Assembly (NCBI GenBank): GCA_031213475.1 | Contig: JARUPZ010000003.1 | Location: 7,680,740-7,744,739, forward strand | Reading direction: 5' to 3' | Origin: Nereocystis luetkeana | Taxonomy: Eukaryota; Sar; Phaeophyceae; Laminariales; Laminariaceae | DNA length: 64,000 nt | In this document: positions 1 to 64,000 of the stretch, one piece after another | Layout of the letters: every line of letters begins with the position of its first letter | How positions within the stretch are numbered: position 1 is the stretch's first letter | Notes under the pieces: model-generated | The model's database searches: none | What the model saw: the letters and a program-made list of their open reading frames with translations, nothing else | What the model was told of the DNA's origin: nothing | Made by a program: the position numbers and the translations under genes

Positions 1-24
1 AGGATTACTTCGCCGTGGTAGTGG

Positions 25-93
25 CCGCCGCCGCCGCCAACGCCACCATTGATGCCAATGCCACCGCCACTGTCGCCGACGCCGCTGCTGCCG

Positions 94-133
<40 letters not shown>

Positions 134-190
134 TGCTGCTGCCGCCGCCGTCGCCACCGCCGCCGCTGCTGTCGCCGCCGCCGCTGCGAT
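25..190. repeat. Degenerate GCC trinucleotide array
   Basis: The core (about 85-150) is nearly uninterrupted CCG/CCGCTG units, flanked by less regular GCC-rich DNA. Reading frames through it give poly-Ala or poly-Pro. Confidence 0.9.
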
Positions 191-633
191 CTCTGGCTGG
201 TCCGGGCCAAACGTCGGCAGGGAGCCGGCGGAGCCACAGCTGGGCAGCGAAGAAGGCGTCGGCATCCATGTGGATTCGGTCTCTCGCACTTGGTGGGCTT
301 GGCGGGCTGGTGACCGTAGCGGCGGCAGCAGCGATGGAAAAAGCAAGTAAAACAATACCTGGTGCCAAGTACCTGGTACCTGGTACGCACGTATGATAGT
401 CCAGTTTACCGCCTGCTGACGCGTCGGTACGGGACGGGACGCAAGAGAGGAGAGGAGGTGCTGCAAGAGTTGAAATGCGATGCTTTTTAATGTGCGCGTC
501 GGTCGGCGGGCAAGTCAGAGTGTGCTCGCTGCCTGCTGGTGTTGGTTGCGTGCGACGTTATTATCGGCTCCTTTGTGGTGCGGGACCGATATGTGTTGTG
601 TGTGTTGTGTGTGTTATTCACAACCCGTTTATA

Positions 634-702
634 ACTGCAGCCCCGTTTTGGGCACAACCTACTCCAATTCCAAGTAATTTGGCCCCAAAACGGGACTGCG
701 GT
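634..702. repeat. Foldback element, family D copy 1
   Basis: The left arm is CTGCAGCCCCGTTTTGGG and the right arm is CCCAAAACGGGACTGCGG, separated by about 30 bp. Related copies lie near 39.2, 56.7, 59.2 and 60.5 kb. Confidence 0.7.
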
Positions 703-2141
703 CCTTGCTACCCGTCGACATCCAAGACAATCGGTGTCCGTGCCGATTCTTCAATCCTATTAATAGAGACACTACCGAACTTGTGGTCGCAACACTATTA
801 ACACTATAATATGACAAGAGGCAAGAGATACCAGGTAAATCAGTACAATTAATATTAATACCCTGGTACACTGCTGTTTTGCAGTAAGCAGAGTAGACTG
901 CGCACTGCCTTGTCATTCATCTACGTACTGGATACGACAGGCACGACATAAAACATTCAATGCAAAGAGAGCAGACTCATTACCAGGTACTTGAGAGGAG
1001 CATGTGCATTAGCGTAAGCTGCATCAATAGATGCACTACCGCTTGTGCTCGCTTGCTCGCTTGTGGGCTGAGAGTCAAGAGCCGGCCGCAAAAATGCCAG
1101 TCAAAGCGCTGGGCACGCATCCAAGCAGCAAGCAAAGAGCCCTCACCGCCGCATACAGGCGAAGCGGGGTATGATATTAGACATGGACACATGGACATAT
1201 AGATGCCTCATGGCTCATTCCCCACCACAGGCAGCAGGGCGTATGCACCGGCGATGCCTCTGAGTGCAGCAGTCAGAGTCGGCATCCGTAGCTTCAAGCA
1301 ACATCGATGCACAGCCAGACGAACTGTCGACGAAGCAAGAGGAAGCGGCTAGTTTGCGAGAATTTCAAATATTCAAGACATGACGGCCAGGCACCAGACA
1401 CCAGGCACAGCAGTCAGATGAAGCGTCAAACAGAAGAACCACCCTCTCGTAAAAAAATCGAACTACTTCGTGAACAAGGGTTTTCCTTACCGATGAAAGT
1501 GATTTCTCCACCGCGCCGCACACATGCAGAGTAGGCAGCTGCAGGGTACCGACTGGTTGTCTACTGTGGGAGCCGTGGAAACTATTGCTCCATGTGCTTC
1601 TCCGCAGCAGCAGTATGCCGCTGCAAAGCGCAAACACGACAGACATTTTGTTTGGTTCAGTTGAATCATAGGTTTCCACTCATATGAAAACGCGTGCTTT
1701 TGGAGGGATTCAACAAGAAACACCCCCTTATACAATCAGCGGTTCCCTGCTTCCAACTCCTCAGGAAGAGGTGGAGTGCGCCTTTAGCGCTGCCGGCTTC
1801 TTCTGCCACCATCCGCGACCCTCGGGCGAGATCGGTTCATCTCCTTGTGTCCTCCATCGATGAAGTCAAGGCTAGGATAAGCCAGCGCACCGAGCGTGCA
1901 TTCAAAACGAGCCGTGTTCGCGCGGCCGGCGCAGAGCATCCGTTGCGCGTGGCATCGTCGACACAATACACAGCAGAAGGCGGGGGCTGTCGAGGGGGAC
2001 GGTAGCACTCCCCAAGGAGGACCTGGGAGCGGGCCCCGGCACCGCCAGATAGCTCCGCCTCCTCGCCGTTCTGAGGCAGTAGTACAAGCGGCGCCACCAA
2101 CGACAACAACAGCAGCAACGACAACAACAACAACAGCAACA

Positions 2142-3092
2142 ATGAAAGATACAACGAGACGTGTCATGTTGCTGAAGAGCGGCACCAGTCGACGCGTGGC
2201 AGGAACAGCAACCGTGAGTTGTCGAGGTTTCATGCTCGCGCTGTGCCTGGCTTCCTCTGCTGCGTCCTCCGCTATTGCCGCCTCCGGTGCCTCTGGCGCC
2301 TCCCGCAGCATGGGCGGCGGCAGCAGCAGCGGCAGCAGCGGCAGCGTTAGCAGCGGCCAGAGACACGGCAGTAGCAGCATCAGCAGCGGAACATGCCGAT
2401 CCTTCTTCTACTCCCATGACACCTTCTCCAACGGCGGTGGTGGTGGAGGTGGCGGTGTGGTAGAGGCGAGGCCAGCCGCAGCCGCAGCAGCGTCAGCTCT
2501 CCTCTCGACGGCGGTAACTCAGCACCACCACCAGCACCACCACCAAAATCAACACGAGCGACAGCGAACGAAGCACCAAGAGCACCAGCAGAAGCAGAAG
2601 CAGCACCGACGAAAGGAGCGGCAGGGCCTCTGCTATAACAAAACTTGGGAGTGGTGGAACTCAGGGACCAGCAGAAGCAGCAGCAGCAGCAGCAGCAGCC
2701 GCAGCCGCAGCCAGGTGCAGGACAACGCCAGCAGCAACTTCAACGGCAACGCCGACCTCGACGAGGACAGAGCGGGGAAGCGTCCGGCGGAAGAGGGGGA
2801 GCGTCTGCGGCAGCTGCCCAGGGGGGCTCGCGATGGCGCTGACAGCGCGAGGAGGAGGCGCTTGGAGGGGGAGGGGAGGCGGCTGCTGTTACGGCTCGGG
2901 GGGGGGCTGCGCGGAGGGAGCGATGGGTTGAAGAACGAGGCGTGGAGCAGGGAGAAGGCGCTGAAGGGAGCTGCTGCTGCTGCTGCTGCTTCTTCGATGG
3001 ACGACTCACAGCAGCGGCAGCAGCAGCGGCAGCAGCAGCAGACTGATGGTGGTCTCAGTGGTGATGGTGATCCTCTTGGAAGGGGAGAGACG
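2142..3092 (+). CDS. Probable first exon, low-complexity protein with signal-like start
   Basis: I do not recognise the protein. The ATG at 2142 has A at -3 and +4 and follows a CAA-rich leader. Residues about 29-47 (core GFMLALCLASSAASSAIA) form a hydrophobic stretch after a basic N-terminus (KDTTRR...), consistent with a signal peptide or signal anchor. The rest is low complexity: Ser/Gly runs, a Gly8 run, His/Gln-rich stretches, a Ser run, then Ala and Gln runs near the end. The frame remains open for 317 codons and ends exactly in phase 0 at a strong donor, ACG|GTGAGA at 3092/3093. That makes it a plausible initial exon. The frame also stays open past the donor to about 3164, and no downstream exon was found, so the gene model is incomplete. 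The open frame could be a by-product of triplet repeats. Confidence 0.4.
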
Positions 3093-3887
3093 GTGAGATG
3101 TGTGCTGTCGTATTATCGTGTTGTACGATGCCAGGTACAAGGGGGCTTTGCCGCGGCGGGCTGACGCCCGCCGGCGGCTCCGCGCATGCCCCCGGAATGG
3201 CTGAATGCGTACGGGTGTGCAACTCGAGGCTGTTGGTGCGACAGTACGGCCAAGGCTGCAAGGGGTGCATTATACAACAAAAAAAAATAGTGAAAGAAAG
3301 AAAACGCTGGAAACACAAAAAAAAACATCAACATTTCCATCCGCCATCGGGCACAGCAACACATAACTCATTCATACAGCAGCAAGCAGCACTGCAAAGT
3401 ACTACATGTACTACGTACGAAACGCCCCGCGTCCGTACTGTTTACCTGGTACTTCGTATTCAGATAGCCACGAAACAGTTTGTTGAGCAGCAGCAGTCGA
3501 TCGAGCAAATCTACAGTACGAAGCGCCGGCGATTGCGTTTGGTGCAGGAAACTCAGCAGCAGCCAACAGAAGCAGCAGCATAGCGTACAGGCATGTAACG
3601 TACGAAGAATACGCTGGCACGAGATCAATCACGAGACGGTACGATCGTACTCTGATGAATCAATCTTTCAGCTTTACGATGTGGAGACGCATCGCCGAGA
3701 GGGGGTGACTTGCATAATAACCATGCTCGCGGGGGTCAGCAGCAAAAACATATCGCAGACGTGGCAAGAGCAGCAGCAGTCGAACAGCACAGCAGTAGCA
3801 CGCACGTAGCAGCAGCACCAGAGCAGCGGCGTAACATCGGCAGGAGCAGCCGCAGTAGCCATTAACCACAGCATTGTTAATGACGTT

Positions 3888-4100
3888 TTGGCGGGCCAAA
3901 GGTAGGCCGTCAACCGAAATCTATGATAAATCACGTGCTGGTAGCTTTCATAATTGGGCATCAATCACTCTACTCGTCGAAGTCAGTATCGACCACTTAC
4001 ACATTTGGTACAACTCACAGCTGACGTATTTGAGATGTGTCTCGCGCCCCGTCTGGGCACTGCGCGAGCGTGGTAGAGGCCGTCTCTTACGGCAGTAGGC
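3888..4100 (+). repeat. Diverged duplication H, copy 1
   Basis: It shares GGGCCAAAGGTAGG, a following TCAACC(G/A)AAATCT block, and CAACTCACAGCTGACGTA with 4735-4935 in the same order, with indels between. Confidence 0.6.
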
Positions 4101-4734
4101 ACGACGAGGAAAGGCGTAAGCATACCCTCGAGGGTCAGCAACGAAACTTGTTTGCAGGGTGAACCACGATGCATGTGACACTGGCCGCCAGGGCTGCTGT
4201 GCGTACAAAAATGCTTTTGTAAGCACGGTTTGTCCCGCAGCGTAGCCTCGTCCGTTTCGGTCGATCGACACCAAATAATCCGTCCTCTCTGTCTTACGGA
4301 GTCTGGTCGCCCGGCGTGCACAGCAGCCGAAGGGGCTCGTGACGTTCGTTTCGCGACCATATGCTAGCCTACCAATCTCAACATTTTTGCGCTAAACTCC
4401 TGCTTTCACACGTAAAATAGCCCGACCCGGAATTTCGACACTTGTTTCTGGAACGCCCAATCCTCAACGCAAGCAACGGCGGATCATGAAACCGGCCACC
4501 TCAGCCCATACTCCCCACACTCTTGCCACCATGAGCTGTCGAAAGCCGCGGAGGATGCAGCCTCTCCCGTTTTGGCCAAAGGAGAAGAGGTCCAATCTGG
4601 GTGCTGGCATCGTGAACATGATATTTTTACCGTCACGAGCGAGCATAGATCTCGGCTGACGGCATATTTCCCCCTCGACGGACAGCCGTCAACGACATCT
4701 CAATGCTCAAAAACTATTATATTATAGAAGAAGG

Positions 4735-4935
4735 CTTGACGGGCCAAAGGTAGGCCTGACGGGGCAAAGGTAGGTCATCAACCAAAATCTTTGGCCAGGG
4801 GACAGTGATAAATCAAGTATCGGCCACTCTACTGCCGGCAGCGAGGGCACGGAGACTGTCGTAAATCTAGTATTGACCACTCAACTGGTCCAACTCACAG
4901 CTGACGTACTCACACCCAGCCAGCCGGCAGCCAGA
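4735..4935 (+). repeat. Diverged duplication H, copy 2
   Basis: Second copy of the block at 3888-4100. The GGGCCAAAGGTAGG start is itself duplicated here (4741 and about 4760). Confidence 0.6.
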
Positions 4936-6535
4936 GCACGGCGCAAGCACGCCCGAGGCCGCCCCCGATACAGTCGGGGTCGGGGATCACAATGAGGCAG
5001 TTTCGTCCAGTGAGGTGAACCTCATCTCGCGCTAGCACGAAGAACGCAAACAAATATGTCTAAGAAACGCCGAGGAGCGCTGAGAGCAAAGGGCCAACAA
5101 TATCCTATATATATATCAAGTCATACGAGCTCTGTACATATCTTTAGAAATCTTCGTATATACAAGGCTCCCCTTTGGGATGTGGTTGGCTTGAATACAC
5201 CGGGGATATCTCAAGTTGGAAAGGGAGAAGAGCATCATCGTCATGCGTCCCTCCTTACTCGGAGTACTGCTGTATCTGCTACTGTGTTGCAGGACGAGGT
5301 TTGACGACGTGCCCTCGATTGTAAAAATTGTACTAGGAAGATGCGAACATAAGTACATGTATGTGCTCTAGCACCGTATCTCCTGGTGTACTGTACACGC
5401 ATACATACGGACACTGCTGTTCTCCGCTGCTGCTGTTGTTCGGAGTGCGTACCGTGGCTGCGTGGTTACTTTTGAAAGACCGAGGACGTGTGGGTTCGCA
5501 TCTTCGTCCCGCCCCGCAGCGCATCCAATTAACTGCGCCTTTGTTGAATTTGTGTTGTTCGTAGGTCGACAGAAATCGCGGCCCCCACACGCACACACAC
5601 ATATCGCCATCCGTGGCCGTAGCAAAAGGGAGAGCTTGATCTGCGACTGCTGCTGCTGCTCCGTGATCTGCGACTGCTGCCGCTGCTCCGTGGCTGCGTC
5701 ATTGTAGAGAGCTCGAGGAACGGTGTGATCAGACGTGATACAGCAGCAGCAGCAGCAGCCACTAGCAACCAGCAGCAGTTTTTTTTTTTTGAAAATTGTG
5801 GGGGTTTCCATCGTCCTGCTTGGCTCTAGCAGGTCGGAATGCCTCCCTGTACATAGTTACTTGCCATAATTCGCGACTCTGAAGGCCACGGACCTAGGCC
5901 GGGGCTCGCATTTGCGCCGTGGTGTGCACGCGCCCCCCCTGCGTCCCACGGGCGAGGAAATGCCCACGGCCGGAAGAGGGCGAAATGCCGAGGTGGAAAA
6001 AAAGTTCATTCAGTACATACTGGTAGCTGTAAAAATCGTACCATGAGTTTACTTCGCACGAAAGTACAGAAGTATCAGGTAGCAGGTACCTGGTATATCC
6101 CACCCTCTGTACGTAAACGTAAGGACCGTTCGGGAGTTCACATCAACACAGGAACGGCCCTCGGATTTGTGTCCAGTGCTGTACGGTGTACACGTATGGG
6201 CAGAAACGTGCCGGGTGTCAGAGGTTTTGGCCAGTCGGAGGGAAAAAGGTGGCGCGATTTCTCCCGCTATTTTCGGTACCGTAGTCGTAGCGCGTAAGTA
6301 CCAGGCATATACGTATAGCTGAACTTCTTGTGAGTCGTACTACTGTTGACCCTCCGGGTGCTGCTATCGCTCCACCGCGGGGGAATTCCCCGACCAGTCG
6401 TATTACCAGGCATTTCGTCTCCCCGAGTTCGGAAAATAAATAATTATCTCTATTTCCAGTACACGCCCGAGTCCCCGCAACCAATTATAATATTATCTTG
6501 CACGAGGTGAAACTACAACACCCGTACGTACCACT

Positions 6536-6656
6536 GCTGTAGAGCGCGCTCGATCGGACTACACATATATGACAAGTATCACGCACACAGGTTTTTTGCT
6601 GTAGAACGCGCGCGATCGGACTATATATGACAAGTATAACACACACAGCTTTTTGC
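6536..6656 (+). repeat. Two-unit tandem duplication (about 62 bp)
   Basis: Units 6536-6597 and 6598-6656 share GCTGTAGA(G/A)CGCGC, GATCGGACTA and TATATGACAAGTAT in order. The GTATCACGCACACAG part resembles the end of repeat family F. Confidence 0.75.
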
Positions 6657-7093
6657 GAGACGGTTCGAGTCTAAATTGCCAATTTCGCACAACTGAAAGT
6701 CAAGGTGTCTTTTTTTTTTTTTTCTTTTTTTTTCTTTTTCTGTTTTGAAGCCACGGTACGTAAACATTGATAGTCGAAAACACTTAAGGGAACGCGCCCC
6801 CCCCCCCCCCCCCCCCCCGGACGAATTTCCAAGCCGATTTTACCCACAACGGGGAGAGTGCAAACAAACGCTGAGCGGTGCCATCTATAGGAGTACAAAA
6901 ACCGTTACGAGTCATGGCAAGATCCCGACGAGGGGTTCCCAAAAAATTCCCACCGTTTTTTTTTTTTCTTTTTCTCTTTTCGTGCGTGCCCCCCGTGTTT
7001 TTTTGCTTGTTTGTTTGGGTGTGTGTGTTCGTTTTTTTTTTTTTTCCATTTGTTGTGTCCGCCCTCTTTTTGTCTCTCCCCCCCCATGAAATA

Positions 7094-7214
7094 TCACGGG
7101 GGACCATAGTAAACAGAGGACCAAACATTGTTCGTAAAAATAGCGAAATATTTAGAGCAGCAGTAGGTTGTTGTGGTGTACCGCAAGGCCCTATTTATTG
7201 TGGTCCCCCCGTTA
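7094..7214. mobile_element. MITE-like foldback element, copy 1
   Basis: The arms are CACGGGGGACCATAGTAAAC and the inverted ATTTATTGTGGTCCCCCCGT. The internal ATTGTTCGTAAAAAT block matches the other copies. This copy is diverged. Confidence 0.7.
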
Positions 7215-9863
7215 CAGTCGTATCTAACGTCAACCATCGGGTCACATGTACAGCAGAGACTCTCCTCCCCCCTCCCCGCCACGGTGCGTGCCTTCATTTT
7301 TTGTGGCGAGAATCCCTCAGCCGTTTCTTCCCTCCTCGTCCTCTCGCGTCGAAATTTCGCTCGTTTTTTGGATCCATTACGGGCTCGGAATGCCACTTCC
7401 AGGGTGTCCCGTGTTTTCTCGCGTGTTTTTGCATTCGACGAATGTTGGTCGGTCGGTTTGAACTCGGCGAGGTGCGATACGACTCGCACCGTATCATATG
7501 CATGGTACGCGATTGCTGGGTGTGGTGTGAGAGCGGAGACACACGAGTGCAGGGGGGAAAGTGATCGTCTCACGGACTGGAAACCCGGGGACAGGCCTTT
7601 GTTAACATGCTGTTTTGAGGGGTTATGTATCCCCTATATGTCATGACACGCGTGACACCTGTGTTGCATTGCCCACGAAAAAACCCCCCAACATTTTGGC
7701 CAATTGTACAATCAAATAAATGCTTGGGGAGCACCTCTATTTCCGTTTTGTTTCGTCACCGATATTTCGTTTTTTCTGCTCTAGCTTAAAACTGTTCCAT
7801 TGATCCAATATTTGGCAAGACAGACATGGGTTTTTTGGTGCACCCCCGTGACGGCGGCAAAGCGGCAGCAGTTACCGTGCCCTGCTTCCAGTCGGACCTC
7901 GTCGCCTAAAGTTTGAAAATGGGTAAAAAGTATGGTGCCAGGCGTTTGAATTTGATTTTCTTGTACTGGGGCCAAGCCTATTTTTGGCTGCTGTAGAAAA
8001 ATATGCTTGTATCATATACTCGTACCTGTTTCCTTGGGATTTTGTTTGGTAACGGTTTTTTAAAAATGATATTTTTTGGGTAGGTCTTAGCCCGGCAGCA
8101 GAAGCGTAGAACATGCTCCGTCGCTCTGCCGCTGCTCTTCCCAAGGATACAGTAGTAGCTGCTGTTTTAGGAAGGCCGGCACGTACGACGTGTCTGCGTA
8201 TGCATCGGGACAGAAAACGGAGTTATATAGCGTGTTTCGACTGTCGGCGCCAGCGAGAGCAGGATAGCCGTTCCGTGCACTTTTTTGTCGATTTTTTAGG
8301 GACCATTCTCAGGTCGACCGTGGCGGCTGGAGGTTCGATCCCTAATCTTGCAAGGCGGAAATGACGTGACTGGCTGCATGCGAGCACACAGCCGGAACTC
8401 TGGCCAATGTTGTCAAGGTCTTCGAGTCGGACCCTTGGCCGTGAAAATGGCCTCATCGGGCGGCGCAATTGTCTCGACCGAAGCTGCCGTTTGCTTGAAG
8501 CTGCGATGAACTGATTTTAGCCAAGCCTGGGATGGCCAAACGCCGACCAGCCACCGAGCAGGCTCTATCATGACTTTGATTGAGTTCCTTTGAGCGTCCT
8601 GTGTCATTTGGGGGCTTCAGTGGGCAGCATGGTGACCGTGACGAGTGCCTCAAAAGGCCCTCTGTGGGGCTGATCTGTGCCAAACCCCGGTTTCAATAAT
8701 ATTCGCATTTTTTTTTATTGCACCTCAAAAAAACCATTTTGTGGGCAACGCAACTCAGGTGGTACTGGTACTTGTGACTCGAGGTGCTCAGGCATCTATG
8801 TGTGTGTTTTTTCTCCCCTAGGGGATGAGGGTGATGTCGGCGGGGGTGGAGGAGGGGGTGCGTCAGGCGTTAGGTTTGATTGTTGGCTACCACCGCTTTC
8901 CGTGTTTACTTTTATTAATACTTCGAAGTAGTGATTATGGCTCGATATGTACTACTGTACCTACCTTCACCTACCCCACGACATGGGTGATAATACTCAC
9001 TCTGGGTGATAGTATAACACGCTGTGACAATGCTCACGCTGGGTGATAGTTTTAACACACTGGGTGATGCAGACAACACACCACGCGAGATGGAGCTCCG
9101 AGCCAATTTTCAACAAAAACAAGGGAGAGGAGACACACACGCCGACAACGTAAACGGCGGCTTCGGGGAGATCTCCTTGAGACCCTTTCCGTGTAGACGC
9201 ATCGCTCTGAGGTTTTCGTCTCCATCGCCGAGAGGAAATCAGCTGCTGTAGTCTCTGGGACATTCGTTGGAAGAGGCGTGTCATCTTGCGTGTCACGCGT
9301 CTGCAGGACAACAAACCTACAAGCTACTTCGAAGCGGCAGGCACGGCAGTAAGTTCGTGTACGCGTACCTCGTCGCGGGACGCGTGAGACGTCACCCCTC
9401 TGAAATGTAACGACCGCTGACGCAAAAACTGATCAGTACGAACGGTTCTTGTGTTCAAGGACAGAGTGTCGACTATTTTTGGAGGGCATCTCAGCTGTGA
9501 GATGCAAGAATGTTTTCGCTGAAAGTCATGTTCGCAAGCTGCGGGTGATACTACTGACACGGGGTGCATGGCCTCGTGATCGCGCGTGATCCGATACGGG
9601 GTGTATGACCTCGTAGAGAAACCAAGTCGGTGACCCCCCCGGACGTCGGCACCCGAGGGTCAGCAGTCAGCAGGACCGCCTGTACACTGTACACACGATC
9701 ACACGATTGCGAGTGGATGGTCTCTTCGTGATCGCGCGCGGGTACCGGCACGATGACGTGATGCCATTGATTGTACTTTGTCGGCCTGCATTTTTTTTTT
9801 TTTTTTCACCACCGGCTATGTGTCATCTTACTGCAGTTCATTTCAACGCCAATAAAAAATACT

Positions 9864-9970
9864 ATTACGGGGGGCCATAGTTAACGGGACCAAATATTGT
9901 TAGTAAAAATGGTTAAACATATAGGTTTTTATGTGTACCATGGGTCCTGTTAACTATGGTCCCCCGTAAT
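9864..9970. mobile_element. MITE-like foldback element, copy 2
   Basis: 107 bp with near-perfect inverted ends of about 28 bp starting ATTACGGGGG. Flanked on both sides by ACT, a possible 3-bp target-site duplication. Confidence 0.8.
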
Positions 9971-10248
9971 ACTTCAATTGGTAACAGTTGCGTGTCTGCA
10001 CCTGCCTTGTGAGTGGAATTTGGTCCTCGCACGCCGCGTTTATTTTTTTTTCTCTAACAAATGTAGATAGGCACATGCCCTTAATATGCAATGCTGCTCG
10101 TTGGTAGGGATGATGGTATCCCAATACATACCAGGTATATATTGAATAAAAAGCTAAAAAGAGTGACGTCAGCTGTGAGTTCAACCGACCGGCAGGTATA
10201 TATTGATTAAACAGTTATTCCAGGTATGATATACAAATCGGAAAACTT

Positions 10249-10495
10249 TCCCACTCGTGGCACGCTACGTGCAACCTCGCAAACATATATTTGTTTATTT
10301 TTTCCAAAATATAGACACGCCCACTCCTTGGATTCTGCAGCTTCAGACTTTGTCCTCTTCTGTACGGTATACGGACTGCATGTCCTGCACGCAGGAGATG
10401 AGGCCGTACAAAATCCGTAGCACGCGCGGTCGAAGTATCACGCACAAGCCTGCCAAGATAAGTGTCGGCCAAGTCTTCCATCTTACTCACAGCCG
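10249..10495 (+). repeat. Dispersed repeat family F, full-length copy
   Basis: It shares, in order, CCACTCGTGG, GCTACGTGCAA, a (TTC/TTT)CC(G/A)AA block, CTGCAGCTTCAGA, GATGAGGCC-like, ACGCGC(A/G)(A/G)TCGAAGTA and a CACAGC end with 54204-54443. No coding potential is visible. Confidence 0.65.
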
Positions 10496-11495
10496 TTTTT
10501 TTTTTTTTTTTTTGCCTTTTTTTTTATGAATACATCCCAGGTTTGGCATTGTATTTTACGCGGTCTCATTTATACGTTTGCGGTTGAAACAACCCACGGA
10601 CACTTTCCCGCGAAACAACGGCGTTTTTTCGTAGGGGTGCGGGTAAGTAAGGCATGCCTTGAGCTGAACTTCCACGGCTACTACTGCAATATAACTATAA
10701 TGTCACTTATTAATATCGCGGGGGACAACCTGTTCAGCAACCGCGGGGGAACCGATATACACCCGCACATTCCCCCTCTACGGTTACCTACCTTATTTGG
10801 TTCTGATTTTGATGGTATCATGTGTTCCGTGCGAATAGCTGGGTGGCGAAGGGAGGCAACTATTAATAGCCGGCTTGAACATTTTTCCTTGAGCAACAAC
10901 GAAAAACAAGAGACACGCGAAGACACAAACGAAGGCGAAAAATGTGGCAAACGCCGCACGTAATGCCTACCAGGTACCAGGTACTAATACTGTAGTCAAC
11001 TGTAGTGATAAGCTGCTGGGGTTGGCCATTTATTACGAGTGAACGCGAGCTTTTTTTTTAATTCTCCCGTCGCTTTTTTTTTTTTTTTTTTTTTTTTTTC
11101 GGGAAGGGAGCCGTTTTGACATCCGTTGTCCCACGTTTTCCAGCGGGTTTCCATCTGTCGTCCGTCCGCACGCAGTCCGTACTTTTACTTGATCAAACAC
11201 TGCATTCTTAGGGGGCGCGACTTTCACATTTGCGATTTTTTTTTTTTTTTCTGGGGGTGTGCTGGTTGTGCTGCTGGTGGTGCTGCTGGTGCTGTGGCCG
11301 TCGCGCCTCTCTTGCAGCCTCCGCGCTCCCGGTGCGACCGAGCCCAAGCGGCGAGGTATCTCTCTGTCAGCGAGGCCCCTCGCCTAGCGTCCGCGGGGGC
11401 TGTTTTTGTTTTTGCTGCTGTGTGGAATAAATAGCATGATGTCTCTTGGACACAGAAGAAGACGGAAGTTTTCGACTCGAGATAAAAACGCTTAC

Positions 11496-11548
11496 TGTGT
11501 GAAACTGTGTGAAACTGTGTGAAACTGTGTGAAACCGTGTGACACCGT
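11496..11548 (+). repeat. Tandem decamer TGTGTGAAAC
   Basis: About five units, the last two degenerate. Confidence 0.9.
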
Positions 11549-12499
11549 CGGTTTATTTTGTGTTCCGTGAGTTTTGTTTTGGTGCGAAAAGGCGACAACG
11601 CCGCAATAGCTGCCGGGCGCTGATGATGCTTTGCTGGAGGTCGCTCCGTAGGACAGCCCGCACGCTAAATTCTTGTGCCCGCCAGAGTATGGTAGGCCTT
11701 GCTATTGAAACCTGACCTGGATGTCTTTCCGTTCTATTAATAGTGGCTGCACAACAGCAGCACGGCGGGCCGCCAAGCAAAGGTGTCAGGAGACGTGTCA
11801 AGCAGCGCAAAGCCTGCGCTGTCAAGCGCGCAGGGCCGAGTGTTCGACACTTGAAAAAACCTACCGGTAATGGTTCGGTGTCAGTCAAAGCGTGTCAAGG
11901 CCGTCTAGGCAAAGTTGCTGTCTGTCAAGAGGTGACAGTGCTGTCTCCTGGAATATTTGTCTCCAAGACGGTGGGTGGGACGACAGGGAGTACTGTATGT
12001 ACTCCCGCCGTCTACCCCCCCCCCCCACCAACGGACACCAGTTGGCGTTCATTATCAATATCCTGCTGCGCGAGTTCCTCGCGACACCTATGCCATCTTG
12101 CTATAGCTAGCCGACTAAGTTCACCGCCCTCGCTTTTTCGGTAAATTTATGACAACACGTCACTTCAGCACGGAAATGGGCCCGGTCCGGAAGGCATGCC
12201 ACAAAGTGCTATTTACATCTGTGACTTTTTTTTTTTTTTTTTTTTTCCTCCCCATCGGCAAGCAGTTTGCATGCAGAAGAAACAGCGCACAGGGTAACCG
12301 TCGGGCTCGGAGAGAGCTCCATCTTTTTCCTGCGCACACCAGCGCATGTTGCCCTGCCGGCCACAGTTTGAGTGGCGTGTTTTCAGTCTTGCCCCCCAGC
12401 TTTCGGTTTCGCTTATTTTCCCAACTTCCGTCGCCACTACCGCTGCCGCTGCCGCTGCCGCCGCTCTTTCGTATGTGTGTTTGTCCTCCCGTCCGTATA

Positions 12500-12534
12500 T
12501 CTGTCTGTCTGTCTGTCGGCCTGCCTGTCTGTCG

Positions 12535-12572
<38 letters not shown>

Positions 12573-12712
12573 GTGTCTGTCTGTCTGTCTGTCTGTCTTT
12601 CTGTCTGTCTCTCTGTCTCTCTGCCTCTGTCCGTTCGTCCGTCCGTTCGTCGGTCCGTCCGTCCGTCCGTCCGCCCATCTATCCATCCGTCCGTCCATCC
12701 ATCTCAGCAGGC
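12500..12712 (+). repeat. GTCT to GTCC tetranucleotide array
   Basis: About 210 bp. The left two thirds are mostly GTCT and the right third mostly GTCC/ATCC. All frames stay open because 4-bp units encode 4-residue repeats, so the long open frames across it are not evidence of a gene. Confidence 0.9.
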
Positions 12713-13684
12713 CTCCAAGCTCCCCAGCCCCGACCAGGCGAGCGGAGACAGACCCGAGCTGTCGGCAGCAGCAGAGGTAGAGACACAGGGGGCGAAGGGA
12801 CCGAAGGAAGAGCAGGAAGGACACCGACAGACCGCGGGCACGTCGCCACCAGACCTCCAAGTGGGAGCGATTGGGGCGGCAGCAGCAGCGGCGGCGGAGG
12901 GTGTGGCGGTGATGGGGGGGGGGGGCGGTGGCGAGGGGAGCGGAGGGTGGTGTGATGGCCCTAGGTGGTCAGATGGGGACGGGGATAGAGGCGGAGGAGG
13001 CGGGGGTGTCGTTGGGGATGGGGGTAGATGCCGAGGCGGAGGAGGAGGAGGAGGAGGAGGAGGAGGAAGAGGGGGCGGTGGCGGCGGCTGGGGAGGGGGG
13101 GGAGCTGGCCGCGTCTGGACGCTACAAGGCAAGCGGCGAGAGGGGGGGAGGGAGAGGTTGTTGTGGAGGGGGAGGGTGGGAGAGACCGACGGGTTTGCGA
13201 GGAGAGAGGGGTTCGGGAAGAGGGAGAGGTTTGGGAAGGAGGGAGTAGGGGGGAGGGGGGGGTTAGGGAGGACGGAGGCGTTGGGGGGCAGAGCGGCGGC
13301 GCAGCGGCTGGGGCTGTGGGTGGTGGAGCCGCCCCGGGGGTGCCGGAGGCGAGAAAGACGCCGACGCCCCCCCCCGCGGAGGCGAGACTGGGGGCGGGGG
13401 CGGCGGGGTCAGGGTCGACTTCTGGGACCGGGGCGCGGGCGAGGACAGGGCCGCAGGCGCGGACGCTCGGACGCACAGCCGGGTCCGGCGGCGGAGGGGG
13501 GTTGGGCGGGCCCGACCTGCCGCGCGCGGGCGCTCCGGCACCGCCGAGGGGAGAGGTGCAGCTCTCGCGGCCCTGGGGGCGCTCGGGGGCGAAGGCGTGG
13601 CCACCGGGGGTGGGCGGCGGCGTCGTCGGTGACGTAGCGGACAGGCCTGACGGGGGTGGGGGTGGGGGTGGGGGGTCAGGGCAA

Positions 13685-14534
13685 ATGGCGGCGGCTGGGG
13701 TCACGGGTTTTTCTGCGACGGGGAGTGAGGTGTCTTCGGTGGCGGGAGTTGTGGGGGCGGGGGTGGCGGGGGCGGGGGGCTGGGGTGCCGGGGACGGGGT
13801 CTGGGGGGGGCGGGGGGCGGGGGGGGGGCTGGTGAAGAAGGTTCGGAGGATGCGCTGGGAGCCGAAGTACTTGACGGTGAAGGCGGTGTTTTTCTTGTTC
13901 TACAGCAGCCTGGGTGCGATCATGCCGTACCTTCCCGTCTACTACCACGCTTTGGGTATCCCAGACAGGTGCGTGTGTATGTGTAGCGTGTTGATACGCA
14001 CCACACCAGGTAGATGCTAAATACTCTTATGTAATACAAGTAGGTGGAGGCGGGGGGGGGGGGGGGCGGGGAGGGGTCGCTATGCTCGAGGGGGGGTTGC
14101 GTTGCTGATGCCGTCGATGCCCGGCGCCGCGATTGGTGTCGAGCGAGCGACGTGTGCTGTGTTGTGTTTTGTTTATTTATCACGGTTTGGAGCGGGGTGG
14201 GATGATCCATGATGGGATGGGATGGGATGGGATGGAGTGGGGTGTGGTTTTGTGGGTGGGATGGGATGGAATAGGACAGGAGCGTCTGTGACTTCCGTGT
14301 GCCCGGTGCGATTGGAGTTGAGCCCGCATGTGTCATACAACCACGTGGTGTGACGAGTGCCAGGTATCACCTGTCGCGGAGGTGGGCTCGCATGAACATC
14401 ACACAGACAGACAATCCCCCCCCCCCCCCCGCCCCAACCTTGTTTTGTAGAGGTTTACAGCAGTGTACATACCCGGGCGGAATCGAAAGACGCCCCCCTT
14501 GAAGGCCGCCGCTACCCCGTTAGCCTAGCTGCCC

Positions 14535-14565
<31 letters not shown>

Positions 14566-14767
14566 CCTCTTTCTCACACGAAAAACCTCCTGACAGTGTT
14601 ACCTTGTCAGTCCACATCGTGCCGAGCATCGTGCATATATTGCGTATCACATACCTCTGGTATCTCGTATTATTGCAGATCACATAACTGTTACGTACCC
14701 GAGACATTTTGGGGCGCTGTACTGACTCGTATACTGCTTGATGCTGCCACGCACGATCCACTCTCCC

Positions 14768-14798
<31 letters not shown>

Positions 14799-17700
14799 CC
14801 TCCCTGACCGAAAGAGGAGTTTGGTGCACTTTCAATAGATAGCAGCGAGAAAATGATCGCTATCGTAGGAGACATATGGTGGCCCCAGGCGGCGAAGCAG
14901 GTAGGGGATACTATTAATATTAGCATTTTTTTTTAATGTTAACTCGAAAGGGATGCGTGGTCAATGGTAACATGACTGAGGAAAGCAACAAATGAGTACG
15001 CCCCCCCCCCCCCGACTACGGCCATGCGTGAGATCGAGTACATCTCTCCTATCGAGTACCCCCCCCCCTCCCCCCCCCCTCCCCCTCTCCCCTCCACCCA
15101 CCCACCCACCCACCTCTCCCGCTTTGTTTCCCTCCCCCCCGCTAACCAGGCTCGCCCGTGTCCCCCCCGCCCCCCCCCCCGGTCCCCACCCCCCTCCCCC
15201 TCCCCCGATCACCCGCTTCCAGGCGAATAGGACACCTGGGCGCTATAACGCCTGCGATGACGTTTCTATTCACTCCCCTCTGGGGGGCGCTCACGGACAA
15301 GTCCGGGATGCTGAAGCAGATCCTCGTGGGAACGTTTCTCGCGTCGACGCTCCTGAGGGTGGCGCTCGCGGCTCGCACGTCCTTCCCGTGGATCATCTCG
15401 ATGATCACGCTGACGGCCGTCGTTAACGCCCCCGTGAGGCCTCTCCTCGACGCCAGCGCGCTGCAGTCGCTCGACGACCGGGGCGAGTACGGGAAGCAGC
15501 GCCTCTGGGGGCAGTGGGGGTTCGGGGTGAGAGATGATGAGGCGTGTTTTTTTTGCAAGGGACGGGGGTGGGGGAGGGAGGGGGGGGGGTGGTTCGGCCG
15601 TCGTCTTTCGTAGGTGTATCATGTACTTGGTGCAAATAGTTTTACCTGGTAGTATTTTATGATGTACTGTACGTTAGTTTTGTTTTGGGCAGGCTCTTTG
15701 TTTTGTTTTGAGAATTTTGGGTTTTACCGCCCCCCCCCCCCTTTCCTCACCCCCGCCGCAAGCAATGTCTGCGTGGTCGGTGAACACCCGACGTGCTTCG
15801 TCCAGGCATCGTAGGGATGCGAGAGTCTATGGTCACAAGAACAACGCCCATGCGTGGCATGAGCACACCCGCCCCTCCCCTGCTCCCTTCCCTCTTCGAG
15901 CCCCTCCTTATTTATATCCCCCCTCCCCCCTCTCTCCCTCCCTGTTTGGAACTCCCTCCCCCCCTCCTGTCTTCGAACCGCCTACGTAACAGATCGGGTC
16001 GTTCTTGACGGGGCGGCTGCTGTCGAGATTCGGGTTCAAGGCGGCTTTCTACACGCACGCCATGTTCTCTGTACCAACCCTCCTCATTCTGCTGAGATTC
16101 AGCCCTAGGAAGGAAGACAAGAGAAAGGACCCCCCCAAGTTCATGGAGCTGTACAAGCTCGTGGTGCACGATCCGGATGTATTGGTGAGAGTGAGAAGAG
16201 GCGTTTTTTTGTGGGAGGGAAGGGGAAAGGGGACCGGGTGGGGGGCGGGGCCGGGGGGGGGGGGGAGGGCGGGGTGTACTCATTATCATGCATGGCCGTA
16301 ATCGTATGACGATAGACCCCTGCGTCCTTTACAATGCCAGGGCGGGGCATGTTGGGGGAAGCGCGGGTGGGAAGGGGGGTTGAGGGAGGGGAGGGGGGGG
16401 GGATTGGAGGGGAGTCAAGTCAGGGGGGGGGTGGCGGGGTAGGAAAAGGATGGAGACGTGACGGGGTGGGGATGAAAGGTGGTGGGATGGGCGGAGCTGT
16501 TTGCGCCTGCGCCCAGGGCGTTTTGATGTCGTATTCTCGAATGGTGGCGGCGCTGCTTGTAAAGGTACCGTACACACGCTTCGTGGGTGGGGGGGGGTGG
16601 GGGTGTACTCGACAGGAGAGATGTACTCGATCTCATGCATGGGCGTAGTCGTATGACCGTAGGCTCTCGCATCCCTACAATGCCGGGACGGAGCATGTCG
16701 GGTTTTCACCGACCAGGCAGACATTGCTTGCACCAAGCGCGAAGCGCCGTGAGGTGGAGGACGAGCCGCATGAAGGGCGAGCTGCATCCAACTAAGAAGC
16801 GCTTGTGAGGCGGACTTGCACATGGAGGGCAGCTTCAATAAGTTAATTTAATTTAGCCACTTCCAGAGACAGCAATAGGAGTACCATGTCACTGCCTCTT
16901 GGGTGCCTTACTATTAACACAACCAAGGCACGTGGTATGATCAATTCCCTTGTGCGGAATAAAGGTTATTTACCTCGCACACATGATCTAATTCGACGAC
17001 CAGCTGTGGGCGACCGCCAAAACAAGATGGAAGAAAAAAAAACGGTACCCTGGTTGTCTAGCTCTCACGTAGTGAGCGGCATGTTTGTTACTGCGTCGTA
17101 GCCAACCGACGCCAACCCAACCTGTATACAATGGGGGGGGGAGGGGGTTGTTTTCGCACCGCCCACACGGACACACAACACACAAAACACTTGCGCACGC
17201 GAACGCCCCCCCCCCCCCCTCCTCCCTCCGCCTCCCTACTTTTTTGTGTTGTATAATTTTTGTCCCCCCCCCTCGCCACGACTGCGGGCCGAAACTTTTT
17301 CTACGTAATATATGGAAAACACGTATTTCGGGGGACCATAATAAATACCTGGTAGGACCAAGCATTGTTGATAAAAAATGGTAAATATGTAGGTATTTAG
17401 GGATTTTTGGCCAATGGTCTAGTGACTAGGGCAAGCGACAAAGGAGTATGCCCCTCCCCGCTCTCGCCCCCCTTTCCCTCCCCCCCCCGCCCCCCCGTCT
17501 TTTTTTTTTTTTTTTCTTTTAATCACTAACTTTTACTTTCCAGCCTAACTCGTAAGAGGTTTTACCCTTCGACGACCTTCTTGACAAGTCGTGGTCACAG
17601 GTGTCGTCCCTTCTCCCCCCCGGTACGCGCCTTTATTTTTTGTCGCGCATAGATAGGGGTTCAGCATTCCCCCTGCTCGTCGATTTTCATCGAATGTAGC

Positions 17701-19710
17701 TAACTCACGCTCTCGCACTTTCCGCTAATCGATTTCTTTCATGCAAGAAAAAGCCCTTTTACGGTCATACGACTACGACCATGCATGAGAGCGAGTACAT
17801 CTCTCCTATCGAGCACACCCCCCCCCCCCCCATGAGAATGTAGCATCTAGTGAAAATATCTTTTGTTACGATCCAGACTGCTGCTATTGACGGAATGTGT
17901 GAATGTGTCGATACAAATATTTATTAATAGGTGTTCTTCTCAATGGTGTTCGCGATCGGGCTGTCGAGCGGCGTCATCGAAAACTTCGCCTACAAGCGCC
18001 TCCGGGAGCTGGGGGGGACGGGGTCGGTGCTCGGGGTGTCGCGGCTGGTCTCGAGCCTCTCCGGCATCCCCATGTTCTTCTTCTCGGGAAAAATAGTCAA
18101 GCGCTTCAGCATCGTCGGCATTTTGACGGCCTCTATGATGAGCTTCATCGCTAGGTGGGCAGGGTTCGGGTGGGGTGGAAGGGAGGGGTGGAGTGGGAAG
18201 GGAGAGAGGGGCGGGGGCAGGGGGTGGGGGGAGAGAGGGAGGGAGGCAGGGAAGGGGGGGGGAGAGGGAGGGAGGCAGGGGAAGGGGGTGGGGGGCCGTT
18301 TTTTTTCGTTCGTTTTACTACTCCAGGCATCTGGTGCGTAGTTAGTTTATTTATAGTTTTACTTTTTCCTTGGACCTGATCGTCTTTTTCGGATTGTATC
18401 GGACCGAATTGGACTGGAATCGGAATCGGAATCGGATCCGCCAGTGTGAGTGTGTGTGTGTGTTTTTTAATTGGTTTGGCCTCTTCGTGCGGCACAGGTT
18501 TGTCTGGCTCTCACTCCCCTTTACTCGTTCGCTCGATGCCATTTCCAAATGCTTTGGAACACGCCGTAATCATTGCGCAGGTTCATCATCTACGCGTCGA
18601 TCAAGAACCCGTGGGCGGGGGCTCCCGGCCGAGGCTCTCAGAGGCGTCACGTTCGCGGGGTTCTGGGCCGCTAGCACTTGTCACGTCGGGGCGATCGCGC
18701 CGCCGGGGCTGTCCCACGACAATGGTGAGGTCACGGTTTGTAGTATGGATGGCGGATTAACTCTTTGGCTGACGGTCTCGCTTGCCGGGGTGGGGGTGGG
18801 GTGGGCAGAGAGAGGCAGGTTGGTTCCGCTGGTGCCAATGGTTCTGGTTCTGCTGGTTCTGGTTCTGCTGGTTCTGGTTCTGCTGGTTCTGGTTTGCTGG
18901 TTCTGGGTTTGCTCATTCTGCAGCTTCTGGTGGTGGTGGTGATGCTGGCCGTTTTTGACTTTAGGTTTGGCTTTCGCGTGAGGTTTTTGGTGCTCAATAC
19001 CAGGTGTGCCTATTATATGCCTGAACTCGGCTAGACTTGAACGTGTCCACCGCTTGGGGGAAAATGGCAATTTATCGCGAAGGGAGGCGTCCACCTGTGG
19101 GCTTTTCATTCACAAAGCGGAGCGTGAAACGCCCCGCTGGGGCCGCGGTCGCTGGAGTCGCTTTCATTGCCACACTGTCGAACCCCCCCCGCCCCCCCCC
19201 CACCCCCCCCCCACCCCTCCTCTTCATGCCCACCTTCCCGCCCAGCCACCGCCACTCCTCCCATCTACCCACCGAACCGCCCCCCCCCACACATCGACCG
19301 CCCCCCCCCCCCCCCCCCCCCCCTCCTTTCTCCGCTAACAGCTCGGGCTGCTCAACGCTACCTATGGAGGCATCGGGCAGTCCCTGGGGTCGCTCATCGG
19401 AGGCAGCCTGAGCATGCAGTTCGGGACGGCCAAGGCGTTCCTGATGTACGCAGGCGTTGACGGGATGCTTCTTCTCGCCTTCTTCCTCTTCTGGGGTCTC
19501 CACCCTAACGGCCACCAGAGAGATAGGGGAGACAGCAAGGGGATCGGGGGGGACCCGTCCTCGCGCGGGGGGAACAGGGGGGGGGAGGGGGGGGGGGAAG
19601 GGGGACCCGCCAAAAACGCCTGTCCCAACGTTGGAAGACTTGACGTTTACGCCTCCCACCACGCAGTCGCGGCAGCAGTCGGCGCCGAGATAGGGGGAAC
19701 AGAAGGGTAG
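13685..19710 (+). CDS. MFS transporter (MFSD6 / MFS_1-like), six exons, one frame break
   Basis: A membrane solute transporter of the major facilitator superfamily; the substrate cannot be read from sequence. Exons: 13685-13968, 15223-15526, 15993-16184, 17931-18154, 18581-18729 and 19342-19710, all with GT-AG introns in matching phase, giving about 506 residues. Exon 1 ends with helix 1 (VFFLFYSSLGAIMPYLPVYY). Exon 2 has the loop 2-3 motif GALTDKSG and helices 2-4. Exon 4 carries VFAIGLSSGVIENF and SGIPMFFFSGK. Exon 5 has LRGVTFAGFWAAST and IAPPGL. Exon 6 has LGLLNATYGGIGQSLGSLIG and the last helix, then a Gly-rich tail. These match the MFS_1-like/MFSD6 type. Exon 5 needs one G fewer in the G5 run at 18617-18621; as written the frame hits TAG. 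Its donor is either GAG|GTCACG (in phase) or the stronger G|GTGAGG (out of phase). The start codon is uncertain because the GC-rich frame is open upstream to 13028. Confidence 0.85.
14765..14791 (+). repeat. C27 homopolymer
   Basis: Uninterrupted run of C in MFS intron 1. Confidence 0.9.
14944..15012 (+). repeat. Family B repeat, partial, ending in C tract
   Basis: Contains CTCGAAAGGGATGCGTGGTC, then CAACAAATGAGTACGC and a C run. It lies in MFS intron 1. Confidence 0.7.
15764..15872 (+). repeat. Family A repeat, partial
   Basis: Contains GCAATGTCTGCGTGGTCGGT, CATCGTAGGGATGCGAG and TCTATGGTCA in order. It lies in MFS intron 2. Confidence 0.7.
16273..16350 (-). repeat. Family A repeat, short 3' fragment
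   Basis: Reverse copy: G tract, GTGTACTCATTATCATGCAT, then a diverged CATAGACCC...CAATGCC block. It lies in MFS intron 3. Confidence 0.6.
16600..17135 (-). mobile_element. Family A repeat, full length
   Basis: About 530 bp, reverse orientation, inside MFS intron 3. G tracts abut both ends (C tracts in the element's own orientation). The 3' end reads GAGTACACCCC and the 5' end begins near GGGTTGGCGTCGGTTGGC. No coding frame spans it. Confidence 0.75.
17325..17398. mobile_element. MITE-like foldback element, half copy
   Basis: Only the left arm (CGGGGGACCATAATAAATAC) and the interior survive; the inverted right arm is missing. A TACCTGG motif sits inside it. Confidence 0.6.
17408..17452 (+). 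repeat. Family B repeat, 3' fragment
   Basis: CAATGGTC...GGGCAAGCGACAAAGGAGTATGCCCC, diverged, followed by C-rich DNA. Confidence 0.55.
17764..17832 (+). repeat. Family A repeat, 3' fragment
   Basis: TCATACGACTACGACCATGC followed by ACATCTCTCCTATCGAGCAC and a C tract. Confidence 0.65.
18838..18902 (+). repeat. 18-bp minisatellite GGTTCTGGTTCTGCT
   Basis: About three and a half units of a CTGCTGGTTCTGGTT-type repeat within MFS intron 5. Confidence 0.8.
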
Positions 19711-21077
19711 GGGGCGCAGGGAGGAGGGGGAGGGGAGGGGAGAGGGTGGGGGTGAGGGTAAGAGTAAACGAAGGACTGTGAGCAGTAGCTTACCTTTTGA
19801 AAGGGGGGGGGAGAGGACTCGGTAGAGAGTGGGAAGCGCGGGGGGGGGGGCGGGGGGTGGCAGAGGAGGGGGGAGTGAGGGAGAGGAAATTGAGTGGGAG
19901 GGTAGGAGGCGGGGGGGGGGGGGGGGGTGAGAGTTGGGCGTGTTTCGCTTGGGTTGACGGGATCTGGAGATTTTTTTTGGGAACGATGCAAGTTTTGTCT
20001 AAAAGGGAGCGGTCAGTAACCTCGGTCGGCATGCCGCTACAACTTGTCGCTGCTGTTGCTGCCGTTTCATTGCCTTGCCCTGCCTAGCCTTCCCTTGCCT
20101 TCCCTTGCGATGTTATTTTCATTTTTTTGATATTTGTTTCCTTATGCCCAAGTGTTTTTTGTTTTTTGTTTTTGTTTTTTTTACATGGTTTCTGTTGTGG
20201 TGTATATCCTTATTAGACCAAACCAAAAAACAGGGAGAGCCCCCTTTTTTTGTTGATTTGTTTAGGGGACTCCTTATTTTCAGTGCACGGAGTTGTATTA
20301 ACTTAAAGAACAGACACTCACCTGGGTTTTCGCTTAGCTGACGAAGATGGAACAGTCGTCGTCGTACGTGGCAAAGTTTGGGGGCCCGCCGAAACCCCGC
20401 ACTTTTGTTTCGTTTGGTATTCGCCAGATTTTTTACGCTCGCTCGCTCGCTCGCTCGAGCGTGATGTTTACACATGGAATGCTCGGACGGGAGAGAGGAG
20501 GGAGTGGGTCAGGAAATAAGACAGGGAGGGAGGGAGGAGGGGAAGAGGAGAGGGAAGTAGGGGAGGGAGGGGGGGGGGTGAATGGTATAAGGGAGGGCAT
20601 GGGAGGGGTTTTGTGTAGTCCAAAGGCGGAGTGTGGTTGCAAGTGGACCCCCCCCTCCCCCCGTTGAGTTGCGGTACAAGGCAAATGCGACAGCGTGGTG
20701 GTAGCGGAGGCAGCGGCCAAAGGAGGGGAGGGAGAAGAACTGACCACTTGAAAAAACTGGCCACCGCCGCACCCGTCTGTGTTACCTCTCCTGTTTTTCC
20801 CGCCCCAGGGACGCCTCGTTTGAGTGCAAACGTTTTTTTGTGTGTTTCCACCGACCTGCTTTCATGATAACGCCGAGGCAACGAGGCTGGCCGCAGGTTG
20901 CTGCTATCGTACCCGGTACCCTACGTACGTACGAATTTGTTTGATCGATGCCATTGTTACCCACCAGGTACGCTTAACGTTTTACGTCGAAAAACACGCG
21001 ACAAGCTGCGACGAAAGCCGTGGGGGTAGGAGATAACATCGCCGGCAGCGACAGCTGCCGAAGCTGCTGTTGTAGCT

Positions 21078-21078
<1 letters not shown>

Positions 21079-21110
<32 letters not shown>
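21079..21110 (+). repeat. CTG trinucleotide run
   Basis: About ten CTG units, preceded and followed by degenerate CTG/GTT repeats up to 21160. Confidence 0.85.
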
Positions 21111-21565
21111 GCCGTTGCTGCCGCTGGTGCTTCTGTAGGTGTTGCTGTTGTTGTTGTTCTTGGTGCTGCTGTCGCCGCTTGCCACTTCTCTGTTGAGATT
21201 GAACCTCCGCGGTTTTAGTTCTCGATCCATTGGTTGACGACGCCGTTAGGGTGGACAGACACGGGGCTTTCGTTGCTCGTTTTTATTTTTAGACCGGTGA
21301 CTCGCCGGAGGGAGGGAAAGAGGGAGCAAGGGAGGTGGTCCACGCGACCTCATATATCACATCGGATCCGCGGGCGGGGTGGTCCCTATCTGTTTCTTCT
21401 TGTTCTGCAATAAGCAGTTTTTTCATGGCGCCGTCGGAGCGTTTCGTACAAGACGTTAGATGTCGACACGTACCACAGGACGCGAAAAATTGCTTTTAAT
21501 ACACATTAACACAGAACAGAGAACAAAGATCCCGGAAAACAAGCCCCCCCCCCCCCCCATCCCCG

Positions 21566-21690
21566 CAGCAATGTCTTCCTGGTCGGGGAACACCCGACGT
21601 TGCTCCGTGCCGGCATTGTAGGGATACGAGGGTCTACGGTCATACGACTACGGCCATGCATGATATCGAGTACACCCCCCCCCCCCCCCC
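21566..21690 (+). repeat. Family A repeat, partial, ending in C tract
   Basis: AGCAATGTCTTCCTGGTCGG through CATGCATGATATCGAGTACAC, then a run of C. Confidence 0.7.
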
Positions 21691-22673
21691 CTCCCGCTTC
21701 CTGCTATATATAGCCACACGTACTGAGCTCAAACTCTCGCGGTTCTCGGGTGGTGTCGCTGACCAAATAAGGCGGGGAAAACGTGGCACGTGGAACGGTT
21801 TTTTGCGAGACAAAATAGATGTGTTGATGTTGGTGGTCGTCGAGTTGTGAACTCGCCGGGGGGTTTCAACCATCGTCGAATTTTTCAGTACCGTAAGCGG
21901 TTCCTCTATGGTGCCGGTTGAGTAGGGCCGGCTGAGGGTGCCCCCTGCAACGCCTGTGGAGTCGCCTGGCCCGGACGGGAATCACCGGAGTATTGCATGG
22001 TGTCCGGAGTATATAGTACCGGTTGCCGATACAGTGCCGGTGTTGTTGCCTGGCGCACACCGACGCCACAAAGGACTGCCGTAGCTGTTGTATGAGGCGT
22101 GGCCTGCAATAGTTGACGACCAAGCGGCTGATCTGATGGCCCCCACCAATCATAATCCCTCAATATATATTTTCATTCCGAGAATCGTCCCCGGCGGTCG
22201 GGTTAGGCTGAAGTATAAAGAAGTCCACCAGGTGTACTCTATAACCATTGTTTTGTGTCAGCGGAGAGGGGGGGGAGAAAACAGGGAGCGCTATCGTACA
22301 CAATTAATATGTTTGGGCCCGCCGATACACGTACGCATATCAACGCCGTATGCGTGCACACATAAGTGCACTCGGGAAGAGGCCGAGAGCAATGCCACTC
22401 GAGGACATCTACAGCATGGCTTCTGGTGCTGGTGCTGGTGATGGTACGGCTCTTGAAAAAAAAAGATGTCCAAAGATTGACTGCTGAAGGCTCAAAACGG
22501 GCAAAACATAATCAACGTGCACGCAGAATACGCGTAGTCGCGTAACGGGTACTGGTGTGTGTGTGCGTCAACTATCGATATCCGTCGCGGTATATGGGCG
22601 TCGATTGTCTTGGGGATCGTGTGAGGGCGGGAGCCGGGTGAGCGAGTTGTTAAGCCTGGCGTGCGATTTCACC

Positions 22674-22735
22674 GAACGGACGGACGGGCGGACGGACCGA
22701 CGGGCGGACGGACGGACTGACCGGCGGACGGGTGC
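22674..22735 (+). repeat. CGGA/CGGG tetranucleotide array
   Basis: About 60 bp of GGACGGAC-type units. Confidence 0.85.
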
Positions 22736-22799
22736 ACGATAAGTTCCCAAAATAGAAACCCCCATAATCGTGAGGAATAGTATTCGCTAATTTGGGGGG

Positions 22800-23165
22800 T
22801 GGCGGGGAGAGGGGGGCAGAGGCGCACTCATTTGTTGCTTGCCTTCGTCATTTGTTGATTTGACCACGCGTCCCCTTTCGAGACGGGACACCGGAGTTCC
22901 TACACCCAATAGAGACATCTCCAGGTGCCCATTGCGTGCTTTTCGTTTGGCGGGAAATACATCTTGTTTTTTTTCTCACCTTGTCCCCTTCCTGTTTTGC
23001 CTTTTGTGGCAAAGTATCTACCACCAAGGGTGTATTAGCGACCCTTTTCTCGTTGTTATGTAGTGTACTAAACTTCTCCATGACGCAGTCGTTTATTTTA
23101 CTCATCTCCTCCTCCAACATATCTCGTTCCTGCTTGCACGTTTCACATCCTCCCACTATGTGAGT
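22800..23165 (-). repeat. Family B repeat, long copy
   Basis: Starts at a G-rich tract with CACTCATTTGTTGCTTGCCT, then TTTCGAGACGG, CCCCTTCCTG(T/G)TT and CATCTCCTCCTCCAACA in the same order as the copy at 45146-45490. Confidence 0.65.
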
Positions 23166-23219
23166 TCTGCGCGCTTTCTGTTTGCCGCGAGGATACCTGT
23201 GCAGATTTTCTTCCTGGGG

Positions 23220-23345
23220 GGGGGGGGGGTACTTTATCATGCATGGCCGCAGTCGTATGTGACCATAGACCCTCCCACCAAAAGAAGGCCGGGACGGAGC
23301 ACGTCGGCTTCTCACCGACCAGGCAGGCATTGCTTGCAGGGGGGG
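23220..23345 (-). repeat. Family A repeat, partial, bounded by G tracts
   Basis: Reverse copy with G tracts on both sides. Contains CATGCATGGCCGCAGTCGTA and CCGACCAGGCAGGCATTGCT. Confidence 0.7.
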
Positions 23346-23851
23346 GGGGATAATGCCTCATCTCAAGGCGTTGTCCCCCAGAGGCGACGGACGACGCGAG
23401 CACACATCGTACAAACACAAAGAGATAAGACAGCGACATGTACCACACTGATCTAATACTATAGCTAGAAGAAGAGACAGCCCAAGACTCCGGTATTCGC
23501 TGGTAATGCCCTCGTTCTTTCTTTGTCTCGGCGCATGACAATGCCAAAATGCACCCAAAAAATCGAGAATAAGACACACAAGAAGGCGCAAAAGAGGGAA
23601 TACTACTGCAGTAGTACTCGTACTCGTTTTCGCCTGAGAATCTTGAACGTTTTTTAGCTCGAGAAATGGGCAGAAACAACAAAAACAACCAGCGCGGCCA
23701 CCTGTCGTAATCTCTCTACTTCCGCCTCCACCGCCATCCCCGGTGGTCTATTTCCCACCCATCAGGGGTACCCTCCCCCTTCCCCCGTCCCTTCCTCAGC
23801 CCCCCCCCCCTATATATCAGCCCCCCCCCCCCCCCTATATATTATACATAT

Positions 23852-24358
23852 TGGGTTGGCGTCGGTTGGCAACGACACTGTAACACATGCCGCTCACGGC
23901 ATGAGTTAGCCAACCACAGGGGTACCGGTTTTTGTTTTGCTTTGTTTTGTTTTGGCGGTCGGTCACAGCTGGCGATCGAGCTACAGTAGATCATTTGCGC
24001 GGGGTGGAGAACAGTTACTCCGCACAATGGGAATCATCGCACCCGGTAGTGTTTATGGGAGAGCACCCGCGAGGCGGTTACGTAGTAACCCCACGTAGCT
24101 GTCTCTGGAAGCGGCCGCACTGGAAACAGATTAACTCATCGAAGCTGTCCTACATATGCAAATCCTCCTCACAAGCGGTTCTGAGTACGACGAATATCAC
24201 CCTTCATACGAATCGCCGAACATCTCACGGCGCTTCGCGCTTGGTGCCAACAATGTCTGCCTGGTCGGTGAACACCCGACATGCTGGGAGGCGAGGGTCT
24301 ATGGCCATACGACTACAACCATGCATCATATCGAGACCCCTCCCCCCCCCCCCCGACG
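23852..24358 (+). mobile_element. Family A repeat, near full length
   Basis: Begins TTGGGTTGGCGTCGGTTGGC after a C tract and ends at ATCGAGACCCC plus a C tract. Confidence 0.75.
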
Positions 24359-25454
24359 CTGTGGTGCCATTACCCCGAGCTCAGTATGCCCAATCCCGTC
24401 CCGCCCGCCTCCTTCCTCCAATGCTTCCCCAGAGAAATGCATCTGCGCTGTAGTTGGTAAAATATATCTTCATATTGCTGACTTAATGTATTCATCCGTA
24501 CTATGTATATCACATGCATTGGCTGTGACCCTCGCCACTACTGTACACGCACCCGAGCACTGCATGTTGCCTACTACTAACTATACTGACTGCATTCACA
24601 CTACATAGACACGCTATCACAATTCCGTAGCTTGTGCTGTTACTTATGCTGACATAGTGCACCCGCTGTTCTACTTGTGAAAAAGTCGACGCACGCACAT
24701 ATTTGAAGGTACCTATCTGCTCTTACCAGTACAAACTACGCATGCATGCCATCCGCACATAATAAAATGCCATGCTGCTAAAGGAATACAAAAGCAAACA
24801 AACTAACCAACCACCAACAGACAACAAGCCACGGGACGTAGCGTCAACTGCAACGTACTAGGCATACCTGATATTTTCATGCTGCGTCGTGCATACGTGC
24901 AAACATACCGGAAATATATGTAACAGGTCACACGAGCACTCGTATAAAAGTGAAGCACTGAGCTTTCTGCGGTACCGGCTGCGTACCTGGCACATCCCAA
25001 ATACGCTACGAGAAGACTGGTCTTTCAGGGCCCGTCAAGGCAATTTTAGACCTTATTATACTACTTTTAGTGTGAGGGGCGGTCAGGCCAGTCAAGGAGT
25101 CAAACCTCAGTATCCTGTTAGACCCTTTTCGATCTTGAAGAGTTTGGAGCAGGAGGCGACACCATCGACAACGCCTTTGGCATCAGCTGTTTCCCTTCGC
25201 AAGCAATGCGGGAGCCTCCGCAGTTTATCCGATCCTTTTTCGTGGGTTCCTCGCCCCCCCCCCCCCCGCCCCCCCCCCCCCCTTCCGCCCTTCCCTCCGA
25301 TGAAATATCCCGTGGGGGCCAAATCAAATCCCATAGGAGGTCCTATGGAACTATCGCACGGGATCCCATTGACCCCCCGGGATATCCTCGTGGGAGTTTC
25401 CACGGGACTCAATCCGAAGTCCCATGCAAGTGAATACCCCTTCCCTCCCCCGTC

Positions 25455-25520
25455 TGCGAGGGTCTATGATCATACAACTACGGCCATGCATGACATACAT
25501 GAGTACACCCCCCCCGTCTG
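25455..25520 (+). repeat. Family A repeat, 3' fragment
   Basis: GCGAGGGTCTATGATCATAC, then ATGAGTACACC and a C run. Confidence 0.65.
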
Positions 25521-25730
25521 TGTTTGGTAGGGCTGCCGAGAACCAGATGGCGTTGCTGGTAGAGGCATGCCGATACTGTGTTACTGTACGTTTGTCCGGG
25601 ACAAGTAAAAATGGACCTCGCGCCGCTTGCTCTAGGCGAGAATATCCCATACGCCCGGGTCCGTTTCCAGCCGGAAATAGTCCGGCCAGCGACAGCGTAA
25701 CATATCGATCCCCCCCCCCCTTTTTTATAT

Positions 25731-26250
25731 AAGTTGGGTTGGTGTCGATTGGCAACGACCCTGTAAATCATTCTGCTCACTACGTGAGCTAGACAACCAG
25801 GGTACCGTTTTTTTTTCTTTTTTGGCGGTCGCCCACAGCTGGTTGTCGAGTTAGATCATTTGTGCGAGATAAAGAACCTTTACTCCGCACAAGGGAATTG
25901 ATCGTATCACGTAGTGTTCAAGGTAAGGCACCCAAGAAGCAGTTACATAGTGCTCCCATTGCTGTCTCTGGAAATACCTACTCAGGAAATTAAATTAACT
26001 CATTGAAGCTGTCGTCCATATGCAAGTCCGCCTACGCGGTTCTTAGTAGGATGCAGCTCACCCTTCATGCGACTCGCCAGACACCTCACGGCGCTTCGCG
26101 CTTGGTGCAAGCAATGTCTGCCTGGTCGGTGAAACCCGACATGCTCCGTCCCGGCATTGTAGGGATGCGAGGGTCTATGGTCATACGGCTACGGCCATGC
26201 ATGAGATCGAGTACATCTCTCCTATCGAGTACGCCCCCCCCCCCCCCCCC
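25731..26250 (+). mobile_element. Family A repeat, full length (reference copy)
   Basis: About 510 bp. It begins TTGGGTTGGTGTCGATTGGC just after a C10 tract and ends CCTATCGAGTACGC plus C17. An inner block, GACACCTCACGGCGCTTCGC, is shared with the 16.6, 44.8 and 57.7 kb copies. No open frame is shared between copies, which suggests a non-autonomous element. Confidence 0.8.
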
Positions 26251-26257
26251 GCTCCGT

Positions 26258-26334
26258 CTCGAAAGGGATGCGTGGTCAATGGTCAATGACTAAGGCAAGT
26301 AACAAATGAGTACGCCCCCCCCCCCCCCCCCCCC
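26258..26334 (+). repeat. Family B repeat, 3' part, ending in C tract
   Basis: TCTCGAAAGGGATGCGTGGT through CAAATGAGTACGC and a long C run. It sits directly after the C tract of the family A copy. Confidence 0.75.
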
Positions 26335-26713
26335 ACCCCGCGCGCCGTCCTTATGGACGCGTCTATGCTTGCCGAGGGGTTGATGGGAAGCACAGCGTCA
26401 CTGATCCGCGGATCTACCGATTCCATCCATCCATCCGTTCATACATCAACGTTTCTTCCCATCTGAACATCTGGTCATTACCGTAGTTGTTTCCCCCCCC
26501 CCACACCCCTAGACCCCCTCCACCCACAACGCCCTCATCATTCCTCAACCCGCCTACCCAGCCACCCAACCATACACCCATACACCCACTCAATCAACCC
26601 ACCAACTCATTCACTCACCCTCTCATCCACTCACCCCCCCCCCCCCCCCCTCCCCCGCCTCCACTCCACCCGCTTCTCTACTTCTCTCCCACCGACCAAC
26701 CCGCCGGTCTTGT

Positions 26714-28984
26714 CTATCTGGGGGCCTCCTTCTGTCCACCCGTCCTCGGCTGTCGCCCCACGGCCCGAGAATTGCCTGCGGCGAAGAGAGGGTTCTTCAC
26801 AACAAATCCACCGCCACCACCGCCGCCACCGCCACCGAGGTCACCGTCGTCTTCCGATCTGTTCCTCCTCGCCCTCACGTTGTCAAACCCGCGGTCGCCC
26901 TTCCTCTTCCCCTTAGCTGCAGCCGCCGTGGCCACCACCGCCGAGGAAGCCGCCGAGGGGAAATGGAAAGAGGTCGACCCCCCCCCCGCCCCGTGCGGTT
27001 CGGGCACGCTGTAGAGAGTTCGACCGTTGCTGCTGCTGCTGCTGCCACCGCCGCCGCTAACAATGCTGGCAATGGTACTGGAAAGGCTGGGAAGGCTGCC
27101 AAAGCTGCCAACGCTACCGCCCCCACCGCTTTGCCTCCCCACGCTTCCGCCACTGCCGCCGACCCCCCCTCGACGATGCACTCTGGAACTACCTGCAGTC
27201 GCTCTCTCGTCCACCAGTGGTTCCTGCTTCGACCGATCTCGTTCCTCTGAACGTTTTCCCCAGCTCTTGCTGAATGCCTTTCCGATAAAACTACCACCCC
27301 CACCACCGCCTCCACCACCGCCACCACCACCACCACCACCACCACCACCGCCGCCACCACCGCCACCACCACCACCACCACCACCGCCACCACCACCACC
27401 GCCACCGCCACCGCCACCGCCGCCACCGCCACCATCTTCGCCGCCTCCAACGCCTCCGCCGCTACCACCGACGCCATTCCCGTCTAAGTGTAAAAGTGAG
27501 TTCGCCTCCCACTCCCGGCGTAGATCCTCTCCGTCCTCGGAGTCGCTTTCGCTGTACTGCCTGCTGAGGCCGAACGCCTTGCTGACGTCAAAGATGCTCG
27601 ACAGCGCTGCGCCTTCTCCCTTAGCCCTGCCTCTGGTCCCTCCACTAGTAGCGGCCCCTGCGTTTTGCACCCCCCTCGCTCCCAGCCCCCCCCCTCCCCC
27701 TCGGCCTCCGTTCCTTAGTCTCCGCGCTAGTCCTCCCCTTCCAACTAGCCGTCCATCCCCTGCTTGCCGTTCGTGTCCCCCTCCCCCTCTCCCTCCCCGC
27801 TTCCCTCCTCCCACTCCTTGTACCGAAGCGCCTCCGCCCCCGACTGATGGTCTGGGCCTGTGGAAGTGGAGGCCGGCTTCGGGGCTGCTGCACAGTGATG
27901 GGAATGGTCGAATGCGTGGCGGTGCTTGCGGCGCTTGTGGCGCCTGCGGTGCCTGCGGTGTGTCGAGTGGGGGGCACGTCGGGGTGGGAAGAACTATGGA
28001 TACCTCCGGCATGGTGTCCCCTTCTTTTCTTTCCTCGCATGGCTGCGGCTGGTAGCGACGGATTGTATAGTCTCTGGGGTTGCTGCTGGTGTTGTCGCTG
28101 TTGTCGCTCCTGCCGCTGTTGCTTCTGCCCCTGCGGATACTATCCCTGCTGCTGCTGCCGCCGTAAGTGCTGCTGCTGCTGCTGCTATCACTATCGCTGC
28201 TGCAGCAGTCGCCACTGATTTTGTTATTGTTGTTGGTGTCGTCGTCGTTGCTAACTCTATTGTTGTTGACGGTGTGGATGCTGCAGCCATCGCTGCTCTC
28301 GCTGCTGCTGCTGCTGCTACTGCTTCTTCTGTTGTACTTCTTGTTTCTTGTGCCGATGTCGTTGTTTTCCTTGTTGCTGGCGTTGTCGGCGCCGTTGTCG
28401 AGGTTGGTGTTGTTGAAGTCGCGCTCGTTGTTGTTGCTGCTCTCGTTGTTGTTGTTGCTCTTGTTGTTGTTGTCGTTGTTGACGTTGTTGATGTTGTGGT
28501 TGTTGATGTTGTTGATGTTGTTGATGTTGTTGATGTTGTTGTTGTTGTTGCTGCTGCCGCCATCATTGCTCAAACCCTCGCTGCTGCTACTGCCACCGCC
28601 GCCGCCGCCGCCGCCGCCGCCGCTGCTGCTGCTGCTTATTCTATGGTACCTGCCGTCCTTGCTGCTGCCACTGTTATGTATGCTGCTGTTGTTGCTGCTG
28701 TTACTGCTGCTGCTTCGGATGATGCTGATGCCACGGCCGATGCTGCTGATTTCGTCATCACCATCCCGGTTGGCACCAGACTCGACTCCGCCAGCGCTAC
28801 TACCAGAGGAGTCGGCCGTGTCCGTGGGTGATCGACACTGAAGCAAGGGACGTAGGAGCAAAAGCAAGTACGCGAGCGCAAGCGTGAGAAAATACGCGGC
28901 GGTGGGGACGGCGGCGGCGGCGGCCTGGGTGGGTGGGGGGATCACAGCTGGAAAACGAGGAAACGAACTGCTACAACGGAGCAC
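26714..28984 (-). CDS. Large low-complexity open frame, probable exon
   Basis: I do not recognise the product. The frame is open for 757 codons and ends at TAG 26714-26716. The left boundary used here is not an ATG: it is the base after a CAG acceptor-like site (ATTTGTGCATACCAG|GTGCTC), so this may be an internal or last exon whose upstream exon is unidentified. Near the start is one hydrophobic helix (core YFLTLALAYLLLLLRPLL). Then come Ser/Asn-rich runs, a less repetitive stretch (SKAFGLSRQYSESDSEDGED), a Gly tract of about 60 residues at about 27290-27440, and a basic/Ser region (FIGKAFSKSWGKRSEERDRS). The opposite strand is also open (poly-Pro) across the Gly tract. The non-repetitive islands of mixed charge are the main argument for coding. 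Confidence 0.45.
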   Translation of the reverse strand: MLRCSSSFPRFPAVIPPPTQAAAAAVPTAAYFLTLALAYLLLLLRPLLQCRSPTDTADSSGSSAGGVESGANRDGDDEISSIGRGISIIRSSSSNSSNNSSIHNSGSSKDGRYHRISSSSSGGGGGGGGGGSSSSEGLSNDGGSSNNNNNINNINNINNINNHNINNVNNDNNNKSNNNNESSNNNERDFNNTNLDNGADNASNKENNDIGTRNKKYNRRSSSSSSSSESSDGCSIHTVNNNRVSNDDDTNNNNKISGDCCSSDSDSSSSSSTYGGSSSRDSIRRGRSNSGRSDNSDNTSSNPRDYTIRRYQPQPCEERKEGDTMPEVSIVLPTPTCPPLDTPQAPQAPQAPQAPPRIRPFPSLCSSPEAGLHFHRPRPSVGGGGASVQGVGGGKRGGRGGGGHERQAGDGRLVGRGGLARRLRNGGRGGGGGLGARGVQNAGAATSGGTRGRAKGEGAALSSIFDVSKAFGLSRQYSESDSEDGEDLRREWEANSLLHLDGNGVGGSGGGVGGGEDGGGGGGGGGGGGGGGGGGGGGGGGGGGGGGGGGGGGGGGGGGGGGGGSFIGKAFSKSWGKRSEERDRSKQEPLVDERATAGSSRVHRRGGVGGSGGSVGRQSGGGGSVGSFGSLPSLSSTIASIVSGGGGSSSSSNGRTLYSVPEPHGAGGGSTSFHFPSAASSAVVATAAAAKGKRKGDRGFDNVRARRNRSEDDGDLGGGGGGGGGGFVVKNPLFAAGNSRAVGRQPRTGGQKEAPR
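27292..27440. repeat. CCACCG/CCACCA array
   Basis: About 150 bp of CCACC(G/A) units, read as poly-Gly on the minus strand and poly-Pro on the plus strand. Confidence 0.9.
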
Positions 28985-29054
28985 CTGGTATGCACAAATA
29001 GGAGCAAAACCACACTCCTCCCTTTCATCTGTCTATTGTGTATGAGCTATGCCT

Positions 29055-29158
29055 CTACGGTGCGTTCATTTACGGTGCGATCGACTACAGTGCGGTTTAT
29101 TGCAGTGCGGTCTATTGCAGGGCGGTCCACTGCAGTGCGGTCTAATGTGGTGCCGTAG
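29055..29158 (-). repeat. 15-bp minisatellite
   Basis: About six to seven imperfect units of the type GTGCGGTCTATTGCA on the plus strand. Because the period is divisible by three, the minus strand reads as a five-residue repeat (DRTAV/DRTAI). Confidence 0.8.
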
Positions 29159-29387
29159 AGAGGGTACACTTCTGACGGACGGGGCGTCCTCAACTGAGCA
29201 TTGTTGAACTGATACCGAGTGTGTTTGCAGCCTAGTTTCAAGTGATATCAGTAAACGCTTGTTGTTGTGATAGGCCTAGGCAATGGACGTTTTCGCCGAG
29301 TGGCGCTTTAAGGCATTACTCAAGGCCGTGTTGGGGGGGAAAGGTGCACGTAGACCTCCTCTTTTGAGCATTTTGAGAAACGCTCCT

Positions 29388-29494
29388 GTTACGGGGGACC
29401 ATAGTTAATAGGACCAAATATTGTTAGTAAAAATATTCAAATATATAGGTTTTTATGTACACCATAGGTCCTATTAACTATCGTCCCCCGTAAT
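29388..29494. mobile_element. MITE-like foldback element, copy 4
   Basis: 107 bp. The arms TTACGGGGGACCATAGTTAA and the inverted CCTATTAACTATCGTCCCCC differ at one base over the first 20. Confidence 0.8.
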
Positions 29495-29783
29495 AGTATT
29501 TATGCGTACCGCCCCCCCCCCCCCCCCCCCCCCCCCCTCCCGCCGGCCCCCGCTATAGTCGTACATAGGTATACAATGGCAGGGCTCTGATAGCCCCAAC
29601 AGTCATGCAAGGATGGTGTTGCTCTCACAGTAACTCATTCCCCAGAAACTTAGCCCGAAAGTCACTAAAACAGGCTACGAAAAACTAAAAAGCGTCTAGA
29701 TGGGAAGACAACATAAATATCTGGTACAAAATAATACGCCTGTAGCGCAGTCAAGTACCAATAATGTACTTCGAAGTATATAT

Positions 29784-32700
29784 TTATGCATGGTGTACCG
29801 GTGGTTTAGTGTCGTCGCCCTGCTCCACGTTCACGCCCACGTCTGCAGCCTCGCCATCTCCATCTCCATTCGCATCTCCACCTCCCTCATTGTCACCGCT
29901 AGCGCGGCCGATCCTCTCCCCGGCCATACTCTCCATCACCTCCTCCCGAGCCCGACCGAACATGAACGCCGAGGTCGCCCTCGACATTAGGATGGACCTT
30001 CGGCACCAACTGGACAGCGGAATGCACACCGGGGCGCCCTCTCGAACGTACCTGTCCAGGATGCGCATGGTGGTGGCCTGGACGGCAAGGCACGGTACGT
30101 ACAACAGGAAACTTTCCATTAATGTATTTCACAACGAAAACAACACATGTATCTATTTTGTTTGTCATTCTACTGAGGGGCAAGCGGGGTTGGAGTGGGA
30201 GGGGTACCGGGTTGGTGGGTGGCGGGTGGGGTTGGGTGGGGGTTGGGGGGGGTGGGGAGTGGAGAGGGGCTTGGGGGGCGGGGGCGGGGGGCACTCATTG
30301 TCACGCATGGTTGACGGAGGTGTACTGGGGGAAGGCGTGATAATGGTGGGGACGGGTTGGGGAGGGGTTGTGGGGAAGGGGAGGGCAGGGGAGGGAGCAC
30401 GAACCAAATACCTGCAGCATGAAGTAGTCTCGCAACGACTCGCGGTCGATCGTCTCCATGAAAAACCAGGCCATAGCCGACGTCGGTGGCACTTCCTTTC
30501 CCGAAGGGGACACGGGGGCGGCTACCAGCAGCTCATCCGCTCTCATCCTCTCCTGGATCATGCCGTGGAACTGCTCCTGATGCCTCGTCTTCCCGCACCC
30601 CATGTCGTCACTTGCAGCGACCAGGGCAGAAGGTAACATCGGGCGCGGGATGGGGCGGAGCGGGGCGGGGGCGGGGTACGGTCGGTGGGGGTGGTGTGGG
30701 ATGGTGTGGTGTGGCGCGGTGTGGTGTGGTGTGGTTCTGTGTGGGGTGGGGTGGGGTGGAGTGGGGAGGGGAGGGGCTGGTTGAAGAATGAGATATATTG
30801 TCTCATATGCGCGCGACCGACGTATTACGTACTACAGTAATTTTGCCGTCCTCGCGTATCGCGCATTTAACGACGGTGCCAACAGTAAGTTGTCCACCAT
30901 CGCTATTAGTATTAATAGCATATAATGTTTGCGTGTTGTTCGCCATACGGCAGCGTGCAGCACGAGTTTCAACATTGATCACCCATATGAACATTCCCAG
31001 AAACGACGAACACACATTACGTACTGAAGTACAGATACATGTTTCATGTACTATCTTTGGTGTCTCTCTTTCTGTCTCTCACATGTCCTCGAAGGCTTCG
31101 TCAGTGAGAAAATAATCCGCGAGAGGCTTCAGCAAGGGCGGGACCATAACGGCCAAGGTGGTCACCGCAGCCGCCACCACCATCGCGCCCCTCCGCCCGC
31201 GAGGGTTCCCCTCCAGCCCTTGGTGTATGAGGGGAAGCGCCAAGACCGCCACGGCTAGAGCCACCGACGTTGCGACAGCCGCGGCAAACTCGTCTGGCGC
31301 CTTTTACATGCCGTTCATGTGACAGAGGGATATGCCATACACACGCGGGATTGGGCGGGGTGGGAAAGCCGAGGATAGCTTTTTTTATTTAGTTTGCGAA
31401 ATCGTACGAGAAGGAGGAAAACATGGGGAAGGGGGAAGAGAGGGGGGGGGGAAGGGGGGTACAGAGAGAGCGACAGGGAGGGAGGCAAGGAGGGAGGGAG
31501 CTAAAGGGATGTATATATAGACCAGCGAAAACAGTGAGGGACGCGTTGAGGAACGGGTTGGGGGACGCGTTGCCCCCCCCCCCCCCCCCAACATTTCCGA
31601 AAAACTTTTGTGATGCAGACGCAAATACTGGTAAAATACGCGGTGGCGCAGTCGCACACACCTGAAGTCGCGCCTTCCGGAGGCGATACGTAAGCACGGC
31701 TGTAGCCGCGGCCACAAGTACCATAACCCCGACCGCGAAGGCTTCCGGCACGTCGGACCGCGCCTCGCACTCTTGTGTGAGCGGATCGAATACCAGAATA
31801 CTTGGACGGGCGAGAAAGGTCGCCAGCGGTAGTAGCAGCAGCGGGACCAGCAGCGTCAACAGCTGTTTGACGTAGGACCAAGAGAAAGTTTGGAAGCGGT
31901 CATGGTAATGGTTTGGTGGGGGGGTGGGCGGGGAAGCTAGAGTTATGTCAAAGGGATGAGAGGCTGGGCTAAAAAGCGAACTCCGAATACTAGTACTGCG
32001 AAAAAGTTTATGTATCAAGAAGTAGTTCCGAGTACCCGCACTGTATTTTTTTCCCATATCATGGGGGCGCGGTTGTATTGAGGACATATCCCTTTTATGC
32101 TGTATCACAGGACCTGTTCAACTGAATCACTTGTGAGAAAGTTGTCGTTCATTTTGCAACGGTTGTAGGTCCACGTTGAGCCACAGGTCAGCGTCGAAGG
32201 CCGATACGACAATACATGCTTGTACCACGACGGGAGAGAAGCGGAAGGTTCTTACTACAATTTATCGGCACACTTAAACATTGTGTTGCGTGCTTTCGAC
32301 GTGATGTGTGCTGGGTCAGAGAAGTAGCGTACCCCTCGCGCGGCACAAGCGCAAGCACGCGTGATTGCGACTTCGCGCTTTATCGGCATGGGGTCTTTTC
32401 TCATCGGAGAACAACTGCACATCATACACATCGCACACGGTATACACATATCAGGCCCTTATGCATCAGACAACTATTATACAAACCATACACACCAAGC
32501 ACGTTCTTCACACCATACACAATAGCATCATGCACCATATACACATCATGCATCAATACTGATACGCTTCATACGCCTCATACATATCATCCACATCATC
32601 CACATGATCATCGATATAGTATCACTGCTGCCAATGACGTGGGGGTGGAACGTTGACGAGGACTAGAATAGACGAGGACTTGCCAAGAGAGGAAGGCGCA

Positions 32701-34319
32701 AGTGGGAGCTCTTGACAAGGGACAACGATATAGCCGTTGGTCCAGAATGATAGAAGAGGGAACGCTGCTGCGGGACTAGAAGGTGTTCGACTGAAGGTAG
32801 AATGCAACATGTAAGATACATCGTCGGAGGGCAAGCTTGATGTTGAGTTATGGTCATACACGCCGTACACATCATACACGTCATACTCATAATATACATC
32901 GTAAACAACATATACACCATCTGCGTCATACACGCCATCCATGCAGCACATGCATACGCACATGAATCAGACTCCGCCCTGCCCCGGCCCGCCCCGCTCT
33001 GATAGCGATACATACTCTCACCAGCCTTACCGCAAAAAATAAAGGCTTTTGGGTATCCCGCAAAACTTGCTCTAACCTCCCAGATAATCGCGATCTTATT
33101 TCTATGATGTGATGCACCACTCTCTACCCAGACGCAAGAACCAATATGATTTCATACTGTTCCACAACAAGCACTCCTCGCACTTTGGGACACATTGGTG
33201 TACAGTACGTGCCTGCAGAGGAACCGGCCACATGGCTCCGTTGTGCAGGACGAGGACGCTGTGCGTCCTGTACACGCGGACGCAGGCGCAGGAGAACAGC
33301 CCCCCGGCCCCCGCCCACAGCAGACACGCCTTCGCTCCGCAGCCCACGGGCTGCGAGACCTCTTCCATCTTCGCCCCCCACAGCCCGTACCTCATCGCCG
33401 CGGCCACGGTGCACAGCGTCCCCTTCTCGAGAGTTTTTAACAAACGAAAAAACAAAACAAATAGCAATTGACGCAATGTTCCCGGGGGGCGTCGGCGTGA
33501 GTACGAGGTAGGAGGAAAACAAGGAGTCTCGGGGAGGGGAGGAGGGGGGGGCGTACTCCCGCGTTGTCTTTGCCTTAGTCTCTTGGCCAGTCACCGCGCA
33601 TCCCTTTCGGGAAGGAGCACCGCTCCTACTTCTGTCACAGGGAGGGGGGGGGTCACTTGCTGCTTGTGAGTTGTCCTTCGAAGTCTAGCCGAGGAGCGCG
33701 ATGAGAGTCTCCAGGTATGTATACACGAGGTATGTGAACGTGGTGGGACGCGGTGGGGCGCTGCTGCTGCAAGTGTTTTCTCGCTTCTTGAGGTATATTA
33801 ACTTCTTCCAGTACTATGCTTGTACTCCTGACATGTTTTGAGCAATGTCGCCGTTGTTGGGGAGGGACTGGCTGGTGTGTGTCACGACCCGAGGTCCTGA
33901 ACAAATCTCCCCCAGATCTCCGCGCCAAGATCTTCGCCGCAAATTTCGGTATGCGTGTATTAATAGTACCTCGTGAGGTGTGTGTCATGCCTTACAGGCA
34001 GCTTGCGAGCTCAACATACGCAATGTCAGTCAATGCAGGCGGTTTGCGAGCTCCTCGACGCGGACTGGTTCAGTCAAATCCCTTCTTGCGCGAGCGTTGA
34101 TCGATATTGCGCTATATCATGGCTCTCACTGGTTTTCCGGGGGTAAGTATACAGTAGTAGTAATTGTACTTACAGTAGAGTCCTTAGAACCTACTACGGT
34201 TAATAAACAGACGGGGGTATGCACCGTAGTTAGCAGTGTGTGTTTTCGGGTCCATTGTGGGCTCTGATGACCCGCACATATACCTGATATTAGTACATAT
34301 ATACTTCGAAGTAATATAT

Positions 34320-34371
<52 letters not shown>

Positions 34372-35741
34372 CCCCTCCGTAAAAAATAGGTGTATCGCTC
34401 CTACTTCTATACTAGACCTGCCATCCGACAATGTGCAGCATGAGTTGTCACGTTGATCAATCAAAACATTCCTGAAATGAAAGAAGAAATCTCCCTATCT
34501 ATGTATACGAAGGAAACCTTTACACCAAGTCTATCTATCTTCTACGTCGTATGTCTGCTTTCTTTTAGGTTTTATCTGCGATACTCCAATATTACTGTAG
34601 CACGTCACCAGGAACATGCACGATCCACTGATGGAGGGCTAAAGTACTCTCCTCATTCTTAGCAATTTTAATACATGTAGAGTACGATGCTTTTAATAGT
34701 TTGTTTTGCCAGGTGTATCGTGGGATAACTGTGCGTTATTATTGTATGAATAATACGTAAGGGGAACCACATACATTACATGCCGAATGCTTAATGGACA
34801 CGAGAACATCCGATTCGGTGTCTACGTAGAAAATAACGACTTACCAGGTACCATGCACAGTATACACAACCCTCCGACTTTGCGACACTGCGACTCACCC
34901 ACACATCGCACACCAAGTACCGCCCCCGGGAGCGGCAGGCTATGATAGCCACGAAACATCGCCCCCACAAGTAATGTATTCAATATTACCACCGGTCATC
35001 ATACACAGGTCATACGCGGTGGAACAACTCGTGTATGCGTTTTTTCCGTCGTATATGCGTTTTTCCGCAATGCTTCGTGCCCCATACACCGACTGAGAAC
35101 GAACGTGAACAAGCACCTGCGCCCGGTACACACGCCATTTTCATTGCTACTATTAATACATACTACTGTATATGCCTCACATCCGTCCAGTAGACTCCAA
35201 ACAGCGAAGCACCTCGACAAGTCGTCGTTAAAGCAGACTGATAGTCTAGACTGCCGTACTATTAATACCATACTGTACAATACCGTACTATTTAATGCTA
35301 CAGTACTGTAGTACTGCTAAATACTGTAGAAAGCAAAACAAGAATCAGTGTCAGTATCAGTCTACAAATCAGTAGTCACACCTGTTACCCTGGTGGTATA
35401 ATACATAGTGATCCAGCACAATCAATGTGAGTGTAAGTATGCCTGCGGTAGGTACGAACACCTATACCAGTCACCGGTATACTGCTGTGGTATGCGGTTG
35501 GGACGGAAACAAAGAGATAACGCAAAGAAAGACACGAACGAGGTGCACTCACAGTGAACGCGGTGCAAGCGAGAAGAGTCGGGATACTTGCCCTGTACGG
35601 GGGCCACGTCCGGTTCGCCAGAACGTGAAGCAGTAGCAGCGCCACCGCCACATCCACGCACGTCGCCACCCCTACGGCCGCGAGGTCCCGCTGGCCCACA
35701 GACTTCCAGGCGATCGTGTCCTCGCTGACGCCTGATGCCAT
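29784..35741 (-). CDS. Seven-transmembrane RGS protein, six exons
   Basis: Predicted regulator of heterotrimeric G-protein signalling: a 7TM membrane protein with a cytoplasmic RGS-like domain, the layout known from Arabidopsis RGS1. Exons (5' to 3'): 35741-35553, 33422-33213, 31862-31662, 31300-31083, 30610-30412 and 30077-29784; all phases agree and give 436 residues. Hydrophobic segments lie at about 20-42, 51-77, 94-114, 134-153, 172-193, 205-226 and 238-258. Helix 2 becomes continuous only when exons 1 and 2 are joined. The RGS-like part (about 275-400) has TSAMAWFFMETIDRES, with a Glu near 325, then MRILDRYVREGAPVCIPLSS and AREEVMESM. The tail is Gly/Asp-rich. The second intron starts with GC (CTGCAG|GCACGT). 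An in-frame TAA lies three codons before the ATG, fixing it as the first in-frame start. The RGS match is by pattern, not search. Confidence 0.75.
30190..30300 (+). repeat. G-rich low-complexity tract in RGS intron 5
   Basis: GGGTTGGGTGGG-type sequence. A second G-rich stretch (GGTGTGGTGTGG, about 30650-30780) lies in RGS intron 4. Confidence 0.8.
32395..32965 (+). repeat. Degenerate CATACACAT minisatellite in RGS intron 2
   Basis: Two blocks (about 32400-32600 and 32845-32965) rich in CATACACATCATACAC-type 9-bp units, separated by unique sequence. Confidence 0.7.
33545..33625 (-). repeat. Family B repeat, 3' part
   Basis: Reverse copy: G tract, GCGTACTC..., TCTTTGCCTTAGTCTCTTGG and GCGCATCCCTTTCGGGA. 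It lies inside RGS intron 1. Confidence 0.65.
34313..34368. repeat. AT dinucleotide run
   Basis: About 55 bp of alternating A and T with one interruption, inside RGS intron 1. It directly follows the palindrome TACTTCGAAGTA. Confidence 0.9.
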
Positions 35742-35899
35742 TATCCTTTAGTTCCTTCTCGCTGAGAACATACAATCAATCAATGTGTAGTAGAAGAAGA
35801 GGAGGGGTTGGTACAACGAATAGCACACACAGAGTCGTCAAGAAGTCATGGTACTGCAGCAACAGTCAGTGTAAGTCTCGCTTTCCTCGTAGATACCGT

Positions 35900-36265
35900 C
35901 TACCGCCCGTTCATTGCCGTCGCTGCGTGTTGAACGTGGTCCTCTTGAAAAGTTGTTGGGGTGATAGGCAGGATACCTTGTGTGGGGCCGTCTTTCGTTG
36001 CCCTCCCCCGTTCGTCTCCCTCCTCCTCCTCCGTCTCCTCCTCCTCCTCTTCCTCCTCCTCCTCCTCCTCCTCCTCCCCCTTTTCCACCTTCTCTTCCTC
36101 CTCCAACCTTAACACCTTACCAGCAGGCAGGGGTGGTAGCTCAATGCTCGTCACGACGAAATTTTGCACTCGCGGTCTCGTCGTCGGAACGATACGTTCA
36201 GCATGCATTGATTTAACCGTTGACGCTAATGTTTTGATTGACGGGGTGGATTCTTCATTCTTCAA
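35900..36265 (-). CDS. Small acidic open frame upstream of the RGS gene
   Basis: 121 codons beginning MKNEESTPSIKTLASTVKSM, with a Glu-rich run of about 30 residues encoded by a CTC/CTT array (36014-36075). It is on the RGS gene's strand and ends about 160 bp before the RGS start codon. A good donor (CCTGCTG|GTAAGG) after codon 49 and an acceptor-like TTCTCAG near 35770 raise the alternative that its 5' part is an upstream non-coding exon of the RGS transcript. I do not recognise the protein, and much of the frame is simple repeat. Confidence 0.2.
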   Translation of the reverse strand: MKNEESTPSIKTLASTVKSMHAERIVPTTRPRVQNFVVTSIELPPLPAGKVLRLEEEEKVEKGEEEEEEEEEEEEEETEEEEGDERGRATKDGPTQGILPITPTTFQEDHVQHAATAMNGR

Positions 36266-36896
36266 TAAATAGGTAGGTCTGCTTCTTCGTCTGTTATGTA
36301 CACCATGACGACTCTCATCGTTTATCGGTTTATATCGTGCGTGGTATTTAGTAGTTCACGGCCCATCATCACTCCATCCACTCTCCTCCAATATTTTCGT
36401 TCTGTGCACTGAACAATTTAATTAATTGTGGCGGCACTGCAGGCGCGCCTTTTTACTTCTCGCGAACAGCAACACACACGAAAAGCGTGGGGGGGGTGCG
36501 GGGGGGACGACCTGTCCCGAGGGAGAGAGAACCGGCACGTCCGAAGCTGTCGGCGTCCGGGACTGTATGTGACGTATGACTACAACATACAACAAACAAC
36601 AGTACTACTACTACTGTACGTACACAGCAGTAGTAAGTAGTAGTACCATTTTCCATGGACCAGGATCCCATCACAGGATGGATGACATCAGGGCCGTTCC
36701 TGGCTATTCGTAATTAATTATTGTTTTGAGTTGTCCGTCATTTTCACATACATCCGTTCGCGGGAAAATGAAGAAAAAACTTTTGAAACCTTTTGATTTT
36801 TGTCAAGAGGAAACGTGCGTGCGTGCCGCCGGTACAACAATATGAGATTCGTTGATGAGCGGTGTGAATGAATGAGTGTTTTAGGCGTTGAATACT

Positions 36897-37006
36897 ATTA
36901 CAGGGGGGCCATGGTAAATAGGACAAAATATTATTAGTAAAACTAGCGCAATATATAGGTTTGAATGTATATCGTAGGTCCTATTTAATGTGGTCCGCCC
37001 CGTATT
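36897..37006. mobile_element. MITE-like foldback element, copy 5
   Basis: 110 bp with inverted ends ATTACAGGGGGGCCATGGTA and a diverged partner ending CCCCGTATT. ACT flanks both sides. Confidence 0.75.
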
Positions 37007-38987
37007 ACTTCCCTGGTATTAATTACTGCCGCTGTTATTTTTTTTCGAGGAGAGTTCCAGTATTATTGCCCCTCTCCACCGGGCAGGATGCTCTCGTTTT
37101 TTCAACTTTAAGCTACTATACAGCAGTATATCTACCCGTTGCGGGGTAAAAAAGCTCGAGGCACGTGCCCGGCGTGACCGGTCCCATAGCTATGGCCGTG
37201 GGCTGTGATGGGTAATCAATCGCGAGGAAACTTAGTGGTGGTCCTTTTCTGAGGCACATAATAACGGACGGAGAGAAGAAGAAATTCCAACATGTCGTAT
37301 TTCGTACCGGGTATATAATATTATGCGAAAGAAGCAGGTTGTTGTTGTTGTTCTCACATTAACTCACAATACAATGCAGTCCGTGGCCGCAGGAATACAG
37401 CTAGCTGTTGTGTACGTACTGTACGTAGTCTTTTCTTTGTTTCTCCTTTTTCTGCGTACCAACAGTGAATCGAACTACGCTTGCAGCAGCACAAAATACA
37501 GCAGGGCAGCACCATGAATGATCTGCGCCTGGCATAAACCAGGTAAAACATTTAGAAGGCAGGCATACCTATATAGTTGGGAGAGGGCGAAAAAACCCCC
37601 GCTCTCTATATATATTCGTGACCCTCGTTGCCTAGCCATCACGCGAAAGAGGGGGGGGCGAGGCGGCTTGGCTGGAGAAGGAGAGGGCAAAGGCATCATA
37701 GTATATACATACCAGGTAACAAATACCAGTGCAAAATAAGCTCGAACGGGATGGAAAAAGGAAAATAGAACCAATAAGTATACAAGTGCGCCTGCTCGCC
37801 GTCACCATTATTATTGCGTTCATTCCTTTACGTTTCGCGCACTGCCGTCAAGACATAAACCCAAACCAGGTAGACTATAGTAGTACTAAGTGCGTAAAAA
37901 TAAATACACAGCCAGGAGGAACCAAAGAAAACGAAAAGATGAAAAAAACAGTATTGAATACGAAGCATTCTATGTAAAAATACACAACGAACCACGCCCG
38001 CCCTCAGTAGTAGTATAAGTAATACCGTTGGTGCCCGCAGGTGTAATAAATAGATCAGCTAGCCATTACGATGGACAGCGGGTTTTTGGTAGATAGATGC
38101 TTCTTAGGGAATAAGGAGGGGAGTGGTCGTGTTTTGGTGGATGAGATGGAGGGATGTTGGTTGTGGTACATTAAGTAGTCCTCATGAGCGTCACATCGGT
38201 TTTGATTCGTCGTATGATACTGTCCGCCGCGCTTTTGTTCTGGAGAGAGAGTTCTTCGCTTTCGGTTCCTTAGTCTTTTTTTCAGAACACTACAAAATGT
38301 CGGATGGCAAGCATAGTGATAATAACAAAACATCATGCTCAGAAAACTATATATAGGCTCTGACGTCGACAAGGACAAAATAAATAGGGTTAAGAAACAC
38401 AACTCTGCAGCAGCAGCAGTGGCATCTACTCCAAATTATATAATATATACCTGGTACCTGGTACGAGGTACATAAAATAAAAACTAAACGTCTATCTACG
38501 TCGGAAACAGGATGGGACATCGAGCCCGGACACCAAGCTAGCTTCCCCGCTGTGTGTGCTGCTATTTGCTCTGCCGCACCAAAAAATCGCACAATTTCAA
38601 CACTTTTGGCCTAAAAGTACTAGTAGTAGTGCTGTTCATAGTACCGGTATTATTGTGTTGCAATTATTTTTCATTATTTGATCGAGCCGGCTCAAAACAA
38701 CATAAAATGGGCCAGAATGAAGTCCAGTACACACACGTATACTGTAACTAATTATGAAATACTCCGTATTCCACAGACGAACGAACGCAATATTTAGAGC
38801 ATCAGCAGCACAGTGGTAGTAATATATATATAGCAACGTGGTACGCTTTCTCTCGGAGGCACCTCTCTCCTTTGCTGACATGACTTGATTGAGAATTGCG
38901 AGTCCTCTTTCTGTAGGCTTCCTGTAGACGAAACGCTCACTAACCCGCTCCATCAAACGCCCCCGCCCCACAGTATATACCAGGTAT

Positions 38988-39133
38988 GCCTGTATCTACG
39001 ATAGATGATAATATTAGATAGAACAAAAATCAGAGCACAGCCACAGTATTATATATAGTGTATATATATTATATACATACATAATATATATGCCTGTATC
39101 TACGATAGATACAACAAAAATGAGAGCACAGTT
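38988..39133 (+). repeat. Direct repeat pair around an AT-rich core
   Basis: GCCTGTATCTACGATAGAT and CAAAAAT(C/G)AGAGCACAG occur twice (from 38988 and from 39092), separated by TATATA-rich sequence. Confidence 0.7.
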
Positions 39134-39193
39134 AGTTTTGCTTCCACCAACTAAATCTCTGCGACAACGACAGCTATTCACCATTAAATTTTA

Positions 39194-39270
39194 GGACTGC
39201 AGTCTCGTTTTGAAAATAATTGGGGACACATTGGAATTTGAGTTGTTTGTCCCAAACCGGACTCTACTGG
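39194..39270. repeat. Foldback element, family D copy 2
   Basis: GACTGCAGTCTCGTTTTGAA and the diverged inverted GTCCCAAACCGGACTCTAC. Confidence 0.5.
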
Positions 39271-40133
39271 AGAGTTAGTTCTAAAAGTTGACGCCAGAAC
39301 GAAAAAAAGTCACCACCATCAGCCAATTCGCTCGGTTAATTTAGAGTCGACCGTAGGAACTACCTGGTACACAACAACTATTATATTGCTAACCATTTAT
39401 TTATACCCACCCACCATCATAGCGTGCGTCGCCACATCAACACAACAACAACAGTAGCAGTTCATTGACCACACATACATGTTATTTTATACGGTACCTG
39501 GTTGTAGTATGTATGTGTAAATGGAGGGGGGGTGTTGTGGTGGATGTACTAATATATCACCGGTACGAATCACCCACCTATATGGCGTGACCGATCTCTC
39601 TGTAAAAATCACACGACGTATCGCTAGGACCTTACTGCCACCACCTCACCCACTCTTCTTCCACTACTACTGTAATACCAGGTATACTTCGTATACCTAT
39701 GGCTCTACTGTCAACACTACTATAGCAGCATACCTGGTACAACAGTACACCAGTCAGTATACTATTCTGCTATACAGCTGTACTCTTAATGTTCCTACTG
39801 CAGTACGAGTACTACTACTGCTTGCTGCTGCTGTACGTATTATTGCTGTCGGCCACCAGGTACATAAAAAGAACGTGCCACAGGTATATACTCGTAGCAA
39901 CGCCTCGGCTATATATACTGTATGTAGGTCTAAGCCTGTCTCACCCGGTCGGTCGTTCGCGCACTATTAATATTATTATTGCATCATTGCTATACTCCTC
40001 TACACGTCTATATACCCACGTTCAGCCGGTGCGATACTTACAAAAAATGATCTGCTGTGGACCATGGTGTGTGGTTCGTACATATTATACGTACACACAG
40101 CGTTTTGCCTTCCTTACAAAATCAATGTATAAT

Positions 40134-40240
40134 ATCCTGCAATGTGAGGCCATGGAAAACCCGCAGTATACACGCGATCGTAGTATCACACACAGCTTGC
40201 AAAGCCGGGTTCCAACGAAATCCTCGATCTCACGGCTGTT
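40134..40240 (+). repeat. Family F repeat, 3' fragment
   Basis: GAGGCCATGGAAAACCCGCA, GCGATCGTAGTATCACACAC and CCTCGATCTCACGGCTG match the second half of family F. Confidence 0.6.
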
Positions 40241-43200
40241 TTTTTTTTAAATGTTGTAAATATCACTATCTATTATCATACCAGGTGCCACAGGTACACA
40301 GCACAGCAGAAGGAGGGCCACAGATACGAAGAACTTCTATGCACCTCATCATAGACTGCTCGTGCCGCTGTTGTTGTACCACAGCATCATTGCAATTTGG
40401 CAGGTATGATATAGACATACATGCATGCACTCACTCCTCCTGTGCCACTCGTAATACACAGGCGAATGCTCTTTCTTTGGTGTACTTACTTTTTTTATCC
40501 TCCTTCCTTTTTTGATGCGTGTCTTCAAGTCCTGTGCCCTGTGTCTTCTCGTCTTCTCAGCCGAGGCGAGGCTGTGCAGACTCGCTATGCACGCCAGGCG
40601 GCAGCCATTCACCCGCCTCCCGTTCCGTCCGGTACTCCTACCGTACTCCGTCAGGTATTAATTGTGTCTTCACCTCTCGTGGTGCGCGGCGGCGAGAATA
40701 GCACACCAGATGCCCCAGAACTACACTAATACACACAGTACCAGGTATACCTGGTATATAGTAATACTATAGTAGCTGGCGTGATGCAGGCGAGGGATAG
40801 ATGCTCTCCGCCGAGCTTCTTCGCGCGTCGACACCCGGGCCTCCTCCCCCCCCCCACCTCCTCCCTGCTCAGAAGTTTCTGCGTGTGCCTCGAAGATGAT
40901 GTGCCTGAAATCAACAATAAAAGTTTATTAATAGCATCAGATATCTACCATACTGCAAAGCCTATCTATGCAATATGTATTCATCTCTACGCCACAGCAG
41001 CACAGCACCAACACACCAGCCTTTTAGGGTACCCTAACTCTACAGTTAGCACAGCATGGCCCGCATTGATCGAAAAATAGTCAGCCGTTCATCACCACAC
41101 CAGCCCCGCCTCTACAACAGGCAGACAGGTGTTCATTTCGTTTATTCTCCTTTTTTTCTACAAACAGTATCATTGTACGAGTCGTCGTATAGACCTAGAT
41201 TATATAGCCGTTAGCTTGGGTTTTCCGGCGTGCGGCACACGCAGCATGCTCGCCGTATATCTCTACACTCTGACGTGTCGAGGCGTGCTGGCTGTGTGTG
41301 CGTGACATGGTGCTTGTTGCTGAGTGTGATGACCCGCTTTTCGGCAGCACAACGTATTTAATTTGCTGTCTTTTGCTATATTATTGTCAAAGCAGTAGTA
41401 GGTGAATGGGTGTGGGTACTGGTTGGGGTGTGGGTGGATGCGTTGGTGACCTTCCCCCCGCTCGAAAACTCGTTGCTGGCGGTCTTAGGCCCCCGCCTTC
41501 GTTGCTCTCTCACCGTGTCGCTCTGTCGATCGCGCCGTGTGGCTCTTGTAATTGTTAATGTTACAGCTAAACTCTACGTTTGCGCCCGCGCACCAGCGTG
41601 TGTGTGTATAAATATATTTATACAGAAAATTAAAAATAACAGCTAGCCGCGAAATCGATGATTTCGTCGAAACTCACCTATCTTTGCAAGCTGTGTGTGA
41701 CGCTTTGATCGCGCGTACTACGTTTTTTTTATGGCCTCATGTCGGGTATATAGTAGGAGTGTGGGTGTGAATATGTACGCATGTTGTGTGGAAAATGTCC
41801 ATGTGGTACCCCCTCCCCGTCTTGGCTGTAGTATTGCACTGATCTTGGCCTTCATTTCAAGTATCGTCGAGACACAAATACCTGGTACTTCTTATTTCCA
41901 CTCAATCAGAAGCAGCCGTCATCGTGTTTTGGATCCACGTAACCTTATTATGCATAATATACTTCGAAGTACGTCAATAGATCATCATGCTGTCACTGTT
42001 ATCTCTACGCCCGTAGGTTATCCGTGGCTTGCGTTTTCCGTCCATGAAAATAGCGCTCTTCTTCTTACAAAGTGCGTTTTGTGCTGCGCCCCCTCTGAAA
42101 ACACAACAGCTATTATACTCGTACACAAACTGAAATGCTCTGTCTGGAAGCTTGGGTCCACATAATACACTACCAGGTAAATACTTTGTACAATAATAGG
42201 CGAACAAGAGCAGTCAGTCAGTATCGCTGTACAATTCATACTGCTGTTGTTGGCTGTTGTACTCGAAAACCCCCGTTCTACGAGAACATATATAAACATG
42301 TACTTCGTGTATATACCTGGTATATTATATACCAGGTATGTATGTATCTATAACCTTCCCGAAACAAAAGGAAACGTACACATATCCAGCAGTTGTACAC
42401 CGACGTAGAGCAGTTCAAAAAACCTTTACAGATGCTACTGCTGCCAATACACTACTTACTCTGTAGCATTCATACAATAATGCCACTGCCAATGATATGA
42501 CATTCATGCAAATATCATGCTGATATAGTTTTACTTCTGCGACTGCTGTACTGCCTGTACACCACACTCTCTACTTGGTTTTCATTGCTTCAAGTAAACT
42601 ATACCGGACCGGTGTTCCTACAGTAGTAGTAGTAGTAAAAAATACCCAGACACATTTTCTCGACCTGGTGAGCATTTATTTTTTGTTTGGTTCCTACGAG
42701 GTGTTCGCAGTTGCAATCAATTACTGCTATTAATATTAATAGTTTACATGCGAGTGCTTGTCAGGTAATTAGTAATAATGTTACTACTACAAGCAGTAGT
42801 AGTATTAATAGTGCACTACGAGTAGCCTTAATGAGCGATGCACAAGACCCCAAACACCTCGCGGAATATATGTGCCTGATGTGTTTTCCTGTAGTACTAC
42901 GTGCTGCCTTTTTTTGGCTGTAGTTACCACCAGGTAGTTGTGATGGTAACCTTCAATTTGTTCGAGCGAATGATGTGATTCATAGGGTACATATATTACA
43001 CGCATTTCCCTTATATAATATAGATCTCCATCCGCCCGTCCGACCACGCGATATAACATCTCCGACAGCAAACACTGCACGCGGCCTGCTCCCCTCTTCC
43101 TGCGGCGATGTGGTGCTTTATTCAACTTGTTTTTGTGGTTCAGCGTCCAGTGCTATCATCGCGGTTGCCTGCATGCGACATAGTTACATTAGTAGTAGTG

Positions 43201-43431
43201 GTATTAATAGTAGTATACAGTAGTATTGGAAAATCTCTTAGTACTACGCTACTATTATCATTATTTTACTTGCCATCCGACAATGTGCAGCATGATCTTC
43301 AACATGGATCACTTCTAACTTTCCCGAAAGAAGAAAACCTCGGAAACAAAAGGAAACCCATGCACCAAGTCTACCTTCCTTCTGTGCCAACTTTCGGCTT
43401 TTCTACGCTACTATTACTCCTACTCCTCCTC

Positions 43432-43659
<228 letters not shown>

Positions 43660-43738
43660 ATGATGCATAAGGATACACATGGAAGGAGATGCCCGTGTGA
43701 TAAGGTCTTAGTCCGTTGGACTACTGGTACAGGGTCAA

Positions 43739-44370
43739 CCAATCACAATCACCTACCTGTTCGAACAGGAACAACCGGACGGCTCGGTACGGCCCGTTGC
43801 TTCTATCAGCCGCGCTACCCTCGATTCCGAGAGCCACTGATCCCCTTTGGACTTGGAAGCTGGCAGCATTGGCTGGGCCATCAAACGACGCCGAGGTTAC
43901 CTATGAGGCACGAAGTTCCGCATATGTTCGGACCAAAACGCGCTTGAGAGCATCGGCAAAGTAGGGGATCACAACGCGCGAGTGCAGCGGTGGCTCGAGT
44001 TCCTCACCGCGTTTGACTACACCCTTGAGTACCGCAAGGGCAGCGCCAACGGCAATGCTGATTTCCTATCCCGCTTGTCAGGGACCGCCACAGAACACGA
44101 CCGCGGTGGGTCTAACAGCCTCACCCCCCGTTGAGGACGGCGGTATCTCCCTCACCCGAGCCTGCGGGCTTCGCACTCGCTCTTCGCCGGCCCCTGGTGT
44201 CGGTTTGAGTGGGCTGGTGCTCGGCACCGAAAGCGCCGTCTTGGGCGGGGTGCCTTTCACCTCATTAGATTTTCGTGATTTTCACGCACACGGGCCACCT
44301 ATGGGGATTGACGACCTTTCTGCTTTTTTGGGGAGATTCGTCGCTCGTGCTCGAGTCCAGAGCAAAAACT
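43739..44370 (+). pseudogene. Decayed Ty3/gypsy pol fragment (RNase H region)
   Basis: Remnant of a Ty3/gypsy-type retrotransposon polyprotein, covering the RNase H end of reverse transcriptase. In one frame from about 43757 it reads YLFEQEQPDGSVRPVASISR, LDLEAGSIGWAIKRRRGYL, then GDHNARVQRWLEFLTAFDYT, LEYRKGSANGNADFLSRL. The last segment is the typical end of the gypsy RNase H domain. In-frame TGA codons at 43838-43840 and 43904-43906 interrupt it. A further frame change occurs in a C run near 44125, after which the frame used at 44013-44552 continues. No integrase, protease or LTR was found nearby, so this is an isolated fragment. Confidence 0.8.
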
Positions 44371-44640
44371 ACGGCCTGGCTGGATATACTCTCAGCAGAG
44401 CGGGGGCGCTCAGGTGTCTTGGATGGCAGAGGACTCGAGTGAGGTGCCACAGCGGCAATACCCAAGGCCTGGCTGGACACGCGCTCCCCGATGCGAGGGC
44501 GCCCAGGTGTCTTGGACGTCTTGGACGGCAGAGGGCTCGAGTCGGAAGCTAAAGCTACGATACCCATGACCTGGCTGTTCACGCGCTCCACGGAGCGGGG
44601 ACGCCCAGTTGTCTCGGATGGGAGAACTCGCTCAGTCAAA
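44350..44640 (+). repeat. Imperfect tandem repeat, about 85-100 bp units
   Basis: Three diverged units start at CTCGAGT (44350, 44434, 44536). Each contains a CCTGGCTG block and (CAGGTGTCTTGGA)-like sequence followed by GGCAGAG. It adjoins the gypsy fragment and may be the degenerate tail of its polyprotein. Confidence 0.6.
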
Positions 44641-44754
44641 GAAGTACCATAACACGTGTGTAGACACCCCAAAATCTACCACCCAACACTTGGCGTCAAC
44701 GGCAGAACATGCAGTCTTGAGCATTTCCCTCCGCCCTCCGTCGATGCTGGGGTG

Positions 44755-45155
44755 CGGGGGCGGGGTGTACTCGATAGGAGATATGTACTCGATTTCATGC
44801 GTAGCCGTAGTCGTATGACCATAGACCCTCGCATCTCTACAATGCCGGGACGGAGCATGTCTATTTTTCACCGACCGGGCAGACATTGCTTGCACCAAGC
44901 GCGGAGCACCGTGAGATGGAGGGCGATTCGCATGGAAGTTGAGCTGCATCCTACTACGAACCACTTGTGAGGCGGACTTGCATATGGATGACAGCTTCAA
45001 TGGGTGAATTTTTGCTCCAGTATGGCCACTCCCAGAGACAGCAAGGGGAGTACTATGTAACTGCCGCTTGGGTGCCTTACCATAAACATACCGCGATACG
45101 ATCAATCCCCCTGTGCGGAGTAAAGGTTCCGTCCCCCGCACAAAATGATCTAGCG
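44755..45155 (-). mobile_element. Family A repeat, 5'-truncated copy
   Basis: Reverse copy. A G-rich tract is followed by GGTGTACTCGATAGGAGATA, the shared inner blocks, and the ACTCCGCACA-side sequence up to another G tract that begins a family B copy. Confidence 0.75.
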
Positions 45156-45490
45156 GGGGGGGGGTGTACTCATCTGTCGCTTGCCTTCGATATTTGACCG
45201 TTGATCACGCACCCCCGTCGAGAAAGAATACCGTTCGTACTCTTAGCAGAGACACCCCCCAACACTTGGGGCCCCATTGCGGGGGTATCAATATGTTACA
45301 AAAAACGTTTTGCCTACGTACCTCATCCCCTTCCTGGTTCGGCTTTTAGGGTCACCATCTATCTGCTAGGATAGCTGTCGTTTTCTTCCCATTGTCTGCA
45401 GTAGTGTACTAACCTTCTCTGCACCACATTCGTCTATTTTCCATATCTCCTCCTCCAACACATTCTGTTCCATCATGTGGATTTCATATT
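45146..45490 (-). repeat. Family B repeat, long copy
   Basis: G tract, TGTACTCATCTGTCGCTTGC, then CCCCTTCCTGGTTCGGCTTT and CATATCTCCTCCTCCAACAC. It parallels the copy at 22800-23165. Confidence 0.65.
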
Positions 45491-45603
45491 ATTTCTCAAT
45501 GTGAGTTTGACTCTCTTTCGCTTAGCGACAAGGGCCCATACGTGAACTTTCTTACCCCTCCTCCCAACTGCTGGGATGCGTACATATCTTTTCCTTCTGC
45601 CCC

Positions 45604-45848
45604 GTTCTACGATAGAGGTAGCACATTTCCGCTATTTTGTTTCTGAAAGACGGGGGGTCTTCTTAACCCCAAGTCGTCGGAATGAAAAATCTTGACTTCT
45701 AAAAAAATTGTTTATGTAGACTCGGGTCATGGGATTCTTCGCCGCGATGCGATTCGATATTTGCTGAAGTCGGTTTTCGGGTGAGGTATGGAGCTCCTTA
45801 AATGAGGAGCCTCAGACAATTTAGGGTGAACCTCTATTATCGTAGAAC
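45604..45848. mobile_element. TIR element family E, copy 1
   Basis: Terminal inverted repeats GTTCTACGATAGAGGT and ACCTCTATTATCGTAGAAC enclose 245 bp. A small inner hairpin is GAGCTCCTTAAATGAGGAGC. Confidence 0.75.
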
Positions 45849-46899
45849 GCCTTTTCCTTCTGGTAGGACCTGGTCGCCTTACACTAACTAACAGTTTCAG
45901 CGTCTACTTCACGTAGCCGATTTTTAGGCTGTGTAAATACGTTTTTGACTCCAATATCTTCTCTTGACCTCCCGTACACCTCAAAGTCCTCTCACCCTTC
46001 TATCTTCGTTGATATTGATACGTAGCGTTTCCCATATTCTTACAAAGTTAGCTCGCTTTCCGTCTTGTGCATGCCCCCCCCAAACGTTTCCACGGATGGT
46101 GTCGCTTCTTAGTGTTCTCCTTTTTCCTCCCGTCCTTCACCGACTGTCTTATCCCACCTTATTTCGTCAAGCTCATCCTCTCGCCTCAATCTCTCATACG
46201 ACACTACTATTCGATTGTATAGATGGCTGGCAAACTCCTTGTGTTAGGCATATTCCTTACTTCAAGAGGCAAGGGGGCTCCGTACCACATCCGGGCCTGC
46301 CGCATGCGCGGTGCACTCGCCCGTTCCTGGCATCGTTTGTTTAGCGGGCTGTTGACCCGGCCCTATAGTAGTGCCGTTCTTGGCGGATTCTCTTTCACCC
46401 CTGCTCTTCTGATTTTATATTCTAGTCTGGTCGGCCCCCCGCCTGATCATCAGTCGCCGGGGGGAGGGGGGGAGAGGGGGGGGGCGCTTAGTTAGGGCAA
46501 TATTGCCGCTCATACTGAGGCACAAGATCGTACACACTTTATGTGCTGCGATTTTCCAACTATGCGTTTTCGCCCTGCCACCGCCACCCCCCCCATTATT
46601 GCTGAGAATGTGGCCGCCGTCTGTGTCCGGCCGTGTCAAGGGTGTATTTTTCGCCCCCACCTCCGCCCTCGCGGGGAATGTGGCGATAGTAATTGCTATC
46701 TCATCTCCAAAGGTGAATTTTCGCCAACCCCCTCCTCCCCCCCCTCCCTCCCTCGGCTGCTGGGTCCATTAATAGCGCTACTACAAGAGTACTACGGTAC
46801 TACCATTAATACCCTACAGTACTACTACTACTACACTGCTACTACTACTACTACTACTACTACTACGCTGCTACTACTACTACTACTACTACTACTACT

Positions 46900-47006
46900 A
46901 TTACGGGGGACCATAGTTGATAGGACCAAATATTGTTCGTAAAAATGGTGAAATATATAGGTTTTTATGTATACCATAGGTCCTATTAACTATGGTCCCC
47001 CGTAAT
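46900..47006. mobile_element. MITE-like foldback element, copy 6
   Basis: 107 bp with inverted ends of about 28 bp differing at one base. It is inserted inside an ACT trinucleotide run (46.84-47.05 kb). Confidence 0.85.
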
Positions 47007-47489
47007 ACTACTACCACCACCACTACCACCAATACTACCACCACTACTACTAACTCTGTTGATATGGCTGAAGTCTTCATTTGGTTGTAGCATTGTTTGC
47101 TTACATTTGTGGAAAGTATTGTAGTGCTTGTTTTAGACAGGCAGAGAGACAAGAAGTCAGGGGGAGAAACAGACATTAGATAGACATACGCTTCTATACT
47201 TTTTGAGCCAGACGACCACAGTGAACTTGTGGGATATCTATGCGTGCTGTACACTGCTGTGCGCAATCCTGTACTACGCATCTACTACCCTCATAGGAGA
47301 AGCGAACGCCTGCATTGTTTTCTGCATTACTACAGAGTAGTATGTGTTCACTGCAGGAGTGCACTATACCGTACTGCTGTGCACCCACCCTTGAAGCAGT
47401 TATCATTACTACTGTATCCTTGTCTCCTTTTTCGTCAAATGTTGGCCAACACGAATAGAAAATTTGTCGACGTTCACCCCCTCCTGTTG

Positions 47490-48975
47490 AATTTCCGTTG
47501 TGTGTGCCTGATTGATATCGATGGGGTAGAGTTGGCGGCGGATATTTTTGTTACAGTTGCAGTAGGCTGATCCGGAGTGGTGATGCATCAGTCTGTAATT
47601 TCGAAACAAGACACAACAAAAAAAGAAATCTCAGCGGGGTGGAGATCGATTTTTTCTTCGGAACTCAGTGCTGCAAGCTGCCTGATGTGATACCTACCGT
47701 GCTCGCGCTTGCTCTATGACCAATCAGGCTGACACAAAGATGTGGCATATGATGCCAGTAGATCGCTTTTTCAAGAGCCGCTCTCGGTCCAACACACAAG
47801 GCACAAACCCTACGCGAGTATTCGCACGGTGGGATTGTTAGATATCGTGACGACCGGGAACCGTACAGATATATCCGAAGCCAAGGTTCGCTGTCCACCC
47901 GAAGAAATGTAACACTGAATACAAATAAGCACATTAATACCATACCAGGTACTAATTACTGTAGGCCGCTCAATCTGTACGCCACGTGGAGAGCAAGTTG
48001 GAGATGACCGTTTCTACTGTACTGGCCACCACCAAATATGATAATACCGGCATCTGCTTCTAACACCCCCTTCTATGGAGGCAGTCTGTTTCGCAACTTG
48101 GTCGCCCGTCGACTAAGCTACTATCAATACGATGCCTTGAAATGGGTTCGTCACGAATACCCTTTGATTTTGGTTGGTATTTGATCCGGGAAAATTTTTG
48201 AGGATAGGTGCCAATAGGCAGAGCCCGGAATGATCCTGCTTCAGTCAGATATACGACTGACCAGGCTTGCACCAAGAGTAATATGTGCCAGAATACCGCT
48301 GTATCAGGCATCCTTTGGGTCAACACATGGACACCAAAACGCAACGAGCAAGGTGAGCAAACCGAAGAGAGAGGGGCAATCGGGGATCGTACATATATAT
48401 ATTTTGGGGCACAGATTCGGCGTCTATCCGATATGTAACGCCAAACAGATATAACTGGTACCTGGTACACGCTACGAACCAACTCAAGACGTTCGATGTG
48501 TATCCCAGGTGGATACACATATGACGTCATCGGGAAAAAACCCGGTACTACCGACCATCAACACTGAGGTGACTAGGTATGCCTTTCCAACACGCCCCTT
48601 CGATGGAGGTAGTATAACCAGTAATGTGCGTGTCCATCAACCACCTAGAACTAACTATTGTTATATGTAAAAAGCGATTGTATCGAAAATACGTGTTGCG
48701 TTTAGTTATCGATGTGACCGGTTGATATCGATCGGGCAGAGGTGGCGAGGATAGGTGTCACGCTGATCCGGAACGATGCTGCATCAGTCAGATGTATGAC
48801 TGATCTGGCTTGCACAAATGTGTTCCGGGGGATATACCTCTAAGAGGCGTGTTCAGGCCAACACACCGACCTAAAAAACCACGAGTACGGTCAGAGAGTA
48901 GCCACTTAAACACAGCGACGACAACTATTATAGCAAGAGAAGATAAATAGTGACGGGTTCAGGGATCGTACAGCG
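47490..48975 (+). repeat. Three diverged units of repeat family G
   Basis: Units at about 47.50-47.92, 48.06-48.43 and 48.59-48.97 kb share GATATCGAT(G/C)GGG(T/C)AGAG, GCTGATCCGGA(A/G), GCATCAGTC, GACTGA(C/T)C(A/T)GGCTTGCAC and AACACA blocks in varying completeness. No open frame is shared among them. Confidence 0.5.
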
Positions 48976-49203
48976 AAGCCCGTAGCCGTGACTAGCAGTC
49001 TATTTGGATTGTAGCGACAAACGAATACACATCCAATACGATCGCGTTACCATTGCTACGCCTTGTGTACGTCGAACGGATAGCAACATCGACGATCAAT
49101 AAACAGATAGCCTAGTGTCTATTTCTAGCTGTCTCTTGCAATTCGCTTCCGACCGTCCTCTCCCTCTCTCCCTCCACAAGCTATCGGTAGATGTTCTCGA
49201 CGC

Positions 49204-49441
49204 GTTCTACGATAGAGGTAGCACATTTCCGCTATTTTTGTTTCTGAGTGACGGGGCTCCTTGACCCCAAATCGTCCGAATGCCAATGTGTTTTCGATTT
49301 ATGACACTTTTGTGTACATGGGCCATGGGAATATTTATCGGGATGCAATTTGTTTTTTGCTTACATGCGTTTTCGGGTAAGGTATGGAGCTCCTAAAGTG
49401 AGGAGCTTCAGAAAAGTTAGGGTGAACTTCTATCGTAGAAC
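49204..49441. mobile_element. TIR element family E, copy 2
   Basis: 238 bp with ends GTTCTACGATAGAGGTAGCA and TTCTATCGTAGAAC. It shares ATTTCCGCTATTTT, TTGACCCCAA-like and GGTATGGAGCTCCT with the 45.6 kb copy. Confidence 0.75.
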
Positions 49442-49861
49442 GCCCCTCTCGTCAAATGCCAGTTACAGCTACTCGTACAATTACCAGTGATTAATATCGG
49501 GCACGACAATTGCTGTGGCTCCGTGTAACATTGAAAACACCCCCCAACCCTTTCCTGTGCCCATGCGGGTGGCATATATCTCGGCGAAGCGCCAGGTCAC
49601 GAGACGGGCGAGGGGCGTGTCATAGGCATCGGTCATGGGTCAAGGTCTTCTTCATGGCAGTAGTGGGAAGACGCGCAACAAACGCTTGGCGCGGTCATAC
49701 ACCAGGCACGGCAGAGTCGTCTACGTAGCCGTCATTGTTCGAGTCCCAACAAAATTTGATTGGCAGCTAATCCCGTAGACATCAGATGATGCAGCTGTGC
49801 ATATAGATTGCTGTAGTTCAACTGTTTCCACGCTAAAACAAACTGCCAAAAATGTATCTCA

Positions 49862-50173
49862 ATGTTTGGACTACGGTATCAGGCGAAACAATTTTACAAG
49901 GCGGGTGGGCGGGCGCATGCGCTTATTGAGCAACGCGCCTTCCTTGCATTCTCAACCGGAATGGGCCACAAGACAACGCCCAACTTCGATCCTTCCACGC
50001 TCCTCCCCAAACGTTCGTGTGGGGCATCGTCTTGGGATAATTGTCGACCCCAGCACACCGCTAGCATTACCTTCAACGGCCGTGTGATGGTTCCAGTCCA
50101 CTATTTTGATACCACGCAATATACACCACAAACACTGCTACTTAGGTTCGAGCCGCTCACACGCGCAAAATGA
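49862..50173 (+). CDS. Short open frame of ordinary composition, unrecognised
   Basis: 103 codons from ATG to stop with no simple repeats. A second frame is also open over most of the stretch, there are no flanking splice signals I can defend, and I know no family with this pattern. It could be a chance frame or part of an uncharacterised element. Confidence 0.15.
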   Translation: MFGLRYQAKQFYKAGGRAHALIEQRAFLAFSTGMGHKTTPNFDPSTLLPKRSCGASSWDNCRPQHTASITFNGRVMVPVHYFDTTQYTPQTLLLRFEPLTRAK

Positions 50174-50883
50174 AGTAGTACTACCGTAGAGCTTCCCGGC
50201 CGCAAAACACATGAACAAAGCAAATACACACATCTCGTGTCTGTGCGTATCTGGTACCGGTACCTGGTGCACAACAAATCAACACGTACAACGCTAAACA
50301 GAAACCAAAGTCTTCCTCGCTTTGTCACCCAACAAAAGCGCGAGCCTCATCGGACCGAATCCGTCCAAACACCCACTAGACTCGATCGGATAAGGCTCGA
50401 GTCCTGCTAGAACCCACGAATCTACACCAAAAACCGCGTCACCCATTCTAGTGCTACACGGGAAACGGACAGCACACACAATCGACATTTGATAGTTCCT
50501 CACTCTCCATTGCCAGCCTCGACGTTCGGTGACGCTTTTTGCTGGCTGTTCTACATGCCGGGCTCGAGTTTCGCGCCGCGAATTTATCCGGCAACTCCAC
50601 CAGCAAACAACAGCAACAACTCTGCTGCTGTTGTTGTTGTTGCTGCTATGAGCGCACGGCCCGGAGTCCCCGCATTTGCACACCATCGCACAGTTTCGTA
50701 CAGCACGGCTCTGCGGCAACAGCAGTGAAACGCGCAACACAAGCGACTAGAACAGCAGCAGCAGACGTACTACCAAGAGAATCAACAACAACAGCAGAAG
50801 CATCATCAATAGCAGCGGCAACACCAAAGAGTGTCACCAAGGACAACATTAGGAGCAGCATTGGGAACAGTACCAAGCCCATC

Positions 50884-50945
50884 AACAGCAGCAGCAGCAG
50901 CAGTAGCAGCAGCAGCAGCAGTAGCAGCAGCAGCGGCAGCAGAAG
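50884..50945 (+). repeat. CAG trinucleotide run
   Basis: AGCAGCAGCAGTAGC-type array of about 60 bp; flanking CAG/CAA-rich DNA extends from 50.6 to 50.98 kb. Confidence 0.85.
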
Positions 50946-51210
50946 AATTTGGAGCAGCAGCAGCACCAACGGCGCCCGCACCATGTTTCAAACCCGCTTC
51001 TGCGGCTTGCCTGCTGGCCGACACAATCCCCACCCACCGCAAGGCACCCATCTCCTATCGCCTACGAGTACATATTCTACCGCCTTCAAGACGCGTTTGC
51101 CGCCAGCACCGAGCAAACTGAACACCAGCACACAAACCAAACACTCACCAAAAACCTAGTCAGCCTGTGCCGGGGAGTTCCAGTAGCTGACAGGCGCGTC
51201 TTTCTCTAAC

Positions 51211-51660
51211 CAATGAGCGAGTTCTATGCCATTTCCATTTTTTATTTCCATCTTCACTTTTATTTAAATCCCAATCCAATTCAATTGTGTTTCCATTCCA
51301 CTTCACCGACGGGAGTGCTTTTCTCTAACACTCCAGCGGCTTCCACTCCAATCCCATGCCAGGTACACTCCATCACCAATCCCACGCCACCGTCCATTCC
51401 GTCACCCATTTCATTCTCCCTTCCATCCCATTCCATCCCCTTTCGATCCGGTTTTCCACATGTAATGTTACCATTCAACTTACATCGCTTTTGCAGGCGC
51501 ATCGCGCTATGACGAATCAACGGGCTCTTCTATGTTTCAATCCCGTTCCGGTTCGCATCATAAAGTTCCATTCCAGCATCCAATCCCTCCCCTCCCATAT
51601 ACACCCAATCCCACCTCAATACCCATTTCCAGTCTACAGTAATATCTATTTCCAATTTGA
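51211..51660 (+). repeat. Degenerate CCATT-rich tract
   Basis: Many TTCCA/CCATTCC units without strict periodicity, downstream of the NDH-2 stop codon. Confidence 0.6.
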
Positions 51661-51703
51661 GTGTCAATCCTATCCCAAATCTCGAGGCCACAGGGGGTCC
51701 GTT

Positions 51704-54084
51704 TTAGAGTCGTGTGATGTCTCGGCCGAAGAACCTGACCTTGAGCCAGTCCACCGCCACATTGATGCGGTTGCGGGGGCTAACCTGTCACCATCATCAT
51801 CATCATCATCATCATCGAAGGCGGCCCCAGGTGATTCGTCAGGTCAGGGTACGTAGGGATTTGGGATGGGTGTAGGTGCGGGGAAATGTGCGTGGGGTGA
51901 TGGGGAAAACGGGGTGGGCCATCTGAGGGGGGGGGGGTTGAGATCGGAGGGGGGGGAGTAGGGGTTGGGGTGGTGGGGACGGGGTACTCGATATCATGCA
52001 TGCCCGTAGTCACATGACCATCGGAAGGGGTGCGGGGGGGGGGTGGCCATGGAGATGGGGTGGGAGGCCGGGGTGGCAGTGGGGACGGAGGGGAGGGCGG
52101 ACTCGGGTAGGGGGGCAGAGGAAAAAAAACACACACTCACACACTCTGAGAGTTTTGGTCGGACGGAGCAGATTTTCGGCTCAACTTTACGTAGGCGGTC
52201 GTTCAAATAAGTCACATACGAAGTACGTACATAGGAAGTATGTATGTGCCAGCCTCGCTTCAAACATACCAACACAGGGGAGAAAAAAAACAAATCTGAA
52301 CACTCGCGCCGCTTGCCTGCTTGACGACGTATGTGGAGCGCCACAAGAAGAACCCCGCGGAGCCGGCGGCATCCAGCAAAGGCGTGTTGTCTCCCGCACG
52401 AACCTCCGCCACCGCCTAAAAAGTTCAAAGTGGCGAACGTTCGTTCAAATTCAAGTTTCAAGTTTCAAGTTAAAGGTGAACCGCACAAACCGGGCGAGAC
52501 GAGATCACAAAATACTCGAATCGTCAGTAGGAAAGCGGGGCAGCGGAGGGGTGGGGTGGAAGCGGCGGTGGCGGCATTGGCGGCGGGGGTGAGGTGCGTT
52601 GGTTGGCAGGTTGGTTTGGCAGGCGCATCGGAGAGGGGACGGGGGGGCGGGGGTGGTTGGCTGGTTGCTTTGGTGGGCGCAACGGTGCAGGAGGGGGTGG
52701 TGGTGGTGGCGTTTGCTGCTGCTGCGTCCCATATGACCAAACCACACCGCCATGGGAGGTGGTGGGAGCGTCTGCACACGAACGTCGCTCATTTCTCATG
52801 GTAAGCTAGAAACACGGTAGGCGTTCGGCTGGTGCTGTTCCCGGGAGGGGGGGGAGGCACTAAAAAAAAAAGGAAAGAGGAACTGTATGGAACAGCAACC
52901 GGGGCAAACGAATGCCTAATGATACCCGTACAAATACGAGTGCACCTACTTCACACGGGAGGGCGAGCAAAACGAAAACAACCTCCAAAGAGGCTACAGT
53001 ACGTACGCACAGGCTCCGCAACAGCCAAAACCACATGACAAGGCCAAGAGTCGGGGTCCGCCGGATGCCAGTTGATACAACTTTTCCGCCCTTTCGCCCC
53101 CTTCCGTCTAAGATACCACAAAAAGAGAAGAGAGCCACAGCTGCAGCTTACGGCTACAGCCACAGCTATGGCTGCAGCTACTGCATATAAGGAGTAGTGC
53201 ATCATTCACAGCACGCGCGATCGAAGCATCACGCGCGAGCTCGGAAGTATGACCTTCGATGAAACCCTCCGTCTTACGGCTCATTTTTGTTCTTGTAACA
53301 TTTGACACAGCTACATCAGTAAATCAGCAAATTACAACCTTCGGCTGATATTCCGGGGGAGATAGAGAGCGACGAGAGAGAGGGAGGAGGGAGGGGGCTG
53401 TTGGGCCGAACACGTCAATACACCGGGGTCATGAATGATACTGGCACGGCAGGGGCGACGAACAAAAACGAGGGGAGGGGGGGGGAGTGGAGGGGTTGCT
53501 GTCGTAGTTTTTCTTGGCTCACTCGTGGCCCCTTCAAAACTTCACGCACGTTTTAGGTGGACAACCAGTGAAAATTTGGCGTGGGGGGCATTTACTGCGA
53601 AGACAGGGGGGTAGGTAGCGTATTTACTGCCACGACAAGGGGGGTAGGTAGAGCGAGCGCGTCTCAGCCGACGTACTTGGAAGCCCGACGGGGCTCCTCC
53701 TGAATTGAGCAGGTGCCGAGCAAGTCAGGATTTCCGAACGGTGCACGTGCAGCAGCAGCAGTAGTAGTAATAGTGCAGGCAGTTCAATGTGTTTTGTTGG
53801 CTAACCGACCCCTCCCTTTGGGGGACGTTTTTACCTGGGGGAGTTCGAACGATACCACCCTTGTACGTGGATATAAGGAACGCTCTCGTCTTCTCGTCTT
53901 CATATTACGGTCTAAGTGTTCTTTATGTTTACGGCCAGAGTGGTTCACCATGTGTATGTTGCTCCTATCGATATTGCTGTGCTGTGCTGTGCGGTGCGGT
54001 ACGAAAAGGGTGAGAAAAACGCCTAACAAAGCACGGGAAAGTCCTGAAATTGCACATGGGGCTGCTTAGCTTTCAATATTTGGG

Positions 54085-54115
<31 letters not shown>

Positions 54116-57100
54116 CGTACTCATTTGTTTCTTGCCTTAGTCATTTGACCGTTGACTGCGCATCCCTTTCGAGACGGAGCACCGTATTGGGGGGGGGGGG
54201 GTTACCACTCGTGGTAAGCTACGTGCAATCTCCGAAAGAATAAATTCATCTTCATATTTATTTCCCGAATATGGGCACAGCACCCAATCCCTGACCTCTG
54301 CAGCTTCAGATTTTACCTTCATGTACGGACCGAATGTATTCCCTGTATGAGGCCATGTAAAAGCCGTAATACGCGCAATCGAAGTACCGCGCACAGCTTG
54401 CAAAATATGACTTTCGACTAAATCCTCGGTTTCACAGCTGCTGTTAATAATTTAATAAAAACTACATCTCCCAGCCGGATACCGATGGGCGAGGTTGCAT
54501 ACAGTTCCTCAAGCGAGGGGCCCTCGGAAAGTCTTAGGGTCTACCCACCCCTGCTCTACCGCAGCCGGCGTACCTGCAACATTTTTTTTTTCGCAGCGGC
54601 GAAAAAAAACAAGGGTCAATAAATTGAATGAAACCCCTCCATGCCTTAAGGACTGCACTCTCCCATTTCGAGGAAAAAATGACTTGAAATCAGATGTGAA
54701 TACGTAAGAGTACTCTCTTTCTGTACAACGCAATTGAAAAAGGGGTTCCTTGACCCTTTTTTTAGTGCTGCGTTTACTTCCGTTTTGTGGGCAAACTATT
54801 CAAAAATTTGGCGAACACAATTGAACATTGAGATTGGTTGAGATTGAGGTGGCGTTTTTTTGGTCGAGGTGGAAGCAGTAAAAGCTTGCTTGCCTGCCCC
54901 ATGCCGATGTAGGCGAGCACTCCCAGGTTGATGAAGTGGAAGGGCGATGCCTCTAGTCGTCCCCTGAGTCTGAGGAAGTCGACCGCTCTCCCCGTCACTC
55001 CGTTGATCCCGTCTTCGTACCCCGTCATCTTATTTTCGCACGGGATTGTTGCGGAATTGGTGCACATGCTAAGGTGAAAAAGAAAACCAATTTATACGAA
55101 TGAAGACATACACTAACGAGCGACTAAACGTACCAAGGAGGAAATAAAACCAACCACTAACAGACAGGACGAATAACAAGCGAAGCGAACGGACTGAACA
55201 TACGAGTAAATACAAATAAACAAACGAACAAACAAACAAACAAACAAAACAACGAACAACGAACAAGCACGAGCAAACAAACAAACACACATCTGCAAAC
55301 CAAAACGAACCGGAAGGGAAAGGGGGACCCCCCCCGCCCCCCGCCCCCCCCCGAAATATTGAGAAGGGAGAGCCGAGTTCTGAACGGAGATAAGAAAAAA
55401 AGCACTATTAACACCCTCCCTACCCAGCGAAATACCAAATAGCCCCTACAAGAATCCCAGCCCGGCATTTTTTCGAGATAATAAGAAATTCGAGAGCGAT
55501 TACAGCAAAGTTTCAAGACTGTGAATCGGCTGTGATTTTACCGATATCTGGAAAAAAACACCGGTTTTCGGCGCGCAGAAGGTATCCGATAAATCGGCGA
55601 ATCCGGCGTGTCTTGAGTGATTTCATGTTTTGATTTCATGTTTTGAATCCTTGTACTGTGAGAAATAGTGAGTAGAATCCAAAATAAGTTCAGGGGAATG
55701 CAAATCTCGCCGATTCCGATCAAAATCGCTCCGAACAATTGGCCCCGATGCATGCACCCGCCGATTCCGATCAAAATCGCTCCGAACAATTGGCCCCGAT
55801 GCATGCACCCCTATACTACTTGTAAGTGACGTAGTGAGGAACGCTCTCTTTATCAAAAATAAAAAAATCGAACAGAACCCCGGTTTTCGACGTAGACGGG
55901 CGGTTTATATATAGCGGGGTCGGCCCCGGGCCCCGGCACAGATGATTTCTCCACCTCGACTGACCCGCGTATATATACAGCACGCGGCTTCTCTTCTCTC
56001 CCATCCGACGAACATGAGCGACTTTTCCATCTACTCGATTCCGCTGGGTCTTTCTCGAGGGGTAGTAAGGTAGATTCCTGTTGCTGCTGTATGATCTGCC
56101 AGCATCATGTATGAAGTAGCAGCAACAGGAATCTCTACCTTACTCCCCCACGTAAAACACCCCATCAGAATCGAGTAATGGATAAAAGTCGATGAAACAC
56201 CAAACAAACGTGGTAAGTTTTGGCGATACGGGACGATTTTTTCGCAGTTCAAAAAAAAAAGAAGGTAACACCATCCTATAAAAAAGGGAGAGAGTTTGAC
56301 TCGCGGACTGACGGACGGACTGACTGACTGACTGACTGACTGACCTGCGGCGCGGCTTCTACGGATGTGTTGTATCCCCGGTTGAGCAAGCGCGCCAGGT
56401 AAGCCCCTTCCTGGGCTGCCACCTGTTGACAGCAAGAACAGAAATATTGATATACTAACTGAGGGACTTAGTATCGGGAATGGGATGGCGGGATGGTGGA
56501 TAAGGGGGAAGACTATTGAGTAGCTGGTATAGGTTTACTCATCAGTGCGGGTCACAGGTTCTCGCCCGGCTGTCGTCGTGTATTCGAACGCAACTTCCGA
56601 CGGAGATCTATGTCCCACAGCGGATTACACGCCCTTTAGAACCGCCGTCCCGTTTTGGGGGCAATCTGCTTGAAAGTTTGAGTGGTTTGTTCCCAAAACG
56701 GGGCTGCGGTTCTAAAAGGGTTAACGCCCCCAGCCAAGAAAGGGTATATAGCTCTCGTTATTAGACACTCGCGCTGCTGGCGGGTTTATTGTAACCGATT
56801 GTCGTCAACTTATATGCGTTTTCAAGGGTTTCAAGTGTTACGATGAGAAGTATTCAGGCAAGGTATCACGCACAGCTTGTAAGTATGAGTTTCGACTAAA
56901 CCCTCGATCTCATTGCAAATTACGGGGGACCATGTAGAATAGGACCTACGGTACACACAAAAACCTATCTAGTTCGCTATTTTTACCAATGGTAGTTGTT
57001 ACTACAGTATGATCCCCCGTAAATAGCTGCCGTTTATTAATTTTATAAGTATACGTAGGTATTTTGTTTTTTTAGTCTTTCCTTTGTTTTCTTCTCTTGG

Positions 57101-60100
57101 CGGATGTTTACGAGTGGTCAAAGGCGAAGCTCCTATATAGCCCGAAATGCTACTGTGCTCGAATAGTTTACTGTAGGCCAGTAGGTTTCGCTTTTCTGTT
57201 TTGGCTTTCCCTCGGTTATCCTCTTTCGCGGGGAATGTTTATGAGGGATCAACGTTGAAGCTACTTCAGTTCAATAGGCTACTGTAGGCCAGTAGGTTTT
57301 ATTGTCGTCATTGTTTGCCTCGGATTTCTGTTTTAGGGGAAGGTTTACCCGTGGGTGATCAAAGCAAAAGAAAATGCTGCACCTCAAGGTCGAATGGCAA
57401 AAAAAACTAGTAGTATTTTCTCTCTATCCCATAAGTTAGGTGAAGCATACATGTATACGTTTGCACAGGCCCCTCCAACAACCACGTCCGATAGTGCTTT
57501 GTCATTTTAAATAGTTTTTCTTTGCCGAAGTTTGGGTCGAACCCACCCTCCCCCGTCTTTTGTTTTTACTTTCACCATTCCCATCATGCGGCCTAAAATA
57601 AAATCGGAGTGCCCGAAAATGGCTGTATTTCACCCCTAATCCGGGGGGGGGTGTACTCGATAGGAGATATGTACTCGATCTCATGCATGGCCGTAGTCGT
57701 ATGACCATAGACCCTTGCATCCCTACAATGCCGGGACGAAGCATGTCGGGTTTTCACCAACCAGGCAGACATTGCCTGCACCAAGGGCGAAGCGCCGTGA
57801 GGTGTCCGGCGAGTCGCATGAAGGGTGAGCTGCATCCTACTAAGAACCGCTTGTGAGGCGGACTTGCATATGGATGACAGCTCCAATGAGTTCTTTTAAT
57901 TTCCGGTAAGGCCAATTCCAGAGACAGCAATGGGAGTACTATGTAACTGCCTCTTGGGTGCCTTACCTTGAACACTACGTGATACGATAATTCCCACTGG
58001 TGCGGAGTAAAGGTTGTTCACCTCGCACAAACGATCTAATTCGACAACCAGCTGTGGGCAACCGCCAAAAAAAAAACAAAAAACGGTACCCTGGTTGTCT
58101 AGCTCACGTTGTGAGCGGCATGTTTTACAGTCTCGTTGCCAACCGACGCCAACCCAATCTATTTAAAATAGGGCCGGGGGGGGGGGATTAACGCCAGAAA
58201 AAAAGGGAAAAGGTCAGTCGTCCTCGCCGTGACCGTGGCTTGATGATAGATAGTCCCAGGCCGTTTCGACGGCCTCCTTCATCATACTTTACCACCCTTT
58301 TCAACCTCCCCGCCCTCCGCCTCACCCTGACTGAAGTTGAGGTCGCCGATACTAATTAAGGGGTGCTTGGATGTGAACCTTGAAGAAAAAAAAAACTATA
58401 AACAACCCTAATTTCCCCCCCGCAAAGTCGCTCACGTTTGGACCGAATTATGGTACGTACTGGTGGAGAAACAGATCCCGTCTTTTTTATTTTGTTCTTA
58501 CGCATCATTCATTGTCTGCGTTTCTTTCCTTTATGGTAAAAACCAAACCGCTAGCCGCTCACGTTTTGACCGAATTAATGTACGCACCGGTGGATAAACA
58601 TATCCCGTCTTTGTGAATTATCTTCAAAACGCATTGCCTGAACTGCTACTGTCGCAGCATCACCGGCTCCGTTCTACCAGCACAACCTAACGCCCGTAAT
58701 TCACCCGACGAACGCACGTGACAGAGAAAAGTCGACACAATTCAACAGGGCTACGCATAGGGTCAACGCATGGTGCTAAACGCATACCTGGTACCTGGTA
58801 GAGAGTACGGTAAGGCGATGCGACGACACGACCGGACCGAAGCATGTGTTGGCGAGATCGATACGAATCGCCGCTACGTACTCCCGCTGCTCACCGCGGT
58901 TGGGGGCTGCTCTGGACGCAGATAAAACTATTTCACATGTGCATAGACTGAAAGACGAAAGACCAAGACGAAAACTAATTGCTCTTAAGACTAATTGCTT
59001 TGCAAAATGTTGCGACAAACAAACAAAAAAACAAAAAAAACAATGTCAGACTTTTTCGGTGTGTACACATGACAGCACGAGCGTACGCCCCCACACACAC
59101 GATGTATAGACGATGTTGACTGTTTCGAACATGGTATGTTACGGGGGGAGAGCCTACTGGTAAGCGCCAACCCTTGATAGCACCGCAGTCCCGTATAGGG
59201 GACATATTACTTGGAACTTGGCTTGTATTGTCCCCAGAACGGAACTGCAGTGCCAAAAAAAGGTTGTGATCAGAAACCCACGGCGGATCCCAATAACCAG
59301 ATATCCATCAATGCTCACACACACCACGTTTGGTTCTGATGTAGTATCACGGGGGACCACAGTGAATAGGATCAACTATTGTTAGTAAAAAGAGGTAACT
59401 TTATACCCTGGTAGGTTCTTGTGTGACGCAGGTCCCATTTACTCCGGTCCCCCGTAGATAGCCCTGCCGTGTTCCCCCGTGTGACAAGTCATGGAGTGGG
59501 GGCCTCCTCCACGACTGCCCGTCCATGCAGTCCGTCAATACCGTCCGTCAACAAGAAATATTTGCCGTCAACACGCAATAGTGCCGTCAACCATTGCACC
59601 ATCTTTTAGTCCTACACACTACAGCACAGTACACTACACTACAGTACGCTAGACTACACTACGCGAACGCAGCTGCCCCGGAGGTTGGGCATCTCGAAGC
59701 TCGTCCGAGGATGGATGGTGTGTCCATCTGTCCGTCTCGCGTGTTTGTGCGGTCTCTGGAATCATATCGGTTGACGCGTCTGCCCGACACCATTTTTTTG
59801 GGCCCCGTCCACGCCTCCTTACCGCAGCTTCAATATGCGAGACAACAGTTCGGTAAGAGTTCCTCCACGACCCGTCCGTCGAAGGGGCAGCGGTGCCGTG
59901 AACCGCCGCATCAAACCGTACATAGAGCCGATCCCACTTCAGCGCTTGATTCTTACCAAAGCGGGGGGGGTGCCCCAACATACCGAACGGCAGCATCAAG
60001 CGAGGTGTATTCGGAAAGATCTGCTGATCGAGAGTTTTCTCCCGAATGAATATTCTTGTGTTGGGCTTTTTTTTGGTGGCACAACGCTCTCGCTCCTTGC

Positions 60101-63100
60101 GGTGTTCGGTCCTACGAAATTACGCACTACGCACTACACACCTGACCGGTGGTGGGCATCTTGACTCCCTGGATGCTTGCCGCGTCTCCAAGGGCCAGTA
60201 CCGTCCCGTTCGTTCCAAGCACGCGCAGATACCTGTCGATTGTGTGCAGAGATCGTGTAAGTCGGAAGAATTCGACGCCAACTACGCAGACAGTTAATTC
60301 CTTGTCCGTTTGATTTTCGGTTCGGACCCCCACACACACATCTCTATTTTTCTCCACGTGCAGGCTGCGAGGCACGTACGAGGCACGGAGTTATCAACCA
60401 TGATCCTAGTTAGAAGATAAGAACAGCAACGCTGCGGATGTTTGTGCCTCTCTCTTCTCGGTTGACCCGTTCAAAACTGCAGCCCCCGTTCTGGGGACAA
60501 GCCAGTCAGGTTACAAGTATTTTGCTCCCAGAAAGGGTTCTAACTCGTTGAGAACTGCAACCATTCTTTGGGGGGTTTCCAAGTTGGCTTCCGTGTGGGA
60601 CATTTATTTCTAGTACCGTCAATGTTAACCCCCCCCCCCCCCCCCCGCTCTCTCTGTGCCTCTGTCTCTTTTCGACTCCCTCCCCACTCCCCCCACACTT
60701 CTCGCCTCTTGCCAACACCGTCCAAACCCCTGCACCCACCCACCCATTCACTGACCTACCAGCTCCCTACATTATAATCCTCGCGCACCCACTCGTACCC
60801 ATCCAACCACCCTCCACCCACCCATCCCCTCACCCACCCCCCCAAACCCCAACCCCAAGCCTGACCCAACCCAAACCAACCCTACCCAGCCCAGACCAAC
60901 CCAACCCAACTCAACGGTAACTCCAACCCACGCCATCCCAGGTTACCCGCACTCACCCATCTACGGTAACTTGTCCTCTCTTGTTGCCCTGGGCCTCGGT
61001 CTGCACCGGCCCGATGGACTCGATCAGCCTCCGGCTCAACGGCCGCGGCTCGGTCCCCCCGGCCCAGAAGCAGAGGCCGTACGGGATGTGCTTTCCGTTC
61101 TGGAGGATGACCTGCGATACGATACGGAATACAAAACAGACGACGTTGGTTTGAGCACGGACGGTACAGCGATTCGACGACGCTCGACGCACGCTCGAGG
61201 CCGGATCTACGGCAGTGGTCTATTACATAGACAAAACCGAGAGGAGTGTCTGAGGCACACGCAATAAGGCTCACTATGGGCGGCGGGAGAGCAAGAAACA
61301 AAACAAATCAAAACAAGACAGCAGTGGCACAGTTAGTAGCGATGTTTGGTAAAAAAAGAGACGATATATTGAATGAAATGCATTATGTACACGCCTCGTA
61401 AGATGTGAACACAGAGGCTTAACGCATACGGGCCGGGAACACGCCCCCCCCCCCCCCCCCCCCCCCTCCACCCGGGGTTATCACGCAAACCCCGTTTCAC
61501 GATAAGAAGCAGCACCTTGTCGCCGAACCTTGTCTGAACTCTGGAGCTCCTCGAGTTCGACATACCTATTTGGTATTGTTCTCTCAATTCCAACCTTTCA
61601 CCACTGCAGTGCACAGACACACGTATTTTACTCTGATTCCAAGTAGCATACGCCCAAAAAATAGGAGTGTAGTCAGTCCTGAAAAGGGCCAAGCCGACAT
61701 CAATCTCAAGCGAGGAGCCACATAAAACAAATCGGTGGCACTACTGTACCTAGGAGCGCGCCAGTCGGATCACGACCTGACCCGCGAGCCGGGTCGTTTC
61801 TTTTTGTTTAATCTCACGGTTCGGGTCGGGTCGGGTCGCGCCGGGAGAGGAGGTTTTCAAAAACTTTCACAAGTCGGGTCGGGTCGGGCAAGGGTGGGTC
61901 GCTTTTTTTAATCTCACGGGTCGGGTCGGGTCGGGTCGGGTCGGGTCGGGTCGGGTTGGGTCACTCTCACCCGACCCGACCCATCCTCACCCGCGGGGTT
62001 TGACCCGAGCCCTGGATATCACTGTAGATACCAGTCTGAACATCGATACAGGGTACGTTTGGGCCTAATTTTTACAATCGAAACGTACGGTATTTCTGCA
62101 GTAGCTATCGTCAACTACTGCTGTTGTATTGCGCTGGTGAAAAGCACACGTGAACCATATTTTTGTTTTTTTGCCCCCCGGAGATATTCGGTTTCAGTTG
62201 TCTCGGGATTATTTTTCAATCCAGCCCATTCGCGGGCTATATATACGATATTGGGTATACAATAACTCGGGTCGCTCGAAAACCTACTGTAAAAGGACAC
62301 CACTCTGTTCGGCCGGAAATGTGGAGGAAATGTCTAAGGAGATTCGCTCCCAAAAGCCCCGAGCGCACTCCCTTTTTCCGCTCGTGTTGGCGGTTGATGA
62401 TGTAGGTGGGTGTTACGCGAAGGACAGAGGGTCGTGCGAATCTATAGTAGACACAGTAGTAGATCTCGGAACAAACGCCTGCAATGGTTGATGAACAGGA
62501 GCGAAAATATCCCACCCGTCAGGATCTCCGCTTCGCAAGCGGGTCACCGGTCATTGTTGACCCCCCCGGGTCTACTGACCTCGATGTTCTTCCGTCCCGA
62601 GAAAGGTCCGATTGGCAACTTTCCACAACAGTCCGTTACTACGGTACAGGAGGAGAGCGAGACTCTGCGCGGCTCGCATCGGCCGAACAACGTCGGCCAC
62701 ACGGGACCAGCCCTCCAGGACCCCTCAAAGGCGACTGCCTCCGCGCGACAGCGTCAAATCGAGGGTTTGGGTAGGCGTTTTTTTTGTAAATGGCGCCCAC
62801 TACCATGGGACGAGGAGGCACGACTACGAATTGATACGTGACGCCCCGAACAATATCAGCATTCTTTTTTTTTTTTCAATACAGTTGCATTGATCAGCCG
62901 CGAGATTCGAGCATTTTAGTCGAGAAACTTCTCGTCTCTTTGGAAGCTCTACTTGTAGTGTGACACTGCGATCGCGTGTGCTGCGTACCGTGTGTACATG
63001 TACCGGTACGGGGTTTGTGTTCTGTTTTCGTATTGTGCATTTTGGTTCTTGTCGGCTTACGTCATCCCTCGTGACCTCCGCCGCGGCGTCCCCCAAGAGA

Positions 63101-63755
63101 ACTTCGACGCCCTGGTTGAGAAGGAGGTTCTGCCCTCTGTCTTGCAGCACCTGAACAAAAAAAAAAAAACCCAACAAAACAACCAAAAGCAAACAGGAAC
63201 AACGAAAAAAATAAAAAATAAAAAAAAAGTATTAAGACACGCAGCAAAAGCCGAGAAGAGCATCACGAAAGGAAGGAGAGCACAACAAAAGTGGAAGAAG
63301 ACACAAAAAAAAAAAGCAGGGCAGAAGAGAGAGCAGGCCGAGGCCAAATAAAGCAGAAGCGGAGCAAACGAAAGGCAAAAGAGCAAAAGCACAACTCAAA
63401 GAAAAGGACAGAAACGAATCTTAACAGATACCAGGCGCAAGGCATTGAACACTAAAATAGGTACCGTATGCGACGAGTGTGAATGATAGAACACAACCCA
63501 TCCAGTATATCACCCTCCCCCCCACAGTATACCACCCGGGCGGTTGTTGCGGTACTGTAATTTCCTAAACGACCACCCGAGTTATCACCCGGGGTGGTAT
63601 CACACCTTTTCGAACATGGGCAGAACTTTTCCCGTGGACACGACCGTCAGGCTGATCAGCCCCACCAGCTCGGGGAACAGCCTGGGGACGTCGCTGCCGA
63701 TCAGGTCCGTCAGCTCTCCCGTGAACTCTATCCCTGTCGGCCCCGCTCCGATCAC
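51704..63755 (-). CDS. Type II NAD(P)H:ubiquinone oxidoreductase (NDH-2), 5'-partial
   Basis: Single-subunit, non-proton-pumping dehydrogenase that passes electrons from NAD(P)H through FAD to ubiquinone on the inner mitochondrial membrane. Eight exons (5' to 3'): 63755-63606, 63150-63061, 61111-60957, 60232-60142, 56422-56345, 55028-54894, 52415-52317 and 51784-51704 (TAA at 51704-51706), encoding 292 residues in consistent phase. Visible are the second nucleotide-binding fold VIGAGPTGIEFTGE, the NDH-2 signatures IPYGLCFWAGG and YLRVLGTNG...ALGDAA, then VAAQEGAYLARLLNRG, LGVLAYIGMGQ, FFLWRSTYVVKQ and the C-terminal RINVAVDWLKVRFFGRDI. The FAD-binding exons must lie beyond 64000. No EF-hand insertion is seen. 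Introns 6 and 7 have GC donors (both CAG|GCAAGC). The exon 5 donor lies in a GTCA repeat, so that junction is uncertain. Confidence 0.93.
51975..52027 (-). repeat. Family A repeat, short 3' fragment
   Basis: GGGGTACTCGATATCATGCA followed by a GTAGTCACATGACCAT block, in the last NDH-2 intron. Confidence 0.6.
53207..53272 (+). repeat. Family F repeat, 3' fragment
   Basis: ACGCGCGATCGAAGCATCAC...ATGACCTTCGATGAAACCCTC, in an NDH-2 intron. Confidence 0.6.
54083..54185 (-). repeat. Family B repeat, 3' part, with G30 tract
   Basis: A run of 30 G (54086-54115) is followed by CGTACTCATTTGTTTCTTGC and GCGCATCCCTTTCGAGACGG. Confidence 0.75.
54204..54443 (+). repeat. Dispersed repeat family F, full-length copy
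   Basis: Partner of 10249-10495, with the blocks CCACTCGTGG, GCTACGTGCAA, CTGCAGCTTCAGA and CGCGCAATCGAAGTA in order. Confidence 0.65.
55205..55290 (+). repeat. AAAC/AACG simple repeat
   Basis: ACAAACAAACAAACAAAC-type tract in NDH-2 intron 5. Confidence 0.85.
56310..56344 (-). repeat. GTCA microsatellite forming the NDH-2 exon 5 donor
   Basis: On the minus strand the intron begins GTCAGTCAGTCAGTCAGTCA, so every unit offers a GTCAGT donor 4 bp apart. Confidence 0.9.
56632..56720. repeat. Foldback element, family D copy 3
   Basis: CCCTTTAGAACCGCCGTCCC...TTTTGGGGGCAA faces TTGTTCCCAAAACGGGGC...GGTTCTAAAAGGG, the best preserved arms of the family. Confidence 0.8.
56862..56918 (+). repeat. Family F repeat, 3' fragment
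   Basis: GTATCACGCACAGCTTGTAA...TTTCGACTAAACCCTCGATC. A MITE copy begins immediately after it. Confidence 0.6.
56919..57023. mobile_element. MITE-like foldback element, copy 7
   Basis: ATTACGGGGGACCATGTAGA and the inverted GATCCCCCGTAAA; the inner AAACCTAT...TTTTTACCAAT shows the opposite orientation to the other copies. Confidence 0.7.
57645..58180 (-). mobile_element. Family A repeat, full length
   Basis: About 530 bp, reverse orientation, in NDH-2 intron 4. G tracts abut both ends (57643-57653 and 58175-58185). It carries all inner blocks of the 25.7 kb copy. Confidence 0.8.
59171..59262. repeat. Foldback element, family D copy 4
   Basis: CACCGCAGTCCCGTATAGGGGACA faces TGTCCCCAGAACGGAACTGC; arms diverged. 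Confidence 0.65.
59346..59457. mobile_element. MITE-like foldback element, copy 8
   Basis: CACGGGGGACCACAGTGAAT and the inverted CATTTACTCCGGTCCCCCGT, with the shared ATTGTTAGTAAAAA core. Confidence 0.75.
60463..60545. repeat. Foldback element, family D copy 5
   Basis: AACTGCAGCCCCCGTTCTGGGGACAA and the diverged inverted TTTTGCTCCCAGAAAGGGTT. A further AGAACTGCAACCATTC fragment follows to about 60580. Confidence 0.6.
61763..61993. repeat. GGGTC pentamer clusters with an inverted block
   Basis: Three GGGTCGGGTC clusters (about 61818-61838, 61873-61888, 61918-61960) are followed by ACCCGACCCGACCC in the opposite sense (61968-61982), so the region can fold back. It lies in NDH-2 intron 2. Confidence 0.85.
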
Positions 63756-63882
63756 CTGAAGGATTGGGAAAAAAAAACAGAGACAAGAAATAGAGAGGAT
63801 GGCATAAAACATGGGGGGCGGGGAAGAAAAAATGTGGGAAACAAAAAACCTACGTACGGAAAAAAAAGTATGGGTAAAAAAA

Positions 63883-63920
63883 AGGAAGATGGAAGGAAGG
63901 AAGGAAGGAAGGAAGGAAGA
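63883..63920 (+). repeat. GGAA tetranucleotide run
   Basis: About nine GAAG units, upstream of the first visible NDH-2 exon. Confidence 0.9.
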
Positions 63921-64000
63921 TGGACAGCAAAACATAAGAACACAAATAGACATGGAAGCAAGGTGGAGAGCACACATGGGAAAACAAAGCATATGGAAGG

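Follow-up and report, generated by a model that had tools for sequence, protein, structure and literature searches.

Does the minus-strand gene at positions 29784–35741 of a 64-kb window of the Nereocystis luetkeana genome encode a seven-helix receptor fused to an RGS domain (7TM-RGS), on the plan of Arabidopsis RGS1 (AtRGS1)? The window, by which we mean the whole stretch of DNA analysed, is C3:7680740–7744739 of an assembly of 465 Mb in 1987 contigs. In plants, 7TM-RGS proteins link signals from outside the cell to a G protein that activates itself, and how widely they occur among eukaryotes is relevant to the question of whether the receptor as a brake predates the receptor as an activator. 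Our best reading, with a probability of about 60 %, is that a six-exon gene encodes a 436-residue seven-helix membrane protein of class C GPCR-like type, in which a short outer N-terminus precedes the helices and a divergent RGS-homology domain follows them on the cytosolic side. The protein was filed as 7TM-RGS-like and not as a proven 7TM-RGS member.

In-phase joining of six minus-strand exons, from 35741 down to the stop codon at 29784, gave exactly 436 residues, reproducing the model proposed in an earlier note on this DNA. Exon 1 (35553–35741), an open frame followed by the donor GTGAGT, carries the start codon, a 19-residue N-terminus, TM1 and the beginning of TM2. The remainder of TM2, TM3 and the loop after it lie in exon 2 (33213–33422), while exon 3 (31662–31862) supplies TM4, the loop bearing Cys165 and TM5. 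TM6, TM7 and the beginning of the linker are in exon 4 (31083–31300). Exon 5 (30412–30610) continues the linker and includes at its 3′ end the stretch that aligns with RGS helix 4 (WFFMETIDRESLRDYFMLQ), and exon 6 (29784–30077) contains the stretch aligned with RGS helices 5–7, an acidic low-complexity tail and the stop codon. Four of the five introns have GT donors and end in AG; the exception is intron 2, which starts with GC (CTGCAG|GCACGT), a donor required for phase. The 436 joined codons are free of inner stops. GC content was lowest at codon position 2 in all six exons and highest at position 3 in all but exon 3 (0.668, 0.492 and 0.769 at positions 1, 2 and 3 of the CDS, with 0.46–0.60 in the introns), a pattern consistent with the model. 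The splicing is predicted from the DNA.

The claim of seven hydrophobic segments also held. Merging 11 hydropathy windows produced seven segments at approximately residues 20–38, 55–73, 95–113, 132–150, 174–192, 207–225 and 239–257, of which the second and third were weak (1.6 and 1.57), and an extra peak at 119–137 (1.25) overlapped the fourth. When residues 1–273 were used as the query, PF00003, the family of class C GPCR helices, matched residues 24–249 at 38 bits (E 1.9e-9; cut-off 33.5) over positions 13–240 of the 251 in the profile, and the full 436-residue protein scored 36.1 bits. No match to PF00003 was obtained with any of 10 hydropathy-preserving shuffles. In a dropout test that covered exons 2 and 3, omission of exon 2 reduced the score to 19.3 bits and omission of exon 3 removed the match. 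A phmmer search of the 7TM part against PDB returned no match at E 1. The membrane topology is a prediction from these segments. In it, Cys96 and Cys165 are placed as the helix 3–outer loop 2 disulphide of GPCRs, a bond that their positions suggest, with Cys91 as an alternative candidate. Both Cys96 and Cys165 align with cysteines of AtRGS1, for which an assumed sequence is used here and throughout.

PF00003 was the sole family to exceed its curated cut-off in the protein, and in this the helices resemble those of class C GPCRs, including the class C-like GPCRs described for diatoms (PMC3727952). This match would be accounted for by an ordinary class C-like GPCR whose cytosolic tail is poorly conserved and unrelated to RGS domains, the resemblance being due to chance. 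Unlike class C GPCRs, the 436-residue model has no outer ligand-binding domain: 19 residues precede TM1, a Venus flytrap domain is absent within the model, and an RGS-like tail is present instead. The fusion of GPCR helices to an additional signalling domain is also a feature of the GPCR-bigrams of oomycetes, but the partners named in the portion of that work consulted are lipid kinases, phosphatases, cyclases, phosphodiesterases and kinases, not RGS domains (PMC5784254).

The similarity of the tail to RGS domains was weak. The earlier note had proposed a PF00615 search of the spliced protein as a check, and in a Pfam search of the full 436 residues this family was not listed. Among six tail fragments, five gave a match (14.3, 13.6, 13.2, 14.2 and 14.5 bits), all below the cut-off of 23.9, and no complete RGS box was therefore found by this measure. 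The best of these (14.5 bits) covered profile positions 46–102 of 117, approximately helices 4–7, and its E-value of 0.046, obtained over 24,736 Pfam models, translates to about 2e-6 when PF00615 is counted as the single, pre-named model, with six fragments tried. Exon 6 alone accounted for the score of 13.2 bits (E 0.12), and exon 5 alone had no match to PF00615 or to any other Pfam family. TrAA12 reached E-values of 0.0021 to 0.021 on the three fragments that included the acidic end, the best of them on exon 6 alone (16.9 bits, cut-off 30.9). These are better E-values than those for RGS, but they lie far under the family's own cut-off, and TrAA12 was rejected as an identity for the acidic tail and taken as a low-complexity match. 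When the acidic end was removed, RGS was the only family listed for the remaining 122 residues.

A custom RGS profile was built from seven PDB-derived chains (RGS4, RGS3, RGS8, RGS6, RGS7, axin and RGS5) together with the assumed AtRGS1 sequence. On residues 273–402 it scored 13.0 bits, the alignment starting at residue 322. Of 20,000 shuffles made, 15,642 were scored and none reached this value, the best being 7.8 bits. The part of the RGS-like domain claim that stands is this similarity beyond shuffles; the subthreshold PF00615 score goes against the rest of it. A phmmer search of the tail against PDB listed five chains, no RGS protein among them, and a genome-wide RGS search of the contigs listed no match at the 29784–35741 locus at E 0.001. 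Taken over helices 4–7, the tail is probably related to RGS domains. The ordinary-GPCR alternative gains from the PF00615 scores, which fell below the cut-off and behind TrAA12 on some fragments, but it has to treat as chance a profile score that the shuffles did not attain, the listing of RGS alone for the trimmed tail and the pairwise alignment of the tail with the assumed AtRGS1 sequence described below. We consider it unlikely.

RGS helices 1–3 and 8 were unrecognisable in the profile alignment, and the MAFFT alignment of the tail contained a 20-residue insertion. Together with the GC donor of exon 2, the unrecognisable helices 1–3 and the insertion are what would be expected if the model were partly wrong, with an exon for RGS helices 1–3 missed, or if the locus were a decaying gene, a pseudogene whose RGS end has degenerated. 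The other minus-strand frames of 32000–29700 were searched for helices 1–3, and the two matches found were trivial (best E 0.025, for one model). A microexon between exons 5 and 6 was considered when the region of RGS helices 4–5 seemed about 11 residues short, with RESLRDYF paired with ENIDFW. It was ruled out by the profile alignment, in which Phe322-Phe323 pair with RGS4 Phe91-Trp92. The stretch aligned with RGS4 91–118 is ungapped, so no exon need be missing there, and the sole candidate to pass the filter in a microexon search of intron 5 was 18 bases long and not convincing. As the uninterrupted frame and the low GC at codon position 2 in every exon also speak against decay, a faulty model or a pseudogene appears distinctly improbable.

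The six-exon, 7TM-RGS-like reading was also compared with AtRGS1 directly. The local alignment score with the assumed sequence was 75 for the 7TM part (shuffles 37.6 ± 7.3), 55 for the C-terminal part (26.1 ± 3.9) and 92 for the whole protein (38.4 ± 7.1), and in each case none of 1000 shuffles reached the score. The whole alignment with the assumed AtRGS1 was colinear and paired CLLWA with CYLWA and DPLTQEC with KPLNDKC. Among the 1069 open frames of at least 40 residues in the window, that of exon 6 ranked first against the C-terminal half of the assumed AtRGS1, narrowly (49 versus 46). Against its 7TM half no exon of the gene led; its best single frame, that of exon 2, scored 42 and a frame elsewhere 50. 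A tblastn search of the 64-kb window with the assumed AtRGS1 gave 17 matches at E up to 50, none of them within the gene.

The two proteins, AtRGS1 being again the assumed sequence, have in common seven helices, a short outer N-terminus, a C-terminal RGS region and colinearity over both halves. They differ in that the assumed AtRGS1 has a full RGS box (PF00615 at 52.5 bits) with Glu, Glu and Asn kept at the contact positions and no match to PF00003, whereas the Nereocystis protein matches PF00003 and has a partial RGS region. Because the helices of the assumed AtRGS1 have no PF00003 match, the evidence of kinship between the two 7TM regions is a single pairwise score. The AtRGS1-type architecture described earlier was accordingly recovered in part: seven helices precede an RGS-related tail in colinear order, but the complete RGS box and the contact residues are lacking.

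The earlier note had implied that receptor-coupled RGS control outside land plants would be a novelty, which it is not. Besides the 7TM-RGS genes reported in land plants (PMC3386157, PMC3718340), a study of Naegleria fowleri describes 28 such genes, reports measured GAP activity for some of their domains and names Trichomonas as a further case (PMC9283941). The likeness to the Naegleria fowleri proteins, drawn from that description only, is that seven helices are followed by a C-terminal RGS domain and that the protist has several G-alpha proteins; the difference is that several of those proteins have complex outer domains and some have been measured as GAPs (PMC9283941). In the stramenopiles, published accounts give six G-alpha paralogues and GPCR candidates for Ectocarpus (PMC3879662) and a complete RGS domain in one of four diatom species (PMC3727952). 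No published case of a stramenopile 7TM-RGS turned up in searches of an open-access library. Searches for relatives of exon 4 in phages and viral contigs, and of the whole protein in prokaryote contigs, found none; these collections are ill-suited to a eukaryotic gene.

Possible partners exist in the same genome, in that exons matching G-alpha lie at 14 sites spread over four contigs (C8, C12, C22 and C28), two of the 14 with an in-frame stop, and the motif DVGGQR was read at one locus from each of the four contigs. The genome also holds a stronger RGS box, C7:12690117–12690440, which scored 37.7 bits in a single open frame. A tblastn search of the DNA around this box with the 436-residue protein gave one match, at chance level (E 3.4).

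The residues of the working site were located with RGS4 numbering fixed by matching the full-length chain 1agr_E (62–174), and we take Glu87, Glu126 and Asn128 to be the residues that contact G-alpha in the RGS4–Gi-alpha1 structure. In the profile alignment Glu126 corresponds to Cys357 and Asn128 to Pro359. Glu87 falls outside that alignment and lands on Ala318 by ungapped extension, on Met319 in the pairwise alignment with the assumed AtRGS1 or on Asp298 in the MAFFT alignment. The Glu of WFFME, at residue 325, had been put forward as the essential Glu of the fourth RGS helix, an identification that fails, as Glu325 aligns with RGS4 Ser94 and takes the place of Glu87 in none of these alignments. 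Glu, Glu and Asn are all kept in the RGS box on C7. In Selaginella the corresponding positions are Glu313, Glu355 and Asn357, where alanine mutants were made under a heading stating that targeted mutations disrupt the interaction (PMC11061236), which lends the list of contacts partial support.

These substitutions bear most directly on whether the protein is a true 7TM-RGS GAP like AtRGS1, divergent in sequence and still able to accelerate GTP hydrolysis on a G-alpha of the cell. Such activity would fit the colinearity with the assumed AtRGS1 over both halves, the G-alpha exons in the genome and the GAP action of protist 7TM-RGS domains described in PMC9283941. The replacement of Asn128 by Pro and of Glu126 by Cys, at positions conserved in the C7 box and matching those mutated in Selaginella, counts against it, and we regard a true GAP as rather unlikely. 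GAP activity of the tail is doubtful on these residues, and the RGS box on C7 would be the likelier GAP in this genome. With the G-alpha contact residues exchanged, we judge binding or scaffolding to be no less probable than genuine acceleration of GTP hydrolysis; a working GAP is possible, with non-catalytic binding rated the likelier. It is possible, and we suggest it tentatively, that a tethered RGS domain that has lost the contact Asn and Glu binds G-alpha at the membrane or acts there as a decoy, GAP-dead and not an off-switch. This would sit beside the ordinary G-alpha genes and the separate, canonical-looking RGS box present in the lineage.

If the 7TM-RGS-like reading is correct, the seven helices would most likely keep the RGS-like tail at the membrane, adjoining the G-alpha proteins of the cell, and a cue from outside or within the membrane may alter the meeting of tail and G-alpha, as in plant RGS1. 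Both the contact with G-alpha and its regulation by a cue are put forward as predictions. Class C-like helices in a divergent member would provide a link at the sequence level between the brake known from plants and the GPCR superfamily, and a form lacking the key contact residues would reveal what remains after the brake activity is lost.

Several other features were noted in the window. Intron 1 of the gene holds a 55-base AT dinucleotide repeat (34314–34368). Directly downstream of the gene, also on the minus strand, a 772-codon open frame (26717–29032) is rich in simple-sequence repeats (Ser, Asn and Gly runs), had no Pfam match and is probably repeat DNA and not a gene. On the plus strand, 15146–15610 and 19339–19707 are exons encoding a transporter of the major facilitator superfamily, the first matching PF12832 at 66.3 bits and the second PF07690 at a subthreshold 17.1 bits, and they perhaps form one gene with long introns. 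At the end of the window, a minus-strand frame (63603–63998) reading VIGAGPTGIEFTGEL had a subthreshold match (12.0 bits) to PF07992, pyridine nucleotide-disulphide oxidoreductase, and may be one exon of a gene for a type II NADH dehydrogenase.
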